The position numbers were made by a program, and so were the translations under genes. From Candidatus Poribacteria bacterium (lineage in GTDB: Bacteria; Poribacteria; WGA-4E; WGA-3G): a stretch of 64,000 nucleotides of DNA. Shown here in pieces: positions 1 through 64,000 of the stretch. The notes under the pieces were generated by a model. The model searched no databases and was not told where the DNA came from. It saw nothing but the letters and a program-made list of their open reading frames with translations. Each line of letters starts with the position of its first letter. Position 1 is the stretch's first letter. The DNA is taken from NCBI GenBank assembly GCA_028820635.1, contig JAPPIG010000074.1, positions 127,325 through 191,324 on the forward strand. Reading direction: 5' to 3'.

Positions 1-501
1 TCCTGTATGTCTTTTGAGTATTCCCTTTTCTTCGCTTGTATCAACATCCCACAGGCGGATGGTTCTGTCCTGACTTGCACTTGCGATTGTCCTTCCATCC
101 GGACTGAACGCGACACTATTGACAGTTCCTGTATGTCCTTTGAGTATTCTCTTTTCTTCCCTTGTAGCGACATCCCACAGACGGATGGTCCTGTCCCCAT
201 TTCCACTTGCGAGCATCTTCCCATCCGGACTGAACGCTACGCTACTGACCCACGCTATATGTCCAGTATATACCAGTTCTTCACCTGTTTGTGCATCATA
301 TATCCAAACACCGATGCTACTTGCCACTGCCAGTTTAGAGCCGTCTGGAGAATATGCAATTTCACGGTTCTCTCCTTTCCCAAACCGCGCTTTCGCGCCT
401 TCGGGTAACCCCCAACGTGTGTGGTCTTGGGCAAAGGTGTTTGATGTAAAGGCAAATATCGTCAAGAGGACAGTTAGAATGAAAAATAGTTTGTTTTTCA
501 T
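1..501 (-). CDS. WD40-repeat protein, N-terminal part (cut by window edge)
   Basis: The reading frame starts at the ATG at 501-499 and stays open for 167 codons to the window edge, so the C-terminus is missing. Residues 1 to about 25 form a signal peptide (MKNK, hydrophobic core, then TFAQD), indicating export. After it come WD40-type beta-propeller blades with recurring SVAFSPDG and TIRLWDV motifs about 42 residues apart; about three blades are visible. WD40 propellers are protein-interaction scaffolds; the partner cannot be told. No strong ribosome binding site is seen upstream. It lies downstream of, and in the same direction as, the oxidoreductase pair at 541-2288, separated by 39 bases, so it could be co-transcribed. 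Function beyond a secreted propeller is unknown. Confidence 0.85.
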   Translation of the reverse strand, partial: MKNKLFFILTVLLTIFAFTSNTFAQDHTRWGLPEGAKARFGKGENREIAYSPDGSKLAVASSIGVWIYDAQTGEELVYTGHIAWVSSVAFSPDGKMLASGNGDRTIRLWDVATREEKRILKGHTGTVNSVAFSPDGRTIASASQDRTIRLWDVDTSEEKGILKRHTG

Positions 502-540
502 GAGAAAGTTTTTCAACCTAATACCGTATAATACGAGTGC

Positions 541-1488
541 CTACCTTAATCCGCTTAAAATATCCGCTGCAAGTTGCATCGTTTTCACTGCCTCGTCCAA
601 GTTAGCAGCAGGGTGTGAAACAGGCGTATCAGATTTTACACAATCAAGAAAATATCTATTTTGCTCAACAGAGCCACTACTACCAGGTTCGGTAAGCTTA
701 TGCTGTGTGCCATCACAGAAAATCGTTCCATGTGAAACACCTTCAAGATATGCTGAGATGTCTCTACCGTGAATTTCGTATCGTTCAAGGCGTGCATCTG
801 TCGTATAGTTAGCGATAAGCTGTGCAACACACCCGTTCTCAAAGAGAATCAAGGCAGCATGAACATCCTTGTAATCTGAAATACTCCGTTGGACAACACT
901 ATGCACTTCTTGAACATCTGATTCAGCAATTGCGCGGATGGTATCCAGAGCATGTATAGGTGTTTCCAAGAACATATTATCCATCAGGTGTTCAGGGAAT
1001 CTACGCGATTGTGCTAAACGTGTGATACTCTTATGAAATTCACCGACAAGTTGTGTGACGTTCCCGCGCTCCTTAACTCGTTGCGTTGCTTCCACGATAA
1101 TCGGATGAAAACGACGATTCCAGCCTACCATTCCTTTCGCACCGGTTTTCTTCGCAGTATCCCGTAAATTAATGGTCTCTTCAACACTCATTCCCGGCGG
1201 TTTTTCAAGCAGTGTATTGACCCCACGTTCTAAACACGGCGCAGAGGCTTCAGCGTTAAGATGTGCTGGGGTTGCAACGAAAACTGCATCAAGTGTTTCA
1301 TTGTCCAGCAATGCTTCTATCGTGTCATAACGTTTTGAGACGTTGAACGTATCACCAGCACTGTTTCGTGCACTTTCTACCAGATCGCAGACTGCGACAA
1401 GGTCGGTATCTTCAAATTTAGCAAGGACTTGCATGTGACCGCGTCCGCGTCCACCACATCCGATAACTGCAACTCGTAGGTTTGCCAT
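541..1488 (-). CDS. Gfo/Idh/MocA family NAD(P)-dependent oxidoreductase
   Basis: This 315-residue protein has an N-terminal Rossmann fold with the dinucleotide-binding motif VIGCGGRGRG at residues 7-16 and the family's EKPPG motif near residue 95, where the catalytic-site lysine sits. The C-terminal half fits the alpha/beta substrate-binding domain. Family members oxidise or reduce sugars, inositols and related polyols with NAD(P); the substrate here cannot be inferred. The ATG at 1488 has a GGAG ribosome binding site 6-9 bases upstream. The dioxygenase-like gene at 1500-2288 ends 11 bases upstream on the same strand, so the two probably form an operon, possibly for breakdown of a small organic metabolite. 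That pathway idea is inference. Confidence 0.93.
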   Translation of the reverse strand: MANLRVAVIGCGGRGRGHMQVLAKFEDTDLVAVCDLVESARNSAGDTFNVSKRYDTIEALLDNETLDAVFVATPAHLNAEASAPCLERGVNTLLEKPPGMSVEETINLRDTAKKTGAKGMVGWNRRFHPIIVEATQRVKERGNVTQLVGEFHKSITRLAQSRRFPEHLMDNMFLETPIHALDTIRAIAESDVQEVHSVVQRSISDYKDVHAALILFENGCVAQLIANYTTDARLERYEIHGRDISAYLEGVSHGTIFCDGTQHKLTEPGSSGSVEQNRYFLDCVKSDTPVSHPAANLDEAVKTMQLAADILSGLR

Positions 1489-1499
1489 AATATTCTCCG

Positions 1500-2288
1500 C
1501 TAATGCCTTATGTGTGGGGCTTCCATCACTTCGCGTTGTTCCGGTGACATATCTTCAATATAATCCGGGTATTCAATGCGATGTGCACCCGCGCTATATG
1601 CCTGAAAACCAGGACTAAACTTATACAGTAGCGCGCGCCGTTGATGCGAGGCTTTCCAAGGAAGCGTGCCATGTGTTAAGGTCTCCGTGAAGATAACAGC
1701 ATCGCCTGCCTTAGCATTGACTTCAAGCACCAAGTTCTGGTGTTTTTCGTATCGTTTCATATTACTCGGACATGGAAGATTCGCTTTATGGCTGCCGGGA
1801 ATAATCGCAAGACCGCCGTCACCAGGTCCTTCGTCTGCCAGCATATACTCCACAACGGTGAGTCCCGTGTAGATGCGTCCATATTTGAAGAAATATGCCT
1901 CAGAGAAATTAGGACGTTCAATTCCACCGCCGTGCAATGTGCCACCTTCGGTGCCGTTCTCCATAGCGATTAAGCCAGGTCCGTGGTCAAGTCTATATTG
2001 TTTACCTAAAACTTCTTCCAAGTGAGGTTTTACGTTTGGATGTACAAGTAACTCACGGAAAGGTTCACACCACGGTTTTTCCCATGCCAACATGCCACCC
2101 ATATCCATGCGGTGTGCCGTTCCAGAAAGTGGTTCTGAACCACCAGCCAATGAGTTCTCGCGCTCTCTGAGATTTTCTATGTGGTGGTCAATCGCTGCGT
2201 TGCACTGTTCAACCTCATCGGAAGAGAGTGCATTTTCAACAATGATATATCCCGTCAAATCAAATAGATATTTTTGTTCTTCGTTCAT
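1500..2288 (-). CDS. Phytanoyl-CoA dioxygenase (PhyH) family protein
   Basis: This 262-residue protein resembles Fe(II)/2-oxoglutarate-dependent oxygenases of the PhyH family. It opens with a typical PhyH start (LTGYIIVENALSSDEVEQC), has a GDGGLAIIPGSHKANL segment with GSH near residue 167, and near the C-terminus THGTLPW followed by QRRALLYKFSPG, the usual place of the distal iron-binding histidine and the 2-oxoglutarate-binding arginine. The proximal iron ligands probably lie near LHGGG (about residue 118), which is not a textbook HxD, so the metal site should be checked. The start at 2288 has a GGAGAA site upstream. It is the first gene of a two-gene unit with the oxidoreductase downstream. 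The substrate is unknown. Confidence 0.88.
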   Translation of the reverse strand: MNEEQKYLFDLTGYIIVENALSSDEVEQCNAAIDHHIENLRERENSLAGGSEPLSGTAHRMDMGGMLAWEKPWCEPFRELLVHPNVKPHLEEVLGKQYRLDHGPGLIAMENGTEGGTLHGGGIERPNFSEAYFFKYGRIYTGLTVVEYMLADEGPGDGGLAIIPGSHKANLPCPSNMKRYEKHQNLVLEVNAKAGDAVIFTETLTHGTLPWKASHQRRALLYKFSPGFQAYSAGAHRIEYPDYIEDMSPEQREVMEAPHIRH

Positions 2289-2471
2289 AAGTGATTTCTC
2301 CAGCGTTGATGACGGTTAAGTACTAAAAATACTGGTAGGCGCGTTTTGCAAGCACGCCGAACAACGACGTATCGTCTGTCTTAATATTTACTATAGTTTT
2401 CCAACGTTTTGCATATTAGCAATCTCCAAAAAGTGTGTCAAGCAAAAAGATTACATCTATTTGAAAAAGTC

Positions 2472-2500
2472 TTGTATTTTACTTGCTATATGTGTATAAT
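2472..2500 (+). promoter_or_regulatory. Candidate sigma-70 promoter for the glnD-like gene
   Basis: A TTGTAT hexamer at 2472-2477 and a perfect TATAAT at 2495-2500 are separated by 17 bases, the optimal spacing. Transcription would start near 2507, only about 9 bases before the first possible ATG at 2516. This means either a nearly leaderless message or that translation really begins at the ATG at 2576. Confidence 0.55.
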
Positions 2501-2515
2501 GCATTTAATCGATAA

Positions 2516-5287
2516 ATGTTCAACCTCACAGACGTTTCCCAAAAACTATCTCAACCAGAAAGTATCTTTAAATCAATGTCTATACAGATAGAAAACCGGC
2601 TTACACAATTCATTCCAAATCTAAATATCTCTCAAGTTGTGTTGCAACAACAGTTAGCCGCTTTCATTCAATCTGAGCGGGAACGACTCAAAGCCCATAT
2701 CTTAGACGGAGAGAGTGGGTTTTCTGCGTGTTCTATGCACACACAGATATGGGATGCTGTTATTCAGAAAGTTTACGAAGTCGCTTCCTATCAAATTCAG
2801 GATGAATACAAAAAACAGGTTGAGGAACTCCTTAAGATACCAGGAGTTGACTATGGTGATTTCTCAGATGACATTCCTGATGAATGGACACCTGATGTCG
2901 CGCTTTACGGTGTAGGGAGCTACGGTAGAAATGAACTTTGTTTCTATTCAGATGTTGATGTTGTGTATACCTCTTCTGTTGATCTTGAGGATGTGTATGA
3001 TGAGGGCACATTGGAACTTATCCGTTGGTTCTACGATTTTTTTGACAGCCTACATACGGTGATTCCAGGCTTTGAGTTTAGTTTTATCTATCGTCCGATG
3101 GCAGATATAACTAAGTGGAACTATCAAGACATGACCGCACTGATTGATATGCGGTTCATTGCAGGTGATGATACACTGACAGAAAAGTTTCGAAAAGCGG
3201 TCCATTCCGATAAATCTGATATTTCACTTGTGCTGGACCTCTTACAATCAAAAGCAGATTCCTTTAAAGCTTCCGAGGATACGATCTATCTAAATCAACC
3301 TGATATAAAAACGGGGCGAGGCGGGTTGAGAACACTTCAATATGCCCTCTGGATGTGCGGACTCCCACAGTTTACCTCTATACTTGAACTTTATCAACGT
3401 TATGATGATGAACAACTGCTGCCGTCTCTCGATTTTATGTTCAAGGTACGAAATATGTTACATGTTTTAGCAGATGCACCCCACGATTCACTCTCTTACC
3501 ATCCAGAACAAGAGGACACACTTCAGTCGCAAATTGCAACCGCACTCGGTTATTCAGACAAAACGGAGGAATCCCGTTATGATTTTATGGCGGACTATTA
3601 CGCTAAAGCCAAGTATCTGCATTTCAAGGCGGAACTATTGATACGGAAGTTTCTGGCAAACGGAATACCAGTTTCCGATGTACTTGGTGTTCGGACAGAT
3701 GTGCTTTACTGTATTGATAACAATTTCGGTGAACTTGATACAGATGAACTCTTTAAACTATTTGCCTACTTCCAACAGTACGATTTTGAAATTGACCCTT
3801 CGCTTGCAACCTTTATCTTCGCCTATGTTGATGCGTTTGATTGGGAACGTTTTAAACTGAGAATGGCTGAACTTATAAATACACCCGGCAATGTAGCAAA
3901 GAGTTTGACACGTCTACATAGACTCGGGATTCTGTCTCGACTCGGTGAGGGAGGAGAACGTTTTGAAAAAGCGATGATGACACGGAGTGAACGTAGTCTT
4001 GATCCATACACCGTAGGGAAACATACACTTACCGCGATCGGACATCTCGATGAAATTCGCCGCACTGAATCAAGTAGTCCATTTGGGGGTGCTCGCCTCG
4101 GTCAATCAACAACACCTTCTCCAAATTCTGAGTTAGAGGAGCTGAACACCGCTTTTCGTTCCCTTTCCGATCCAGCATCGTTATATATGGCACTTTTTCT
4201 GCATGATATTGATAAACCTGACCCGACTCATCCAGAGACAGGTGCCGATAAAGCAAAACGTATTGCGCCAGAGTTTGGGTTTAATCCACAACAAACAGAT
4301 GAGATTTCTTTTCTAATTAGGGAACATCTCACAATGATTACATTGGCGCGCTACCACCAATGGGATGAGGGCACAATCTCAGAGTTTTGCGAAAAGGTAA
4401 ATTCACTTGAACGGTTGACAGCACTTTATCTGCTAACCTATTGCGATTCAAAAGCAAACGGTTCTCAAAACTTTAGCAATCTGGTAAATCACAATCTCAA
4501 GCGGTTATACGAAGTTGTGCGCGTGCGTTTCGTAGGTCAAGAGGAATCGCAGTGGGGTGTTTCCGCACCGCCAGCAGAATTTCAGCATTTTCTCCATCAG
4601 ATGCCGGTCACTTACCGTATCGGTATTCCGCCAGAGGAGATTCCTATGCACATGAAGATGATTACACAAGCGGAAGCAACAACCTCTGATGATGCAAATC
4701 AGACAGCAAATGCGGCTATCCTCCAATTCGTCGACAAACCGGGTTTTACGGAATTACATCTTTGTGGGCATAGTCGTGTTGGTAAGTTACATACGGTGAG
4801 CGGGCTATTTTTTGCGAATAACATTGATGTCCGCGATGCGCGCGTTTATACGAAACAGGATACATACGTTGAATTGGAAATTTATCGTCTGGTGCATCAA
4901 CCACCACATCTTACTGGAGAACCGCTACCGCTTGACGAGGAATTAAAACGGAATTTGGATTTTGACATCCGAAGTTTGATGGCGGGAGAAGTCACACTTG
5001 AACAGATTTTTGAGAAGCATTACATTGACCCAACTGGCACATGGCGAGTAGATGATGTCACAGTAGAAACAGCGAGAAATTATACTGAAATTGTCGTGAC
5101 AGGTGAAGAAAAGGTCGGTTTTCTTCACTATTTCAGCGGGATTCTGGCAAAATTGGAGTTAAACGTTGAGATGTGTAAATGTTCTGGTATGGGAGGACAG
5201 GCAATTGATCGGTTTTATGTGCAACCAGTCGCTGATCCGCAAAAGGTACGTGGTCAAATTTTAGCGGAGTTGCCATCGGATGCGTAA
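2516..5287 (+). CDS. glnD: [Protein-PII] uridylyltransferase / uridylyl-removing enzyme (GlnD-like)
   Basis: This 923-residue protein has the GlnD domain order. The nucleotidyltransferase motif GSYGRNELCFYSDVDVV lies near residues 137-155 with its two metal-binding aspartates. The motif DIKTGRGGLRTLQYA lies near 263-277. An HD phosphohydrolase domain carries LHDIDKPDPTHPETG near 562-577, and two ACT-like domains (about 738-790 and 855-910) probably sense glutamine. The known family role is to uridylylate PII when nitrogen is limiting and remove UMP when glutamine is plentiful. No glnB, amtB or glnA lies nearby, so the PII partner is inferred. The start is uncertain: the ATG at 2516 has no ribosome binding site and is almost at the predicted transcription start, and the ATG at 2576 is an alternative. 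Confidence 0.88.
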   Translation: MFNLTDVSQKLSQPESIFKSMSIQIENRLTQFIPNLNISQVVLQQQLAAFIQSERERLKAHILDGESGFSACSMHTQIWDAVIQKVYEVASYQIQDEYKKQVEELLKIPGVDYGDFSDDIPDEWTPDVALYGVGSYGRNELCFYSDVDVVYTSSVDLEDVYDEGTLELIRWFYDFFDSLHTVIPGFEFSFIYRPMADITKWNYQDMTALIDMRFIAGDDTLTEKFRKAVHSDKSDISLVLDLLQSKADSFKASEDTIYLNQPDIKTGRGGLRTLQYALWMCGLPQFTSILELYQRYDDEQLLPSLDFMFKVRNMLHVLADAPHDSLSYHPEQEDTLQSQIATALGYSDKTEESRYDFMADYYAKAKYLHFKAELLIRKFLANGIPVSDVLGVRTDVLYCIDNNFGELDTDELFKLFAYFQQYDFEIDPSLATFIFAYVDAFDWERFKLRMAELINTPGNVAKSLTRLHRLGILSRLGEGGERFEKAMMTRSERSLDPYTVGKHTLTAIGHLDEIRRTESSSPFGGARLGQSTTPSPNSELEELNTAFRSLSDPASLYMALFLHDIDKPDPTHPETGADKAKRIAPEFGFNPQQTDEISFLIREHLTMITLARYHQWDEGTISEFCEKVNSLERLTALYLLTYCDSKANGSQNFSNLVNHNLKRLYEVVRVRFVGQEESQWGVSAPPAEFQHFLHQMPVTYRIGIPPEEIPMHMKMITQAEATTSDDANQTANAAILQFVDKPGFTELHLCGHSRVGKLHTVSGLFFANNIDVRDARVYTKQDTYVELEIYRLVHQPPHLTGEPLPLDEELKRNLDFDIRSLMAGEVTLEQIFEKHYIDPTGTWRVDDVTVETARNYTEIVVTGEEKVGFLHYFSGILAKLELNVEMCKCSGMGGQAIDRFYVQPVADPQKVRGQILAELPSDA

Positions 5288-5474
5288 CGTGAAGTGCCAA
5301 TCGTCTAATCCAAGAATTATTGAAGAATCAAACTCTGACAAATACTCATACACCCTATGCTTCTAAACGTGCTTGACACCTTCTCAATTTTCAGTTACAA
5401 TTAACAAATAATGCAAACCGTGGATCAACTTCCTACCTTATTTTTATACATCTTATGGCAAAGGAGAAGGACCG

Positions 5475-6263
5475 ATGACTACTGATCTAAAAGGACTCGA
5501 TATCTCTTACGCACAGACAGATGAGTCAGACATTTATCCAGAAACGGATGGAAAACCGATGGCAGTCAGCGACCTTCACAGACGAATCCTTATCCGAACA
5601 TTACAAGTTCTTGATACGCATTTTGAAGAAAGACCGGAAGTCTATGTATCTGGTGATATACTGATGTATTATGTGGAGGGAGACCCGCGTAAATCAGTTG
5701 CGCCAGATGTTCTGGTCTCTTTCGGTTTAGGTAAGAAACTCCGACGAACGTATAAGGTCTGGGAAGAAGGGAAAGTGCCTGATTTCGCGATGGAGTTTTC
5801 AAGCGAAAACACATACCGAAACGACTTAGGTAAAAAGTTGGAACTTTACGGTTTATTGGGAATACAAGACTACTTCTTATATGATGCAGAGGGGTTGTAT
5901 TTACCATCTGCACTGATGGGTTTTGAGTTGGTTGATAATGTGTATGTTCCGATTTCAGCAGGACCGACTGGTGGTTTACGGTCTGCTGCTCTGGGTTTGG
6001 ATTTCCATGTTGATAATGTGGGTTTAGGTATTTATGACCCAGCTGCAGATGAGTGGCTTCAAACACCTGCAGAGTCAGCGCTATCGCTTGCTGAACAAGA
6101 AGCCATACGCGCAGAAACCGCCGAGGCACGCGCTGAAACTGCTGAAGCACGCGCTGAACAAGAAACCACACGCGCTGAAACTGCTGAAGCACGCGCTGAA
6201 CAGGCAGAAGCGGATGCCGCAAAACTCCGAGAACAACTCGCGCGCTTGCAAGCCCGCACCTAA
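5475..6263 (+). CDS. Uma2 family (DUF820) putative endonuclease with C-terminal coiled coil
   Basis: This 262-residue protein carries the Uma2 restriction-endonuclease-like fold: SPFH-free N-terminal half with YVSGDILMYY, then SVAPDVLVSFG near residue 77, MEFSSENTY near 108 and LGIQDYFLYDAEG near 132, which correspond to the family's D-x-n-E-x-K type core. Residues from about 205 to the end are a charged helical repeat (AETAEARAE and AEQ units) predicted to form a coiled coil, likely for oligomerisation. A strong AAAGGAGAAGG site precedes the ATG. The family is hugely expanded in cyanobacteria, planctomycetes and poribacteria, but its biological role is unsettled. A second, shorter family member lies at 7864-8433. 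Confidence 0.85.
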   Translation: MTTDLKGLDISYAQTDESDIYPETDGKPMAVSDLHRRILIRTLQVLDTHFEERPEVYVSGDILMYYVEGDPRKSVAPDVLVSFGLGKKLRRTYKVWEEGKVPDFAMEFSSENTYRNDLGKKLELYGLLGIQDYFLYDAEGLYLPSALMGFELVDNVYVPISAGPTGGLRSAALGLDFHVDNVGLGIYDPAADEWLQTPAESALSLAEQEAIRAETAEARAETAEARAEQETTRAETAEARAEQAEADAAKLREQLARLQART

Positions 6264-6389
6264 TACCTAATTAGTGAAATCCAAAATATGTTAACACGTG
6301 GCTGTAAGTTCGGTTTGAAACAGCACATTATGCGTCAATTTATGAAAAGATTTACCCACAAGTCCTGCCCTATCGGGTTGGAGAAATAG

Positions 6390-7151
6390 ATGAAACAAAG
6401 AGTACTTATCACAGGCGCAGCAGGAACAGTGGGTTCAACCCTCTGGCAAGCATGGGAAAAACGGGATTTATACACGTTAACCCTGATGGACATCAATCCG
6501 ATTGAGGGATCAACGTCTCGCGTGGAGCAGACTGATATTCGGGACTACACTGCGATGCAAGCGTTGTGTCGAGAACAAGATGTGTTAGTACATCTTGCTT
6601 ACATCCGTCAAGATTCACTTGGCAAAGTTCCCGGAGAAATCAGCGACATTGGTGCATCAATGAATCTGTTTGAAGCAGCACGAGAAGGTGGTATTCAAAA
6701 GATCGTATACGCAAGCACAAATCATGTGTCAGGATGGAATGAGCGATTGAGTTCACCGCCAAGATTTTCTACAGGTGATCAATTTCGCCCTGATGGTTGG
6801 TATGGCGCGATGAAAGGCATGGCAGAAATTGCAGGACGATACCTTGTTGACGCACATGATATGCGATTTATCAGTATCCGAATTGGCAGTTTTAACGGCA
6901 CTTATGAACCGAACGGACTCCGACATTGCAGCACACTCTTGACACCGCGCGATTGCGCGCAACTATTCGGGTTAGCTGTGGATTACGACGGCCCCGTGAA
7001 ATATCTGATAACCTATGGCCGCTCAGCAAATTCAGATGGACATCAGCAGAGTTTCCTTGACATCAGTGGTGCAGTTGAAGTGTTAGGTTACGAACCACAA
7101 GACAACTTGATTAAGACACATCTACACAAATTTTTGCAGAACAAAGAATGA
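6390..7151 (+). CDS. NAD-dependent epimerase/dehydratase family protein (extended SDR)
   Basis: This 253-residue protein begins with the nucleotide-binding motif LITGAAGTVGSTL (residues 6-18), the GxxGxxG signature of extended short-chain dehydrogenases. A catalytic YGAMK (YxxxK) lies near residues 138-142, and STNHVSGW near 109 supplies the serine region. The length and the RIGSFNG and TPRDCAQLF segments resemble uronate dehydrogenase-like members, which oxidise uronic acids to lactones, but sugar epimerase or reductase activity is equally possible. A GGAG site precedes the ATG at 6390. Its stop codon overlaps the trmB start (ATGA at 7148-7151), so the two are translationally coupled although functionally unrelated. 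Confidence 0.85.
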   Translation: MKQRVLITGAAGTVGSTLWQAWEKRDLYTLTLMDINPIEGSTSRVEQTDIRDYTAMQALCREQDVLVHLAYIRQDSLGKVPGEISDIGASMNLFEAAREGGIQKIVYASTNHVSGWNERLSSPPRFSTGDQFRPDGWYGAMKGMAEIAGRYLVDAHDMRFISIRIGSFNGTYEPNGLRHCSTLLTPRDCAQLFGLAVDYDGPVKYLITYGRSANSDGHQQSFLDISGAVEVLGYEPQDNLIKTHLHKFLQNKE

Positions 7152-7849
7152 ACGCGGAACCTCGTTACAACGACATCTACTATAAATGTACCACTTCCCA
7201 CTCGCAGATAATTCACGCGGTACAAGATAATGCGGTCTCTTTACACGATCTAACATCTCCAATTGACTGGCAAAAACTCTTTGGCAATTCACATCCGGTA
7301 GAAATTGAGATCGGTCCCGGCAAAGGGCGATTTTTATTGGAAGCATCAAAGCAATATCCAAATATTAACTATATCGGTGTAGAACGTGCACAAAAGTATG
7401 TAGAAATCACACGTGAACGGTTTAAGAAATACATGCGGCATTTCTCAATAGACAAGAATTCGGGTATGTTCCAGAATGTACGCCTCGCGTGGACTGATGC
7501 CAATTTCTTTTTAACACGTTATGTGCCTGATGAATCGGTGCAAGCGTATCATATCTATTTCCCCGACCCGTGGCCGAAAGCACGGCAGCAGAAACGTAGA
7601 ATTTTCCGAAACAAGGATTTCCTCTCTGCCATTACACGAACGCTCACGTTAAATGATGGAAAGTTGTATGTTGCAACAGATTTTGCTGAGTATTTTAGCG
7701 AAATCCAAGAAAGACTTGCAGATTTGACATCCTTAGAATCTGTCCCTTTGAATCTGAGTGGTTACGAACACATTACTACCAACTTTGAAATGAAGTACCG
7801 TTCAGAAGGTAGGAAAATTTATCGGGCGGTTTATGAGAAATCCCAATAA
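7148..7849 (+). CDS. trmB: tRNA (guanine-N7-)-methyltransferase
   Basis: This 233-residue protein is a class I SAM-dependent methyltransferase that makes m7G46 in tRNA. It shows the SAM-binding motif EIGPGKGRFLLE near residues 55-66, the acidic ribose-binding residue in IGVERAQKY near 77, and the family-defining YFPDPWPKARQQKRR near 137-151. The C-terminal motif ITTNFEMKYRSEGRKIYRA fits the TrmB tail for substrate recognition. The start overlaps the upstream epimerase stop by four bases. It is followed two bases later by the second Uma2 gene's leader. An alternative name is yggH. Confidence 0.95.
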   Translation: MNAEPRYNDIYYKCTTSHSQIIHAVQDNAVSLHDLTSPIDWQKLFGNSHPVEIEIGPGKGRFLLEASKQYPNINYIGVERAQKYVEITRERFKKYMRHFSIDKNSGMFQNVRLAWTDANFFLTRYVPDESVQAYHIYFPDPWPKARQQKRRIFRNKDFLSAITRTLTLNDGKLYVATDFAEYFSEIQERLADLTSLESVPLNLSGYEHITTNFEMKYRSEGRKIYRAVYEKSQ

Positions 7850-7863
7850 TATTGGAGAAAACA

Positions 7864-8433
7864 ATGGCAACTGTTGCTGCAAAAATCCTTCTAACACCAG
7901 AAGAATATCTTGTGAAAGAACGAAAAGCAGAATTCAAAAGCGAATATCGCGATGGTCAGATCGTTGCAATGCCTGGTGCAAGTCGCCCGCATAACCTACT
8001 ATCAGGAAATATATTTGGCGAGTTTTATTTACAATTTCTGGATAGAACATGTGAAGTTTATACTAACGATATGCGTGTGAAGGTTAGCGATAGTGGTTTA
8101 TACACATATCCAGATGTTGTCGTTGTATGTGATGAACCGCGCTTTGAGGATAATCACATTGATACGTTGCTCAATCCAAATGTCATTGTAGAGGTGCTTT
8201 CGTCATCAACCGAAGATTATGATCGGCATGAAAAATTTTTGTCCTACCAGACCCTTGAATCTCTACAAGAATACATTCTCGTTGCACAAAACGGTGTGCA
8301 TGTTGAACAGTATATACGTCAAATTGACAATTGGATTCAGAGAGAATTCCGTTCACTTGATGATGTCTTCCAAATAGCGTCAATAGAATGTAAATTGGCT
8401 TTACGAGCAATTTACGCGAAGGTTCAGTTTTGA
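7864..8433 (+). CDS. Uma2 family (DUF820) putative endonuclease, short form
   Basis: The frame is open from a TTG at 7852, but the ATG at 7864 is preferred because GGAG at 7855-7858 lies five bases upstream. This gives 189 residues beginning MATVAAKILLTPEEYL, the usual Uma2 opening. Conserved parts are EYRDGQIVAMPGAS, YTYPDVVVVCDEP near residue 80, VIVEVLSSSTEDYDRHEKF near 105 and SLQEYILV near 130, giving the D...ExS/K catalytic core expected of the PD-(D/E)XK-like fold. It lacks the coiled-coil tail of the paralogue at 5475-6263. It sits between trmB and uvrC in one direction, probably in the same transcript. Its biological role is not established. Confidence 0.88.
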   Translation: MATVAAKILLTPEEYLVKERKAEFKSEYRDGQIVAMPGASRPHNLLSGNIFGEFYLQFLDRTCEVYTNDMRVKVSDSGLYTYPDVVVVCDEPRFEDNHIDTLLNPNVIVEVLSSSTEDYDRHEKFLSYQTLESLQEYILVAQNGVHVEQYIRQIDNWIQREFRSLDDVFQIASIECKLALRAIYAKVQF

Positions 8434-8445
8434 GGTAGGTCGGAA

Positions 8446-10317
8446 ATGAAGGAAAACCAACCGAAAATGTGGCAACCTCTTCCGGGGGCGCCTGGGGTCT
8501 ATCTGATGAAAGCCTCCGACGGTTCCCCTATCTACATTGGTAAAGCGGTAAATTTGCGGAACCGTGTGCGCTCCTATTTTCAGCAGAGTGGACTCACTGA
8601 AAACCCTCTCACAGCACAGATGATGCGGTATGTGACAGAGGTCGATTATATCGTCACGAGTACCGAGATAGAAGCACTGATTCTGGAGAATAATCTGATT
8701 AAGGCACATCAACCACGATACAATGTAAAACTAAAAGATGATAAACGCTACCCGTTTCTGCGAGTAACAACGAATGAACCATTTCCGCGCATTATGATCA
8801 CACGTAAAACAGAAAATGACGGGACGCGCTATTTCGGTCCTTTTGTCCGCGTTCGTTCCACTCGACAAGTGCTAAAACAGTTAACCAAACTGTTTCCTAT
8901 CCGCACCTGTACGCTGCCGCTTGTAGAAACGGGAAACAAATACCGTGCTTGTCTCGATTATCACATTGGCAGATGTCCCGCGCCTTGTGCGAATAAGATA
9001 AGTGTCCAAGATTATAAAAAGATTGTTCGTAAGGTGTGTCAGTTCTTAGGTGGCAATACCAATGCTGTTGTAAAAGAGTTGCGTCAGCAGATGGAAGCCG
9101 CATCAAAGGCGTTAGATTTTGAAACAGCGGCGAAGTATCGGGATATGCTTAAAGACGTTCAACAAGCAGTAACCACACAACAGAGTCTTGACAATGTTTC
9201 AACAGTGGATGAAGATGTTATCGGTATTGCAACCGCTTTTCAGCATGGTGTGCAAAGTCGTCTTGGAGATATTGCCTGTGTACAAGTGTTGCACATTCGA
9301 GATGGAAAACTCTTGGAACGTGAGCATTATTATCTAAACGATGTGCATCCAGAATTAATACCGACTGCTATAAGTGCATTCGTTTCTCAATATTATCAGA
9401 ATGCTGTCTTAGTGCCAAAAACTATCGCATTACCAATGCCAATTGAATCAGTGGAACTGATTGAAAAATGGCTAAGCGAGAAACGTGGCAACCAGGTCTC
9501 TTTGCACGTGCCACGAGCAGGCAGACTCAGACGACTCCAAAATTTAGCAATGAAAAACGCTGAAGTGCTTCTGATACAGCGCGAGCAAAGCGTAGTTTAT
9601 AGCAGCGATGTGGATCCAGCACTGGTTGAACTACAGGAACTTCTTGAAATAAATCGTCCGCTCAGACGGATTGAGGCGTATGATATTTCTAATCTCGGCG
9701 ATAGATATGCTGTTGGTTCTATGGTAGTTTTGGAAGATGGCAAACCCGCTTCAAGTGAATATCGTCAGTTTCGGATTCGAGATGTTGTTGGGCAGAACGA
9801 TTATGCAATGATGCAAGAGGTCATTACACGACGCTTTCGGCGCGCCGAGACAGGAGATCAAAAATTTAGTAAATTACCGGACTTAATGTTAATTGACGGT
9901 GGAAAGGGACAATTAAGTGCTGCACAAGCTGCACTTCAACCTTTTGCTGAAGTGAATTTGGATCCTGTTCCTACACAGATTCCGATGATTGCATTGGCAA
10001 AACGGATTGAGGAAATTTTCGTTCCGGGAAATACTGACCCAATTGTGTTACGAGAAGATAATCCTACTTTACACTTAATTCAACGCTTACGGGATGAAGC
10101 ACACCGATTTGCAATTACATATCATCGAAAACTACGACAGAAAGCACTGAGTGAATCTGTACTCGACGAAATTCCAAATATTGGCCCGAAGCGGAAACAA
10201 GTTTTACTGCAAAAATTTGGTTCGATTGATGCAATTCGACAAGCAAGTTTAGATGAACTTCTCTCTGTGAAAGGAATTCCTCGTAGTGTCGCCGAAAATA
10301 TCCGAAAACATCTCTGA
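8446..10317 (+). CDS. uvrC: Excinuclease ABC subunit C
   Basis: This 623-residue protein matches full-length UvrC, which makes both incisions in nucleotide excision repair. The GIY-YIG nuclease domain (PGVYLMK... PIYIGKA, residues about 15-95) makes the 3' cut. A UVR helical hairpin that binds UvrB lies near 210-240 (ALDFETAAKYRDML). The RNase H-like domain that makes the 5' cut has AYDISNLG near 410, LMLIDGGKGQLSAA near 483 and RDEAHRFAI near 551. Two helix-hairpin-helix motifs close the protein (IPNIGPKRKQVLL and LLSVKGIPRSVAENI). The start is supported by GAGGTAGG upstream. uvrA and uvrB are not in the window. Confidence 0.97.
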   Translation: MKENQPKMWQPLPGAPGVYLMKASDGSPIYIGKAVNLRNRVRSYFQQSGLTENPLTAQMMRYVTEVDYIVTSTEIEALILENNLIKAHQPRYNVKLKDDKRYPFLRVTTNEPFPRIMITRKTENDGTRYFGPFVRVRSTRQVLKQLTKLFPIRTCTLPLVETGNKYRACLDYHIGRCPAPCANKISVQDYKKIVRKVCQFLGGNTNAVVKELRQQMEAASKALDFETAAKYRDMLKDVQQAVTTQQSLDNVSTVDEDVIGIATAFQHGVQSRLGDIACVQVLHIRDGKLLEREHYYLNDVHPELIPTAISAFVSQYYQNAVLVPKTIALPMPIESVELIEKWLSEKRGNQVSLHVPRAGRLRRLQNLAMKNAEVLLIQREQSVVYSSDVDPALVELQELLEINRPLRRIEAYDISNLGDRYAVGSMVVLEDGKPASSEYRQFRIRDVVGQNDYAMMQEVITRRFRRAETGDQKFSKLPDLMLIDGGKGQLSAAQAALQPFAEVNLDPVPTQIPMIALAKRIEEIFVPGNTDPIVLREDNPTLHLIQRLRDEAHRFAITYHRKLRQKALSESVLDEIPNIGPKRKQVLLQKFGSIDAIRQASLDELLSVKGIPRSVAENIRKHL

Positions 10318-10512
10318 AATTATAAATCTGATACCTTATTCTGTTCTAATCTGATAAAGCTGCCCGAATTTGTGCTTTTTAATTTGTTCTGCCCCTTATC
10401 GTGCAACTGTAGTGAGTGCTTAAGTGCGTTTTCTCGGAAGCACGATATTTTTGTATTGGCATATAATTTGCTTAAAATCTATCGTTAGAATACACAAACT
10501 GAGAGCGAGAAT

Positions 10513-13134
10513 ATGCGCGAAACACACATCAAATTTATCGGTATTTTACTTATTCTATTTTGCGTTGCCTTTTTACATGTGAAACTTTATCGTTTTGCTG
10601 AGATGACGAAAGATGGTGAATTGCAGGTTCTGGTATGCTTAGGACGGGTAATTAACATAGATACAAGTGATGAAGCAGACCAAATACTATCCATGCGGAT
10701 TATCTCTGGACAGTTTCGTGGAGAAACAGTTCAAGTAGATAATATCTGGATCGGACGTGCTTTCAGCGACCGTGTGTTGAGCAAAGGCGATGTGCTTTTT
10801 CTGGACATTCCGATCCGAGATCCCAACAATCCGAAAATCAGCAGTGTTTCAATGGGGCATTACTTCCGCACCCCATTTTTGCTTTATCTCGCGGGTGCGT
10901 TAGGAGTTTTGATGATCCTTGTTGCAGGAATGAAGGGTATCCGAGCAATTTTGACACTGTTTGTTACTGCTCTTTCTGTACTTTATCTCCTTGTTCCGCT
11001 AACTATTATGGGGTACAATCCAATTTTCGTCGCGTTGTTGATCGCTGCCTTCCTAACGTTAATGACCTTCCTACTCATAACCGGATTTAGTTTCAAAGTT
11101 ATATCTGGTGTAATTGGAACGCTCGGAGGTTTAACTGCAGTTGCTGTTCTATCTATCCTCAGCCAACACCTGATGGCGCTAACAGGGTTAGCACAGGAAT
11201 TCGGTTTTCTGGAACTCGGCATTTCACTCTGGCGCACACCAGGTTCACACCATTGGAATTTCACTGGTATCCTGTCAGCTGGAATCATTTTGGGAGCAGT
11301 CGGTGCAATGATGGATGTTAGCATGTCCATCTCCTCAAGTGTGCATGAGGTTAAACAGGTAAATCCGAATATAAGCGTCCGACAATCGATACAAGCAGGC
11401 TTGAATGTCGGACGTGATATTATGGGGACGATGGCAGATACGCTCATTTTCGCCTACCTCGGTGCACACATGATCACGATGTTGCTGCCACGCATCGATT
11501 TTCCTGAAGCAGGTTTCTTATATCCGTTTCTGCGATTGGTCAATGAAGAGGCGACAACTGTTGCTATTATTCAGGCGGTTGTCGGAACTATTGGACTTGT
11601 TCTTACCGTTCCGATTGCTGCCACAGTTGCAGGTTTCCTTACAAAATATACAAGGGTAAAGCGATCAGAAATACACGAAAATTTGCCTACGGAGGAGGAG
11701 TTAGAAGAATTATTCGGTGGTGAAACAGCACATGGCAGATATCGAGTTTTTTCCAGTCGAGTTGCAGTACCAATTGCATTAATACTTGTGCTGATCGGCA
11801 CAACGTTTGTTTACTATCGCACACGCGGGCTCTCTGCTACAATTTTGGAATACAAGGACGAACAGGGACAACTTACTGACAAATCGGAGTATGCGAAGGG
11901 TAAGGTAATTCGATTGCTTGAATCAAGTGGAAATTTTCTGTTTACTATTGATGGAGCCAACGCGACCGATTTGAACAAGAAAATAATTCCACCAATTCTG
12001 TGGGAGGCGTTCGCTAACAAAAAAATTACTTTTTCAGATGATGCCACTGTTTCCATCAAACCGTGGAAAGACAGTCGGTGGTTGATTTCAGATGCAGAGT
12101 ACGAACAGACTTACAGCATTCGCACTGCACAAGATGGAACGGACAGTCTTAATGTATATGATTCGGAAACAGAACACCATGTACTTGAAGTTAAAATGCT
12201 TAGCGGTATGTATAAAGGTGAACATTTAGTGTTACGAAATATTGTGAACCACAGCATGCCGTTGTTAAGTATTCCTGCGGAGCCAGGGGATATTGTACTT
12301 TGTAAGATTGGTGGTGACTCTAAACAGATTAGCCTTGTAAACATTGTGCAAGAATATGCGCGCGATAAATATCTTATCTGGTTTGTTGGTGGGATGTTTT
12401 TATTTATCATCCTTGTCGGTAGAATTGAAGGTATCCGTACCGTGTGTGCAATGCTGATTTCTGGTGCGGTCATTTACTTCTTTATGCTGCCGTTAATCTC
12501 ACAGGGCATGAACGCGGTTCTCGTTGTAACATTAACTTCAGGGGTAGTCGCTTTTGTGTCGTTAGTGTTTGTGATCGGTCCGAGTCGGAAAACCTATTCC
12601 GCTGTGTTGGGAACAATGGGTGGCATCCTTGTTGCGGGTCTGATTGTCTTGTTTGCACAAAAGCAGTTGCATTTTACTGGGTTAGAGAGTGCAATTGCTG
12701 CAGATATTGTTGAGGCAACGCGGACACCGCCCTTTGATTTCGTGCAAATTCTGTTAGCAGGTATGCTAATGGGAGTTTTGGGGGTTGCAGTTGATGGTGC
12801 GATTGAAGTGGCATCAAGTATGGAGGAAATTCGGCGCGCAAATCCAAATATGCCGACGTGGCGATTGATTGCTTCTGGTCTCAATGTTGGGACCGATATC
12901 CTCGGCACAATGATAAATACGTTAGTTTTTGCTTATCTCGGTGCGGAGTTGTTGTTGGTGATAGCGATAGCAGCACCAAATCTTGAATTCTTTAAAGAAC
13001 CAGCAGTGCAGTTATTGAGCCTTGGAGTCGTGTCAGCGGAGATCGTCCGTTTGCTTGCGGGTACACTTGGATTGGTATTAGCAATTCCGATTACCGCTAT
13101 AATCAGTGCATTCTGGAATCCAAAGAAAGTGTAG
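10513..13134 (+). CDS. YibE/F-like membrane protein, tandem-duplicated
   Basis: This 873-residue integral membrane protein contains two YibE/F units in one chain. Unit one has an N-terminal membrane anchor, a soluble beta domain with IISGQFRGETVQVDN (about residues 58-75) and a multi-helix block to about residue 385. Unit two repeats the scheme: anchor near 415, soluble domain with MLSGMYKGEHLVLRN (about 559-575) and a second helical block from about 617. Paired motifs GLNVGRDIMGTMADTLIFAYLG and GLNVGTDILGTMINTLVFAYLG mark the duplication. YibE/F proteins are uncharacterised transporter-like proteins, and usual members carry one unit. It follows uvrC after 195 bases with no clear promoter seen. 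Function is unknown; transport is only an inference from topology. Confidence 0.85.
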   Translation: MRETHIKFIGILLILFCVAFLHVKLYRFAEMTKDGELQVLVCLGRVINIDTSDEADQILSMRIISGQFRGETVQVDNIWIGRAFSDRVLSKGDVLFLDIPIRDPNNPKISSVSMGHYFRTPFLLYLAGALGVLMILVAGMKGIRAILTLFVTALSVLYLLVPLTIMGYNPIFVALLIAAFLTLMTFLLITGFSFKVISGVIGTLGGLTAVAVLSILSQHLMALTGLAQEFGFLELGISLWRTPGSHHWNFTGILSAGIILGAVGAMMDVSMSISSSVHEVKQVNPNISVRQSIQAGLNVGRDIMGTMADTLIFAYLGAHMITMLLPRIDFPEAGFLYPFLRLVNEEATTVAIIQAVVGTIGLVLTVPIAATVAGFLTKYTRVKRSEIHENLPTEEELEELFGGETAHGRYRVFSSRVAVPIALILVLIGTTFVYYRTRGLSATILEYKDEQGQLTDKSEYAKGKVIRLLESSGNFLFTIDGANATDLNKKIIPPILWEAFANKKITFSDDATVSIKPWKDSRWLISDAEYEQTYSIRTAQDGTDSLNVYDSETEHHVLEVKMLSGMYKGEHLVLRNIVNHSMPLLSIPAEPGDIVLCKIGGDSKQISLVNIVQEYARDKYLIWFVGGMFLFIILVGRIEGIRTVCAMLISGAVIYFFMLPLISQGMNAVLVVTLTSGVVAFVSLVFVIGPSRKTYSAVLGTMGGILVAGLIVLFAQKQLHFTGLESAIAADIVEATRTPPFDFVQILLAGMLMGVLGVAVDGAIEVASSMEEIRRANPNMPTWRLIASGLNVGTDILGTMINTLVFAYLGAELLLVIAIAAPNLEFFKEPAVQLLSLGVVSAEIVRLLAGTLGLVLAIPITAIISAFWNPKKV

Positions 13135-13150
13135 TGGTGTTCAGTGCTGG

Positions 13151-13492
13151 TTATTTGAAATCAGGGATTTGTATATAGGAAGTACCAGTTTGTAAACGCG
13201 AAATAACATTTGGGAGGTGTTGGTGCAGAATTTCGCGCATAACAGCATTTGGAATATTGCCGCATGTAATCCAAACAATCTGCGGTGGGGGTCCAAATCG
13301 TTGTAATAAATTAAGAAAATCACTATCCTTTGTTAACACAACTACCTTTTCGGTCCGTGCGGCAAAGAAGATTTCTTCATCACTTGCGTTTCGTAGCCCA
13401 AGTCGTTGAACAGAGAATGCTTCAATAGCAAAAGTGTCACTGATCCAAGGTGCAAGTGCGGGTGAAAGTTGGGCATCAATCCAAAACTTCAT
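13151..13492 (-). CDS. DUF5615 PIN-like protein (probable toxin of a TA pair)
   Basis: This 113-residue protein begins MKFWIDAQLSPALAPW, the hallmark of the DUF5615 PIN-like family, with the first acidic residue at D6. Further acidic positions are NASDEEIFFAA near 40 and VLTKDSDFLNLL near 53-64, consistent with the metal-binding aspartates of a PIN ribonuclease fold. Its start codon overlaps the stop of the upstream DUF433 gene by four bases (ATGA at 13489-13492), the arrangement typical of toxin-antitoxin operons. RNA cleavage is inferred from the fold. It is convergent with the YibE/F-like gene ending at 13134. Confidence 0.85.
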   Translation of the reverse strand: MKFWIDAQLSPALAPWISDTFAIEAFSVQRLGLRNASDEEIFFAARTEKVVVLTKDSDFLNLLQRFGPPPQIVWITCGNIPNAVMREILHQHLPNVISRLQTGTSYIQIPDFK

Positions 13493-13974
13493 GCGGTAAG
13501 TATGGGAACGTCCATTTTATTTGCAGCGAACTGCAAACAAGCAAGAATATCTTCGGATTCCAGATCCGGCATTTCTTCAAGAATCTCATTAAAGGAGAGT
13601 CCGCTTGCAAGCAATCCCAAGACATCTGTAACTCGAATTCTCATGCCTCGAATACAAGGACGTCCCCCACACTGCTGTGGATTCAAAGTAATTCGACTCA
13701 ATCGCAGCCGTTGTTCAATTGTGATTTTGAGAGCAACATCGCCAGTTTGTTTTGCTAAATCGCCAGCGATTTGAAAATCCGACTCCGCCTCACAAATTTT
13801 TCCCAGTTTATCTTTTGCAATTCCTCGGTTGTAATATGCATACGCAAAATCTGGTTTTAGATCGATTGCCGCATCAAAATCAACTATAGACCCCTTATAA
13901 TCACCCAACTCACTCTTTTTATTCCCTGACTGAAAATATGTTTCTGCAGATGATAATTTGTTTGCAGGTTTCAT
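13489..13974 (-). CDS. TPR-DUF433 fusion protein (probable antitoxin)
   Basis: A longer frame runs back to 14103, but that stretch reads through a repeat element. The ATG at 13974 has a good AAGGGA site seven bases upstream, giving 161 residues. Residues about 10-75 form tetratricopeptide repeats (SSAETYFQSGNKKSELGDY, then AYAYYNRGIAKDKLGK). Residues about 98-158 are a DUF433 domain (GRPCIRGMRIRVTDVLGLLASG), a VapB-like DNA-binding antitoxin family with a helix-turn-helix. DUF433 proteins are usually around 75-80 residues without TPRs, so the fusion is unusual. It overlaps the DUF5615 gene by four bases and probably controls that protein and their shared promoter. Confidence 0.82.
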   Translation of the reverse strand: MKPANKLSSAETYFQSGNKKSELGDYKGSIVDFDAAIDLKPDFAYAYYNRGIAKDKLGKICEAESDFQIAGDLAKQTGDVALKITIEQRLRLSRITLNPQQCGGRPCIRGMRIRVTDVLGLLASGLSFNEILEEMPDLESEDILACLQFAANKMDVPILTA

Positions 13975-13986
13975 CTGAATTTCCCT

Positions 13987-14156
13987 TATAGTAAATTCTG
14001 TAAATAAGTTCATATATATTCTGTAGGAGCGATCTCCGAATCGCGACGAAACCACTGTTAGTCGGGAATCGGAGTTCCCTCCCGCTGAATGCCAAAAGCG
14101 CATTCAGCGTTGATTCACAGTTCAGATGTAAAGGTAATTGTAGAATCCACTATATA
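13987..14156. repeat. MITE-like element, copy A, with inverted core and extra hairpin
   Basis: Terminal inverted repeats TATAGTAAATTCTG (13987-14000) and its partner ending in CACTATATA (14148-14156) bound a 170-base segment. Inside is the hairpin-rich core beginning TGTAGGAGCGATCTCCGAA at 14022, in the opposite orientation to copies at 20851 and 52142, and a second perfect hairpin with arms CGCTGAATGC and GCATTCAGCG (14083-14109). No transposase is encoded, so mobilisation would have to be in trans. It abuts the leader of the TPR-DUF433 gene. Confidence 0.65.
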
Positions 14157-14266
14157 AATGTATGTCCAAGTTGGAATCCTATCATAATTATCATACCATG
14201 CAAAAACTTGTGTAGCAATGAAATTTATCTATTGCGATGTTCAATATTTTAGTTTATAGGTTTCTA

Positions 14267-15436
14267 TCATCCTCTATACAACGTCCGCATCTGTTTTATC
14301 ACTTTAGGTAGTTTGGTGATTACAGTATCAATTTCTTCTTCAGTCGTATTTCTCCCAAGCGAAAATCGAACTGTACCTTGTGCTAATCTGGGAGGTAATC
14401 CAAGCGCAGCAAGCACATGTGATGGTTCCATAGACCCAGACGTACACGCAGAACCTGTTGACACACAGATTCCCTCCATATCCAGTCGCAAGATAAGACT
14501 TTCACCTTCCACTGCCTCAAAAGAGACGTTAAGTGTGCCGGGGGCACAATATTCAGGATGTCCATTGTAGTGCAATCGCTCAATGTGTGCGTCAAGCCCT
14601 TCGCGTAGCCGATGAGTTAATTTGTTCAAGTGTTCAGCGTACACGTCCCGTTCTTGTTTTGCAAGTTCTGATGCAATGCCAAGTCCAACGATGGCAGGTA
14701 CATTTTCAGACCCTGCGCGTCTATTGCGTTCATGTGAACCACCGTGCACGAGGTTTGCCAAACGAGCACCGCGGCGGATATATAAGACACCAATACCCTT
14801 TGGCGCATATATTTTGTGTCCCGAAAGCGATAACAGGTTAACACCAAGTTCCTGCACATTTACGTCCAATTTCCCGATAGATTGCACAGCATCGGTATGC
14901 ACAGGAATTTCGTGTTCTTGTCCAATTTGACAAATTGCTTCCAGCGGTTGAATGGTTCCATTTTCATTGTTGACATGCATAATAGAAATCAGAATTGTGC
15001 TATCGCGAATAGCAGAACTGAGTTGCTCAATTTGAATCCGCCCGTATCTATCTACTGGAAGATAGGTTACCTCATAACCACGTTGCTCCAAATATTGACA
15101 GGTATGCAAAACAGCGTGATGTTCCACAGAGGACGTAATAATGTGATTTCCTTCTCCCCGACTTTTTTGCAGTTCAGTTAGTCCTTTGATAGCGTGGTTA
15201 TCTGCTTCTGTCCCACTTCCGGTAAACACAATTTCACTGGGGCTTTTAGCACCGATGAGTTCTGCTACCTGTTCGCGCGCTGTGTCAATTGCGTTACGTG
15301 CTTCACGCCCATAAGCGTGGATACTGGATCCATTACCGAATGCCTCTGTCAGAAACGGCATCATCGCGTCTCGGACTTCAGGGCGTAGTGGGGTTGTGGC
15401 ATTGTAATCAAGGTAAATACGTTGCATGTCTTTCAT
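14267..15436 (-). CDS. Cysteine desulfurase (NifS/IscS family)
   Basis: This 389-residue PLP enzyme releases sulfur from cysteine for Fe-S clusters and thiolated tRNA, and also acts on selenocysteine in some members. It starts with IYLDYNATTPLRPEV, has SSVEHHAVLHT near residue 103 (PLP-stacking histidine), the PLP lysine in SLSGHKIYAPKGIG near 207 and the mobile catalytic cysteine loop STGSACTSGSMEPSHVL near 326-342. The pattern fits the IscS/NifS group (group I) better than SufS. Two ATGs nine bases apart (15436 and 15427) are both possible starts. No iscU or suf gene is adjacent. It stands alone on the minus strand between repeat-rich spacers. Confidence 0.93.
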   Translation of the reverse strand: MKDMQRIYLDYNATTPLRPEVRDAMMPFLTEAFGNGSSIHAYGREARNAIDTAREQVAELIGAKSPSEIVFTGSGTEADNHAIKGLTELQKSRGEGNHIITSSVEHHAVLHTCQYLEQRGYEVTYLPVDRYGRIQIEQLSSAIRDSTILISIMHVNNENGTIQPLEAICQIGQEHEIPVHTDAVQSIGKLDVNVQELGVNLLSLSGHKIYAPKGIGVLYIRRGARLANLVHGGSHERNRRAGSENVPAIVGLGIASELAKQERDVYAEHLNKLTHRLREGLDAHIERLHYNGHPEYCAPGTLNVSFEAVEGESLILRLDMEGICVSTGSACTSGSMEPSHVLAALGLPPRLAQGTVRFSLGRNTTEEEIDTVITKLPKVIKQMRTLYRG

Positions 15437-15471
15437 TCTATTGAGATTAAATTTCTGTTATTAGGATAGGT

Positions 15472-16815
15472 TCATCTATATGTTCGGTAATTGAGAAAGG
15501 AAATCTGATTTGAAGAAACTTTAATTTCTTGTAGAGTCTCACTTTTTCTAATATTTCCGTTAGCATTTAAAAAAGAGAGTTTGACCTTGTGAGTGCCAGC
15601 AGGGAGTGCCATCCGCACCATGAATATCTGATTAGGCAGTGTTTGCCATGAACGTGTATCCGCACTTTCAGTCAGCACACCCGCGAGATTAACAACTGCT
15701 CCTAAAACCTTATTTTGCTTCTTTGCTTCACGGAATGTTAAGTATTTTAGTATGGCACGCACTAAAGTTCGAATAAGGGTTATAGGACGTTCAGCTTCAA
15801 GTGTTTCAATTGCGATGGTCTCAATATCCTCTATTAGCACACCATCGGCTATCTCTTCTCCAGCAGAAACCTGAATCCCTGCGAACTGTGGACGATTAGA
15901 ACGAATTGTCGGGATTGCAACGTGTAAAAGATATTCCAGTTTTATTTCCTCCACAACCAACCCTTCGCGTGTTCTAAGCGTGACAGCAAACTCACTGGCA
16001 TTATCTTTGTCAACTTTATCGGTTTTGAGGATAGGAAAGGTTAAGGTCTCCTCACGTTTACGTGGGACATAACCTGTTTCATAAAAGAGGATCAACTCGC
16101 CATGGTTTTCAGGAATTCGTGACGGTTCGTTATATTGTTTGCGGTAACGCTCATACTCCTCAGTAAAACCGAGTTTGCGTGATAGACGCACTAAAGAATG
16201 ACCAACATCTTTAGGGATTGGGACACCAGTTATCTTTGCAGCATTTTTATAGTATTCTTCTGCCTGTCTATATGAGATAAATGCATCATTCCACTCTCCC
16301 GCTGCTTCAAATACCATGCCACAAAAGTGTGCAAGAAATCCGGTTCCAAAGTAATTATATTCGTTATCTTCACCTTTGAAATATTGAATTAGATTAGTAG
16401 CACGACGGCATTCTACCAACGCATCGTCCAACTTATTTAGATAGAAATAGTTTAGCGCATGGTAATAGTGACTCAACAACCTCTCGTATCGGGTGCCAGC
16501 ATAAGGACGGAGTTTATCAGTGGTGATAAGCGATAAAGCTTCTTTAGAAACACTTTTGGTGAAGCGATCTTCTGCGATCATTTCTGCTTGTTCAAATGCT
16601 TTACTGCTTTCTGGAAATAAGTTCGCGTAATGAGAAGTCAATCCCAATTCATAATGATGTGGAATATCCGATTTTTTCGGTGCATGTTTTTTAAGGTAAT
16701 TGTAGGCATCTGCTGGCTTACCCGTTTCCAAATCGGTTTTGACTTCTTGGAACTTATAGCCAGCGCACCCTGTTGTTAAAAAAATAATAAATAGAAAATA
16801 ATAAATTTTGGTCAT
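15472..16815 (-). CDS. COG3014-like lipoprotein with TPR-like repeats
   Basis: This 447-residue protein has a lipoprotein signal peptide with lipobox LTTGC (cysteine 17), so it should be anchored to a membrane. The first 230 residues are helical and TPR-like (HYELGLTSHYANLFPESSKAFEQAEMIAE; LLSHYYHALNYFYLNKLDDAL; EAAGEWNDAFISYRQAEEYY). The rest is beta-rich, including a NHGELILFYETGYVP segment typical of COG3014 proteins. This family is commonly found beside LpoB-like lipoproteins, as here (16897-17499). A role in envelope or peptidoglycan assembly is inferred only from that association. A strong hairpin separates the two genes. Confidence 0.8.
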   Translation of the reverse strand: MTKIYYFLFIIFLTTGCAGYKFQEVKTDLETGKPADAYNYLKKHAPKKSDIPHHYELGLTSHYANLFPESSKAFEQAEMIAEDRFTKSVSKEALSLITTDKLRPYAGTRYERLLSHYYHALNYFYLNKLDDALVECRRATNLIQYFKGEDNEYNYFGTGFLAHFCGMVFEAAGEWNDAFISYRQAEEYYKNAAKITGVPIPKDVGHSLVRLSRKLGFTEEYERYRKQYNEPSRIPENHGELILFYETGYVPRKREETLTFPILKTDKVDKDNASEFAVTLRTREGLVVEEIKLEYLLHVAIPTIRSNRPQFAGIQVSAGEEIADGVLIEDIETIAIETLEAERPITLIRTLVRAILKYLTFREAKKQNKVLGAVVNLAGVLTESADTRSWQTLPNQIFMVRMALPAGTHKVKLSFLNANGNIRKSETLQEIKVSSNQISFLNYRTYR

Positions 16816-16841
16816 TGTATTTCAGGTTTTTAAATTATAAT

Positions 16842-16863
16842 GGGCGGGCATACGCACCCGCCC
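16842..16863 (-). terminator. GC-rich hairpin between lpoB-like and COG3014-like genes
   Basis: A perfect 7-bp stem, GGGCGGG at 16842-16848 and CCCGCCC at 16857-16863, closes an 8-base loop. Read on the minus strand it lies 34 bases after the lpoB-like stop codon and is followed by an AT-rich run without a clean U-tract. It could be a weak terminator, an attenuator between the two lipoprotein genes, or an mRNA-stabilising stem. Confidence 0.45.
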
Positions 16864-16896
16864 GATACTTCAACAGGAAAGTTCATACAAAAAGAT

Positions 16897-17499
16897 TTAC
16901 AATTTGAACTTGCCTTTACCAATAAACTTTTTAATTTCTTTCTCCCCGATCCAAACTTTTATATTGCTTTCAATATTTGTCAATGTGAGATCAGTCTGAT
17001 AAAACACGATTTGTTTTCCACCTTCGCGATCCTCAATGGTATTGATTTCGCCTGTCAACATGTAATCAGCACCCTCTTCACGCCCCATCTGCTTGATAGT
17101 TTCAATGGCTGCGTTTTCACTCTGATCCGCACGTTCTTCTCGAAGTTCACTACGTTCGCTACTACTGGCAACAACCTCAACCTTTCCCGAATTGACGAAT
17201 GCTCGTTCAATATCACCGATGAACGTTTGTGTGGGGATATGTTCTGTACTCTTATTACGGATTCCACCTACAATCACAACGGGTCTTTCACCAGATGACT
17301 TATTGTGATTGTTAATCCAAATGTGGCTTAAACAGTCAGCAATCATATTTTCAGCGACCATACGGGAATCTGTATCGTTCCATCTACCTGAGAGGTCAAC
17401 GACGGTATCGCTATCAATACGGGTAACCTGCTTGGAGGGACCACATCCACTGAATACGATTATCCCGATCAGTATTAGGCAAGACAATACTTTATACAT
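16897..17499 (-). CDS. LpoB-like lipoprotein (penicillin-binding protein activator family)
   Basis: This 200-residue protein carries a lipobox (VFSGC, cysteine 19) and then an LpoB-like domain: DLSGRWNDTDSRMVAENMIADCL, PVVIVGGIRNKSTEHIPTQTFIGDIERAF, GREEGADYMLTGEINTI and the closing YQTDLTLTNIESNIKVWIGEKEIKKF. In E. coli, outer-membrane LpoB activates the peptidoglycan synthase PBP1B. The family match is clear, the target here is inferred. The start at 17499 has an AAGGAG site seven bases upstream. The COG3014-like gene follows 81 bases downstream, and the two are probably functionally linked. Confidence 0.88.
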   Translation of the reverse strand: MYKVLSCLILIGIIVFSGCGPSKQVTRIDSDTVVDLSGRWNDTDSRMVAENMIADCLSHIWINNHNKSSGERPVVIVGGIRNKSTEHIPTQTFIGDIERAFVNSGKVEVVASSSERSELREERADQSENAAIETIKQMGREEGADYMLTGEINTIEDREGGKQIVFYQTDLTLTNIESNIKVWIGEKEIKKFIGKGKFKL

Positions 17500-17590
17500 T
17501 TCATTACTCCTTTTAATGTTTTTTAAGCAGTAGATAAATCACCTACTCCTACAGCAGGCGAGTAACCTGCATCAATAAATAATATATTTA

Positions 17591-19378
17591 TTAGAAATCT
17601 AAATCAGCTTCACGAACCATTCTGTCAACGAAACTATCAAGCGGCATTGCGCCGATGTCTCCTTCATCACGACTTCGGACACTGACAGTTCGGTTTTGTT
17701 GTTCACGTTCACCAATAATTAACATATACGGCACCCGTTGCAAACGGGCTTGACGTATTTTCGCTCCAATTTTGTCATCACTATTATCTAACACAACACG
17801 GCAATTTTTCTGTAACAAAATCTGCTGAATTTCTGTCGCGTAATCTACAAATTTTTGACTGATTGTCATTACAACACATTGAACAGGTGAAAGCCAGGTT
17901 GGAAAAGCACCCGCATAATGCTCAATGAGCATAGCAATGAATCTTTCAAAACTTCCACAAATCGCACGATGAATAACTACCGGTCTCTTTTCAGAACCAT
18001 CAGGGGCAATGTAAATCAATTCAAACCGTTCAGGTAACTGAAAGTCGAGTTGGACAGTAGCACATTGCACATCTCGGTTGAGCGAGTCTCGAACTTGAAA
18101 ATCAAGTTTTGGTCCATAAAACGCTGCTTCTCCTGGGTCTACAGTGTACTCAATCTGATTGTTTTTTAATACGGATTCAAGTATATCTTCTGCTCGATTC
18201 CAGACATCTACATCCCCCATAAATTTATCAGGATTGCGTGTGCTGAAATCGCATCTGAACGGAAGATCGAATGTGCCGTAGATGCGTTGGAAAAGACCGA
18301 GGATACGTTCGTATTCGTCGGCGATTTGATCCTCAGTAACGAAGTTGTGTGCATCGTCTTGACACAATTGGCGCACACGAGACAAACCGCTCAACGTGCC
18401 AGTCGCTTCGTTTCGATGCAGTACGCCTTGGTCATGCAGCCGATATGGCAAATCACGATAACTGTGGCGTACGCTTTTGTAAATAAGCATGTGCGCAGGA
18501 CAATTCATCGGTTTAAGTGCACTTGTTGGATCGCCTTCCTCATTTTCAATCAGAAACATATCGTCTTTGAAGTGTTCCCAATGTCCCGAAGTTTCCCAGA
18601 GACTACTATCATAGATGAGCGGTGTCCGAACCTCTTGGTAGCCTTCGCTGAGATTGAGTTTTCTCACCTTTTCGGACAAATGATTGTAAATGAATGCACC
18701 TTTCGGAAGCCAAAACACACTGCCCGGAGATTCGGGATGCATCTGAAAAAGTTCTAATTCGCGTCCCAATTTCCGATGGTCACGCTTTGCAGCTTCTTCG
18801 CGTTGTTTCAGATACGCTTGCAAGTCATTTTTTGTTTCCCACGCTGTGCCATATATCCGTTGCAACTGCTCGCGATTGCTATCACCACGCCAATACGCAC
18901 CTGAGACGCGGAGCAGCTTGAAATATCTGCATTCACTTGTTTTTTCAATATGCGGTCCCTTACAAAGATCGGTAAAATCTCCGTTGTGATAAATAGAGAC
19001 ACCTTCGTCTGCAACACCTTCATCAGATGCACTGACTTCTCGGTCAGAAATACCATCTATTAATTCAAGTTTAAATGTTTGGTTGCGTTCAGTGAACCAT
19101 TCACGTGCTGCTTCAAAAGTCCAAGTTTCCTGCACAAAAGGCACATTGGCTTTAATCATTGCCTTCATGTGCTTTTCGATTTCAGGAAAATCGTCAGGCG
19201 TAATTGGACGCGGCACCTCCATATCGTAATAAAATTCGTTTTCTATTGGAGGACCGATTGCAAGTTTGACGGTGTGCTCACCATCAGGAAACAGTTGTTG
19301 TACGGCATACGCCATAATATGTGCAGTTGAATGGCGAAGCCGTTCTAAATAGTCTACGGGTTGATTGGATTCTGGCAT
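17591..19378 (-). CDS. thrS: Threonyl-tRNA synthetase lacking the N-terminal TGS domain
   Basis: This 595-residue protein begins directly in the editing domain: HSTAH (HxxxH) at residues 16-20 and DLCKGPH near 136-142 supply the metal-type editing-site residues that remove misacylated serine. The class II catalytic core follows, with MNCPAHM near 293, HRNEATGTLSGLSRVRQLCQDDAH (motif 2 region) near 321 and VIHRAICGSFERF near 467, giving the zinc ligands Cys-His-His. The C-terminal anticodon-binding domain (SPVQCVVMTISQKF onward) is complete. The usual 60-residue N-terminal TGS domain is absent and no upstream coding frame supplies it. The ribosome binding site is weak. Aminoacylation and editing should be intact. 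Confidence 0.95.
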   Translation of the reverse strand: MPESNQPVDYLERLRHSTAHIMAYAVQQLFPDGEHTVKLAIGPPIENEFYYDMEVPRPITPDDFPEIEKHMKAMIKANVPFVQETWTFEAAREWFTERNQTFKLELIDGISDREVSASDEGVADEGVSIYHNGDFTDLCKGPHIEKTSECRYFKLLRVSGAYWRGDSNREQLQRIYGTAWETKNDLQAYLKQREEAAKRDHRKLGRELELFQMHPESPGSVFWLPKGAFIYNHLSEKVRKLNLSEGYQEVRTPLIYDSSLWETSGHWEHFKDDMFLIENEEGDPTSALKPMNCPAHMLIYKSVRHSYRDLPYRLHDQGVLHRNEATGTLSGLSRVRQLCQDDAHNFVTEDQIADEYERILGLFQRIYGTFDLPFRCDFSTRNPDKFMGDVDVWNRAEDILESVLKNNQIEYTVDPGEAAFYGPKLDFQVRDSLNRDVQCATVQLDFQLPERFELIYIAPDGSEKRPVVIHRAICGSFERFIAMLIEHYAGAFPTWLSPVQCVVMTISQKFVDYATEIQQILLQKNCRVVLDNSDDKIGAKIRQARLQRVPYMLIIGEREQQNRTVSVRSRDEGDIGAMPLDSFVDRMVREADLDF

Positions 19379-19599
19379 TGCGGGTTACTCTCACATATTC
19401 ATTTGTGTAAGCTTAAGAATTGCTATAATAGACTTAACGTCTTTTTTCGTAAGTTGTTTACGATTTAATTTTACACAATTTTGAGAGGAATGCCAATTAA
19501 AAATGAATTGTATGCATAAATCAATGGGATTATTTACAATCAATGTGTTATTTGGGTAAGGAACTACGTTTCTGTCTGAACAAGGATCCACAAGATTAT

Positions 19600-20057
19600 A
19601 AATCAACACAGCATGCGCTTTTGGCATGCTGTGGGTAGAACTTGCGAAACCCATAAATCAACGGTATGAATGCCATCAGGCATTCCCCGGGTGTCAACTT
19701 AAGAAGACATCTACGTTTTGACGAGTGCTTCTCAACCCTTATAGTGATTGAAACTGTCCCATATTTAGTCCCGTAGGGACGCTATGTTTATAGAAATATG
19801 TTACCCACCGCCTCTTGAGTTCCGTAGGAACGACATATCTGACTGGTGGACTGAGGCGACAACATACCGCCCCTACGGGGCTCAAGAGAGGGATTATCCG
19901 TTTTCTATAAACATACCGCCCCTACCAAATCAACGCTATGAATGCCTTTATGGCATTCAGCGGGGCTGAAGAGGGTTTTCCATGTTTGAAAATTGCTTAA
20001 GTTGACACCTATGGGGTAGAACTTGCGAAACCCGACGCGTATTCTGTGTTGATTTGG
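19600..20057. repeat. Nested palindromic repeat element in a 722-base gene-free spacer
   Basis: Several inverted pairs nest around one centre: AAATCAACACAG (19600-19611) with CTGTGTTGATTT (20046-20057); GTGTCAACTTAAG (19691-19703) with CTTAAGTTGACAC (19996-20008); and GTAGGGACGCTATGTTTATAGAAA near 19772 with its imperfect complement near 19897-19920. Two direct copies of GGGTAGAACTTGCGAAACCC lie near 19634 and 20015. Smaller hairpins include CACAGCATGC/GCATGCTGTG (19608-19633). No protein-coding gene is supported in 19379-20100. Confidence 0.6.
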
Positions 20058-20100
20058 ATCTACGAACTTTAGATTTTATTTGGCCATTAATCACTCATGA

Positions 20101-20691
20101 TTAAAACTTGTATTCCTCTAGGCCTGAAACCTTTACCGATTTTATCAGATGCTCATGTTCCACACCGTCAATTGTCTCTCCAGATATATCCTGCAGCAAC
20201 TCTTCAGCACTGGGTGGAGGCACCTTCATTCCGTTGGTTTCATAGTAATCCCTTTTTAGCATAGCGAGAAGCAATCTGTATTGAGGCACTTCTGCTTCCC
20301 TGTCAAATTGAATCGCTGTGTTGAGATACTCTTTGATTTGACGTGCTTCGCTAAAAGACAGCGTCCTTAATCGCCTCCCTCCGATTTTTGCCAGGGCATA
20401 ATAGTAATAAGCTTGCGGGTCCCTTGGTGCAGTCTTAATAACTTGTTCAAATTGCGGCTGTGCCAATGCATACGCACCCGTTTCTAAATAGCTTAATCCG
20501 AGAGTTAGTATTGCCTTAGCATTATGTGGGTCCTGGTCAGCAAGAACTTCTATGGCATTTAGATATTCTTTAAGCCTGTCGGGATCAACCTGTGCATAAG
20601 ATGCCAAGCTGTTCTTAAAAAGAGGTTGATCGCAGTATTCACAAAGCTCAGCATCCAACTTATTTTGAGCTCCACAATTTGGACATTTCAT
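20101..20691 (-). CDS. Zinc-ribbon and TPR protein
   Basis: This 196-residue protein starts with a zinc ribbon, CPNCGAQNKLDAELCEYC (cysteines 3, 6, 17 and 20), followed by tetratricopeptide-like helices from about residue 40 to 130 (AIEVLADQDPHNAKAILTLGLSYLETG; LAQPQFEQVIKTAPRDPQAYYYYALA). There is no signal peptide, so it is probably cytoplasmic. Such zinc-ribbon/TPR proteins are usually of unknown function and probably mediate protein contacts. The ATG at 20691 has a perfect AGGAGG site. It is downstream of the SPFH/SHOCT gene in the same direction, but a repeat element lies between them, so co-transcription is uncertain. Confidence 0.8.
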   Translation of the reverse strand: MKCPNCGAQNKLDAELCEYCDQPLFKNSLASYAQVDPDRLKEYLNAIEVLADQDPHNAKAILTLGLSYLETGAYALAQPQFEQVIKTAPRDPQAYYYYALAKIGGRRLRTLSFSEARQIKEYLNTAIQFDREAEVPQYRLLLAMLKRDYYETNGMKVPPPSAEELLQDISGETIDGVEHEHLIKSVKVSGLEEYKF

Positions 20692-20850
20692 TTACAGCCT
20701 CCTAATTCATTTAGATTAACTCAAGTTGCTCCTATTACGCAACATTTCGCAGCACGGGGAATGCCATTGAGGTATTCATACCGTTGATTTCACTGCCAGT
20801 TTGCGTCCTCATAGACATAATCTAACAGATTGGGTTAAAATTATAAAAAC

Positions 20851-20987
20851 TATGGTGAACTTTAGAATTAACAGGACATTTTGAGTTGTAGGAGGGAACT
20901 CCGATTCCCGACTATCAGTGAGGTTCGTCGCGATTCGGAGATCGCTCCTACAGAAAATGTGCCTCTTTAATTTCAAAGTTCACTATA
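20851..20987. repeat. MITE-like element, copy B (137 bases)
   Basis: Terminal inverted repeats begin TATGGTGAACTTTAGAATTAA at 20851 and end in the complement of TATAGTGAACTTTGAAATTAA at 20987. The centre (20887-20952) begins TGTAGGAGGGAACTCCGATT and ends in GAGATCGCTCCTACA, itself a long imperfect palindrome. The copy at 52142-52277 has the same length and order. It fills most of the 319-base spacer 20692-21010. No coding capacity is visible. Confidence 0.72.
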
Positions 20988-21010
20988 AATTACCCTGCAT
21001 TCAATATGCT

Positions 21011-22108
21011 CTACATGGAGTCAAGAATCTGCTTTTTCTTTTCATTGAATTCTTCTTCTGTGATCAGTTCAGCCGCTAACATCTCCTTGAGTTGTTGGAG
21101 TTTTGCTACAGGGTCATCCTGTGTATCACCCTCAATCTGCTTTTTCTTCTTATTGAATTCTTCTTCTGTGATCAGTTCAGCCGCTAACGCCTGTTCGAGT
21201 TGTTGGAGTTTTGCTACAGGGTCATTTGTACTGCCGATTTGCTGCCCCGATGGACCACCAGCACGGAGCCCTACGCCCAGGCCGAAACCGCCGCTTAGTG
21301 CTTCCACCAAGCCACTGTTTGGGTTTGCCGCTGCTATCTTATTAGTTTCAATTTCCTTAACCTTTTCATAACCGCCTTTCCTATTATAGTCATCATATTC
21401 GCTCAACTTGGCTATGTCATCATCGCTGATGTTGATACTGGCAACATTGAATTTTTTTATTTCAATTCCGTTACGCTGAAACACCGGACTGAGACCATGC
21501 TTAATGGATTCACCAAGATCTATAGTATGATCCATGAAACCAGTAACAGAAATATTCTCGTTATTAATGAGAATATTAAGATCCCTGGACAACTGTTGCT
21601 GAATCGTAGCGCGGAAACCATCTTTGACCGATTTAGAGCCAAAGTAACCCTCTGGTAAAGTTTTGTTAATTACCATTTTAGTCAGGAATTCCTGTGACTC
21701 AATTACTTGCATGCTCCAATCCCCACAAGATTGGACGTGGAATCCCATGGGGTCGCTGTTGCCCCATCGTTTCTGAACTAACAACGGCCTCGGGGTTCCC
21801 CACTTGATCTCCATTATTTCCATTTTGTTGACGATCCAGACTTGGGCTGGGCTGCGCGTTTGACCGCCGAACGCGCCCGCGACTATTCCTCGCAGCCAAG
21901 GTATATTCTTAGTTGATAATACATGTCCTCCTTCTCGTGGACCCAATGGTTCACCAACTATTTTTCCATCCTTTAAAAAGATAGCCTCCTGGCTCTCAGC
22001 TACAATCAACTTTGTCCACTTGCTAACATCGTCTCTCGGAAACTTCCATGCAATTGCATCGTCTGCTTTCGGTTTATACATAATATTGTCTACGTCTATA
22101 ATAGCCAT
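21011..22108 (-). CDS. SPFH-domain protein with two C-terminal SHOCT motifs (YdjI-like)
   Basis: This 365-residue protein begins with an SPFH-like region related to YdjI/virion-core proteins: WKFPRDDVSKWTKLIVAESQEAIFLKDG near residues 22-49, WGTPRPLLVQKRWG near 103, then SVTGFMDHTIDLGESIKHGLSPVF and the closing helix GGYEKVKEIETNKIAAANP. A glycine-rich stretch (about 265-295) leads to two tandem SHOCT motifs (DPVAKLQQL followed by LITEEEF, ending near 325 and 365). SHOCT units are short oligomerisation modules. It has no membrane segment, so membrane association would need a partner such as the gene at 22179. The start has a clear GGAGG site. Function is unknown. Confidence 0.85.
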   Translation of the reverse strand: MAIIDVDNIMYKPKADDAIAWKFPRDDVSKWTKLIVAESQEAIFLKDGKIVGEPLGPREGGHVLSTKNIPWLRGIVAGAFGGQTRSPAQVWIVNKMEIMEIKWGTPRPLLVQKRWGNSDPMGFHVQSCGDWSMQVIESQEFLTKMVINKTLPEGYFGSKSVKDGFRATIQQQLSRDLNILINNENISVTGFMDHTIDLGESIKHGLSPVFQRNGIEIKKFNVASINISDDDIAKLSEYDDYNRKGGYEKVKEIETNKIAAANPNSGLVEALSGGFGLGVGLRAGGPSGQQIGSTNDPVAKLQQLEQALAAELITEEEFNKKKKQIEGDTQDDPVAKLQQLKEMLAAELITEEEFNEKKKQILDSM

Positions 22109-22178
22109 TTTTTACCTCCATATAGTGCTTCGGCACAACAGTATTCAGATTGAGTTGTGCCGAAGGCGGCATCGTAAA

Positions 22179-23225
22179 CTATGATGCCTTTTTATCTCTT
22201 ATCAGTCTGCTTATACCAGTTACAGCTTTGTCCGCAAGTTCTACTTCTTCTTCGGCCCCGTATATTTCAAACAGTGGGCCTTCTATTAAACACGTTAGTG
22301 CTTGTCCACCACTCAAATCAAGTTTAAATGCCTTGCCTTCTGCCATAAACTTGCCATCTTTATCTCCATCTTTGTCTCCTTCTTTATATCCTCTTTTTAC
22401 TTTCAAGGAGTCGGGCAATTTAGAGTTAAACGAGTCACCGAACGCATCTCTTAGTGTTTGGTGAACCTGACCGGCAAGAAGAGGGCCAACGAAGAAGGGG
22501 TTCAGGTAACCTAAACACCCAGCACCTAAGCATCCACAGCATCCTATATTACCGCATCCCGGATTAATGATGTTCATTTCCTTCTCCAACCTGGTGACCT
22601 CGCGTTCTTCGCTAAATATGCTAACTCTCACGATATCTTCGTAGAAATATTCCGATGTAGTCTCTTTGTTAGGTTGATCACTGGGCCAATTATATTTGCA
22701 GCTGTATACAGTGAGGGAATTCTCAGCAATGTGCAGGATCATCAGATCCCAGATGGAATACAGATATTCCTGTCCTTCGGTCTTTCCGCGAAGTATTTCT
22801 TCTTCATCTAACCGAGACTCTGTCCACCAGATCGGTCCCTTTAAAATTACTGATTCCCCTATTGTTTCGGATTCATCTAATGTCATCTTATCAAGAGACC
22901 TCTCTTTGAGCTTTTCAAGGTCTTCTTGCAACCACTCGGTCATTTGCTCGGTTGATGGTCGTGCATCATACCTTCCTTTCGCTTTAGTATACGCATAATA
23001 CGTGAAGCCTCCCAATATAACCCCTATAGATCCCACAGCTACACCAAAAAAACCCCAAATTAATAGACTTTTGAAATCACCTTCAGTAACAGCATTGAGA
23101 CCGGGGATAATAATAATAATACCTAAGAAAATGAAAGGTAAGGCAAGTATAATTAAACCCCGTTGTAGTTTCGGTTCTGGCATAAACCATGACTTGATTT
23201 GACTACGTTTATCTTCTGTTTGCAT
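22179..23225 (-). CDS. Membrane protein of unknown function, cysteine-rich centre
   Basis: I do not recognise a family for this 348-residue protein. Two membrane segments lie near residues 21-45 (GLIILALPFIFLGIIIII) and 54-80. A helical, acidic cytoplasmic region follows (EWLQEDLEKLKERSLDKM), then a beta-rich domain resembling a PH-like fold (EYLYSIWDLMILHIAENSLTVYSCKYNW). Near 220-240 is a small cysteine/glycine-rich stretch (GCGNIGCCGCLGAGC) that may sit in or on the membrane. A charged GDKDGDKDGK repeat is near 285. The ATG at 23225 has AGGAGG. It is 70 bases upstream of the SPFH/SHOCT gene and probably co-transcribed, so it may be its membrane partner. Confidence 0.75.
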   Translation of the reverse strand: MQTEDKRSQIKSWFMPEPKLQRGLIILALPFIFLGIIIIIPGLNAVTEGDFKSLLIWGFFGVAVGSIGVILGGFTYYAYTKAKGRYDARPSTEQMTEWLQEDLEKLKERSLDKMTLDESETIGESVILKGPIWWTESRLDEEEILRGKTEGQEYLYSIWDLMILHIAENSLTVYSCKYNWPSDQPNKETTSEYFYEDIVRVSIFSEEREVTRLEKEMNIINPGCGNIGCCGCLGAGCLGYLNPFFVGPLLAGQVHQTLRDAFGDSFNSKLPDSLKVKRGYKEGDKDGDKDGKFMAEGKAFKLDLSGGQALTCLIEGPLFEIYGAEEEVELADKAVTGISRLIRDKKAS

Positions 23226-23302
23226 TTAACATTCCTCCTATGTCTTGGTAAAGAATACCAAATTCCTCTTCCGAGTGTTCTGTCTACACTAAAATTGCGA
23301 GT

Positions 23303-23475
23303 CGTGTCAGTAGTCGGTAACCAGAGTTCCCTCCCGCCAAATGCCATACGCGCATTTGGCGTTGATTCACAAAGAGGGTGTTCTGTGAATCAACGCTGAA
23401 TGCGCCAAATCAACGGTATGAATGCCTTTGGCATTCCCGTATGGCATTCAGCGGGAGCGACTTCGAATCGCACCT
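23303..23475. repeat. Cluster of REP-like hairpins
   Basis: A degenerate half of the TGTAGGAG/GTCGGGAATCGG core (about 23312-23335) is followed by perfect hairpins: GCCAAATGC/GCATTTGGC (23336-23360) and CGTTGATTCACA/TGTGAATCAACG (23360-23395, 12 bp). Next comes a copy of the CAAATCAACGGTATGAATGCC unit (23406-23426) that also occurs near 19655 and 19926, then a TGGCATTCAGCGGGAGCGACTTCG remnant. These look like fragments of several short repeats inserted into one another. No gene is supported here. Confidence 0.6.
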
Positions 23476-23776
23476 TTATTCGCAAAATTTCGGTAGACAC
23501 TCCACTAAGTAAAGTAGACTGTCATGAATGGAGGGTTAATTACACAAGTAACCTACCCTCTTGTTGAATGTTGTATCTATTTTAGGACTTACGTATTTTT
23601 TAATAAGTTCCTACATATCACCTACCGCTGATGAGGTTTGAAACCTCATCAACAAAGGTGTTTGCGTAAATTCTGAGTCTTTCAAATGCTGATGTCCAGT
23701 GCATCACCAACAAAACCAGCACACGAATGTGAAGTGTAGATACACAACCATCAGTGAATCAAAAAATTAGGGTATT

Positions 23777-23870
23777 TGGACGTTAGTATTTTCAGACGCA
23801 TACCCAATTGCCAGTTGGGTGGAGACGGGAGGTAGAAGGATCTACCCCGGCAATCCGTCTCCAACGTCCA
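23777..23870. other. Branched inverted-repeat structure, possible structured RNA
   Basis: An outer stem of 8 bp (TGGACGTT at 23777-23784 with AACGTCCA at 23863-23870) encloses two arms. Arm one is ACCCAA/TTGGGT (23802-23807 with 23815-23820). Arm two is GGAGACGG/CCGTCTCC (23821-23828 with 23855-23862), itself enclosing GGTAGA/TCTACC (23831-23836 with 23841-23846). All stems are perfectly paired, giving a three-way junction on either strand. It could be a small RNA, a cis-regulatory leader or a mobile hairpin element. No known RNA family was recognised. Confidence 0.5.
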
Positions 23871-23928
23871 TTCATAATGGTACAAGATATTCCGAAGAAA
23901 ATCAAGTAAAACTATGATGCTGCTTAAA

Positions 23929-24030
23929 ATATCATACACATCAATAACAATGTATGATATACTTAAACACGCACTGGCAATCTACGCTTGGCAGTGCCGC
24001 GGTTCGGGAGACTATCCTTCTCGCCGAACC
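23929..24030. other. Three consecutive hairpins upstream of the sigma-54 activator
   Basis: Three stems follow one another: ATATCATACA/TGTATGATAT (23929-23938 with 23951-23960, 10 bp); GCACTG/CAGTGC extended by an inner CAA/TTG after one mismatch (23971-23997); and GGTTCGG/CCGAACC extended by GAG/CTC (24001-24030). Together with the branched structure at 23777 they make a 254-base, strongly self-complementary region. There is no U-tract after the last stem, so a simple terminator is unlikely. Confidence 0.5.
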
Positions 24031-24108
24031 ACCTATAAAGGATTTTACGGATGCCAAAATAGATTATAGCAAAAGAAAAAATAAAATACAACATTTTTTT
24101 ATTTTTTA

Positions 24109-24346
24109 GCACAATTTTGTATGAACACAGTCGGTATTCAACAATTTTGGTGGTTCATGAATATTTCCCACGCATTTTCTGTGTGCCGATTTGCATTTTT
24201 GTTATTGAACTCACGCACAAAATGTAGAAGCAAGATTCATGCCAACAATTTGCCAGGTATTCGGCGTGAAAATGGTGATTCCAGCACAAGTTTTGTAAGA
24301 AACAGCAAAGATTTTGTAAAAATCTGCACAAGTCTTGCAAAGAAAT
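24109..24346. promoter_or_regulatory. 21-bp iterated motif, candidate activator binding sites
   Basis: Three units with exact 21-base period lie at 24284-24304, 24305-24325 and 24326-24346, with consensus GCACAAGTTTTGTAAGAAAC; the middle unit is degenerate. A fourth, close match stands apart at 24109-24129. Each contains a short dyad, ACAA/TTGT, so it could bind a dimer on one face of the helix every two turns. They lie 79-141 bases (distal copy 316) upstream of the GTG start of the enhancer-binding protein, the usual distance for its own binding sites. Autoregulation is inferred. Confidence 0.55.
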
Positions 24347-24424
24347 CGAATTATTGGTGTAAATAGAAATAATCGAAGCCGTGCATACACGAAATCCATT
24401 ATTGGGAACATAGGAGACAAGGTA

Positions 24425-26524
24425 GTGAAGGAAGTATTAATAATTGACGACAACCAAAGTTCTGGTGAATTGGTGAATTTCCTAACGGATAAGGGCTATT
24501 CCCCCATCATCGTTGACGACTTTAACAAAGGCTTGGAAAAGATTAACGAATCCACGAATCTGGAAGTTGTCTTGCTCAGTGCGGCATTGTCGGCGAAGAG
24601 CGGTCTGGGTGAATTAAAGGAAATTAAGGACAAACACTCAAACGTAATTGTAATCGTGATCAGAGCGGGCATACATATAGTGAGAAGTGCAATATCTCAG
24701 GGGGCATTAGAGGTTTTACTTAGGCCCATTAATATGGAAGAGCTCTGTGACGCACTTGAACGGGCGTTTGACAGGCTATCTATCCGAAGTAACACATCCT
24801 GGATGCCTGATGGAAAAGAGGTTGAGGAACAAGCTCCTCTCGTTGGAAAGAGCAAACTCATGCTTAAGCTGAATAAACAAATTGGACGTGCAGTCAGTTT
24901 TAAGGCTTCAGTGCTACTTACGGGTGAGACAGGCACTGGGAAAGGTGTGGTTGCGCGCTTAATTCACGAAGAAGGTGAACGGGCAAAGGAACCCTATATC
25001 CCAATTGATTGTGGGGCTGCACCCGAATCACTCTTTGAAGATGCCCTTTTTGGTCATGAAAAAGGAGCGTTCACAGATGCAAAAGATAAACGTATTGGCG
25101 CATTTGAACAGGCTCATGGCGGCACCCTTTTCCTGGATGAAGTCAGTAATATGACACCAGCACAACAGGGAACACTTCTCACTGTATTGCAAGAAAGAGA
25201 ATTCCAACGAGTAGGCAGTAATCGAACACGTAGCGTGGATGTGCGTGTCATCAGTGCTACCAATCAAAACTTGAAGGAGATGATGGAAGCAGGGGAATTC
25301 CGAATGGATCTGTACTACCGACTCTGCGACTATGAGATCTCCGTGCCGCCCTTACGAGACCGGATAGAGGATATTGAGTTACTCACCACGCACTTTCTGC
25401 AGATTATTGAAAAAGAAAATAAGATGCCAACCCTTGCTCCTTCACCAGAAGCGGTAGCATTGCTTGAAGCGTATAACTGGCCGGGTAATGTTAGAGAGTT
25501 ATATAGCTGCCTCAAAAGAGCAGCAATGAATTCTCGAGGCGGCGTGATTCTGTCAAGGGACCTTCCACGAAACCTCCAGATGGTTGATGGAGATGAGGGT
25601 TCCGAGGGGAATATACGAGGAACGCGATCTGCAGAAACACCAGAAACACCAAAATATCAGAACCTACTTGATCTGCCGGTCGCGGTGTTCTGTAAGTTTA
25701 TCTCTGATGCTGCCCCAGATGTCACTGACAAACAAATTACTCTATGGTGGAAGGAGTTTTCTAATGAGGGGCGCGACCGCGCCTATATGGCCAAACGCGA
25801 AATTGAGGATTGGTTGAAAGAATATTACACAACTAAAGAGTTAGACGTTCCTAAACTTACGAAAGAATATATTAAGGCGGCGATTGACAATGCCACCTCT
25901 CAATTTTCAAAGTTTCGGCGTAGAATGGACACCGAACCCACAGAGGAAGCTGAACCAATCTGTATAATAGGAAAAAGCCTCCAGGAGAGCCTTACTGCGG
26001 TCCTCCGCGAAATCGTAAAGGAATATGGTGGAAATAAAGAAAAAGCAGCGAAAGAATTGCGGATTTCTCGCCATAAACTTGACAGGGAATTGTCGTATTG
26101 GGGAGAAGATAATGGAAATAACACGAACAATTCATCGCAAGAATTTGAACCAACTTTACGCCAGATCGAACGGTTTCCTATTGACGAGATCATGAGACTT
26201 CATACAGAACCAATGAAGCATTTCATTTTGGAGCATCTCTCTCGCGCAGAATGGCGAAACAAAGGACTGAAAGGCGAAATGCGGACTGTCCATCACGCTT
26301 TGAAAGTACTATCTAAGCGTCTAAATGGAGAACACGGCTGTATATATTTCAGTGGCCTGACCTTTTCGCGAATTGAATGGAATATTTATCGCCGATCCCC
26401 CTACCTATATGCTGACCCTGCCAAAGCAGCTGAGGTACTAAAGGTAGAAGACGTAAGAACGTTCAGGAAGTACTGGGATAAAAACATACCATTTCCAAGT
26501 CATCATACTCTATTTACGGGTTAG
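24425..26524 (+). CDS. Sigma-54-type enhancer-binding protein with degenerate receiver
   Basis: The frame is open from 24335, but the GTG at 24425 has AGGAG eight bases upstream and starts exactly at a receiver domain, giving 699 residues. Receiver, 1-120: the acidic pair D8-D9 is present but the phosphorylatable aspartate is replaced by serine (LLS, residue 52) and the conserved lysine by arginine (LLRPI). AAA+ ATPase, about 135-370: GETGTGKG Walker A, GAFTDA loop (variant of GAFTGA that contacts sigma-54), GGTLFLDEV Walker B, NWPGNVREL. A Fis-type helix-turn-helix lies near 527-558 (NKEKAAKELRISRHKLDREL), followed by an unusual 130-residue C-terminal extension. It probably activates sigma-54 promoters without classical phosphorylation. 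Targets are unknown. Confidence 0.9.
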   Translation: MKEVLIIDDNQSSGELVNFLTDKGYSPIIVDDFNKGLEKINESTNLEVVLLSAALSAKSGLGELKEIKDKHSNVIVIVIRAGIHIVRSAISQGALEVLLRPINMEELCDALERAFDRLSIRSNTSWMPDGKEVEEQAPLVGKSKLMLKLNKQIGRAVSFKASVLLTGETGTGKGVVARLIHEEGERAKEPYIPIDCGAAPESLFEDALFGHEKGAFTDAKDKRIGAFEQAHGGTLFLDEVSNMTPAQQGTLLTVLQEREFQRVGSNRTRSVDVRVISATNQNLKEMMEAGEFRMDLYYRLCDYEISVPPLRDRIEDIELLTTHFLQIIEKENKMPTLAPSPEAVALLEAYNWPGNVRELYSCLKRAAMNSRGGVILSRDLPRNLQMVDGDEGSEGNIRGTRSAETPETPKYQNLLDLPVAVFCKFISDAAPDVTDKQITLWWKEFSNEGRDRAYMAKREIEDWLKEYYTTKELDVPKLTKEYIKAAIDNATSQFSKFRRRMDTEPTEEAEPICIIGKSLQESLTAVLREIVKEYGGNKEKAAKELRISRHKLDRELSYWGEDNGNNTNNSSQEFEPTLRQIERFPIDEIMRLHTEPMKHFILEHLSRAEWRNKGLKGEMRTVHHALKVLSKRLNGEHGCIYFSGLTFSRIEWNIYRRSPYLYADPAKAAEVLKVEDVRTFRKYWDKNIPFPSHHTLFTG

Positions 26525-26537
26525 GATCCGTTATATC

Positions 26538-29500
26538 TCATCGCGCTGATGCTTGCAAGGAAGTTGCTAATTTTCTGCGAAGAATAACACCCCATTGACC
26601 AACAACCCAAAGTGTTTTGCCGTTTTTTGCACGGGTGATAACATAGAGATTGTTATCAATATCAGTATGTTCCAGTTCCCACGTTTCACCACCATCAGTA
26701 GAGCGGATAATCGTTCCTTCTTCCCCAACTGCATAGAGTTTTTGTTCAGAAAGAGCGATAATACCATGTAGTGTTTTGGCAATCCCGCTCATCTTTGGTT
26801 GCCATGTAAAACCGCCATCCACTGTCTTTAGCACAATACCACCTTGTCCTACTGCCCATCCTATTCGTTTCGTAATAAATGAAACAGAATTGAGGTCATA
26901 AACTGTATTGGACTCGTGCAATCGCCAATAATCGCCACCGTTGATTGTTCGCTGAATGGTACCGCTTTGCCCAACCGCCCAACCGAGAGGGGCAAATTTC
27001 ATGTCAATGCTCATGAGCGTGTCGTTTGTCGTGGAGCGCTGGAGCGTCCACGTGGGACCGCCATCTTTGTTGTGAATAATGTCCCCAAATCTACCAGCCG
27101 CCCAACCTTCAGAAAACTTGCCAAAGTCAACGTCGTTCAGCGAGAATCTACCGGGAGAATCCCCTTCAAAGAAAGGCGGTCGTTCAGGTGTGTCACCTGC
27201 TGTCCACGTATTACCATCAGTTGTATATAGGACTGTGCCATCTCTACGCATTGTCCAACCCCACTTCGGTTCAAGACTTGCGAAATGGATACCGACAAGG
27301 CTTTGACGAGCATGGATTGCCATTTTCTCCCATGTTTTTCCAGCGTCTTGCGTTTCCAATAGAGTTCCATCACTATTCGCTATCCAACCGATTTTGTCAT
27401 TGAAAAAGAGGACTTTTCGGAAATCATTACGCTGCTGTTCACCAAGCTGACGTTCCCATGTTTCTCCACCGTTTGTTGTTCGGTAAATACTGCCTGCGCT
27501 TCCTACAGCCCATGCATGTTCTGCATCAAGGAAATAAACGCTGGCGATTCCGCTTCCGCCACGTCTAAACCTTCTCCTTTGTTCAGGTGGAGGAGGTGGC
27601 GGTTGTTCGGTTTGGATGGGATTCGCCTGCTCAGCATTAGGTGGCAATGTCCCTTCAGGTGCAAGACGACCCGGACGTTGCCGCTGTTGCCGAAGTTGTC
27701 TTTGGAATATATCTCCGAATGTTTCTTCAGCAGGTTGCGTGCTTTCTTCTTGATCTTCCGTTTCTTCTTTTTCAGATTCTTCAGGTGTTTCTGGCAGAGG
27801 TTGTCGCATTGCGAACATATCATTTCCTGTTGAAACAGGTACTGATTTCCAATTTACACCTTGATCTTCAGTGATGTACGCACCGCCGCCTCCGATTCCC
27901 CACGCATGTGTATGTGAACGGAAGGTGATACGTCTTAAACCGCGCGGGCTTTCTGTTGTGGCTCGCAATTTCCATGTTTCACCGCCATCTTCAGTCAACA
28001 AGGAATTTCCGTTACCGAGAATAACCCAGCCGTGTTTTTCGTCATCAAAATGGACGGCAATACCCGGTTGATTGGTCTTAGACTGAATTTTCCAGTAATT
28101 GCCACCATCAACAGTATGTAGAATGAAACCACCATCCCGACGTTGTGGGGCAACTGCCCAACCTTCCTGACTATTGATAAAATGAAGGTCTGTGATATTT
28201 GCATTTGTTGTGCCAGTTTTCTGAACTTTCCACGTTTTCCCTCCATCTGTTGTCCGCAAGATTTGCCCAATTGATGCACCAAGCCATCCTTCTTTTTCGT
28301 TTATAAACTGCATCATATTGATACGTGGCAGGTTCTGACGCGTTGTATTGACAATAGGTTTCCACGTTTCGCCACCATTTTCTGTCTGAAGTAAAACGTT
28401 TGATCCAAGAATTCGTCCATTTTTTTCGTCTGTAAATTCGATCTCACGTAGATTTTCACTGATACCGCTATGTTGTGGTAACCACGTTTTTCCACCATCT
28501 GTTGTACGAGCAATTGCACCACCCGAACCAACTGCCCATCCATTTTCTGCATCCACAAAATGCGTGTCGGCAAAATCTGTTCGCCATGTCGCCTGACGGA
28601 TAATATCCCAATGGTAGACAACGGCTTCAACAGGTGTTTCTTCTTCAACAATTACGGTTTCAGGTTCTTCAGCAACAGGCGGTAGTTTCGCAGGCAATTG
28701 GGCATTTTCAACTGTGTAATGCATCGCTATCCCACCTTTACCAACAGCAACCACCCCTTCGGGCGAGAGTGCTAATCCATAAAGGTCATTTTCGGTGCCG
28801 CTTTCTTGAAGTTCCCACCTTTTCCCACCATTGATGGTAGTAAGCATAACACCGTTATCACCAACGACTAATCCGTGTTGTGCATCTGCAAAATAGACTT
28901 TATTTAAATTCTCTTGGGTGCGACTATATTGAAGAGTCCATTTCTTTCCACCGTTTTTTGTATGTAGAATCTCGCCAAATTGTCCAACAATCCAACCTAT
29001 ATTTTCATCTACGAAGTATACTGCGTAAAGTTCATTAAAGGTATCAGTAGACTGCTGTTGCCATGTCAAGCCACCATCTTGAGTCGCCATACAGACACCT
29101 GGCCACCCGATTGCCCATCCTTTCTTTGCATCAAGAAAAAATACGCCTTTTAACATAATTGAATGGAAATCACCCACAGGGATTTGTGGAAGCCAGCTGT
29201 TTCCCCCATCAATTGTGTGTAGGATAGTGCCGAGGTCTCCAACAATCCAACCCGTTTTGGAATTAATAAAGTGGACAGAACGCAGCGTAAATGCTGAAGG
29301 TGCACGCTGCCGCTCCCAATTTGCCCCACCATCGCTTGTATGGATAATAAGTCCTCGTTCACCGACTGCCCATCCGTGCTTGTCAGTCGCAAAATAGATA
29401 TTCCAAATTCCGTCCCAGATATCTGTGTCCAGCTCGTTCCACGTTTGTCCGCCATCATTTGTCATAACCATCGTGCCGCGCTTACCAACTGCGACAGCAC

Positions 29501-30581
29501 GGTTAGCATCTGTGAACTGTACATTTTGCAAATCATTTGCTGTTGTCCCGCTGACCATCTCCCAGGTAGCACCTGCGTCTATTGTGCGAAGAATTGTGCC
29601 AGACCATCCGATTGCCCAAGCTTCTTTTTTAGTGGTAAACTGAACCGCTGTCAAATTGTTTTCTGTTCCGCTCTCCATCAATTGCCAATTATCACCACCG
29701 TCTTCTGTTCGGGTAATGAAACCGACATCAGCAACAGCAATGCCATAGTTTTCATCTGTAAAATGGATACTGTTAATTGTATCTCGGACGTGTCCATTAA
29801 TCAGTGGAATACGACTGTCTTGGCGTTCCCAATTAACACCACCAGTCGTTGTATGAAAGATGGAACCATCACTCCCAACAATCCAGCCTTCGTTGTCACC
29901 AATAAAAAAGACCTTCTTATTATCATTGATCATTCGGTCGCGTTCACCTTCAAACCGATTACTCTGTTCTTGCCATGACTTACCACCTGTTTTGGTGTGA
30001 AAAATCCTATCATACGTCCCAACAGCCCATCCTCTGTCATCATCAACGAACCAGACCCCGTTAAGCGGAAATTCACTTACCTGTTCAAACCGATTCCATG
30101 ATTTACCACCGTTTTGCGTATAGAGAACATCAGCATCTTCACCAACAATCCATCCTTCCATACCATTTGCAAAATATACATCACGAAGCATCGCAGAAGT
30201 TCCGCTTTCTTGTAAGTACCAGTGTCTACCACTATCATCAGTAGTTGCGATTAGACCGTCATGACCTACCGCCCATCCGTCTTTTTCATTAGCAAAATAG
30301 ACCGCTTTGAAATCACCTGTAGTATTTACTTCCTGCTTTTGCCATGTTTTCCCACCATCTGCTGTATGGACAATTACGCCACCAAGTCCGACAAGCCATC
30401 CCTTTTTCGCATTCACAAAGTGCAGATCAGTGAAGTTTGTCTCCCAATCCGCTTTCCGAGTTGCTTCCATCTTAACACAACCGTTGATAAAGAGCATGGC
30501 GGCAAGGATAAATGTGATAGTGTATGAAACGATGTTTACTTGCCAATTTCTCCATGAAAAATTACGATATTTGAACTGCAT
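26538..30581 (-). CDS. Giant Ycf48/BNR-like multi-propeller protein
   Basis: This 1347-residue protein has an N-terminal hydrophobic segment ending in LFINGC, suggesting a lipoprotein or membrane-anchored exported protein. I count about 26 repeats of the form GWAVG..G.I..T.DGG.TW, each about 40-45 residues, in three blocks of roughly 13, 6 and 7. Acidic/proline-rich linkers separate the blocks near residues 625-660 and 930-1007. These are the blades of Ycf48-like/sialidase-like beta propellers, which in photosystem assembly act as protein-binding factors; here only a binding scaffold outside the cytoplasm can be claimed. GGAGG precedes the start. It is convergent with the enhancer-binding protein gene, 13 bases apart. 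Confidence 0.88.
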   Translation of the reverse strand: MQFKYRNFSWRNWQVNIVSYTITFILAAMLFINGCVKMEATRKADWETNFTDLHFVNAKKGWLVGLGGVIVHTADGGKTWQKQEVNTTGDFKAVYFANEKDGWAVGHDGLIATTDDSGRHWYLQESGTSAMLRDVYFANGMEGWIVGEDADVLYTQNGGKSWNRFEQVSEFPLNGVWFVDDDRGWAVGTYDRIFHTKTGGKSWQEQSNRFEGERDRMINDNKKVFFIGDNEGWIVGSDGSIFHTTTGGVNWERQDSRIPLINGHVRDTINSIHFTDENYGIAVADVGFITRTEDGGDNWQLMESGTENNLTAVQFTTKKEAWAIGWSGTILRTIDAGATWEMVSGTTANDLQNVQFTDANRAVAVGKRGTMVMTNDGGQTWNELDTDIWDGIWNIYFATDKHGWAVGERGLIIHTSDGGANWERQRAPSAFTLRSVHFINSKTGWIVGDLGTILHTIDGGNSWLPQIPVGDFHSIMLKGVFFLDAKKGWAIGWPGVCMATQDGGLTWQQQSTDTFNELYAVYFVDENIGWIVGQFGEILHTKNGGKKWTLQYSRTQENLNKVYFADAQHGLVVGDNGVMLTTINGGKRWELQESGTENDLYGLALSPEGVVAVGKGGIAMHYTVENAQLPAKLPPVAEEPETVIVEEETPVEAVVYHWDIIRQATWRTDFADTHFVDAENGWAVGSGGAIARTTDGGKTWLPQHSGISENLREIEFTDEKNGRILGSNVLLQTENGGETWKPIVNTTRQNLPRINMMQFINEKEGWLGASIGQILRTTDGGKTWKVQKTGTTNANITDLHFINSQEGWAVAPQRRDGGFILHTVDGGNYWKIQSKTNQPGIAVHFDDEKHGWVILGNGNSLLTEDGGETWKLRATTESPRGLRRITFRSHTHAWGIGGGGAYITEDQGVNWKSVPVSTGNDMFAMRQPLPETPEESEKEETEDQEESTQPAEETFGDIFQRQLRQQRQRPGRLAPEGTLPPNAEQANPIQTEQPPPPPPEQRRRFRRGGSGIASVYFLDAEHAWAVGSAGSIYRTTNGGETWERQLGEQQRNDFRKVLFFNDKIGWIANSDGTLLETQDAGKTWEKMAIHARQSLVGIHFASLEPKWGWTMRRDGTVLYTTDGNTWTAGDTPERPPFFEGDSPGRFSLNDVDFGKFSEGWAAGRFGDIIHNKDGGPTWTLQRSTTNDTLMSIDMKFAPLGWAVGQSGTIQRTINGGDYWRLHESNTVYDLNSVSFITKRIGWAVGQGGIVLKTVDGGFTWQPKMSGIAKTLHGIIALSEQKLYAVGEEGTIIRSTDGGETWELEHTDIDNNLYVITRAKNGKTLWVVGQWGVILRRKLATSLQASAR

Positions 30582-30604
30582 TCTGATTTCCTCCGATTGA
30601 ATAG

Positions 30605-31507
30605 TTAATAAGCGTCTTCACCGAAAAATCCTGAGCGAACTACTGCTATGATTATGGCTATACTTACACAAAGTGCTATGAGTCCTACCTGAATTAAAAC
30701 CGATTTTCGACCTTTCAACTGCTGAATTGTTGGTATTTTTCCTACTTGTGCGAAAAAAGGTGAAACTGCTAATAGAATAATACTAACCGATGGTGCCTCC
30801 GCGTAAAAATATCCGTTCATCCAGATGCCCACAAAAAGGAACGTTACTAATGGTGATACACTAATCGGAAAAACGTGTAAGTTGCTGTTGGTATTAGATT
30901 GCATACCGCGCAAAAGAACAATAGTAAGAATCCAAATCACAGCAAAAAGTGCTACTAAAACTCCAGCATGTTGTGCAATTCGCACACTTCCTGAAAGCGC
31001 GATAATCAGAGCAGTCCCGCCTGAAATCCCAAAATAGACAAATGGGATAGAGGCATTAGATGATGGAATCGCAGAAAAACTCTGTATCACTATATTCCAA
31101 AAGATAAAAACTCCTACACTTAAACAGACCCACCAGATAATACCTTCAACTGTTCCCCAATTATACTGAAAGTATGAATTCAGTAGTATACGTGGTAGAG
31201 CAACCGAATAGATTATCTGTGATACCAATCGTCTCCAACCGGAAAAATCCCAATAAGTACTGCTGAAAATTGCAAAAAGTGTAAAATAGAAAAGCCAGTG
31301 TATACTTTCTATCGGTAGAAAGGTTATCTTCTTTTCAATACCGAGATAACCGGCGATATATCCTATTCCGATAGCAACAGCAGTTAACCATAGCAGAGAA
31401 GTATTTTCTTCGTCGCTTTTCCTGATGTATGCTACAACAGCATAAATCCCTCCGCAAACGATAGCAGGCAAAAGCAAATTGAAAAACAACTGACTCAAAG
31501 TTAGCAT
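30605..31507 (-). CDS. Polytopic membrane protein of unknown function
   Basis: This 300-residue protein is almost entirely hydrophobic, with about eight to ten predicted membrane segments (for example LLLPAIVCGGIYAVVAYI near residue 11, SIHWLFYFTLFAIFSSTYW near 78, GTALIIALSGSVRIAQHAGVLVALFAVIWILTIVLL near 160-195). No catalytic motif or transporter signature was recognised. It sits 24 bases upstream of the giant propeller gene in the same direction, so the two are probably co-transcribed. No good ribosome binding site is visible before the ATG at 31507. Function cannot be assigned. Confidence 0.7.
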   Translation of the reverse strand: MLTLSQLFFNLLLPAIVCGGIYAVVAYIRKSDEENTSLLWLTAVAIGIGYIAGYLGIEKKITFLPIESIHWLFYFTLFAIFSSTYWDFSGWRRLVSQIIYSVALPRILLNSYFQYNWGTVEGIIWWVCLSVGVFIFWNIVIQSFSAIPSSNASIPFVYFGISGGTALIIALSGSVRIAQHAGVLVALFAVIWILTIVLLRGMQSNTNSNLHVFPISVSPLVTFLFVGIWMNGYFYAEAPSVSIILLAVSPFFAQVGKIPTIQQLKGRKSVLIQVGLIALCVSIAIIIAVVRSGFFGEDAY

Positions 31508-31557
31508 TGCTTAAGACCCCACTTTCATAATAGAATCTACAATTGTTTCAGGGATGT

Positions 31558-32175
31558 CTATTTATGTGCTGCCTCAATACTCACTGTAATTCGGATGTCG
31601 TCACTGACGTTTTTCAATTCGTAGTTCATACCGTAATCGCTCCGCTTAATGTCAAACGTCGTTTCGAATCCAATCAATGCTCCTGCTCGTGGGTGTTGTC
31701 CTTTTCCCGTAATTTCTACATCAACAGTGATAGATTTTTTTGCGCCGTGCAGTTCAAAATCACCTATAACTTCCAGCATATTCTCTTGTCCTGCTTTTGC
31801 CCTAACCTTTGTACTTTCAAAAGTGATGACGGGGAACTGTTTGGCATTGAAAAAGTCGGGACTTCTGAGGTGTTGGTCGCGTTTTCCATTGGCAGTATCA
31901 ACGCTGGCTGTTTTCACTTCTAATTCAATCTTGCTCTTGGATATATCAGTTTCGTCTACCGTGATTGAACCCGAAAAATCATTGAACCGACCGTAATTGT
32001 AACTGACTCCCAAGTGTTTTGCACGGAATATAACTGCTGAATGTGTGGCATCAATGTTATATGTTTTTGCGTCATTCTGCGATTCTGTTTTTTGCGTGAA
32101 AGTTATGATGAGTAGGGCTAAAAATAAGGTGCCGATAAATGGGGCCTGCCAGTTTCGCTTAAACCATGTTGTCAT
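31558..32175 (-). CDS. YceI family periplasmic protein
   Basis: This 205-residue protein has an N-terminal signal or anchor (about residues 10-28, FIGTLFLALLIITF) followed by a complete YceI lipocalin-like domain. Typical parts are YNIDATHSAVIFRAKHLGVS near residue 38, FNDFSGSITVD, NGKRDQHLRSPDFFNAKQFPVITFES near 100 and the closing FDIKRSDYGMNYELKNVSDDIRITVSIEA. YceI-like proteins bind polyisoprenoids or amphiphiles; the ligand here is unknown. A GGAGG site is ten bases upstream of the ATG. It lies 50 bases upstream of the membrane-protein gene and 211 bases downstream of the metal-binding lipoprotein gene. Confidence 0.92.
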   Translation of the reverse strand: MTTWFKRNWQAPFIGTLFLALLIITFTQKTESQNDAKTYNIDATHSAVIFRAKHLGVSYNYGRFNDFSGSITVDETDISKSKIELEVKTASVDTANGKRDQHLRSPDFFNAKQFPVITFESTKVRAKAGQENMLEVIGDFELHGAKKSITVDVEITGKGQHPRAGALIGFETTFDIKRSDYGMNYELKNVSDDIRITVSIEAAHK

Positions 32176-32386
32176 TAAAGATGTTCCTCCATAGTATCGT
32201 TTTCGTTTTGAATAATTATCTTTTACATAAATGCAGTATACTTTATTTTGTCAATGGTGTCAATGAAAAAGCAAATAAATTCGGCTACTACAAAGAGGAG
32301 AACAATGAATCAAAAAGGCGAGGCACACAGACCCCGCCTAACAAAACAGATTGCTTTACTATAACCTATCACACTTCACATCTTAA

Positions 32387-33364
32387 CTATTCCTGATAAG
32401 CCAACTCTGTCTGAAGTGAATTCACAATAGTATCAATGTTATAGCGCATCATTCCGACATAAGTTCCCTCACGCGTTCCGGGTGTTCCCATTGCATCAGC
32501 GAAAAGCCCTCCGCCGATTTTTACATTGAAACCCTTTGCCTTAACGGCCGCTTGAACCGCGTAGATACCTTGCGGCGCTGCAGAAGTCTCAACGAACATG
32601 GTTGAGATTTTACGTTCAATGATAAACTGTGCAAGTTCCCTCACATCCGCAATTCCAACTTCGTCTTCTGTGTTTATTCCCATAAGTCCACGCACCTCAA
32701 AACCGTAAGCCTTTCCAAGATAACCAAACGCATCGTGCGTCGTGACGAGAACCCTACGCTTAGCAGGTATCTGTGCAGCAAGCTTTTGCATATCTTCATG
32801 CAGAACTTGCAACTTCGTTAGGTAATTCTTCGCATTAGAATGATAATAATCGGAATTCTTTGGGTCTGTATGAGCCAATGTGTCGCGGACCCTTTCAGTT
32901 GCCTTCATCCAGAGAGACGCATCATGCCACACATGCGGGTCATAACCGCCCATAAATTCTGTTGCTACCCGAAGTCGTGAATGATCGATCCCATCCGTAA
33001 CAGCGACAGCTTTCGTTTTATCCTTCATTTTATCAAAAACAGTACCTGTAATCCTCACTTCAAGATGCAATCCATTGTAGAAGATAATATCAGCGTCCAG
33101 TAGTCGTTTGGTATCCCTGGCAGTCGGTTTAAAGAGATGTGGGTCAACCCCTTCACCGATAATCCCAGTAACATCAATTCTATCGCCGCCAACATTGTTC
33201 ACAACATCGGTAATCATACCAATTGTCGCTACAACGTTAAGTTTTTTCTCAGTCGTCGGTTTGGCGTTTGTAATGTCTGTTTTCTCGTTTTGACACCCCG
33301 CAGAGATAAAAAATAGTAATAATCCGAAAAAACATAAACTCCTCTTGAAAAAAAATTTATCCAC
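32387..33364 (-). CDS. Zn/Mn-type ABC transporter substrate-binding lipoprotein, orphan
   Basis: This 325-residue protein begins at a GTG (33364) preceded by AAGGAG and has a lipobox (FISAGC, cysteine 24). It belongs to the cluster A-I metal-binding family (ZnuA, MntC, PsaA). The four expected metal ligands are visible: His in DPHLFKP near 75, His in YDPHVWHD near 140, Glu in MFVETSAAPQ near 257 and Asp in GGLFADAMGT near 283. It lacks the His/Asp-rich loop of ZnuA, so manganese is as likely as zinc. No ATPase or permease gene is adjacent, so the transporter core must be elsewhere. The upstream region TTGATTGTATAACATTATTGC may hold a promoter or metal-regulator site. Confidence 0.92.
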   Translation of the reverse strand: MDKFFFKRSLCFFGLLLFFISAGCQNEKTDITNAKPTTEKKLNVVATIGMITDVVNNVGGDRIDVTGIIGEGVDPHLFKPTARDTKRLLDADIIFYNGLHLEVRITGTVFDKMKDKTKAVAVTDGIDHSRLRVATEFMGGYDPHVWHDASLWMKATERVRDTLAHTDPKNSDYYHSNAKNYLTKLQVLHEDMQKLAAQIPAKRRVLVTTHDAFGYLGKAYGFEVRGLMGINTEDEVGIADVRELAQFIIERKISTMFVETSAAPQGIYAVQAAVKAKGFNVKIGGGLFADAMGTPGTREGTYVGMMRYNIDTIVNSLQTELAYQE

Positions 33365-33634
33365 TCTATCAACTCCTTTTTACTTGATTGTATAACATTA
33401 TTGCTTCATGATAGTTTTTAAGTCATAATGGAAACTTCTCGTAACAGAACTCTAAAAACTGCGAAAGTTTAAGGAAAATACGTCATTTCTATTGCAAATG
33501 TTACATTAAGTTAAAATAAGTTAAAATCCGAAATTCATAGACGTTAATCATTAAATAGTGCAATGAATTGCCCTAATACAAGCGCTGCAAATCTTGAGAA
33601 GATGTATTAACTTTTTTAGATTTGATTATAAATG

Positions 33635-33988
33635 GGGTGTAAAGTTTTCTTACAAAGCATATTATCGGTTGAGTTTCGCTTCTCCTTCCCGATGGACACC
33701 TTCAATTAGGACGTTTGCACGTCACATTTAGGACGTTTGCACGTCACATTTAGGACGTTACACGTCACATTTAGGACGTTTTGCACGTCACAGTGACGTG
33801 GTAAAACCCAGTCAGGACAAGGAATGTGACGTGATTTTTCAGCTTTTTTGTTTTTCTTCTCTTTATTCATTAGAAATTTTGAGTGTATTGAGAACATTAT
33901 TTAATTACGTGATAATAATATTAACATAAATATATTGATTTGTCAAGTTAATTTTTAAAAAAATAATCATTGACAAAACTTTACACCC
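33635..33988. repeat. Inverted-repeat-bounded element enclosing a minisatellite
   Basis: A perfect 14-base inverted pair, GGGTGTAAAGTTTT at 33635-33648 and AAAACTTTACACCC at 33975-33988, with matching AT-rich flanks, encloses 326 bases. The enclosed DNA contains the tandem repeat at 33708-33793 and a very AT-rich stretch (33895-33960). There is no convincing gene inside. It could be a MITE-type insertion in the 753-base spacer between divergent genes at 33364 and 34118. Confidence 0.55.
33708..33793. repeat. Tandem repeat, four units of 21-22 bases with ACGT dyads
   Basis: Units AGGACGTTTGCACGTCACAT+TT lie at 33708-33729 and 33730-33751 (identical), 33752-33772 (one base shorter) and 33773-33793. 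Each contains the dyad GACGT-N4-ACGTC, and a further TGACGTG follows at 33793 and 33827. Units abut each other without spacers, so this is not CRISPR. It may be a minisatellite or an operator array for a dimeric regulator with two-turn spacing. Confidence 0.75.
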
Positions 33989-34004
33989 ATAAATGGGATT
34001 TTTC

Positions 34005-34034
34005 TTGAATTGTATAATGAAATTGTGGTATAAT
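34005..34034 (+). promoter_or_regulatory. Promoter for the selenoprotein-sulfatase transcript
   Basis: TTGAAT at 34005-34010 and TATAAT at 34029-34034 are 18 bases apart, and TGG directly before the -10 hexamer makes an extended -10 element. Transcription would start near 34041, leaving a leader of about 77 bases with AGGAGG at 34097-34102. Confidence 0.65.
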
Positions 34035-34117
34035 TATTTCAAAATTATATTAAAATTTCATTCTATTACGCAGCCTGGTATAAAACGTTTGTAACAGGAG
34101 GAGTGTTTTCAACAAAC

Positions 34118-35713
34118 ATGGAAAAATCAATATTTAAGTCTTTGAATTATTTAGGGTTTGTTCTGTTCTGTTTCGTAGTGTGGAATCCGTTCGTGATGGC
34201 GGATGGTCATGGCAAAAAGGAGCCAGTCAGTTACCACAAACAGATTGTGCCTATCCTCAAACGGAGCTGTCAAGGATGTCATCATCCTGGCGATCCGAAT
34301 GCAGACCTAATAGTTACATCTTATGCCGAACTCAAGCGTGGCGGAATGGCAGGAGAAGCAATCATCCCTGGCAAACCGGACGAAAGCCTCCTCATTGAAC
34401 TCATCTCCGGTGACCCACCCGCGATGCCGCAAAACCAAGATCCGCTTACCGCAGAAGAAATTGACCTATTTAAACGTTGGATTCTTGAAGGAGCGAAAGA
34501 CGATACACCTGAAGAAGCAGACGAAACGGACGCAGAATATCCAAGTTACACAGTGCCGCCCGTAGTTTCTGCTATGGCTTATTCACCCGATGGAAGCATA
34601 TTTGCAGTCTCTGGTGTTAATGAAGTTTTGCTGTATGACTCAAAGAGTTTTGAACTAAAAGCACGATTGGTAGGAAAAGCGCGTCGCATTCAATCAATTG
34701 TTTATGCTGATGGCGGAAAAATAGTTGGGATTGCAGGCGGATCCCCAGCACAATTTGGCGAGGTGCAGCTATGGGATACCGCAACTAACAAACTTATCAA
34801 AGCAATACGTTCCACTTATGATACGATCTATGGACTCTCTTTCTCACCCGATGCCAGTCGTGTTGCATTTGGAAGTTCGGATAAAACGGTACGCGTTATC
34901 TCAATCGCAGACGAAAAGGAACTTGTAAAATTTGACAATCACGGTGATTGGGTTTTCGGTACAGCTTTTTCTACTGACGGTTCACATTTTGTCAGTTGTA
35001 GTCGTGATACGGCACTCAAATTGGTTGAAGTAGATACGGGTTCTTTCGTAGATGATGTCAATTCAAGTAACAAAGGATATGGTGAAATAAACGCTATAGC
35101 GCGACATCCGAATACTGATCAAGTTTTGAGTGTCGGGGAAGACAGAATACCACGGCTCTACAGAATGTTCCGTCAAACCCGTAGGGACGTTGGCAACACA
35201 GATTTCAACCTTATCCGTGCTTACGAAGCGCAGTCAGGTTCAATTGAATCAGTTGCGTTTTCAGCAGATGGCACCAAATTTGCTGTCGGCAATGCTGCAG
35301 GTGAAGCGCGAATTTATAATGTAGCAGACGGAAAACGGCTTGTATCCATGCAAGGTGATACCGTCGGGGTTTTTGCTCTTGCATTTCATCCTGATGGCAC
35401 GCAACTCGCCACAGGCGGTTTTGACGGAAAAATCCGTATATTTGACGCTAACTCAGGCAAACAATTGAATATCTTTATGTCCGTGCCAATTGAAACAACA
35501 GCAAGTGAGGATGTAACTTTAACAGTAACAGGTATGACGTGACCGGCTTGTGTCGCAAAAGTGCAGGATGCACTTACAAAACATCAAAACGTTATCAGTG
35601 CTGAAGTTTCTCTACCCGATCAAGCAATTATTAAGGTTCGGAAGAACAGTGTTAAAGTTAACGAACTCACGAACGTTATTAAAACAGCGGGATTTACTGC
35701 AACTGCAAAATAG
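34118..35713 (+). CDS. Predicted selenoprotein: cytochrome-like/WD40 protein with UxxC HMA domain
   Basis: I read this as 531 residues with the TGA at 35540-35542 as selenocysteine 475. Residues 1-29 are a signal peptide. Residues 35-125 resemble the planctomycete cytochrome C-like domain with a CxxCH motif (SCQGCHHPGD) and ELISGDPPAMP. WD40-type blades fill about 145-455. The C-terminus is an HMA metal-binding domain, VTLTVTGMT-U-PACVAKVQDAL, where U replaces the first cysteine of the normal CxxC. After the TGA the frame stays open for 57 codons of clear HMA sequence to TAG at 35711-35713. The sulfatase ATG follows directly at 35714. A GTG at 34103 is an alternative start. A nonsense mutation is the competing reading. 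selABC/D are not in the window. Confidence 0.82.
35543..35579 (+). promoter_or_regulatory. Candidate bacterial SECIS element
   Basis: Directly downstream of the in-frame TGA, a perfect 7-bp stem AAGTGCA (35559-35565) / TGCACTT (35569-35575) closes a GGA loop. Twenty-three bases separate the TGA from the first loop G, within the 16-37 base range usual for bacterial SECIS elements. The stem-loop resembles the GCAGGUCUGC hairpin of E. coli fdhF. A lower stem TTGT/ACAA (35548-35551 with 35576-35579) can also form. It would recruit SelB with Sec-tRNA. Confidence 0.65.
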
Positions 35714-37180
35714 ATGAAACAAAAGATGTCTGTTGAAACGCCAAATATCCTTTGGATTTGCACAGACCAACAACGTTACGATACAATAGGAGCATTAGAA
35801 AATCCTTACGTATCAACACCAAACATTGATAGTTTGGTTGCAGATGGCGTAGCATTTACACATGCCTATTGTCAAAGTCCGATATGTACACCGAGTCGTG
35901 CAAGTTTCTTAACAGGCATGTATCCGAGTGCTACACATGTTAATGGTAATGGAAACGACTGTTTTCCAGAGACACATCCACTTATAACGCGGACACTTGC
36001 AGACATCGGTTACGATTGTGGATTAATTGGAAAACTACATCTTGCAAGTGCTTTTCGCCGAATAGAACCACGTGCAAACGACGGGTACCGCTATTGGCAA
36101 TATAGCCATGCACCACGAGATGATTGGAAAGAAGGTCACGATTACGCGGATTGGGTTCGTTCAAAAGGATATATACTTGGCGAGTTAACGAAGAACCCTG
36201 AAGGCGTGCCGGCAGAATTACACCAAACGACTTGGTGTGCAGAAAAGACGATTGAATTCATAAGCGAGGAACGGGATGGACCTTGGCTTGCAAGTGTCAA
36301 CATCTATGACCCGCATCCACCGTTCAATCCGCCACAATCATATAGGGAGCAGTTTGATCCAGCAGACATGCCCGAACCGCTTTTCAAGGAGAGTGATTTA
36401 GAACAGCAGCATCGGTTGCGTCAGATTGACTTTCAGTCAAAAGTTCAAACACCGGATGAATTAGACATACGGAATCCAATTTTGGCACAGTCACCGCGTA
36501 GCAAATTGAAGCCTGAAATCGTTGGCCGAAGGGATGCTGAAACGCTTAAAGCCGCATATTATGCAATGATAAAACTGATTGACGATCAGTTAGGTCGGAT
36601 ACTGGACGCACTCAATGAAACCGGTCAACGAGAAAACACCGTTATCATCTTCACAAGTGATCATGGAGAGATGCTTGGTGATCACGGACTTATACAAAAA
36701 GGGTGTCGATTTTATGAAGGATTAGTCAGGGTGCCGTTGATTTTCTCATGGCAAGGGCACTTTGAAAGCGGTTTAAAAAGTGATGCACTCGTTGAACTTG
36801 TTGACAAAGTGCCTACACTGTTGGAATTAGCAGGGTTACCAATTCCTGATGGGATGCACGGACGATCATTATTACCTATTCTCAGTGGGGAAGCAGATAA
36901 AAACCATCATCGTGATTTCGTCCGATGTGAATATTATGATGCACTTGATATGCGTGACCATACTTTCGCAACAATGTTCCGAGATAAGCGTTATAAGTTA
37001 ATAGTTTATCACGGACACGAAGAGGGTGAACTTTACGATTTAGTTGATGACCCTGATGAGTTCAACAATCTATGGCATGTATCAGGGAAGCAAAGTATTA
37101 AATTTGATTTGTTAAAAAGAAGTTTTGATGCGTCGATGTTTGCTATGGACAGAGGTTCTGAACGCGTAGGTCCAATGTAA
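35714..37180 (+). CDS. Type I sulfatase (arylsulfatase family)
   Basis: This 488-residue enzyme starts on the base after the upstream stop codon, so it is translationally coupled; a second ATG at 35726 is also possible. The formylglycine motif CTPSRASFLTG lies near residues 57-67 with the modifiable cysteine first. Metal ligands are the aspartate and glutamine of ICTDQQRYD near 16-24 and the FTSDHGEMLGDHGL pair near 314-327. YDPHPPFNPP near 198 and RVPLIFSWQG near 346 are usual sulfatase segments. The product would cleave sulfate esters, perhaps from sulfated polysaccharides, but no signal peptide is visible, so it may be cytoplasmic. An anaerobic or aerobic formylglycine-generating enzyme must be encoded elsewhere. 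Confidence 0.93.
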   Translation: MKQKMSVETPNILWICTDQQRYDTIGALENPYVSTPNIDSLVADGVAFTHAYCQSPICTPSRASFLTGMYPSATHVNGNGNDCFPETHPLITRTLADIGYDCGLIGKLHLASAFRRIEPRANDGYRYWQYSHAPRDDWKEGHDYADWVRSKGYILGELTKNPEGVPAELHQTTWCAEKTIEFISEERDGPWLASVNIYDPHPPFNPPQSYREQFDPADMPEPLFKESDLEQQHRLRQIDFQSKVQTPDELDIRNPILAQSPRSKLKPEIVGRRDAETLKAAYYAMIKLIDDQLGRILDALNETGQRENTVIIFTSDHGEMLGDHGLIQKGCRFYEGLVRVPLIFSWQGHFESGLKSDALVELVDKVPTLLELAGLPIPDGMHGRSLLPILSGEADKNHHRDFVRCEYYDALDMRDHTFATMFRDKRYKLIVYHGHEEGELYDLVDDPDEFNNLWHVSGKQSIKFDLLKRSFDASMFAMDRGSERVGPM

Positions 37181-37268
37181 TAGATTGTTTCTCAAAAATT
37201 AGTTGCTCATTTTTGTATAAAGTGTGATAATTAGGATATACGATCACTCCCAATAATCAGGAGGAAAA

Positions 37269-38090
37269 ATGTTCCGAAAATTTCTATTTTGCTTGACATT
37301 AATGCTAATATGTGGTTTAAATTTAGGAAATGCAGCAGTAGTAGAGGTAGGATTTCTCTATCTGGGCGATAACGGGCCATTTACCAAACCTGCAATGGAA
37401 TTCGCAAAAGACACGTTTAAAACAACGGAATTGGGTAAAGGTGACATAAAGAGTGATAAGTTAAAAAATTTCGCTGTCGTTTGGTGGAATGAAGGGGATT
37501 CTGACCCTGGTGCTTTGTCCAATGCCGAACTTGACGCGTTCATGGATTATGCGGAAAGCGGAGGTGCCCTCCTGTTGACAGGTAAGGCATTTAGTTATGC
37601 TACACCGATGGGTCTTGAGAATGCTCAACCACGCGCATTTGGACCCATTCTTGACGATGGAAGCAAAGTCGGCATAATCGTGTTACAAGAAACACTCGAT
37701 CTCGGACTGGTTGAGGGGCTTGTGAATGTTGATGGAAAAGCTCCCAAACTTGATGATAGGATTCAGTTAAATTCAACTGGATATCCGAAAAGCGGTGACT
37801 ATTTTGATAGTCTTGCAAAGAATTTTACCACTCTCGCTCATGCGTGGGAAGGTGGCGCTAATTATACGGACAGAATTGCAGCTTTTGGCTATTGGAAAGC
37901 AGGAGACGGCAAAGTGTTTAATATGAATTGGCGGCTTCCAAACTACCATGAGAATAATAAAAGTAGAGACCAGTTAGAACAAATTACAGAAAATGTTATC
38001 AATTGGTTAGCAAGTGAATCAGCGTATTTAGACGTATCCTCACACGGCAAATTGCCGGTTGTCTGGGGACATTTGAAAAATCAGAGGTAA
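37269..38090 (+). CDS. Secreted protein, glutamine amidotransferase-like fold (DUF4960/ThuA-like)
   Basis: This 273-residue protein has a signal peptide (MFRKFLFCLTLMLICGLNLGNAA, cleaved near residue 23). The mature part has an alpha/beta pattern like class I glutamine amidotransferase-related secreted domains: KNFAVVWWNEGD near 75, LDAFMDYAESGGALLLTGKAF near 93-113, and AAFGYWKAGDGKVFNMNWRLPNY near 205. No catalytic cysteine triad is evident, so it is probably non-catalytic or has another activity. AGGAGG lies seven bases before the ATG. It sits between the sulfatase and the DUF1549/DUF1553 gene and may belong to the same secreted system. The family call is tentative. Confidence 0.7.
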   Translation: MFRKFLFCLTLMLICGLNLGNAAVVEVGFLYLGDNGPFTKPAMEFAKDTFKTTELGKGDIKSDKLKNFAVVWWNEGDSDPGALSNAELDAFMDYAESGGALLLTGKAFSYATPMGLENAQPRAFGPILDDGSKVGIIVLQETLDLGLVEGLVNVDGKAPKLDDRIQLNSTGYPKSGDYFDSLAKNFTTLAHAWEGGANYTDRIAAFGYWKAGDGKVFNMNWRLPNYHENNKSRDQLEQITENVINWLASESAYLDVSSHGKLPVVWGHLKNQR

Positions 38091-38149
38091 AAGTAGATAG
38101 GCGGGTTAAACCGCTTTGTTAAAGTTTCATATCATCTATGGAGGTTAAT

Positions 38150-40627
38150 GTGAAACTCAGCTATAATTTGGTTATTGCACTTCTTGTTGCATTCTCCTGC
38201 TGTTTGATGTTTCAGTATTCAAGTTGGAGTCAAATGGAGGAGACAGTGCCGAGTGTAGACATTCCTGAAATTAAAGCACTAAAGACTCACCCTGAGTCGC
38301 TAACGTTAGAACATGCGCGTGATGGTCGTCGTGTACTTGTTTCGGGGCAAACGAAAGACGGAAAATGGGTTGATGTAACATCTTGGGCAGTGCTAAAACC
38401 TACATCAGATGGGGTAAAATTGCATGAAGATGGCTACATCTTTCCGAATTCAGTTGGAACGGCAGCAATTAAAGTTACAGTCAAAAATGTCAGCACAGAA
38501 TTACCGGTAACCATCAAGAGTATTGATGCACCGCCAGTGAGTTTTGTGCGAGATGTTATGCCTATTTTAAGCCATGCGGGTTGTAATAACGGCACCTGCC
38601 ACGGTGCTGCAAAAGGTAAAAACGGTTTCAAACTCTCACTGCGCGGCTACGATCCGGAATTCGACTATGAACTCCTGATTGAAGATATATCTGGTCGTCG
38701 CTTCAATCGTGCGTTTCCCGAACAGAGTCTCATGCTACTCAAACCGACATCTGAAGTGCCACACAAAGGTGGTCAGGTAATCGTGCCGGGTTCGCGTGAT
38801 TACGAACTCATCCATCAATGGATAAGTGAAGGCGTAGCGTCTGATGTCCAAAAAACTAAACGAGTTGAAAGGTTAGAGGTAATTCCGGGATCCGCGGAGT
38901 TGTCTATTCCCGGAAATAAGCAACAGTTGATAGTCATTGCGCACTATCCTGATGGCACAACACGCGATGTTACCCGTGAAGCAAAATTTACCAGCAGTGT
39001 GGGTGAAGTCGCGAAGGTGACAGACGAAGGTGTGGTTACTGCGGAACGCCGTGGAGAAACCGCTATCTTGACTCGATATGAAGGTGCTTATAGCACAAAC
39101 GGCATCATCGTTATGGATGATAGAAGCGGTTTTGAGTGGGTTGAAACGCCTGAATACAACTACATTGATACACATGTCCATAACAAACTGAAACGGTTGA
39201 AGATTTTGCCATCTGAATTATGCACAGATGAGGAATTCGTTCGGCGTATCTACTTTGATATGACGGGACTTCCACCAGTGCCCGATCAGGTGAGGAATTT
39301 CCTCGCGGATAAAACACCGTCTAAGGAAAAACGCGAAAAATTGATTGATGCACTGGCCGAAACATCTGAGTATGTTGACCATTGGACACATAAATGGGGT
39401 GACCTGTTACAATCAAACCGTAAATTCCTCGGTGAACGCGGCATGTGGCTTTTCCAGCAATGGATACATGAATCAATTGCCGAAAATCGTCCGTATAATA
39501 AATTTGTGCATGACTTGATTACTGCAACTGGTAGTGCGTATTCCAATCCAGCGGCAAATTATTTCCGTGTTTCGCGCGAATACACTGCTGCTGTGGAAAA
39601 CACGACTCAGCTTTTCCTTGGCGTTAGATTCTCTTGTAACAAATGCCATGATCATCCGTTTGAAGTATGGACCCAAAATCAATACTATGAATTGGGGGCA
39701 TTTTTCTCAGATGTTAAAGTGAAGAACGGACGGTTACCGGGTGAAGAAGTTGTATACGCAAGTTTCAATCCTACTCCGGTTAAACATCCAAGAACGTTGG
39801 CAGTTGTTCCAGCATCAGTTCCGTTTGGAGAAACAAAGGAAGATGTTCCCGATAAGCGGGAATCTCTGGCAGAATGGCTCACATCTGCTGAAAATCCGAT
39901 GTTCGCAAAAGCAGGTGTTAACCGTATATGGAGTTACTTCATGGGACGCGGTATCATTGAACCCGTCGATGATATACGAACAAGTAACCCGCCAAGTAAT
40001 CCAGAATTGCTTGATGCACTGACGAAAGATTTCGTAGATAGCGGTTTTGATATAAAACATATCATGAAAACAATCGCTCGCTCTCGAACTTATCAACAGA
40101 GTATCAAGACGAACAAGTGGAACAAAGCAGATACGATTAATTTCTCGCATGCAACTGCACGACGTTTGACAGCAGAACAGTTGTTAGATGCTATCGGCGT
40201 TGCTACGGGAAGTCAACCGAAGTTTGAAGGTGTTCCAAAAGACTTCCGTGCTGTTCAATTGCCTGACAGCAAAGTTAAGGATGACGGCTTTTTGAAATTG
40301 TTTGGTCGTCCAGAACGCGAAAGTTCATGTGAATGTGAAAGAACGACAGAAGTAAGCCTCGCACATGCGATGAACCTTATCAACGGACCGACGGTTGCGA
40401 ATGCAATTATTGATCCTAAAGGACGAATTGCTAAACTCATCAAAGAAGATAAAGATGATCGTACACTCATTGAAGAGATGTATCTCGCAACATTTGCTCG
40501 GTTACCGCAAGAAAATGAATATAAGACAGCGGCTGAACATCTTGCAAGTGCCGAATCTAAGGAAGAAGGCGCGCAAGATTTAATGTGGGCATTAATTAAT
40601 AGTCCCGCTTTCTTGTTCAATCGCTAA
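38150..40627 (+). CDS. DUF1549 and DUF1553 domain protein (planctomycete-type cytochrome-like)
   Basis: The GTG at 38150 is chosen because GGAGG at 38140-38144 lies five bases upstream; an ATG at 38138 overlaps that site. The protein of 825 residues has a signal peptide, an Ig-like (Big2-type) region with VLVSGQTKDGKWVDVT, then DVMPILSHAGCNNGTCHGAAKG near 130-152 with a possible haem-binding CxxxxCH. A second Big2-like region lies near 245-325, followed by DUF1549 (IYFDMTGLPPVPDQVR; KWGDLLQSNR; RFSCNKCHDHPFEVWTQ) and DUF1553 (NRIWSYFMGRGIIEPVDDIRTSNPPSNPELLDAL). These are typical of planctomycetes and relatives, with unknown activity, usually paired with DUF1501 as here. Confidence 0.93.
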   Translation: MKLSYNLVIALLVAFSCCLMFQYSSWSQMEETVPSVDIPEIKALKTHPESLTLEHARDGRRVLVSGQTKDGKWVDVTSWAVLKPTSDGVKLHEDGYIFPNSVGTAAIKVTVKNVSTELPVTIKSIDAPPVSFVRDVMPILSHAGCNNGTCHGAAKGKNGFKLSLRGYDPEFDYELLIEDISGRRFNRAFPEQSLMLLKPTSEVPHKGGQVIVPGSRDYELIHQWISEGVASDVQKTKRVERLEVIPGSAELSIPGNKQQLIVIAHYPDGTTRDVTREAKFTSSVGEVAKVTDEGVVTAERRGETAILTRYEGAYSTNGIIVMDDRSGFEWVETPEYNYIDTHVHNKLKRLKILPSELCTDEEFVRRIYFDMTGLPPVPDQVRNFLADKTPSKEKREKLIDALAETSEYVDHWTHKWGDLLQSNRKFLGERGMWLFQQWIHESIAENRPYNKFVHDLITATGSAYSNPAANYFRVSREYTAAVENTTQLFLGVRFSCNKCHDHPFEVWTQNQYYELGAFFSDVKVKNGRLPGEEVVYASFNPTPVKHPRTLAVVPASVPFGETKEDVPDKRESLAEWLTSAENPMFAKAGVNRIWSYFMGRGIIEPVDDIRTSNPPSNPELLDALTKDFVDSGFDIKHIMKTIARSRTYQQSIKTNKWNKADTINFSHATARRLTAEQLLDAIGVATGSQPKFEGVPKDFRAVQLPDSKVKDDGFLKLFGRPERESSCECERTTEVSLAHAMNLINGPTVANAIIDPKGRIAKLIKEDKDDRTLIEEMYLATFARLPQENEYKTAAEHLASAESKEEGAQDLMWALINSPAFLFNR

Positions 40628-40688
40628 GCCCTATACCGATCTGTGCGTTCCACAACGGAGATGGCACAGAAAATGGAGGAAATAATTG

Positions 40689-42134
40689 ATGTTATCGTTA
40701 CCACAAGCACCCGGAAGATTATGTGATGGGTTCTCACGTAGAGAATTTCTCCGCGTGGGTGGCGCGGCGATGCTGGGCATTAGCATACCACAAGTATTGT
40801 CACTCCAAGCCAAGGCAAGCACGACAGTTGACCCCGCGAAGCCTCTGAACGGTTGGGGCAAAGCCAATTCTGTCATTCTCCTGTTCTTGCAAGGCGGACC
40901 AAGTCACATTGATATCTGGGATCCAAAGCCAGATGCACCTTCTAATATCCGTGGTGAATTTAATCCTATCCCAACGAATGTCCCTGGCATTCAGTTGTCA
41001 GAAACAATGCCTCGTTTGGCGCAACAGATGGATAAAGCATGTCTTATCCGTTCAGTAAGTTACACGCCAGCAGGACTTTTCAATCACACTGCTGCGATGT
41101 ACCAGATGGTTACAGGCGAAACACCGGACAAGGTTGCACCTTCAGGGCAGCTTGACCCACCTTCACCTGCTGATCATCCAAACGCTGCAGCGCATATCGC
41201 CAAGATCAGACCGCCAGATGAACCGATGTTGGCAGCAGTCCAACTCCCGCGTCCTATGCAAGAAAGTGGCATCATCGGTAAAGGTGGAAATGCGGGTTTC
41301 CTTGGTAGAGCGTATGACCCATATTTTCTCTTCCAGGACCCCAATACGGAGATAAATCTTGACGATTTGACGCTACGTCCAGAAATTCCACCCGCTCGTT
41401 TACAGCGGCGGAAAACGCTCCTTGAAACAATCAACGCCAATATGCCCGAAATTGACAAAGTAGCAGAGTCTTACGCATTGAACGAATACTACGAAAAAGC
41501 GTATAACCTCATCTTATCTCAGAAGGCACGTAACGCGTTTGATTTGGCGCAGGAAACTGACGAAATGCGTGACAAATACGGTCGTCATACATTTGGTCAG
41601 AGCGCACTTCTTGCACGCCGACTGGTTGAAGCTGGCACACGTTTCGTTCAAGTCAACTGGCCTTCTGTTGCGAACGGCAATCCAAATACTACGGCATGGG
41701 ATACCCACGCAGCTAACTTCGGACCACTGAAAAACCTTCACTGCCCGAAATTGGATAGTGCGGTTTCTTCACTACTCGAAGATTTAGATCAGCGCGGTAT
41801 GTTGGAAAGCACGCTTGTTCTTGCTATTGGGGAATTTGGTCGTTCACCGAGAATGGGTGTTAGCACCTCTGGTAACGGAAACGCACCAGACGGGCGTGAC
41901 CACTGGCCGTATTGCTATACCGGTTTAATCGCTGGTGCTGGTGTCAAAGGTGGTCAGGTTTACGGTAAGTCTGATGACACAGGTTCAACGCCTCTTGAGA
42001 AACCAGTGCATCCGCGGGATATCCTCGCTACGATTTACCACACGCTTGGTATTGACCCGCACACTATTGTGATGAATCACTTAGACCAACCACGTGAATT
42101 GGTCAAAGGTGAAGTCATTACCGGGATATTCTAA
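40689..42134 (+). CDS. DUF1501 family protein (Tat-exported, sulfatase-like fold)
   Basis: The ATG at 40689 is preferred over a TTG three bases earlier. The 481-residue protein has a twin-arginine signal (FSRREFLRVGGAAMLG near residues 17-32), implying export in folded form. The DUF1501 domain includes LLFLQGGPSHIDIWDPKP near 62-79, AWDTHAANFGPLKN near 337, LVLAIGEFGRSPRMG near 377 and GRDHWPYCYTGLIAGAGVKGG near 400-420. These are placed like the metal ligands of alkaline-phosphatase-superfamily enzymes, to which DUF1501 is distantly related. The substrate is unknown. It follows the DUF1549/DUF1553 gene in the same transcript and a strong terminator lies just downstream. Confidence 0.93.
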   Translation: MLSLPQAPGRLCDGFSRREFLRVGGAAMLGISIPQVLSLQAKASTTVDPAKPLNGWGKANSVILLFLQGGPSHIDIWDPKPDAPSNIRGEFNPIPTNVPGIQLSETMPRLAQQMDKACLIRSVSYTPAGLFNHTAAMYQMVTGETPDKVAPSGQLDPPSPADHPNAAAHIAKIRPPDEPMLAAVQLPRPMQESGIIGKGGNAGFLGRAYDPYFLFQDPNTEINLDDLTLRPEIPPARLQRRKTLLETINANMPEIDKVAESYALNEYYEKAYNLILSQKARNAFDLAQETDEMRDKYGRHTFGQSALLARRLVEAGTRFVQVNWPSVANGNPNTTAWDTHAANFGPLKNLHCPKLDSAVSSLLEDLDQRGMLESTLVLAIGEFGRSPRMGVSTSGNGNAPDGRDHWPYCYTGLIAGAGVKGGQVYGKSDDTGSTPLEKPVHPRDILATIYHTLGIDPHTIVMNHLDQPRELVKGEVITGIF

Positions 42135-42150
42135 ATTAGTTCTAATTCTT

Positions 42151-42192
42151 AAACCTGTGCTTGGACAATTATAGTTCAAGCACAGGTTTTCT
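42151..42192 (+). terminator. Rho-independent terminator after the DUF1501 gene
   Basis: An 11-bp perfect stem, ACCTGTGCTTG at 42153-42163 with CAAGCACAGGT at 42177-42187, closes a 13-base loop and is followed by TTTCT. It starts 17 bases after the stop codon of the DUF1501 gene and would end the transcript that begins near 34041. Confidence 0.85.
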
Positions 42193-42196
42193 AATA

Positions 42197-42280
42197 TATG
42201 GTGAAATTTAGGAATACTCACCGATACTTCGTAGGTTGGGTAGAGCGATAGCGAAACCCAACTTTGAAAGTATACTATTA
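42197..42280. repeat. REP hairpin with MITE-like flanks
   Basis: The hairpin GTAGGTTGGGT...ACCCAAC (42231-42262, containing AGAGCGATAGCGAA) is flanked by TATGGTGAAATTTAGGAA at 42197 and a degenerate inverted end near 42268-42280. The left flank matches the terminal repeats of the 137-base elements, but the core is the GTAGGTYGGGTAGAGCG hairpin also seen at 63746. The rest of the 297-base spacer shows no gene. Confidence 0.5.
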
Positions 42281-42431
42281 GATTCATGGTCTTTAACCTA
42301 ACGTACAGGTGGTTTATACCAAATACTGTAATTTCAAGTTCAGATCCCTAATATTGCTACACTTCCTAAGAAAATCGATTCCAAATTTAGTTAGACACAA
42401 AAATGGCAACACTTGCTAAGAGGTAATCAAA

Positions 42432-44921
42432 ATGCCTGAATCGCTATTTTGTAAACACAGAAAAACAAAGTACAAACGACCGCAGTTCCTTTTTGAAATA
42501 GTCTTGATTCTCTTTATAGCTGCTGGCATAGCACATGCGCAGGTTGCACCGCAGCTAACAAGTATATCACCTCGCGCAGCACAACGCGGACAAACCATTG
42601 ACATTACACTTGAAGGCAAAAACATCAACGAAAATGCTGAGATATGGTTTAACAAAGAGGGAATCACAGCAGAAATAAAGAAAAAAGCTGCCGCGGCAAC
42701 AGTCCGCTTTAATGGATCAGGTATCTCTGGCAACATTCCAGACAATCCCCGCTTAGTTATTTCATTTCAAATTGCACCTGAAGCCCCATTAGGCAACCAT
42801 CAAATACGTCTTATCACACCGAACGGTGTTTCTAATCCGCAAAACTTCATCGTCGGCGACCTTCCTGAAATCAAGGAACAGGAACCAAATGCCACATCTG
42901 CAGAAGCAAACATGCTTGAATTACCTGTTACTGTTAACGGTACAGTTGCGTCAATTGACGATGTTGATATGTTCCGTTTTAAACTCAAAAAAGGTGCGCG
43001 TCTTATTTGCGACATAAACGCACAACGTATGGGGTCCCCTTTAGATTCCTATATTGAACTATTCGACCCAAGTGGAACTGAAGTAGTAAAAAGTGGAGAC
43101 GGAAACGGATTGGATTCATTTATTGATTACACAACCGAACAAGAAGGTGAATACACTCTTTACCTACGCGACATCCGCTATCAAGGTGGTGGAAATTACT
43201 TGTATCGGTTAAGTATCGGAGAGTTACCATATCTTCAAAGTGTTTTTCCACTGGGTGGAAAACGTGGTGCTGCAAACAATGTCAACGTTGCAGGAGCAAA
43301 TTTAGGCTCAGTGAATGCGATACAACTTGACATCTCACCTGACGCTTCTCTCGGTATTCAACAACTTCGAGTCAGTACGCCAAGCGGTTTAGAGACGAAT
43401 CCCTACCCTTATGCTATAGGTGAATTCAACGAGGCAAATGAAACAGAGCCAAATAACGCTTTAGCAGAAGAAAACAAAATCGGAACACCGATAACAGTAA
43501 ATGGGAAAATAGAAAAAGCAGGTGATGTAGATAGATATTCCATTAAAGTAGAAAAAGGGGCACGTTTCGTTTTTGAAGTAAAGGCACGCGAATTTCGGTC
43601 GAAACTGGATCCACTGCTAACGATATATTCACATAAAAAAGGCGAAGCAGAAGATAGCGTTGAAGAACAAGTATTAAGCGTTAATGATGATGCAAGTGGA
43701 GTAGATGCGATTGTTGCATTTACGTTCCCAGAAGCAGGCGATTACGGTATTTCAGTGCGCGATTTAAATGACGCAGGTGGCGGTGATTACCCCTACAGAC
43801 TCACTATTCGTCCGCTTAACCCTGGTTTTGGAGTAAATGTTAGTACCGATAATCCTCGCATTAGTCGAGGCGGTACTTTGATGTTGACGGTTTCTGCCGC
43901 GCGCGTTGACGGATTTAATGGCGCACTCCGCTTCTACTCTCCAGACCTCCCCAAAGGATTCGTGGTGAGTCCAACAATTCTCTATGCCGGTCAAAACCAA
44001 GGATTGTTGACGATAACAGCGCCTACGGATGCAGCGCTTGGACTCCATCCATTTTCTATTGTCGGTGTTGGTGCTGTTGGTGGTCGTCGGATAGAAGAAA
44101 CAGCATCACCTCAAGAAATTCTACTCACAGTGATGGAAGCACCACCATTTACGCTCTCATTTGCAGATGTTGATATAAATGTGGTTCACAACAAATCCAC
44201 GAACTTTCATATTATAGCCGATCGACGAGAAGGTTTTAATGCCCCGATCGCCCTTACGGTCCAGGGAATGCCACAACGTATTTCAGGCGGCAAAGCTACA
44301 ATCCCTGCAGGAAAAAATAGCACCGTGATTTCCCTTCGGGCAGGAACCGTTGAACGCCGTGAACAATTTTCTGTTGTTCCTATACCCGGCACAAGTTATA
44401 TTTCTGTTAGTGGAACAGCAAATCTCAATCGGGAAAGTTTCACCGAATCAACCCCTGCTATTCCTCTAACGGTTGTTGAAGCACCTTTCATCGTTACGAT
44501 TGAACCGTTACGTTTTAGCATTGTTTTCCCAAAGCAAGCAAGCGAAACGGAAGCTGCGGCTGCAGATCAAGATGGAGTTGTTGCTGTTTCTAATCCGAGT
44601 CCAACGGAAAAATCTGAACAAACACCTGAGACAGCGGAAAAAAGTGAACCAATAAAAAAATCTGCTAAACTTACTATGAGCATTGTCCGACGAGGGAGTT
44701 TTACAGATTTCGTTACTATCAAGCCAATAACGGTACCGGAAGGCATCACTGTTCCTGAGGCAACGATTCCTATGAACGAAAATGACGTTGAGGTTGATCT
44801 TGAGGCACTCAGTTCACTCGAACCCAAGACTTACCAAGTTAAATTCCGTGCTACAGCGGTAATCAACGGCAAGGCTTTTGTACAAGATAGCCCAATTATC
44901 AATGTGAAAATTATTCAGTAG
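42432..44921 (+). CDS. Secreted protein with IPT/TIG-like and PPC (pre-peptidase C-terminal) domains
   Basis: This 829-residue protein has a signal peptide ending near residue 37 (AAGIAHAQ). An IPT/TIG-like Ig domain follows (ISPRAAQRGQTIDITLEGKNI). Two PPC domains lie near 150-265 and 335-460, each beginning with the EPN motif (EQEPNATSAEANML; ETEPNNALAEENKI) and containing VDMFRFKLKKGARL or VDRYSIKVEKGARF. The C-terminal half is a series of Ig-like beta domains with a low-complexity segment near 700-745 rich in Glu, Ser and Lys. Such proteins commonly accompany DUF1549/DUF1501 genes in planctomycete-type genomes. It may bind substrate or mediate surface contacts. It lies after a terminator, so it should have its own promoter. 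Confidence 0.85.
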   Translation: MPESLFCKHRKTKYKRPQFLFEIVLILFIAAGIAHAQVAPQLTSISPRAAQRGQTIDITLEGKNINENAEIWFNKEGITAEIKKKAAAATVRFNGSGISGNIPDNPRLVISFQIAPEAPLGNHQIRLITPNGVSNPQNFIVGDLPEIKEQEPNATSAEANMLELPVTVNGTVASIDDVDMFRFKLKKGARLICDINAQRMGSPLDSYIELFDPSGTEVVKSGDGNGLDSFIDYTTEQEGEYTLYLRDIRYQGGGNYLYRLSIGELPYLQSVFPLGGKRGAANNVNVAGANLGSVNAIQLDISPDASLGIQQLRVSTPSGLETNPYPYAIGEFNEANETEPNNALAEENKIGTPITVNGKIEKAGDVDRYSIKVEKGARFVFEVKAREFRSKLDPLLTIYSHKKGEAEDSVEEQVLSVNDDASGVDAIVAFTFPEAGDYGISVRDLNDAGGGDYPYRLTIRPLNPGFGVNVSTDNPRISRGGTLMLTVSAARVDGFNGALRFYSPDLPKGFVVSPTILYAGQNQGLLTITAPTDAALGLHPFSIVGVGAVGGRRIEETASPQEILLTVMEAPPFTLSFADVDINVVHNKSTNFHIIADRREGFNAPIALTVQGMPQRISGGKATIPAGKNSTVISLRAGTVERREQFSVVPIPGTSYISVSGTANLNRESFTESTPAIPLTVVEAPFIVTIEPLRFSIVFPKQASETEAAAADQDGVVAVSNPSPTEKSEQTPETAEKSEPIKKSAKLTMSIVRRGSFTDFVTIKPITVPEGITVPEATIPMNENDVEVDLEALSSLEPKTYQVKFRATAVINGKAFVQDSPIINVKIIQ

Positions 44922-45147
44922 ATGTTACTTTTTTGGGTTGTTAAGTTGATCTTTTCTCCTGTCAGATTATTTATGATAGTTTGTCTAATGAACGATTGTA
45001 ATCGCCAAGATTTGGTTTCATTCCATCGTAGGGATAGGTCCTTGTGCCTACCCCTTTTTCTCTTGTACCAGATGCATGATGAGCCACAGATCATAGGTTA
45101 AGTTGATTGAGGCGAACTCATAGGTAGTGGTAAATGGTAAGTTTCTT

Positions 45148-45200
45148 TGTAGGAGCGGTTTTCAACCGCGATTATATCGGGCTTACAAAGCCCTCCTACA
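45148..45200. repeat. TGTAGGAG...CTCCTACA hairpin element in a 483-base spacer
   Basis: TGTAGGAGCGGTTTTCAACC at 45148 and GCCCTCCTACA ending at 45200 form an imperfect palindrome sharing its 8-base ends with the larger repeats at 20887 and 52178. The spacer 44922-45404 otherwise holds a weak GTAGG...CCTAC stem before TTTTT near 45030-45060, the palindrome at 45295-45308, and no supported gene. Confidence 0.55.
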
Positions 45201-45294
45201 AGAGTATCTATCACTGAATTGATGCCTATGCAATTTTTTGTGCATAAGACAGTTTGCCACAAGCATTTCACTCAACTCTCAATACTCTGAAATT

Positions 45295-45308
45295 CACGGA
45301 TATCCGTG
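45295..45308. promoter_or_regulatory. Perfect 14-base palindrome upstream of the Rieske gene
   Basis: CACGGATATCCGTG lies 97 bases before the Rieske start. The identical palindrome occurs at 51264-51277, upstream of the cupredoxin-like gene, and in both places an AT-rich TTTTAA(AA)GGG stretch follows 6-11 bases later. It could be an operator for a dimeric regulator or an mRNA hairpin; neither is shown. Confidence 0.4.
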
Positions 45309-45404
45309 ATACAGCAATTTTAAAAGGGCTAAATTTATGCCAGAGAATCTTATATTGTGTTATACTTTTACATAATGTAAATTTAGGTTTAGGTAGGAAA
45401 CAGA

Positions 45405-45893
45405 ATGTCATCTCGACGTAATTTTTTCAAATATCTTGGTTGGGGAAGTTTCACGGCTGCACTCGGATTATGTTTCGGTCCAGGGTTAGTACGGTATCTC
45501 TATCCGCGTGTTCTGTATGAACCTTCATCTGTCTTTAAAGCAGGTTTTCCTGCAGAATATCCACCCGGTAGTGTCAGCGAAAAATATAAAAAAGATCCGT
45601 TTGGTGTGTGGATTGTTCGGAGAGAGGATGGAATATTCTACGCGCTGTTAACGACCTGTACGCATTTGGGTTGTACGCCACGATGGCTCAGTTCCGAGAG
45701 TAAATTCAAGTGCCCTTGCCACGGTAGTGGTTTTGACCGAGATGGCATAAACTATGAAGGACCCGCACCACGCCCTCTTGAACGTGTCAAGATTACTCTG
45801 GCTGAAGACGGACAACTTCAAATTGATAAGTCGGTCAAGTTTCTGGGTGAAAAAGATCAATGGGGGAACCCTGGTGCTTCTCTAAAAGTCTAA
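45405..45893 (+). CDS. Rieske [2Fe-2S] protein of a cytochrome bc/b6f-type complex
   Basis: This 162-residue protein begins with a twin-arginine-like N-terminus (SSRRNFFKYLGWGSFTAAL) that serves as export signal and membrane anchor. The cluster-binding boxes are CTHLGC (near residues 84-89) and CPCHGSGFD (near 103-111), giving the two cysteines and two histidines plus the disulfide cysteines of a true quinol-oxidising Rieske protein. It accepts one electron from quinol and passes it to cytochrome c. It starts a run of genes encoding cytochrome b in two parts and multihaem cytochrome c. AGGAAA precedes the start. Confidence 0.95.
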   Translation: MSSRRNFFKYLGWGSFTAALGLCFGPGLVRYLYPRVLYEPSSVFKAGFPAEYPPGSVSEKYKKDPFGVWIVRREDGIFYALLTTCTHLGCTPRWLSSESKFKCPCHGSGFDRDGINYEGPAPRPLERVKITLAEDGQLQIDKSVKFLGEKDQWGNPGASLKV

Positions 45894-45955
45894 TTTAGGA
45901 GGACACAATTGCGTCTGAGAAGATGCTGGCATCATCAGACTGAAAAAGGAAGATA

Positions 45956-46729
45956 ATGAACGAAGAACGTAAAGGACTAAAGGAAAAGATTACAAATTCC
46001 GATATTTGGAAATCTATTTTTCGGCACGGTTACGAAAACACTGGTCGCCGTTACACATTGCAAATTCTGCAAAATGTCTGGCTGCATTTACACCCACCTC
46101 GTATTTCTCGCCACGCACTCAACTTCCGATTTACATGGTGTATGGGAGGCATCACCTTTTTGATGTTCCTTGTGACGGCTGTTACTGGTGTCTTGTTGAT
46201 GTTTTATTATCGCCCGGTAGCCGAATACGCTTTCCGTGATGTACAGGCTCTTGAATTTGACATTCCCTTCGGTATGCTCCTCCGCAACATGCACCGCTGG
46301 GCAGCACACGGTATGGTTATTTCCGTAATGCTGCACATGTTCCGCGTCTTCTTGACAGGTTCCTATAAAAAACCGCGTGAATTCAATTGGGCAGTCGGTG
46401 TTATACTACTACTTATTACATTTTTCCTGAGTTTCACTGGTTATTTATTACCGTGGGACCAACTCGCTTATTGGGCAGTTACAGTCGGAACAAACATGGC
46501 ACGTGCTACTCCCGTGCTGGGACATGAGGGGCCTTTCACACCAACAGACATTGTTACCCAAGCAAACGATGTGCGATTTGCTTTACTTGGAGGGACAATT
46601 GTTGGTCCGTCAACGTTGTTAAGATTCTATATCTTACATTGTGTTGCTGTTCCGTTAGTAGCAAGCCTGTTGATGGCATTGCATTTTTGGCGTGTTCGTA
46701 AAGATGGTGGAATATCTGGACCTCTATAA
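45956..46729 (+). CDS. Cytochrome b, N-terminal (b6-like) subunit
   Basis: This 257-residue membrane protein carries the four haem-ligating histidines in a b6-type spacing: H-x13-H in NMHRW...MLHMF (helix B) and H-x14-H in ILHCV...ALHFW (helix D). Other hallmarks are the VTAVTGVLLMFYYRP helix, GSYKKPREFNW and SFTGYLLPWDQLAYWAV at the quinol site. It is the split form found in b6f and many bacterial complexes, with helices E onward supplied by the next gene. It transfers electrons across the membrane in a Q cycle. AAGGAAG precedes the ATG. About 50 N-terminal residues before the first helix are longer than in plant b6. Confidence 0.95.
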   Translation: MNEERKGLKEKITNSDIWKSIFRHGYENTGRRYTLQILQNVWLHLHPPRISRHALNFRFTWCMGGITFLMFLVTAVTGVLLMFYYRPVAEYAFRDVQALEFDIPFGMLLRNMHRWAAHGMVISVMLHMFRVFLTGSYKKPREFNWAVGVILLLITFFLSFTGYLLPWDQLAYWAVTVGTNMARATPVLGHEGPFTPTDIVTQANDVRFALLGGTIVGPSTLLRFYILHCVAVPLVASLLMALHFWRVRKDGGISGPL

Positions 46730-46786
46730 AACTTGTCTATTACGGTGATTGTTTTTCTCTACTTTAGAAGGAGACCGAATTAAACT

Positions 46787-47653
46787 ATGGAGCATTTTTT
46801 AGCACTGGTATCAAAGCCTGATAACGTTCCGATTTTGGCGATGCTCTTTTTGATACCCTATTTTATGTGGTTAGCATATAAACAAGCACGCCAGACTGAT
46901 CGCGCAGGTGTCCCTTCAGATGCTGCACTGAATGACAAAGTATATGTTTGGCCATATCTGTGTCGGAATGAATTTGTTTGTGCTATAATCATAATGCTGG
47001 TGCTCGGTGTTTGGTCAATTATGATTGACGCACCCCTTGAAGAGCCGAGTGATCCCGCCAAAACACCTAACCCCTCCAAAGCTCCCTGGTACTTCCTCGC
47101 GCTCCAAGAGATGTTGGTCTACTTTGATCCATGGATCGCAGGCGTTGTCCTACCCGGTTTTATTATTGCAGGACTCATTGCTATTCCTTATATTGACATC
47201 AACCCCAAAGGCAAAGGATATTATACAATCAAGGAACGACCATTCGCCCTCGCTGTGTTCAGCTTTGGATTTATCATATTGTGGATTGTCTTGATGATTG
47301 TCGGGACGTTCCTAAGAGGACCGGGGTGGAATATATTTATGCCGTGGCAGTATTGGGATCCACACAAGATCGTGCCTTTAACCAATGTTAATCTGTCATA
47401 CCTCTTTGGAATTCGTGATGACACGACAGCAAATTTCTTTGGGTTTGCTGTCGTTGCTGGTTATTTTGCACTCGGACCTATTTTCTATTTTTGGAAATAC
47501 AAAACAAGCCGTTTTTTACAAGAATTGGGGCTCGTGAGATATGTTATTGTTTCATTTCTCTTCTTAAGTATGGTTGCATTGCCAATTAAAATGATTCTTC
47601 GATTAGCATTAAATATCAAATATGTTTGGGTATCGCCCTGGTTTAACATCTAA
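46787..47653 (+). CDS. Cytochrome b, C-terminal (subunit IV-like) part
   Basis: This 288-residue membrane protein supplies the remaining cytochrome b helices. The quinol-site region reads NPSKAPWYFLALQEMLVYFDPWIAGVVLPG near residues 101-130, where KAPWYF takes the place of the classical PEWY/PEWF. A GKGYYTIKERPFAL loop and four to five further helices follow, ending with EL...VRYVIVSFLFLSMVALPIKMILR. At 288 residues it is longer than plant subunit IV (about 160), so it contains additional C-terminal helices like those of subunit IV proteins in other bacteria. It lies 57 bases after the b6-like gene with GGAG about 12 bases before the ATG. Confidence 0.92.
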   Translation: MEHFLALVSKPDNVPILAMLFLIPYFMWLAYKQARQTDRAGVPSDAALNDKVYVWPYLCRNEFVCAIIIMLVLGVWSIMIDAPLEEPSDPAKTPNPSKAPWYFLALQEMLVYFDPWIAGVVLPGFIIAGLIAIPYIDINPKGKGYYTIKERPFALAVFSFGFIILWIVLMIVGTFLRGPGWNIFMPWQYWDPHKIVPLTNVNLSYLFGIRDDTTANFFGFAVVAGYFALGPIFYFWKYKTSRFLQELGLVRYVIVSFLFLSMVALPIKMILRLALNIKYVWVSPWFNI

Positions 47654-47728
47654 TTTTTACGACTTAACTTTAGTTTTCGTTCTCAACACTGTTCATAAAT
47701 ATTGATTAACTTGGAGGTTATATATTTC

Positions 47729-50700
47729 GTGAAGAGCAAAAAAGAGATTCACGCTGAAAAAAAATCATATTCTGTTTTGTTCTTTATTCTGTCAGCACTG
47801 TTAGGGTTGGTGACAATTTGGGGTTTTTGGGATGAGATGATCACGCGCCGCCCATGGAAAGAAATTCAACAACGATTCTATCAATACGAATATGAGAAGA
47901 CAGATGCAGAATTGACAAGTGCCAAGAAAAACTTGCCTGAAATACCCTCCAAACCTGAGATTGACGAAAAACAGTTAAGAGACTTGGAAAAAGAAGTCAA
48001 TACAAAGCAGGTTGAATTAGATGAAGCAATGCAAGAACGCAAATTTGAGCAAAGCAAATCTGACGCGATTAACTACAAATATCAACACAGTTTGCACGAG
48101 GCACAAGGTGAATACACTGAAACAGTTAAAAAATGGAAAGAGAAATTAGATGAGTATGAAAAACGGATTGAAGGCGAATTAACATCCGCTGTCCTAAATG
48201 CTGAAGCTGAATTTGCTGATGCGAATAAAACACTTGCCAATTTTTATCAAAATAGTGGTGATCCCGAGGTAGCACTTTCCACCTACCTAATCGCACAAAA
48301 ATATAAACCAACAGATACTGAAATCACTGACGGAATTACAACAGCACAAGAAGCACTCGCAGCACTTGAGGCAGATAAAGCGCAATTTGAATCTGTTGTT
48401 CGTCTTGAAGAAAAAATAGCAGATGTTGGCGGTATCAAACGTAATTTCCTCGGAAGCCTTCTGGAAAACCCCTTTAGAGAAACACGAACAATCGTGCAAT
48501 ACTATCTTGAAGAGTTTGATTATACTGCGGATAGGTGCGCGACTTGTCATTTCGCAGTTGACAAAAGTGGTTATGAAACATCAGCACAAGAGACTTTTGA
48601 AGTAGAAGGTGATGGTGAAAATTTTGTTAAACACCAACTTAAACATCCAAAAGTCAAACCCGGTAGTGAGACAATTGTGATTGATGGATTTGATGCAGAA
48701 GCAGATGAGTATGAATTATCAGATAATGGTGTCCTTACCTTCACTGATCCCGATGTCTTCGGCGAGGTGGAAATATCTTATGAAACAGGCTATGATGCAG
48801 TTCTTCAAACACATCCGCATCGAGATGTTCTCCTTGCAAAACATCCGCTTGAAAAATTTGGTTGTACGCCTTGCCACGGCGGTCAAGGACACGGGTTAAC
48901 TGCGAAATCTGCTCATGCTTTAACACATGCTGAATACTGGCTCACACCTGTGCTTGGGATGGATAAAAAAACAGGCAGAACATCCGAAGAGAAAAAGGGA
49001 TACATGGAGTCTAATTGTCGACGTTGCCACGATGGCGTGATGAAGTTAGACTTCGGTCTGAATCCAGAAACAAACGCGCCGCAGGATTATGCACCGAACC
49101 TGACGAAAGGATTAGCGATCTTTGAAGACCTTGGGTGTCATGGATGCCACGCAGTAGAAGGATACAGCGCACTTGATAAGATCCAGAAGGTCGGCCCCTC
49201 ACTGAAAAAGGTCGGAAGTAAAGTAGATATTGCATGGCTTGAGAATTGGATTAAAAAACCGGAAGCGTATCTCCCAAATACCACAATGCCGAATTTCTTC
49301 CCCGCAGAAGGCATGAGTCAACTTGTTTACTTTAAGAATGGCGGACAACGCAACGGTGTCGTCACTGAAACTGATACTGGTTACGTTATTAAGGCAGATG
49401 ATGGCACAGAGTATCCGTACGCGAAAGATGATGTGTTACGTATCGTTGACGAGGTAAAATCTATAGCTGCTTATCTCGCAGAGATGAACGATCCAACATT
49501 AGATGGATTACAAGCCACATACTCCAAATCTGAAAGCGCTATAAGGGCAGGTGAAGAGACTGTAAAAACTGTCGGATGTCTAACATGTCATAAAGTAGGT
49601 GAGTTAGGCAGCGATTTTGCTCCCGCGCTGGACAGCGTTGGATCAAAAGTTACGCCAACCTATCTCCGCCAATGGGTTGAGAATCCAAGAACTTACGATC
49701 CTGATACGGCAATGCCAAGTTTGCGTTTGAGCAATCGTGAACTTGATAATGTAGTCGCATATCTCATGAATCTGCAGGAACCGACCCCGACTGCAGTCTC
49801 TGCTTCAATTGGTGAAGTAGACGTTGATGAAGGCGAAAAACTTGTTAGAACTTACGGATGCTTCGGTTGCCACGAAATCTCAGGGTTTGAAAATGAGTCC
49901 AAAGTCGGTGCAGATCTTGGTGAATTCGGTGCCAAACTTGCTGAAGAACTTGACTTTGGTGATACTGTAGATATTAAGCATAGCTGGCACGATTGGACAA
50001 TTGGCAAAATTACGGATCCGCGGCGTTATCAAACGCGTCGTATTGTTTCCCGTATGCCTGTATTCCAGATTAGTGCCGAAGATGCTAAGGCAATCGCAGT
50101 GCTATTAAAAAGTTTCCAACCGCAGAAATACCCACTCAATTACATCTTTGACCATGCAGTTGAACCATATCGTGTTGAAAAGCAGAAGCAAATTGATGCT
50201 GGCAGACGAGTCGTGAAAAAATATAACTGTACTGGATGCCATGAGATAGAAGGTGAAGGTGGAGATTATCGTGATGTTATCATCGCGCACGAGGGTTTAG
50301 ATGAAATCACGGCAAAACAGTTAGCACCGCCTACCTTACAAGCTGAAGGTGCAAGAGTTTATCCCGATTGGTTGTTTGATTTCCTCAAAAACCCTTCCGA
50401 TATACGCTACGGACTCAAGGTGCGAATGCCGACATTTGACATGTCAGACGAAGAAGCAACAACGCTTGTAAAATACTTCTCTGCGTTAGACGATGAGCCG
50501 TTCCCCTACGAAACGCTCGAACCACCTATGTCTACAAGTGCAGAATTGCGTGTCGGAAAACAGATTTTTGACGAGTTGAAATGCGATTCATGTCATCCCT
50601 CACAAGGTGAGATCATTCCTGAAGGTAGCGATAAAGCAGGAAGACCAGACCTCTCCTTGGCGAAACAAAGACTGAAAGCAGATTGGCTTATAGACTGGAT

Positions 50701-50854
50701 GAAAAACCCACAGACATTCCAACCCGGTACTGCAATGCCGCAGGCATGGCCTCTCGTCGGTGGACAGCACATGGCAGTTGATGGATATGCTGATAACGAC
50801 GCTGAAAAGCAAATTCAGTTGGTTCGTGATTATCTAATCTCGTTAGGTCGTTAG
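47729..50854 (+). CDS. Eight-haem cytochrome c with N-terminal anchor and coiled coil
   Basis: The GTG at 47729 is the likely start, with GGAGG at 47713-47717. The protein has 1041 residues. A membrane segment lies near 14-36 (SVLFFILSALLGLVTIWGFW), then a long charged coiled coil (about 60-230, with TPR-like ANFYQNSGDPEVALSTYL). Eight CxxCH motifs follow: CATCH, CTPCH, CRRCH, CHGCH, CLTCH, CFGCH, CTGCH and CDSCH. Several are followed by AMPS/TMPN/RMP methionines as distal ligands, so most units are small cytochrome c domains. Its position after the cytochrome b genes makes it the likely replacement for cytochrome c1/f and an electron wire to oxidases. Short beta insertions interrupt at least two of the units. 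Confidence 0.92.
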   Translation: MKSKKEIHAEKKSYSVLFFILSALLGLVTIWGFWDEMITRRPWKEIQQRFYQYEYEKTDAELTSAKKNLPEIPSKPEIDEKQLRDLEKEVNTKQVELDEAMQERKFEQSKSDAINYKYQHSLHEAQGEYTETVKKWKEKLDEYEKRIEGELTSAVLNAEAEFADANKTLANFYQNSGDPEVALSTYLIAQKYKPTDTEITDGITTAQEALAALEADKAQFESVVRLEEKIADVGGIKRNFLGSLLENPFRETRTIVQYYLEEFDYTADRCATCHFAVDKSGYETSAQETFEVEGDGENFVKHQLKHPKVKPGSETIVIDGFDAEADEYELSDNGVLTFTDPDVFGEVEISYETGYDAVLQTHPHRDVLLAKHPLEKFGCTPCHGGQGHGLTAKSAHALTHAEYWLTPVLGMDKKTGRTSEEKKGYMESNCRRCHDGVMKLDFGLNPETNAPQDYAPNLTKGLAIFEDLGCHGCHAVEGYSALDKIQKVGPSLKKVGSKVDIAWLENWIKKPEAYLPNTTMPNFFPAEGMSQLVYFKNGGQRNGVVTETDTGYVIKADDGTEYPYAKDDVLRIVDEVKSIAAYLAEMNDPTLDGLQATYSKSESAIRAGEETVKTVGCLTCHKVGELGSDFAPALDSVGSKVTPTYLRQWVENPRTYDPDTAMPSLRLSNRELDNVVAYLMNLQEPTPTAVSASIGEVDVDEGEKLVRTYGCFGCHEISGFENESKVGADLGEFGAKLAEELDFGDTVDIKHSWHDWTIGKITDPRRYQTRRIVSRMPVFQISAEDAKAIAVLLKSFQPQKYPLNYIFDHAVEPYRVEKQKQIDAGRRVVKKYNCTGCHEIEGEGGDYRDVIIAHEGLDEITAKQLAPPTLQAEGARVYPDWLFDFLKNPSDIRYGLKVRMPTFDMSDEEATTLVKYFSALDDEPFPYETLEPPMSTSAELRVGKQIFDELKCDSCHPSQGEIIPEGSDKAGRPDLSLAKQRLKADWLIDWMKNPQTFQPGTAMPQAWPLVGGQHMAVDGYADNDAEKQIQLVRDYLISLGR

Positions 50855-50855
50855 T

Positions 50856-50882
50856 GTAGGAACGGATTTAATTCGTCCCTAC
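50856..50882. repeat. Intergenic hairpin GTAGGAACG...CGTCCCTAC
   Basis: GTAGGAACG and CGTCCCTAC (50856-50864, 50874-50882) pair with one mismatch around a 9-base AT-rich loop. It begins two bases after the stop codon of the eight-haem cytochrome gene. It resembles the GTAGG-type REP ends elsewhere and may protect mRNA or be a mobile hairpin; no U-tract follows. Confidence 0.45.
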
Positions 50883-50902
50883 TAAGGGAGGTTCCGTCCT
50901 AT

Positions 50903-51259
50903 ATGAAACATCTACTCATTGTTATCGTCATGATTCTTGTGTGGCTAAACGGGTTCATTTGGTTAGGAAAACAGGTTGATCCCAGCACAAAGTATCGAAC
51001 ACAAGTAGAATACAAATATGCAAGATATTGTGCTGGATGCCACGGAAATAGTGGTGAAGGCAACGGAAGGATTGGACGTTTTAAAAAATTAGACCCTGCT
51101 AACCTGACGGATAACAATTTGTGGGATATGCACGATGATGCGCAGCTGCTTGAAAGCATCCGTGAGGGCAAAAACGATATGCCAGCGTTTCACTACTACC
51201 TCAGTAATGAAGAACAACAAGAACTTCTTGAATATATTAAAGTAACCTTCCGCCCTTAA
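50903..51259 (+). CDS. Small monohaem cytochrome c, membrane-anchored or exported
   Basis: This 118-residue protein has an N-terminal hydrophobic segment (LLIVIVMILVWLNGFIWLG) and one class I cytochrome c domain with haem motif CAGCH near residue 44. NDMPAFHYYLSNEEQQELLEYI near 92 provides the distal methionine and C-terminal helix. The domain is the compact cytochrome c6/cbb3-type form. Between the eight-haem protein and the oxidase genes, it is a plausible mobile or tethered carrier to a terminal oxidase. GGGAGG lies 11 bases before the start. The haem ligands appear complete. Confidence 0.9.
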   Translation: MKHLLIVIVMILVWLNGFIWLGKQVDPSTKYRTQVEYKYARYCAGCHGNSGEGNGRIGRFKKLDPANLTDNNLWDMHDDAQLLESIREGKNDMPAFHYYLSNEEQQELLEYIKVTFRP

Positions 51260-51263
51260 AACG

Positions 51264-51277
51264 CACGGATATCCGTG
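51264..51277. promoter_or_regulatory. Second copy of the CACGGATATCCGTG palindrome
   Basis: This is identical to the palindrome at 45295-45308 and again sits upstream of respiratory genes, 79 bases before the cupredoxin-like gene and five bases after the monohaem cytochrome stop. The following TTTTTAAGGG stretch is similar to the one after the first copy. It is a candidate shared regulatory site or a small repeat. Confidence 0.4.
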
Positions 51278-51355
51278 ATGTTTGTTTTTAAGGGTTTGCC
51301 TTTTCAAATCTTAAGGTGTTAACATAATAAAAAGAATTATATAAGGAGAAAAACG

Positions 51356-52123
51356 ATGAAATATCTTAAAACCATCATCGCGCTACTTCTTTGTAGCACA
51401 ATGACGAGTATTGCTTTTGCAGCCAACATCACTGGAACTATAACCTATGATATGGATGAACCGACAACACGTACCGTATTGACAATCAACACACAAGAGC
51501 AACACTGTATTGATGCTACAAAAGGTGCTAAATCTGAAGTACTTGTTGTTTCAAAAGGAAAAGGTATTCAAAACGTTGTAGTTTACGTGCGCATGAGTGG
51601 ACAGAAGGTGACACCACTTAAGGAAAATCCTAAGGTTGACCAGAAGGATTGTCGTTATTTGCCGCATGTAATCGCAGTTCCTATAGGGACTACTGTTAAT
51701 GTAACTTCTGACGATCCGGTTGCCCACAATGTTCACTCGCACGCTGCGAAAAATGAAGCAAAAAACTTCATAATTCAGAAAAAAGGGATAGTCGTTCCAT
51801 ACAAAATTACTAAAGCAGAAGAAATCAAGTTGACTTGCGATATTCATGCTTGGATGAGCGGTTATATTGTCGCTGTTAATAGCAACTATTATACAGTAAC
51901 AGGACAAAAAGATGATAAGAATAACTGGATTCATCCAGATGATTATGAAAAATCAGCTGACACCGGCAAATATACCATCAAAGATGTTCCTGCTGGTAGA
52001 GCACGTGTGGTGGTGTGGCACGAAAAACTCGGTTCAGCAAACAAAACTGTTCAAGTTCCTGCAAGTGGCGATTTAAATGTGGATTTCAAAGCTTCTGAAT
52101 TTAAGCCGCCTAAGAAAAAATAA
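51356..52123 (+). CDS. Periplasmic cupredoxin-like protein, first of two
   Basis: This 255-residue protein has a clear signal peptide (cleaved after AFA near residue 22). The central part fits a cupredoxin fold: PVAHNVHSH near 121-129 supplies the first histidine, and TCDIHAWMSGY near 160-170 gives Cys-x-x-His-x-x-Met, the rest of a type 1 copper site. The C-terminal 60 residues (GKYTIKDVPAGRARVVVWHEKLG) are a carboxypeptidase-regulatory-like beta domain. An earlier QKDCRYLPHVIAVPIGTTV segment is shared with the paralogue at 58355-59155. It probably carries electrons or delivers copper in the respiratory cluster; this is inference from location. AAGGAG precedes the start. Confidence 0.88.
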   Translation: MKYLKTIIALLLCSTMTSIAFAANITGTITYDMDEPTTRTVLTINTQEQHCIDATKGAKSEVLVVSKGKGIQNVVVYVRMSGQKVTPLKENPKVDQKDCRYLPHVIAVPIGTTVNVTSDDPVAHNVHSHAAKNEAKNFIIQKKGIVVPYKITKAEEIKLTCDIHAWMSGYIVAVNSNYYTVTGQKDDKNNWIHPDDYEKSADTGKYTIKDVPAGRARVVVWHEKLGSANKTVQVPASGDLNVDFKASEFKPPKKK

Positions 52124-52141
52124 GCATTCTTCATCCTATTA

Positions 52142-52277
52142 TATGGTGGATTTTAGAATTAACTTGACAATTTGATTTGTAGGAGGGAACTCCGATTCCC
52201 GACTATCACAGCATTCGTCGCGATTCGGAGATCGCTCCTACAGAAGATCTGTCAACATATTTTTATAATTCACTATA
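52142..52277. repeat. MITE-like element, copy C (136 bases)
   Basis: The left end TATGGTGGATTTTAGAATTA at 52142 and the right end (complement of TATAGTGAATTATAAAA) at 52277 bracket the same core as copy B: TGTAGGAGGGAACTCCGATT at 52178 to GAGATCGCTCCTACA ending at 52242. It differs from copy B by scattered substitutions and one base in length. It fills the spacer between the cupredoxin-like gene and the CydA-like gene. Confidence 0.72.
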
Positions 52278-52338
52278 AATACATAAGGATAGAAAATTTC
52301 GTCCTTGTGGTGCATCCTAACAATTGAGAGAACTAAAA

Positions 52339-54252
52339 ATGCGTTGTTGCTCATCTCTTATAACTAAAAAGAGACTATACTTCATACTCGGTTTTGTACT
52401 GCTCGGTACTGTATTATTAGCAGTTGTGCCAGCATTTGCACAGGACATGACTGATGCAGAATATCGTCCATTCCCTCTGATTGGTAGCCGAAACGCAGCG
52501 TGGATTGCCGCGCAATTACATCTGTTATTCGGTTCTTTCATCCTCGGTGTCCCGATGTTTGCGGTGATTATTGAATTTATCGGGTGGAAAACCAAAGATG
52601 AGCGGTACGACCGGATGGCACAAGAGTTTATCAAACTCTGTATGGGGGCATTTTCAACAACAGCGCTGCTCGGTGGCGTTCTCGTTTTTGTTCTTGTTTG
52701 GTGCTATCCAAAGGTGTTGAGCAAGCTGAGCGGCATCTTCGGTCCGACGATGATTTTTTATGTCGTACTGTTCTTTGGAGAGACCTTTACCCTTTACCTA
52801 TATTCGTACGGTTGGGACAAAATGAAAGGTCGTTTTAAATGGGTGCATCTGGTGCTTGGTGTGCTATTAAACGTATGGGGTACGGCGATCATGTTTGTAT
52901 CAAATACGTGGCTCACCTATCAAACAAGCCCCGCTATACAATACGGAAAGGCATCTGTCGAGACTCAAGAGAAGTGGTTAGAGAGCCAATTAGCACAGAA
53001 TTCCGAGTTGACCCGTGCGGAGGTACTTGAAGGGGTTACAGATACAACCGTCATTTCTCTCCACAACGAAACCTCAGGTGAGTTCTTGGGAACGGTATGG
53101 GAAGCAGTTAACAATTTCACATGGATGCCAGTCAACATCCACCGACTTATTGGAAACATCGCATTTGGTGGGTCCATTGTAGCTGCTTATGCAGCATTTC
53201 GCTACCTTGTTGCTAAAACTAAAGAGGAAAAAGCGCATTACGATTGGATGGGATATAACGGCAACTTCATCGCCTTATGCGGACTGATTCCACTGCCTTT
53301 CGCTGGTTATTGGTTAGGTAGAGAAATCTACATGTTCAACAACACGATGGGCATCAATATGATGGGTAGTCTATTCTCATGGCTGTTTATCATACAGGCA
53401 GTAATGATTGGGGTGCTGTTTATCGGTGCAAACTATTACCTCTGGTCTGGAATGGGACGCATACAAGGCGCAGAGATATATGCACGCTATCGTCCGTATA
53501 TGATTGCTATTATTGTTATTGGTGTTGCTATATGGATGACACCGCGGACTCTTTCTAAAATATCCACAGCTTCCGAACTAAGTGCAATGGGAGGTTCAAA
53601 CCACCCGCATCTCGGTCTTTTCGGTTTGATGACTTCCAAAAATACTGTCGTAAATATAGTTATTTTAACTACCTTTTTGAGTTTCCTGTTTTATAGACGT
53701 TCGGGTAAGACACCGACCGTAAGTTGGAAAGGTATTGGGAATATTGTTATTACGGCAATTTTCTTTTTGGGAGTCGTCTCAATCGTAGTTATTGGTATTG
53801 TTGGGTTTATCGTTCCGACCGATACACGCGTCAATGTGTTAACACCGTGGCAGGTGTTGGTTGCACTTGGTGTAATGGTTGTCGTAACAGTGGTTGATAT
53901 TTTCCTATATCGAAAAGCAACGACATCAGGCACTATCAATTGGGGACAGATGACAGAACGCTCTCAATACGTTCTAATCCTGCTTGCGATTACATTTACT
54001 TCTCTAATGGGTTTAATGGGATACGCCCGTTCAGGGCTGCGCGAAGGATGGCATATCTTTGGTGTTCAGAAGGACACATCCGTTGATGCTTTTACGCCTG
54101 CACTTGGTGATGCAGTGAACATGGTTTCAATCATTATGGTTATTTTCTTCGCACTTGTTGGGTTTATCTTCTGGCTCGGTTTGTGGGGTGACAAGAAAAA
54201 ACAACCGGCAACGCCAATTGAAGCAGAAGCAACTGTGGAAAGTGATGACTAA
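52339..54252 (+). CDS. CydA-like oxygen reductase subunit I (cytochrome bd superfamily)
   Basis: The ATG at 52339 gives 637 residues beginning with a signal-like segment (ending AFAQ); a TTG at 52324 is possible. The CydA core is recognisable: AAQLHLLFGSFILGVP near 47-62 (haem-ligand histidine corresponding to E. coli H19), VVLFFGETFTLYLYSYGWDKM near 137-157 (the E107 region), and NIHRLIGNIAFGGSIVAAYAAF near 270 (the H186 region). The first conserved glutamate of E. coli (E99) seems to be absent. About 200 extra C-terminal residues add four or five helices. There is no CydB, and three haem c proteins follow, so it resembles the cytochrome c-associated branch of the bd superfamily. Proton-pumping ability is unknown. 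Confidence 0.82.
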   Translation: MRCCSSLITKKRLYFILGFVLLGTVLLAVVPAFAQDMTDAEYRPFPLIGSRNAAWIAAQLHLLFGSFILGVPMFAVIIEFIGWKTKDERYDRMAQEFIKLCMGAFSTTALLGGVLVFVLVWCYPKVLSKLSGIFGPTMIFYVVLFFGETFTLYLYSYGWDKMKGRFKWVHLVLGVLLNVWGTAIMFVSNTWLTYQTSPAIQYGKASVETQEKWLESQLAQNSELTRAEVLEGVTDTTVISLHNETSGEFLGTVWEAVNNFTWMPVNIHRLIGNIAFGGSIVAAYAAFRYLVAKTKEEKAHYDWMGYNGNFIALCGLIPLPFAGYWLGREIYMFNNTMGINMMGSLFSWLFIIQAVMIGVLFIGANYYLWSGMGRIQGAEIYARYRPYMIAIIVIGVAIWMTPRTLSKISTASELSAMGGSNHPHLGLFGLMTSKNTVVNIVILTTFLSFLFYRRSGKTPTVSWKGIGNIVITAIFFLGVVSIVVIGIVGFIVPTDTRVNVLTPWQVLVALGVMVVVTVVDIFLYRKATTSGTINWGQMTERSQYVLILLAITFTSLMGLMGYARSGLREGWHIFGVQKDTSVDAFTPALGDAVNMVSIIMVIFFALVGFIFWLGLWGDKKKQPATPIEAEATVESDD

Positions 54253-54266
54253 TGGGAGAACAAACG

Positions 54267-55781
54267 ATGAAAAACACACTCGTTAGAATTGCAAGCCTAA
54301 TCATAATGGTTGTGAGTTTTATCGCCTTTGTGGCGAAAGCACCAGCTTTTCCTATCCCTTCTGAGAATCTACTCCCGTGGTCTGTCTGGTTTATGATTTC
54401 GCTGCTGGTGAACGTGATTGTTTGGTTTCCTGTCATGAAATTAGTGTCGTTTGCTCTTGGGGTAATTTGGTTTTACGCTTTTATCGCAGGACTTGTGCCA
54501 GATACTTCTACTGCATCAGGGACAGTAACAACATTAGACTGGACCGATCCGGATGCCGTAGCCGAAATAGGTTTAGCAATTTTTAACGGAAAAGGACAGT
54601 GTGCCGCATGCCACACCTTGGATACTTCAGCACCAAAAGGCAGATGTCCAGATTTAACAGATATTGGCATAAACGCCGCAAACCGCGTACCTGGGACAGA
54701 TGCGAAAACGTATCTAATTGAATCTCTATATGACCCTGGGAAATATTTAGTCACAGGATACGGTAAGATTATGCCAGAGGTATGGAAAAATCCAATTGCG
54801 CTAACAAAATTAGAAATTGAAGCGGTCATAGCATTTCTGCAAAGCCAAGGCGGTGAAATTGACCCAAACCCGTTTGATGAACCGATTGATAGAGCAAAAG
54901 CCGAAACAACAGCAGAAGCACTCCCTCCCTTGCTTTCTGGTGATCCTGAAGCTGGTAAAAAGGTATTTATAGAGGCAGCGTGCATCTCTTGTCATGAGGT
55001 AACAGGTTTAGAAAATCCGAAAGCTGGAGAAGGAAATGAAGACTTTGAAGTTGTCACCGCACCAGAACTCTCAGAAATTGCTGCATTCAATGAATTACGA
55101 TATATTGAAGAATCAATCCTAAAACCGCATGCACAAATTGTGAGTGGTTACGGCACAGTTAAAGTCAATGCAAAAGGGATAACCTACGAAGGAACACTCG
55201 TCTCACAAGATAATGAAAAGATTGTTATTCGCACAAAAGCAGCTGACAGTACAGAGGAAGAACACACAATACTTTTGAGTGATATTGATGATGAGCCAAT
55301 AGAAGACCTTACTAATCTAATAGAAAACGGGTATTCCACATTAACGCTAACACCTACAGGATCAGACGCTTCTGTAAGTGGTGAAATCGTTGAGGAAACC
55401 GAAGATACAGTAACACTCAAAGTTGGTGACGAAAACCAAACGCTATCTAAAACAGATGTCAAAAAACAGATGACTCTTACCGATTTTGACGGTGAACAGA
55501 CTGTCGGTGAACATGTGTCGGGAACAATAGATGACGATGAAATCGTCATAATCGTTGATGGTGGTGAAGAGAGTTTCGATCCATTTGATATTGAGGAAGC
55601 AATTATTGCGTTCGCCTATGGTAAAAGGTTGCTTGTAAAGTCGCCGATGCCAGATAACTTTCCAATTCTCTTAACAGTAGTGGATATGGCGGATTTACTC
55701 GCTTACTTAAGTACATTGACAGGCGAAACAGCAACAGAAGAAACAGCACCGACTGATATAGCAGAAGAAGTTACAGAATAA
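54267..55781 (+). CDS. Membrane-anchored dihaem cytochrome c with beta insertion
   Basis: The ATG at 54267 is preferred, with GGGAG eight bases upstream; the frame also opens at 54252 overlapping the CydA-like stop. Two or three membrane helices occupy residues 1-80. Cytochrome domain one has CAACH near 113 and GKIMPEVW near 169. Domain two has CISCH near 237, but its distal methionine segment KSPMPDNFPILLT appears only near 455: about 180 residues rich in beta strands and acidic residues (GITYEGTLVSQDNEKIVIRT and a similar GEIVEETEDTVTLKVGDE) are inserted. It probably feeds electrons to the CydA-like subunit and may form its stable partner in place of CydB. Confidence 0.85.
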   Translation: MKNTLVRIASLIIMVVSFIAFVAKAPAFPIPSENLLPWSVWFMISLLVNVIVWFPVMKLVSFALGVIWFYAFIAGLVPDTSTASGTVTTLDWTDPDAVAEIGLAIFNGKGQCAACHTLDTSAPKGRCPDLTDIGINAANRVPGTDAKTYLIESLYDPGKYLVTGYGKIMPEVWKNPIALTKLEIEAVIAFLQSQGGEIDPNPFDEPIDRAKAETTAEALPPLLSGDPEAGKKVFIEAACISCHEVTGLENPKAGEGNEDFEVVTAPELSEIAAFNELRYIEESILKPHAQIVSGYGTVKVNAKGITYEGTLVSQDNEKIVIRTKAADSTEEEHTILLSDIDDEPIEDLTNLIENGYSTLTLTPTGSDASVSGEIVEETEDTVTLKVGDENQTLSKTDVKKQMTLTDFDGEQTVGEHVSGTIDDDEIVIIVDGGEESFDPFDIEEAIIAFAYGKRLLVKSPMPDNFPILLTVVDMADLLAYLSTLTGETATEETAPTDIAEEVTE

Positions 55782-55806
55782 CCGAGAAACGCTAAGGAGT
55801 TTACCC

Positions 55807-56583
55807 ATGAAAAGAGTTTCGCTTTTCACAATATGTTTCGTAATTTTCATAATATCTTGGGTATTTCTGGAATTTGTTATGGGTGGCGTTATCTCAAAAC
55901 CAATACCAAGTAGCGTGATTTCGATGTATATGGCGTTGATTCTAATCGCCATTTTGGTGCATGTCTCTGTTGAAGACACAAGATTTCGGGAGTTTCTTCG
56001 TCCTATTCACGAGACACTCGTTGATGAAAACCGTCATGTTAGGCGTATCGTTTTAGCAGTGTTAATTCCGCTGCTTATGCTCGGATATACATATTCTAAT
56101 CTTGCCCAAAAAGCCAATCCCCCCGGAGATCCGCGTGATGCACACCCATCACCACCGCTTGAATTGACCTACAAAGATGAGGTGATCGGCTCAATGCAAA
56201 CTGTTGAAAACCCTCATCGTCATTATGAAAAGGACGACCCAGAAAAATTTAAATCACATGTAGAAAATGGAAGACGGGTCTACTACCAGAACTGTTTTTA
56301 TTGTCATGGGGATCATTTAGATGGGCAAGGGCATTTTGCGGACGCGCTAAATCCTTTACCAGCGAATTTCCAAGACCCAGGCATCATCCCCAATTTCCAA
56401 GAATCCTTCTTTTTCTGGCGGATTAGTAAAGGTGGACCTGGGTTACCTGCATCAGGCACACCGTGGAACTCAGCGATGCCTATCTGGGAAGATCACCTAA
56501 CGAAAGAAGAAATCTGGGACGTTATCCTCTTCCTATCTGATTATACTGGGTATCCGTATCGAACATTTGGGGAGGGACATTAA
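55807..56583 (+). CDS. Membrane-anchored monohaem cytochrome c
   Basis: This 258-residue protein has membrane helices near residues 5-30, 38-58 and 79-98, followed by a periplasmic cytochrome c domain. The haem motif is CFYCHGDHLDGQGHFAD near residues 163-179, and the distal methionine is in SAMPIWEDHLTKEEIWDVILFL near 223. The DGxG after CxxCH is typical of cytochrome c subunits in nitrite, sulfite or oxidase complexes. AAGGAG precedes the ATG at 55807. It lies between two dihaem cytochrome genes and overlaps the leader of the next gene. It likely belongs to the same CydA-like oxidase complex. Confidence 0.88.
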   Translation: MKRVSLFTICFVIFIISWVFLEFVMGGVISKPIPSSVISMYMALILIAILVHVSVEDTRFREFLRPIHETLVDENRHVRRIVLAVLIPLLMLGYTYSNLAQKANPPGDPRDAHPSPPLELTYKDEVIGSMQTVENPHRHYEKDDPEKFKSHVENGRRVYYQNCFYCHGDHLDGQGHFADALNPLPANFQDPGIIPNFQESFFFWRISKGGPGLPASGTPWNSAMPIWEDHLTKEEIWDVILFLSDYTGYPYRTFGEGH

Positions 56584-56584
56584 A

Positions 56585-58282
56585 ATGAGAACCAAGAATG
56601 TTGTCCATTTAGTCCTTATTTTAGGTCTACTCTCTGTTTTAAACTTAACTTATGCACAGGATACCCCGGAAGTCTCCGAAGAAGGAAAAGAGGTCTATGA
56701 AGAAAGTTGCGCCCACTGTCACGGCATTGAAGGTCGTGGCGATGGGAGTGCAGCCGAAAACCTCTTACCAAGACCAAGAGATTTTACACGTGGTCTGTAT
56801 AAGATTCGATCCACAGAAAGCGGTCAACTTCCGACTGACCAAGACCTCTTTGATATTATAACCATAGGTATGCCCGGTTCTTCAATGCCGGGATGGGAAA
56901 CCTCGCTGAGTGCTAATGACCGTTGGGAGGTCGTAGCATATATAAAAACCTTCTACGATGGCTTCAAAGAAAGTGAAACGCCACCGCGACAAATCAGTTT
57001 AGAAGGTAAAATCCCTTATTCAGAAGATAGTGTGGAAATTGGGAAGGTCCTTTATACGCAGTTCGCATGTTTTGAATGCCACGGCAATTTAGGACGTGGC
57101 GATGGCACGTCCGCCCCAACTCTGCAAGATGAGTGGGGTTTTAAAAGCTGGCCTGCAAACCTCACACAAAGTTGGAATTACAGAGGTGGTAACGGTATAG
57201 ACGACATTTACAAGCGATTCATCGGTGGAATTGCAGGTTCAGCAATGCCCATGTTTGAAGACCCTGCTTTCGGCTTAACTATAGAGCAATCCAAACGCTA
57301 TAACGAATTGGACAGTAAAGTCGAAATGACAGAGTCTGAGGAAGAAGAATATAACCAACTCGATGAAAAAATGGGTAATGCTTACGAAATCTTAGACCTT
57401 ATGGCGGATGGTGATGCAACCGAAGAACAAAAACAGATCTATGATACAGCGATGAAAGCATTCAATGTAAAAAGTTGGCACTTGGCGAACTACGTCAAAT
57501 CTCTTTCTCCTGAGAAACAGCCAGAGCCAGCAATTGGCAAAAACGTCCTCCGCTCACAATATACAATAAACGAGTTGCCGGAAATAGCTGATGCCGCTTG
57601 GGAAACGCTTGAATCAAGCTACTTCCCCCTTGTCGGACAAATAATTGTTGAACCACGCCAGTTTAATCCAACGATTGACTCGGTTAATGTCAAATCATTT
57701 TACAATGATACAGAGGTTGTCTTTCTTTTTACTTGGGATGACCGAACACATAATACCGAAGTTGAAGAGGACGAAGATACTGGAACAACGTTTGAGGACG
57801 CAATTGCAATCCAATTTCCTGTGAAAGTGCCGAAAGGGCCCACCGCTGAAAAACCTTATTTCCTTTGGGGCGGAAGAAAAGCTGTCTATCTGTGGCAGTG
57901 GAAAGCATCTGATGCAGACAAGGTTACGGAACTCACAGCCAAAGGAATCAACAATGCTGAGGCACAAGAAGTCCAAGGAGATATTCAAGCAAAAAGTGAA
58001 TACACTGATGGACAATACAAATTGTGGGTCAAACGTGCGCTAAAAACGGATGATAAGAAAGACCTGCAGCTTGAATCCGGTGTATTTGTACCAATCGCTT
58101 TTTCAGCATGGGATGGTGCGAATGGAGATGTTGATACAAAACGGGTTATCTCAAGTTGGTACAGTTTTGTGTTAGAACCAGTTCCTTCGTCAAGAAGGTT
58201 TATTTATCCGCCGTTAGTGGCACTTCTCTCGTTTGGTCTGTTAGTCGGACTACGACAGTTTGTACGACAAAGAAATACGTAA
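56585..58282 (+). CDS. Dihaem cytochrome c fused to ethylbenzene dehydrogenase-like haem-binding domain
   Basis: The ATG at 56585 follows GGAGGG by eight bases and lies two bases after the upstream stop codon. The protein of 565 residues has a signal peptide (ending TYAQ) and two cytochrome c units: CAHCHGIEGRGDGS near 43 with SSMPGWE near 99, and CFECHGNLGRGDGT near 159 with SAMPMFED near 219. From about 330 to 535 a beta-sandwich follows (YFPLVGQIIVEPRQF; SVNVKSFYNDTEVVFLFTWDD; IAFSAWDGANGDVDTKRVISSWYSF) like the gamma subunit of ethylbenzene/DMSO-type dehydrogenases, which binds haem b. A C-terminal helix anchors it. It is a possible three-haem electron relay for the nearby oxidase. Confidence 0.88.
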   Translation: MRTKNVVHLVLILGLLSVLNLTYAQDTPEVSEEGKEVYEESCAHCHGIEGRGDGSAAENLLPRPRDFTRGLYKIRSTESGQLPTDQDLFDIITIGMPGSSMPGWETSLSANDRWEVVAYIKTFYDGFKESETPPRQISLEGKIPYSEDSVEIGKVLYTQFACFECHGNLGRGDGTSAPTLQDEWGFKSWPANLTQSWNYRGGNGIDDIYKRFIGGIAGSAMPMFEDPAFGLTIEQSKRYNELDSKVEMTESEEEEYNQLDEKMGNAYEILDLMADGDATEEQKQIYDTAMKAFNVKSWHLANYVKSLSPEKQPEPAIGKNVLRSQYTINELPEIADAAWETLESSYFPLVGQIIVEPRQFNPTIDSVNVKSFYNDTEVVFLFTWDDRTHNTEVEEDEDTGTTFEDAIAIQFPVKVPKGPTAEKPYFLWGGRKAVYLWQWKASDADKVTELTAKGINNAEAQEVQGDIQAKSEYTDGQYKLWVKRALKTDDKKDLQLESGVFVPIAFSAWDGANGDVDTKRVISSWYSFVLEPVPSSRRFIYPPLVALLSFGLLVGLRQFVRQRNT

Positions 58283-58354
58283 TTCTATTGAATCAAATCA
58301 AAACAGTGAGGCAACATTGTCTCATAACGTTAAATTTTTATAAGGAGATAAAAA

Positions 58355-59155
58355 ATGAAAACGAAAATGTTGACATGTCTCATACTTCTTTTCGCATTTG
58401 GCTTCGGTCTGTTTGTGTTTGCAGACAGCCATGAAAAAGAAGAAGAGATGAATAAACTTGTTTTTCCCAAAGCATATAAATCTACGACTGTTAAAGACGG
58501 TGGAAAAATTAGTGGTGTTGTAAAGTTTGAAGGCGAAGTGCCTGAAAAGAAAAAACTCGAAATCACAAAAGATCCGAAGGTTTGTGGTGTTACAGATAAG
58601 TTTGATGAATCGCTTGTCGTTGGTGATGGTATGGCTTTGAAGAACACAATTGTATATCTGATGGACATTTCACAAGGCAAGGATTTTGACAAGGACGCAA
58701 AAGTGGAAATTGATCAGAAGGATTGTAGATTCGATCCGCATGTGCAGATCATTCCTGTTGGAACCGTCCTGACGATGTTGAATAACGACAAGGCAACGCA
58801 CAATGTGCATATCTTCGGTACAAAGAAGAATAACACCGAGATAAACATACAGCAAACAAAGAACCGTAAAAAAATGCGTCTCACTCGTTTTAAGTCTAAG
58901 AATGCGGAAGGTCCCGTTGAAGTGAAATGCGATATCCATGGATGGATGAAAGCATGGGTCGCTTATGTGCCGCATCCGTATTTTGCTGTGACGAACGAAA
59001 AGGGTGAATTCACACTTGAAGATGTCCCCGCCGGAACCTATAAGTTGGGATATTGGCATGAAGCGTGCGGCACCAATAACAAAGAACCTGTTACTGTCAC
59101 CGTCACTGCTGGCGGGGAAGTCAAGCAAGATTTCACGCTGAAACTTAAAAAGTAG
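58355..59155 (+). CDS. Periplasmic cupredoxin-like protein, second of two
   Basis: This 266-residue protein has a signal peptide ending in FVFA near residue 23 and is a paralogue of the gene at 51356. It shares DQKDCRFDPHVQIIPVGTVL near 125, the first copper histidine in ATHNVHIFGTK near 152, the CDIHGWM triad near 191-197 and a C-terminal GEFTLEDVPAGTYKLGYWHEACG regulatory-like beta domain. An additional IVKF-type beta unit with GGKISGVVKFEGEVPEKKKLEI lies near 49. AAGGAG precedes the start. Two copies flanking the CydA-like operon suggest a role in copper-mediated electron transfer or copper supply for the cytochrome c oxidase encoded downstream. Confidence 0.87.
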   Translation: MKTKMLTCLILLFAFGFGLFVFADSHEKEEEMNKLVFPKAYKSTTVKDGGKISGVVKFEGEVPEKKKLEITKDPKVCGVTDKFDESLVVGDGMALKNTIVYLMDISQGKDFDKDAKVEIDQKDCRFDPHVQIIPVGTVLTMLNNDKATHNVHIFGTKKNNTEINIQQTKNRKKMRLTRFKSKNAEGPVEVKCDIHGWMKAWVAYVPHPYFAVTNEKGEFTLEDVPAGTYKLGYWHEACGTNNKEPVTVTVTAGGEVKQDFTLKLKK

Positions 59156-59175
59156 TGCTTTGTCAACATATTATT

Positions 59176-59245
59176 GTAGGTCGCGATTCGGAGATCGCTC
59201 CTACTGGAATGTATCTTCTTGTAGGAGGGAACTCCGATTCCCGAC
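59176..59245. repeat. Rearranged halves of the GTAGGAG repeat core
   Basis: GTAGGTCGCGATTCGGAGATCGCTCCTAC lies at 59176-59204 and GTAGGAGGGAACTCCGATTCC, then CGAC, at 59221-59245. These are the two halves of the MITE core seen at 20887 and 52178 but in swapped order. The preceding TGTCAACATATT matches the right flank of copy C. It lies between the cupredoxin and ABC genes. Confidence 0.55.
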
Positions 59246-59273
59246 TAAATTCTTGACTAAGCAGTAGTATGGG

Positions 59274-60191
59274 GTGAAAGATCAAATTACGGTTGAAAAT
59301 CTGACACACAAATACGGCAATCGGTGTGCTTTAGATAACGTTAGCTTCACCGTATCTCGTGGTGAGATTTTTGGCTTACTCGGTCCAAACGGTAGTGGAA
59401 AAACAACCTTTTTTAAGATTCTGTCTACTCTCATGTCGCCTACGTCGGGGAGTGTTAGCATTTTCGGGCACGACTTGAGCATTGACGCGAAAGCGATTCG
59501 GAAGTTATTAGGGGTTGTTTTTCAACGTCCAGCATTAGATGTCAAACTGACTGTTACAGAGAACTTATATCATTACGGACATCTCTATGGACTCAAAGGC
59601 AAAAGTCTGAAACACAGAATTTCCGAGTTATTAGAACGATTTGGAATCAGTGACAGATCACACGACCTCGTAGAAAAATTATCGGGAGGTTTACAAAGGC
59701 GCGTAGAAATAACGAAAGCAATGCTACATTCCCCACAGGTTTTACTACTGGATGAACCAAGTAGCGGGTTAGATATAGGTGTGCGGCGACAACTGAGTGA
59801 ATACCTAAACTCACTTGCGGAGACAGAAAATATGCTTGTCCTATTGACAACGCATCTTATGGATGAGGCAGAGTTATGCAACCGAGTCGGTATTTTGGAT
59901 TCAGGAAAGTTTGTTGCTCTTGGAACACCTGACGAACTCAAGGCACAAATCGGTGGAGATGTTGTGTTGATAGAGACTGAAAAAGGTGAAGAACTCTGCA
60001 GCGCAATAGCCGACCGATTTGAGGTTGCCCCGATTTTAACTGATAATTACTTACGCATTGAATGTGAACGGGGACATGAGTTTGTTCGGGATGTTGTAGC
60101 AGCGTTCTCTGATGATATTCAGACTGTTCGGTTCGGAAAACCTACATTAGAGGATGTTTTCATTAAACTAACAGGGAACCCATTTGTTTAA
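59274..60191 (+). CDS. ABC transporter ATP-binding protein (DrrA/NatA type)
   Basis: This 305-residue ATPase starts at a GTG (59274). It has Walker A GPNGSGKTT near residues 39-47, the Q-loop VVFQRPALD near 83, signature LSGGLQRR near 138, Walker B LLLDEPSSGLD near 160 and the switch histidine in LTTHLMDEAE near 193. After residue 220 a C-terminal regulatory region typical of multidrug/sodium exporters of the DrrA/NatA/CcmA-like family is present. It pairs with the ABC-2 permease that begins 12 bases later. Position within the oxidase genes suggests a role in oxidase maturation or in exporting a factor such as copper-related or haem-related cargo, as with nosFY; that is inference. Confidence 0.92.
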   Translation: MKDQITVENLTHKYGNRCALDNVSFTVSRGEIFGLLGPNGSGKTTFFKILSTLMSPTSGSVSIFGHDLSIDAKAIRKLLGVVFQRPALDVKLTVTENLYHYGHLYGLKGKSLKHRISELLERFGISDRSHDLVEKLSGGLQRRVEITKAMLHSPQVLLLDEPSSGLDIGVRRQLSEYLNSLAETENMLVLLTTHLMDEAELCNRVGILDSGKFVALGTPDELKAQIGGDVVLIETEKGEELCSAIADRFEVAPILTDNYLRIECERGHEFVRDVVAAFSDDIQTVRFGKPTLEDVFIKLTGNPFV

Positions 60192-60203
60192 GAGAACAAC
60201 AAA

Positions 60204-60986
60204 GTGATAAGCGTTTTGCTACCAGTTACAACAATCTGGCGGCGAGAAATCATCAGGTTTTATCGACAACGGAGTCGCCTCTTTAGTGCAATTGCACAGC
60301 CTTTGGTATTTTGGATTCTAATCGGAAGCGGCTTGAGCGCGTCATTTCAACCTTCTGGAATAGCAGAGAAACCCGGATATATTGAGTATTTTTATCCTGG
60401 AATTGTCGTTTTAGTCTTGCTTTTTACCGCTATTTTCGCTACAATCTCTGTTGTAAATGAGCGGCGTGAAGGTTTCCTGCAAGGTGTAATTGTAGCACCT
60501 GTAGGAAGATGGGGGATTGTCCTGGGGCAAGCGTTGGGTGGAACAACTTTAGCATTTATGCAAGGAGTGCTCCTACTGTTCTTGGCACCATTTATTGGTA
60601 TCCGATTCGGTATAACGTCCCTAATACTTACATTAGGTGTAATGACGTTGTTGGCATTTGGCTTAACAAATCTCGGTCTGCTTATCGCATGGCGGATGGA
60701 CTCTACGCAAGGTTTTCATGCAATTATGAACCTAATACTCATTCCGATCTGGCTGCTGTCAGGTGCTTTGTTTCCAAGTGCTGGAGCACCCAGTTGGTTG
60801 GCATGGGTAATGAAACTAAATCCTTTAACTTATGGAGTCGCTGCTTTTCGGCGAAGCCTTTACTTTGATACGGAAACAACAATCGGCAACATGCCGATGT
60901 GGACACTTTCTCTATTGATTATATCTCTATTTTGTTTTTTGACTTACTTGGGTGCTACGCTTACTGCTTCTGCAGAAACAAATTAA
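60204..60986 (+). CDS. ABC-2 type transporter permease
   Basis: This 260-residue protein begins at a GTG (60204) and has about six membrane helices (residues about 27-45, 60-82, 106-130, 137-160, 170-190 and 230-252). It contains the ABC-2 family pattern FAIISVVNERREGFLQGVIVAPVG-like coupling segment (TISVVNERREGFLQGVIVAP) and the conserved LNPLTYGVAAFRRSL near 210. It is the membrane partner of the ATPase at 59274. The substrate is unknown. Subunit II of cytochrome c oxidase starts 49 bases downstream. Confidence 0.9.
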   Translation: MISVLLPVTTIWRREIIRFYRQRSRLFSAIAQPLVFWILIGSGLSASFQPSGIAEKPGYIEYFYPGIVVLVLLFTAIFATISVVNERREGFLQGVIVAPVGRWGIVLGQALGGTTLAFMQGVLLLFLAPFIGIRFGITSLILTLGVMTLLAFGLTNLGLLIAWRMDSTQGFHAIMNLILIPIWLLSGALFPSAGAPSWLAWVMKLNPLTYGVAAFRRSLYFDTETTIGNMPMWTLSLLIISLFCFLTYLGATLTASAETN

Positions 60987-61035
60987 AAGCACGCCTAACA
61001 AATATCCTATCTACGATTTTGAAAAGGAGAAATGA

Positions 61036-61695
61036 ATGCTTGGATGGCTCCCAGAGAATATATCAGAATACGCGCAAGGTGTTGATACCCTCTTTGCACT
61101 CATCTATTGGATTACTGTGGTGGTGTTTGTCCTTGTGATCGGTACTCTCATCATGTTTCTGATTAAGTATCGTCATCGAGAAGGACACCGCGCTGAATAC
61201 ATTGAAGGAAGTACGAAACTTGAAATCATCTGGACAGCTGTAACGACAGTGATTGTGTTTGGATTGGCAATGCTCAGTTTCCCGCAGTGGAACAACCTTA
61301 AATCACCGGCTGAAAATCCTGATTATGTCGTTCAGGTCCGAGGAGAACAGTTTAACTGGTATATGATCTATCCTGGTCCAGATAATGAATTAGGAACAGA
61401 AGACGATCTGGAATTGGAAAACGAATTGTATGTCCCTGAAGACAAACTTGTACAAATTTTGTTAACTTCTAAAGATGTAATTCATAGTTTTTTTATACCT
61501 AATTTGCGCCAGAAACAGGACGCAGTCCCAGGTCGAACTATTGACACGTTAAAGTTTCAGGCAACAGAGCCTGGGCGTTATGAAATTCCGTGTGCCGAAC
61601 TCTGTGGATTTGGACACGCAGAAATGCGTGGTTATCTCATTGTGAAAACACAAGAAGAATACGATGCATGGGTTAAGGAACAGTGGCCTGAGTAA
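61036..61695 (+). CDS. coxB: Cytochrome c oxidase subunit II
   Basis: This 219-residue protein has two N-terminal membrane helices (residues about 17-42 and 65-85) and a cupredoxin domain. The CuA site is complete: the first histidine in DVIHSFFIPNLRQKQDAVPG near 151, and CAELCGFGHAEM near 186-197 provides two cysteines, the second histidine and methionine. It accepts electrons from cytochrome c or a cupredoxin and passes them to subunit I. AAAGGAG precedes the ATG. No cytochrome c domain is fused at the C-terminus. It lies just upstream of subunit I in the same operon. Confidence 0.96.
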   Translation: MLGWLPENISEYAQGVDTLFALIYWITVVVFVLVIGTLIMFLIKYRHREGHRAEYIEGSTKLEIIWTAVTTVIVFGLAMLSFPQWNNLKSPAENPDYVVQVRGEQFNWYMIYPGPDNELGTEDDLELENELYVPEDKLVQILLTSKDVIHSFFIPNLRQKQDAVPGRTIDTLKFQATEPGRYEIPCAELCGFGHAEMRGYLIVKTQEEYDAWVKEQWPE

Positions 61696-61762
61696 GCGAA
61701 ATCAGAGCGGCCTGAATAAATAGCAATTCGTAATTGCAGGGTCGTGAAAGGAGTAACATAAC

Positions 61763-63706
61763 ATGCAAGATAACGAAAATATGTCACATGAGCATGAGCA
61801 TGACGACGACGAACATCACGATCATGCACATGACGATAATGATACTATAGAACACACACATGAGCATGACGATGATGAACACCACGCACATGCACATCAT
61901 GAAGAGAGTTTTATTCGCAAATATATCTTTTCGCTTGATCATAAAATGATCGGAAAGCAGTTCCTGATCTACGGTTTGATTATGCTTTTCGTAGGGGGCG
62001 GTCTCGCTTTGCTCTTTAGATGGCAGCTTGCTTATCCTGAAAGACCGTTACCTATCATCGGTGCTTCGGAAAAGTACATGGAAGACGGAGAAGTTGTTAC
62101 CGGTGCTGATAAAATGTGGGAGCGGATTTACGATTCAGACAAAGAAGAATGGCTTGAGGCGCACATGCCGAACGGTGTCGTTGAACCAGCAATATATAAC
62201 ATGTTATTCACGATGCATGCCACTATAATGGTGTTCTTCGTCGTTGTTCCTATATTGGTTGGTGCGTTCGGAAATTTCTTGATTCCTCTAATGATAGGGA
62301 CGCGGGATATGGCGTTCCCAATTCTCAACATGCTATCATTTTGGCTTGCCGTACTCGCAGCAGTTATAATGGCAGCCGGTTTTATTGTCCCGGGCGGACA
62401 CGCTTCAGCAGGCTGGACAGGTTACGCGCCATTATCGGTTGACCCACAGTGGACAGGTGTTGGGTGGGGACTCAACCTATGGGCAATCAGTTTGTTGATT
62501 CAGGGATTTTCTTCATTAGTAGGTTCCATAAACTATATCACAACGGTTATCAACATGCGCGCACCAGGTATGACGTGGTTACGATTGCCATTGGTTATTT
62601 GGTCCCTATTTATCGTAGCGATTCTGTTGCTCCTCGCTTTTCCTGTGCTTTCTTCCGCTTTGGCTCTTCTCATCTTTGATAGGCTTGCTGGAACTACGTT
62701 CTTCACTTCAACTGCTGAAGGCGGTGGAGACCCGCTTCTGTGGCAACACCTATTCTGGTTCTTTGGTCATCCTGAAGTGTACATCCTAATTTTACCGGGA
62801 ATGGGAATTGCTTCCGAATTAGTAGCAGTCTTTTCGCGAAAACCGATTTTCGGTTACCGCTCTATGGTATACGCCATGATTGCAATTGCATTTTTAGGAT
62901 GGGTTGTTTGGGGACACCATATGTTCCAAAGTGGCATGCGTCCCGGAATGGGAGCATTCTTCATGACAACTACAATGCTAATTGCAGTGCCTTCAGCCAT
63001 TAAGACGTTTAACTGGCTTGGTACGATGTTCCGTGGTTCAATCCGATTTACAACACCGATGCTTCATGCTATCGCCTTTGTATCTATGTTCGTAATCGGT
63101 GGACTCAGCGGCATCTATATGGCAAACACGCCAGTGGACATCTACATACATGATACTTACTACATTGTGGCACACATTCATTATGTCGTTTTTGGTGGAA
63201 GTCTGTTCGCTATTTTCGGCGGTATTATCTTCTGGTTCCCGAAGATGTATGGACGCTATATGAACGATATGTTGTCCAAAATTCATTTTTGGTTAACTTT
63301 CATAGCCTTTAACTGCACTTTCTTCCCGATGCATATCCTCGGTGTAGGTGGGCATCGGCGGCGCATATCCAACCCAATGGCAGAAGCAATTGATGTAGTG
63401 ACACAAGAGCAACTGTTTGCGGATATGAACATCTTTATCACAATGAGTGCATTTACGCTCGGCTTTGTGCAATTGATACTTGTCTTCAATTTTGTCTGGA
63501 GCATATATCGTGGTAAGGTCGCTGAAAAGAACCCGTGGAATGTTAATACATTGGAATGGGAAGCACCGACACCTGTGCCACACGGCAATTTTGCCCAAAT
63601 TCCAACTGTCTATCGTGGGCCTTATGAATACAGCGTACCTGGTGAAGAATCTGATTTTATTCCGCAAGCGCAGCCAGAGCATGCGCCAGCAAGTGCTGGA
63701 GATTAG
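61763..63706 (+). CDS. coxA: Cytochrome c oxidase subunit I with histidine-rich N-terminus
   Basis: This 647-residue haem-copper oxidase subunit has the expected core. TMHATIMVFFVV near residue 150 carries the low-spin haem histidine. HPEVYILILPG near 337 provides the CuB histidine and cross-linked tyrosine. The other motifs are GHHMFQSGM near 386 with the CuB histidine pair, and HDTYYIVAHIHYVVFGG near 464 for the haem a3 and haem a ligands. The HPEVY motif and the proton-channel tyrosine fit an A-type oxidase. Before the first helix lie two near-repeats rich in His and Asp (residues 6-44, 15 histidines), not usual for this family and perhaps a copper or iron reservoir. AAAGGAG precedes the ATG. 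Subunits III and IV are not seen within the window. Confidence 0.97.
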   Translation: MQDNENMSHEHEHDDDEHHDHAHDDNDTIEHTHEHDDDEHHAHAHHEESFIRKYIFSLDHKMIGKQFLIYGLIMLFVGGGLALLFRWQLAYPERPLPIIGASEKYMEDGEVVTGADKMWERIYDSDKEEWLEAHMPNGVVEPAIYNMLFTMHATIMVFFVVVPILVGAFGNFLIPLMIGTRDMAFPILNMLSFWLAVLAAVIMAAGFIVPGGHASAGWTGYAPLSVDPQWTGVGWGLNLWAISLLIQGFSSLVGSINYITTVINMRAPGMTWLRLPLVIWSLFIVAILLLLAFPVLSSALALLIFDRLAGTTFFTSTAEGGGDPLLWQHLFWFFGHPEVYILILPGMGIASELVAVFSRKPIFGYRSMVYAMIAIAFLGWVVWGHHMFQSGMRPGMGAFFMTTTMLIAVPSAIKTFNWLGTMFRGSIRFTTPMLHAIAFVSMFVIGGLSGIYMANTPVDIYIHDTYYIVAHIHYVVFGGSLFAIFGGIIFWFPKMYGRYMNDMLSKIHFWLTFIAFNCTFFPMHILGVGGHRRRISNPMAEAIDVVTQEQLFADMNIFITMSAFTLGFVQLILVFNFVWSIYRGKVAEKNPWNVNTLEWEAPTPVPHGNFAQIPTVYRGPYEYSVPGEESDFIPQAQPEHAPASAGD

Positions 63707-63745
63707 TTGGTATAGATAATATCTACCAGTAGATGCGGTTAGTCC

Positions 63746-63776
63746 GTAGGTCGGGTAGAGCGTAGCGAAACCCGAC
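63746..63776. repeat. REP hairpin GTAGGTCGGGTAGAGCG...ACCCGAC
   Basis: GTCGGGT (63750-63756) and ACCCGAC (63770-63776) pair around AGAGCGTAGCGAA. It is almost identical to the hairpin at 42231-42262, and shorter relatives (GGGTAGAACTTGCGAAACCC) occur near 19634 and 20015. It sits in the gap between coxA and the heme A synthase gene. Confidence 0.65.
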
Positions 63777-63860
63777 TTTGCAACTACGAGAGTTTTAATA
63801 AATTGACTCTATAATGCGATTTCTGACCGCACCTATTATAAAGTACCATGTGAAATATGC

Positions 63861-64000
63861 ATGAGAAAACAAATCAGTTATAGCCCTTGGCTACATCGGA
63901 TTGCACTCCTCACCGCAGGAGCGACGTTTCTGCTGATTGTCATTGGAGGGATTGTTACAAGCACCGAATCAGGATTAGCAGTACCAGATTGGCCAACAAC
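63861..64000 (+). CDS. ctaA: Heme A synthase (COX15/CtaA family), N-terminal part
   Basis: The frame from the ATG at 63861 is open for 46 codons to the window edge. It reads MRKQISYSPWLHRIALLTAG, then a membrane helix and GGIVTSTESGLAVPDWPTT. The GGxVxSTxSGLAVPDWP pattern is the first-helix signature of COX15/CtaA heme A synthases, which oxidise the C8 methyl group of haem O to make haem A for the oxidase encoded just upstream. A weak ribosome binding site precedes it. The length and C-terminal domain cannot be seen, and fusion to CtaB is possible. Confidence 0.85.
   Translation, partial: MRKQISYSPWLHRIALLTAGATFLLIVIGGIVTSTESGLAVPDWPT

What the first reader, a model, noticed from the sequence alone, without database searches (positions are those of the whole stretch)
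34118..35713. Selenocysteine-containing HMA domain (UxxC) on a secreted cytochrome-like/WD40 protein
The TGA at 35540-35542 interrupts one reading frame exactly at the first cysteine of a GMTCPACV metal-binding motif. The 57 codons after it encode a canonical HMA fold (PACVAKVQDALTKHQNV onward to GFTATAK) with no other stop. The next gene's ATG follows the extended stop directly, as in a coupled operon. Seen: frame, motif and spacing. Known: bacterial Sec often replaces a redox or metal cysteine. Inferred: the product is a copper or mercury binding selenoprotein outside the cytoplasm. I cannot check whether such a fusion has been reported.
Basis: partly seen in the sequence, partly recalled or inferred. 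Interest (0 to 1): 0.93.

Follow-up and report, generated by a model that had tools for sequence, protein, structure and literature searches.

The report
Selenocysteine metal-binding tail on cytochrome-propeller protein
A Poribacteria-like bacterium carries a gene for a predicted exported cytochrome-propeller protein whose in-frame UGA codon is likely read as selenocysteine at the predicted metal-binding site of a copper/mercury-type domain; the same codon and its RNA hairpin recur in relatives, so this looks like a selenium-based metal-handling protein that databases cut short.

Summary
The TGA at 35540-35542 is the only in-frame stop before TAG 35711 and falls on the first Cys position of an HMA GMTCxxC motif. 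The genome has selA, selB, selD and tRNA-Sec. Of 56 named relatives with the HMA tail, 54 have TGA at this codon and two have Cys. In 55 TGA sequences 160 codon columns have an invariant residue; only three use a single codon, and all three lie in a hairpin (loop 23 nt after the TGA) that fits the bacterial SECIS model, with one energy criterion borderline. The 56 downstream codons are under purifying selection. In this genome the TGA-hairpin pattern occurs only at three HMA genes. The protein is a PSCyt1 cytochrome domain, a WD40 propeller and an HMA domain; nine of eleven verrucomicrobial and acidobacterial relatives lack the tail, two are cut by contig ends. Two adjacent putative lipoproteins of the same genome, and arrays with three or four predicted Sec in four relatives, carry the same UxxC-HMA unit. 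Selenocysteine insertion is strongly supported by comparison but unproven chemically; Cu/Hg binding is inferred. HMA-type selenoproteins are known; this architecture was not found in the papers searched.

The parts
34118..35713 (+). Whole coding sequence read with TGA as Sec: 531 aa, stop TAG 35711-35713
34118..34204 (+). N-terminal hydrophobic segment, signal-peptide-like (inferred from sequence; AF2 helix 2-27; no signal-peptide program was run)
34268..34429 (+). PSCyt1 (PF07635) c-type cytochrome domain, residues 51-104, heme motif CQGCH at 34268-34282; C51, G53, C54, H55 invariant in 24 aligned sequences
34574..35485 (+). WD40 beta-propeller, about residues 153-456
35504..35710 (+). HMA domain (PF00403), about residues 463-531, beta-alpha-beta-beta-alpha-beta, site GMT-U-PAC
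35540..35542 (+). In-frame TGA, predicted Sec codon (residue 475)
35559..35575 (+). Predicted bacterial SECIS hairpin: 7-bp stem AAGUGCA/UGCACUU, loop GGA, 23 nt between UGA and loop
35714..37180 (+). Sulfatase-family gene directly downstream (start more likely 35726)
37269..38090 (+). 273-aa protein, no family match; also found near the gene in many relatives
38138..40627 (+). PSCyt2/PSD1 (DUF1549/DUF1553) protein; relatives lie near the gene in Poribacteria and in several Verrucomicrobia loci
40686..42134 (+). DUF1501 protein; relatives lie near the gene in several Poribacteria and Verrucomicrobia loci

Best explanation
The gene at 34118-35713 is likely translated through its single in-frame UGA (35540-35542) as selenocysteine, giving a predicted exported PSCyt1 cytochrome-WD40 protein whose C-terminal HMA domain would bind a soft metal ion, probably Cu(I) or Hg(II), through a Sec-x-x-Cys site. 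Shown: the frame, the UGA at a Cys position, Cys-encoding homologues, the Sec machinery genes, a hairpin after the UGA kept at synonymous sites, purifying selection on the downstream codons, and an HMA domain by profile (fold by predicted model). Inferred: SelB carries Sec-tRNA to this UGA by binding the hairpin; because recoding competes with termination, some product would stop at residue 474, about the length of the HMA-less family members. Inferred: outside the cytoplasm the selenol, at the exposed N-terminal metal ligand, captures or hands on a soft metal beside a heme protein of a sulfatase/PSCyt gene cluster. Sec-HMA lipoproteins and arrays of the same and related genomes would do similar work.
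For: Machinery in the same genome: selB 348.7 bits (cut-off 242.25), tRNA-Sec 78.1 (47) next to selB, selA 611.8 (267.9), selD 370.1 (125), itself with one in-frame TGA. Sec/Cys pairing: 54 TGA, 1 TGT, 1 TGC in 56 named loci; a third Cys form in G019. selB passes E 1e-60 in 54 of the 60 genomes with the TGA form; the six without a hit are 73-83% complete. SECIS: in 55 TGA rows, of 160 invariant-residue columns only 482 GTG, 483 CAG and 485 GCA have one codon; 114 of 114 distinct Sec units keep all five core pairs at a fixed place, 1 of 11 Cys units does. Pattern TGA-N18-GTGCAGNNTGCAC: four hits in 5.97 Mb, being the three Sec-HMA sites plus the opposite strand of one of them; reversed control zero. 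Selection. Fold: HMA 38.7 bits vs cut-off 24.8; best structure matches a copper-ATPase HMA7 domain and MerP, TM 0.92 and 0.91. Cu/Hg rather than Zn: a profile of tails and lipoproteins matches ATP7B, CopA, MerP and CopZ chains better than ZntA; GMT before the site is the Cu/Hg type (recalled).
Against: No protein or selenium was measured. The hairpin alone folds at -7.4 kcal/mol, just missing the published limit of -7.5 (40 nt: -11.0), and the region's energy is not unusual against shuffles (z -0.49 to -1.10). dN/dS is higher after the TGA (0.124) than before (0.047), so the tail is less constrained than the body. The three Cys forms are in genomes that have selB, so Sec is not indispensable. 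Of the 11 Cys units, three come from long, ATPase-sized frames and are not near kin. No Rfam family matched the window. Nothing here tests metal binding; a selenenylsulfide redox role is not excluded. The tree did not resolve whether Sec or Cys came first.
Confidence: 0.82

Rival explanations
1. Se-S redox relay: the tail is a selenoprotein, but the Sec-Cys pair works as a selenenylsulfide/selenol redox couple exchanging electrons with the PSCyt1 heme rather than binding metal.
For: Sec is often at the active site of redox proteins (PMC13188914, abstract start and passages); a c-type heme motif is invariant in the same chain.
Against: The domain is a canonical HMA metal-binding fold by model, with the whole GMTxxxC motif kept; the same unit occurs in small lipoproteins and arrays whose printed sequences show no CxxCH heme motif.
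Confidence: 0.25
2. UGA is a selenium-dependent switch: termination gives the ordinary 474-aa cytochrome-WD40 protein, read-through adds the HMA tail, and both products are functional.
For: HMA-less relatives end near this point: in 9 of 11 verrucomicrobial/acidobacterial loci the frame shows no HMA after the match, the other two being cut by contig ends. A paper reports 30-40% recoding at a UGA-SECIS in vivo (PMC4513850, abstract start in the search listing).
Against: No expression data; three Cys forms in this phylum are unsplit; a terminated by-product is to be expected of Sec decoding without any function.
Confidence: 0.25
3. The TGA is a true stop and the downstream HMA is untranslated or decaying.
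For: All 120 listed database homologues are 448-494 aa long and cover at most 89% of the 531-aa query, as if predicted to stop here.
Against: Purifying selection after TGA, TAG/TAA at the end of the tail in 52 of 55 rows, Cys read-through forms, hairpin conserved at wobble sites.
Confidence: 0.02
4. The organism reads UGA as tryptophan (code 4); several public protein predictions of the small relatives have W here.
For: 9 of the 16 proteins looked at carry W at the site: P0121, P0122, P0132, P0135, P0136, P0137, P0139, P0148, P0153.
Against: 9 of 42 mechanical ORFs of 200 aa or more in the window end in TGA, ours counted; the frame uses TGG four times; the three sense homologues of this gene have Cys; Sec machinery present. 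The W looks like a gene-caller artefact (inference).
Confidence: 0.01

Closest known systems
Sec-containing cation-transporting E1-E2 ATPase (UxxC)
   Same: UxxC motif in a metal-transport protein predicted as a selenoprotein (PMC13188914, PMC9312934 and PMC2398784, table passages)
   Different: Membrane ATPase; ours has no ATPase match and is fused to a cytochrome-WD40 protein. The passages do not say where in the ATPase the motif lies
Mercuric transport protein MerP selenoprotein (GOS metagenome) and NCBIfam NF045683 MerT/CopZ fusion-like selenoprotein
   Same: Mercury/copper-type selenoproteins
   Different: By name stand-alone or MerT-fused; ours scores 32.4 against TIGR02052's cut-off of 92.55, and NF045683 is not among its matches
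NCBIfam NF041115 UxxU metal-binding (seleno)protein
   Same: Matches the tail at 32.9 bits
   Different: Below the cut-off of 95 bits; listed with two Sec (UxxU) and a 74-position profile, so no such fusion
PSCyt1-WD40 proteins beside PSCyt2/PSD1 and DUF1501 genes in Verrucomicrobia/Acidobacteria
   Same: Same body and, in several loci, gene neighbours; sulfatase genes often lie near PSCyt genes in some freshwater Verrucomicrobia (PMC5615132, passages)
   Different: No HMA tail in 9 of 11 loci fetched; the other two are cut by contig ends

Membership tests
Bacterial selenoprotein | Single in-frame UGA with conserved coding sequence after it | tested here: met
Bacterial selenoprotein | Cys in the Sec position of homologues | tested here: met
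   L101 TGT, L102 TGC; G019
Bacterial selenoprotein | SelA, SelB, SelD and tRNA-Sec in the genome | tested here: met
Bacterial selenoprotein | bSECIS shape: loop 3-9 nt, stem 4-16 bp, G in first two loop bases, 16-37 nt from UGA (criteria from PMC13188914) | tested here: met
   loop GGA, 7 bp, 23 nt; five core pairs kept in 114 of 114 Sec units
Bacterial selenoprotein | bSECIS energy of -7.5 kcal/mol or lower | tested here: inconclusive
   -7.4 for the hairpin alone, -11.0 for 40 nt
Bacterial selenoprotein | Selenium present in the purified protein | not testable with these tools
   needs 75Se or MS
HMA domain (PF00403) | Profile score above the gathering cut-off | tested here: met
   38.7 vs 24.8 bits for the tail; 28.8 in the genome search
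HMA domain (PF00403) | beta-alpha-beta-beta-alpha-beta fold | tested here: met
   (predicted models)
HMA domain (PF00403) | Metal binding through the CxxC (here UxxC) site | not testable with these tools
   motif conserved only
PSCyt1 planctomycete-type cytochrome (PF07635) | Profile above cut-off with CxxCH | tested here: met
   38.2 vs 22 bits; CQGCH
NF041115 UxxU metal-binding selenoprotein | Score above 95 bits | tested here: not met
   32.9 bits
MerP (TIGR02052) | Score above 92.55 bits | tested here: not met
   32.4 bits

The most novel reading that the evidence does not exclude
Poribacteria run a dedicated selenium-based metal-handling system outside the cytoplasm: one UxxC-HMA unit with one shared SECIS hairpin has been copied onto a cytochrome-WD40 protein, onto paired lipoproteins and into tandem arrays with up to four selenocysteines per chain, so that selenol chemistry captures soft metals at the surface of sponge symbionts and is coupled to the PSCyt/sulfatase machinery.
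Probability: 0.45. Interest if true: 0.8.

Novelty: new variant of a known kind. Interest (0 to 1): 0.68.

Why it matters
It would show selenocysteine at a metal-ligand position rather than a classical redox site, kept in many genomes of an uncultured phylum, in an architecture that database predictions truncate at the UGA. It gives a sharply testable case of why evolution pays for selenium at a metal site, since natural Sec and Cys forms of the same protein exist in genomes with selB. The shared SECIS hairpin and the predicted multi-Sec arrays offer a way to test repeated UGA decoding in one bacterial message.

Tried and rejected
Read error, true stop and UGA=Trp were considered and rejected. 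Free-energy z-scores of the region gave no support; the codon-level test did. Rfam found nothing in the window at gathering scores. A protein-database search scoring only the tail found nothing at E 0.001 among 32 candidates, which is weak evidence because the homologues listed are predicted without the tail. A tree of the body could not say whether Sec or Cys is older (L116 and L108 are on long end branches and the Verrucomicrobia join by a long one). Literature searches. Poribacteria with selenoprotein gave 0 papers; selenoprotein with heavy metal-associated domain and bacteria gave 0; Poribacteria with selenocysteine gave 2, neither describing such a protein in the passages read. Other listings were seen by title and abstract start only, and one search listed 20 of 885 papers. 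The library lacks most subscription papers, so absence in print is not shown.

Base-pair covariation was not counted: the stem barely varies, so it would have been uninformative. Rows dropped: one search left out L107 and L109 (no tail); one search kept only units with the HMA motif in an open stretch and did not scan L107-L119 (done); one search used 778 of 1485 pairs, dropping saturated or too close ones.

Full report
Observation. The frame 34118-35713 is open apart from one TGA at 35540-35542, which lies at the first Cys position of an HMA motif (GMT-U-PAC). Fifty-six codons follow up to TAG. The window lies in contig C125 of an unnamed 5.97-Mb genome, 93.7% complete. Its best named protein relative and its nearest named loci are Candidatus Poribacteria.

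Machinery. The genome has selB (348.7 bits; cut-off 242.25), tRNA-Sec beside it on contig C49 (78.1; 47), selA (611.8; 267.9) and selD (370.1; 125). The selD frame itself holds one in-frame TGA (VKCAG-U-ASK). selB passes E 1e-60 in 75 of 84 phylum genomes.

Relatives. A genome search found the gene in 66 of 84 phylum genomes at E 1e-60. In the 57 of family f1, the window's own included, the best match has one TGA; its place is residue 475 in 30 of the 30 that were fetched. In family f4, G024 and G026 have the TGA and G025 too (one search had aligned only the body). Three f3 genomes (G015, G019, G022) have Cys, and three f7 genomes (G008-G010) have no HMA tail. So 60 of 63 HMA-bearing genomes have TGA and 3 have Cys. 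Of the 60, 54 have a selB hit; the six without are 73-83% complete. In the public genome collection 69 loci came back. Of these, 56 have the tail (54 TGA, TGT in L101, TGC in L102). Two poribacterial loci lack it (L107, L108), and so do 9 of 11 from Verrucomicrobiota and Acidobacteriota; L115 and L118 are cut by contig ends. The Cys genomes have selB too, so Cys there does not follow from losing the machinery.

Coding after the TGA. Among 55 TGA rows (54 loci plus the window) the tail ends in TAG or TAA in 52; the other three end in TGA one codon later. dN/dS, by a simple Nei-Gojobori script, had a median of 0.124 after and 0.047 before the TGA in the 778 of 1485 pairs that were neither saturated nor too close; none reached 1 after the TGA. 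The tail is coding, though less constrained than the body.

The hairpin. AAGUGCA-GGA-UGCACUU stands at 35559-35575, its loop 23 nt after the UGA. Published criteria, read in passages of PMC13188914, are loop 3-9 nt, stem 4-16 bp, G in the first two loop bases, 16-37 nt spacing, and energy at or below -7.5. The first four are met; the energy is -7.4 alone and -11.0 in 40 nt. Shuffles do not make the region's energy special. The decisive test is at codon level: of 160 columns with an invariant residue (M, W, U excluded; at least 50 rows), three have one codon only, 482 GTG, 483 CAG and 485 GCA, all in this stem-loop. In 125 distinct HMA units found by motif and open frame, all 114 Sec units keep five of five core pairs at the fixed place; of 11 Cys units one does. 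The script's motif itself asks for V, Q/E, A/M and L/I residues there, but not for codons, and three of the 11 Cys units (L131, L135, L148) come from ATPase-sized frames. The pattern TGA-N18-GTGCAGNNTGCAC hits four times in the own genome: this gene, the two lipoproteins, and the opposite strand of one lipoprotein hairpin. The reversed control gave none there, and one hit in all 84 genomes; 66 of 84 genomes have the pattern, and some hits elsewhere are not at HMA genes.

Domains. PSCyt1 (38.2 bits, cut-off 22), WD40, HMA (38.7 bits, cut-off 24.8). The heme motif CQGCH is kept, with C51, G53, C54 and H55 invariant in 24 aligned sequences. The AlphaFold model of the whole has mean pLDDT 82.8 with a beta-alpha-beta-beta-alpha-beta tail; the heme-motif stretch 52-61 is modelled poorly. 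The body matches solved 7-bladed propellers. The tail modelled alone (pLDDT 81.5) matches the copper-ATPase HMA7 domain and MerP best (TM 0.92, 0.91). By sequence profile ATP7B, CopA, MerP and CopZ chains score better than ZntA. Copper or mercury is therefore the likely metal; this is inference.

Neighbours. Downstream lie a sulfatase, a 273-aa protein without family match, PSCyt2/PSD1 and DUF1501. The sulfatase matches within 240 nt of the TGA in 35 of 56 named HMA-bearing loci, farther off in 12, and is not found downstream in the held stretch in 9. PSCyt2/PSD1 and DUF1501 relatives also follow HMA-less family members in several Verrucomicrobia loci, so the PSCyt1-WD40/PSCyt2/DUF1501 trio looks like the older set and the HMA tail a poribacterial addition in this sample. 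PMC5615132 (passages) says nothing is known of the functions of such PSCyt genes and that sulfatase genes are often near them in some genomes.

A wider set. The own genome has four HMA matches at E 0.1: one without a stop in a 749-aa frame, ours, and two with one TGA each on C135. These two are adjacent putative lipoproteins with GMTUAAC and GMTUGNC. A search with the first gave 150 matches in 70 of 84 genomes: 139 have one TGA and 11 have none. Some of these are other HMA genes; by frame length and place I count 8 TGA matches and 2 without stop as the WD40 gene itself. In L198, L199 and L201 a single frame holds three Sec-HMA units plus a Cys-type unit, in L200 four plus one.

What is known. 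PMC13188914 (2026 review; passages) lists a UxxC cation ATPase, mercuric transport proteins and a UxxU metal-binding protein; searches of its text for Poribacter, WD40 and HMA found none. PMC2398784 lists MerP and the ATPase (passage). PMC12013277 and PMC5029168 gave no such protein in the passages seen. PMC5649159 reports SelA and SelB in the majority of sponge symbiont bins (passage). So HMA-type selenoproteins are a known kind; the fusion to PSCyt1-WD40, the paired lipoproteins and the arrays were not found in the searches listed under Tried and rejected.

Verdict. Selenocysteine at residue 475 is strongly supported by sequence comparison. The metal role is probable, the physiological role open.

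Noticed in passing
L198, L199, L200, L201 (G046:C77:28933-29802, G070:C44:316693-317562, G075:C30:77427-78536, G028:C2:3124166-3125155): Single reading frames of 330-406 aa with three or four UxxC HMA units plus one CxxC unit each; predicted bacterial proteins with 3-4 Sec. In L201 the last unit is GMMCDAC.
   Followed up: partly
L121:892-1347 and 1465-1848, strand - (own genome C135): Two adjacent putative lipoproteins each with one Sec-HMA domain and the same hairpin core.
   Followed up: partly
P0121, P0122, P0132, P0135, P0136, P0137, P0139, P0148, P0153: Public predictions of the small Sec-HMA proteins carry W at the UGA (9 of 16 looked at), perhaps because the gene caller chose code 4.
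   Followed up: partly
L019/L165 (own genome C112:62937-63863): SelD itself has an in-frame TGA (VKCAG-U-ASK), a likely selenoprotein.
   Followed up: partly
G027:C53:7070-7654: A second, partial WD40-HMA match with its own TGA just downstream of the full copy, perhaps a tandem duplicate.
   Followed up: no
G035:C188:1480-2664: A second copy of the gene (78% identical to the query) with TGA in one assembly, possibly contamination.
   Followed up: no
G013:C43:9731, G030:C28:55781, G047:C126:32577 and others: A recurring match TGACTGAGG...GTGCAGTATGCAC that is not at the known HMA sites; may be ordinary coding in another frame.
   Followed up: no
window 26538-30581: 1347-aa protein on the minus strand with many repeats of a GWxVGxxGxIxxTxDGGxTW type.
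   Followed up: no
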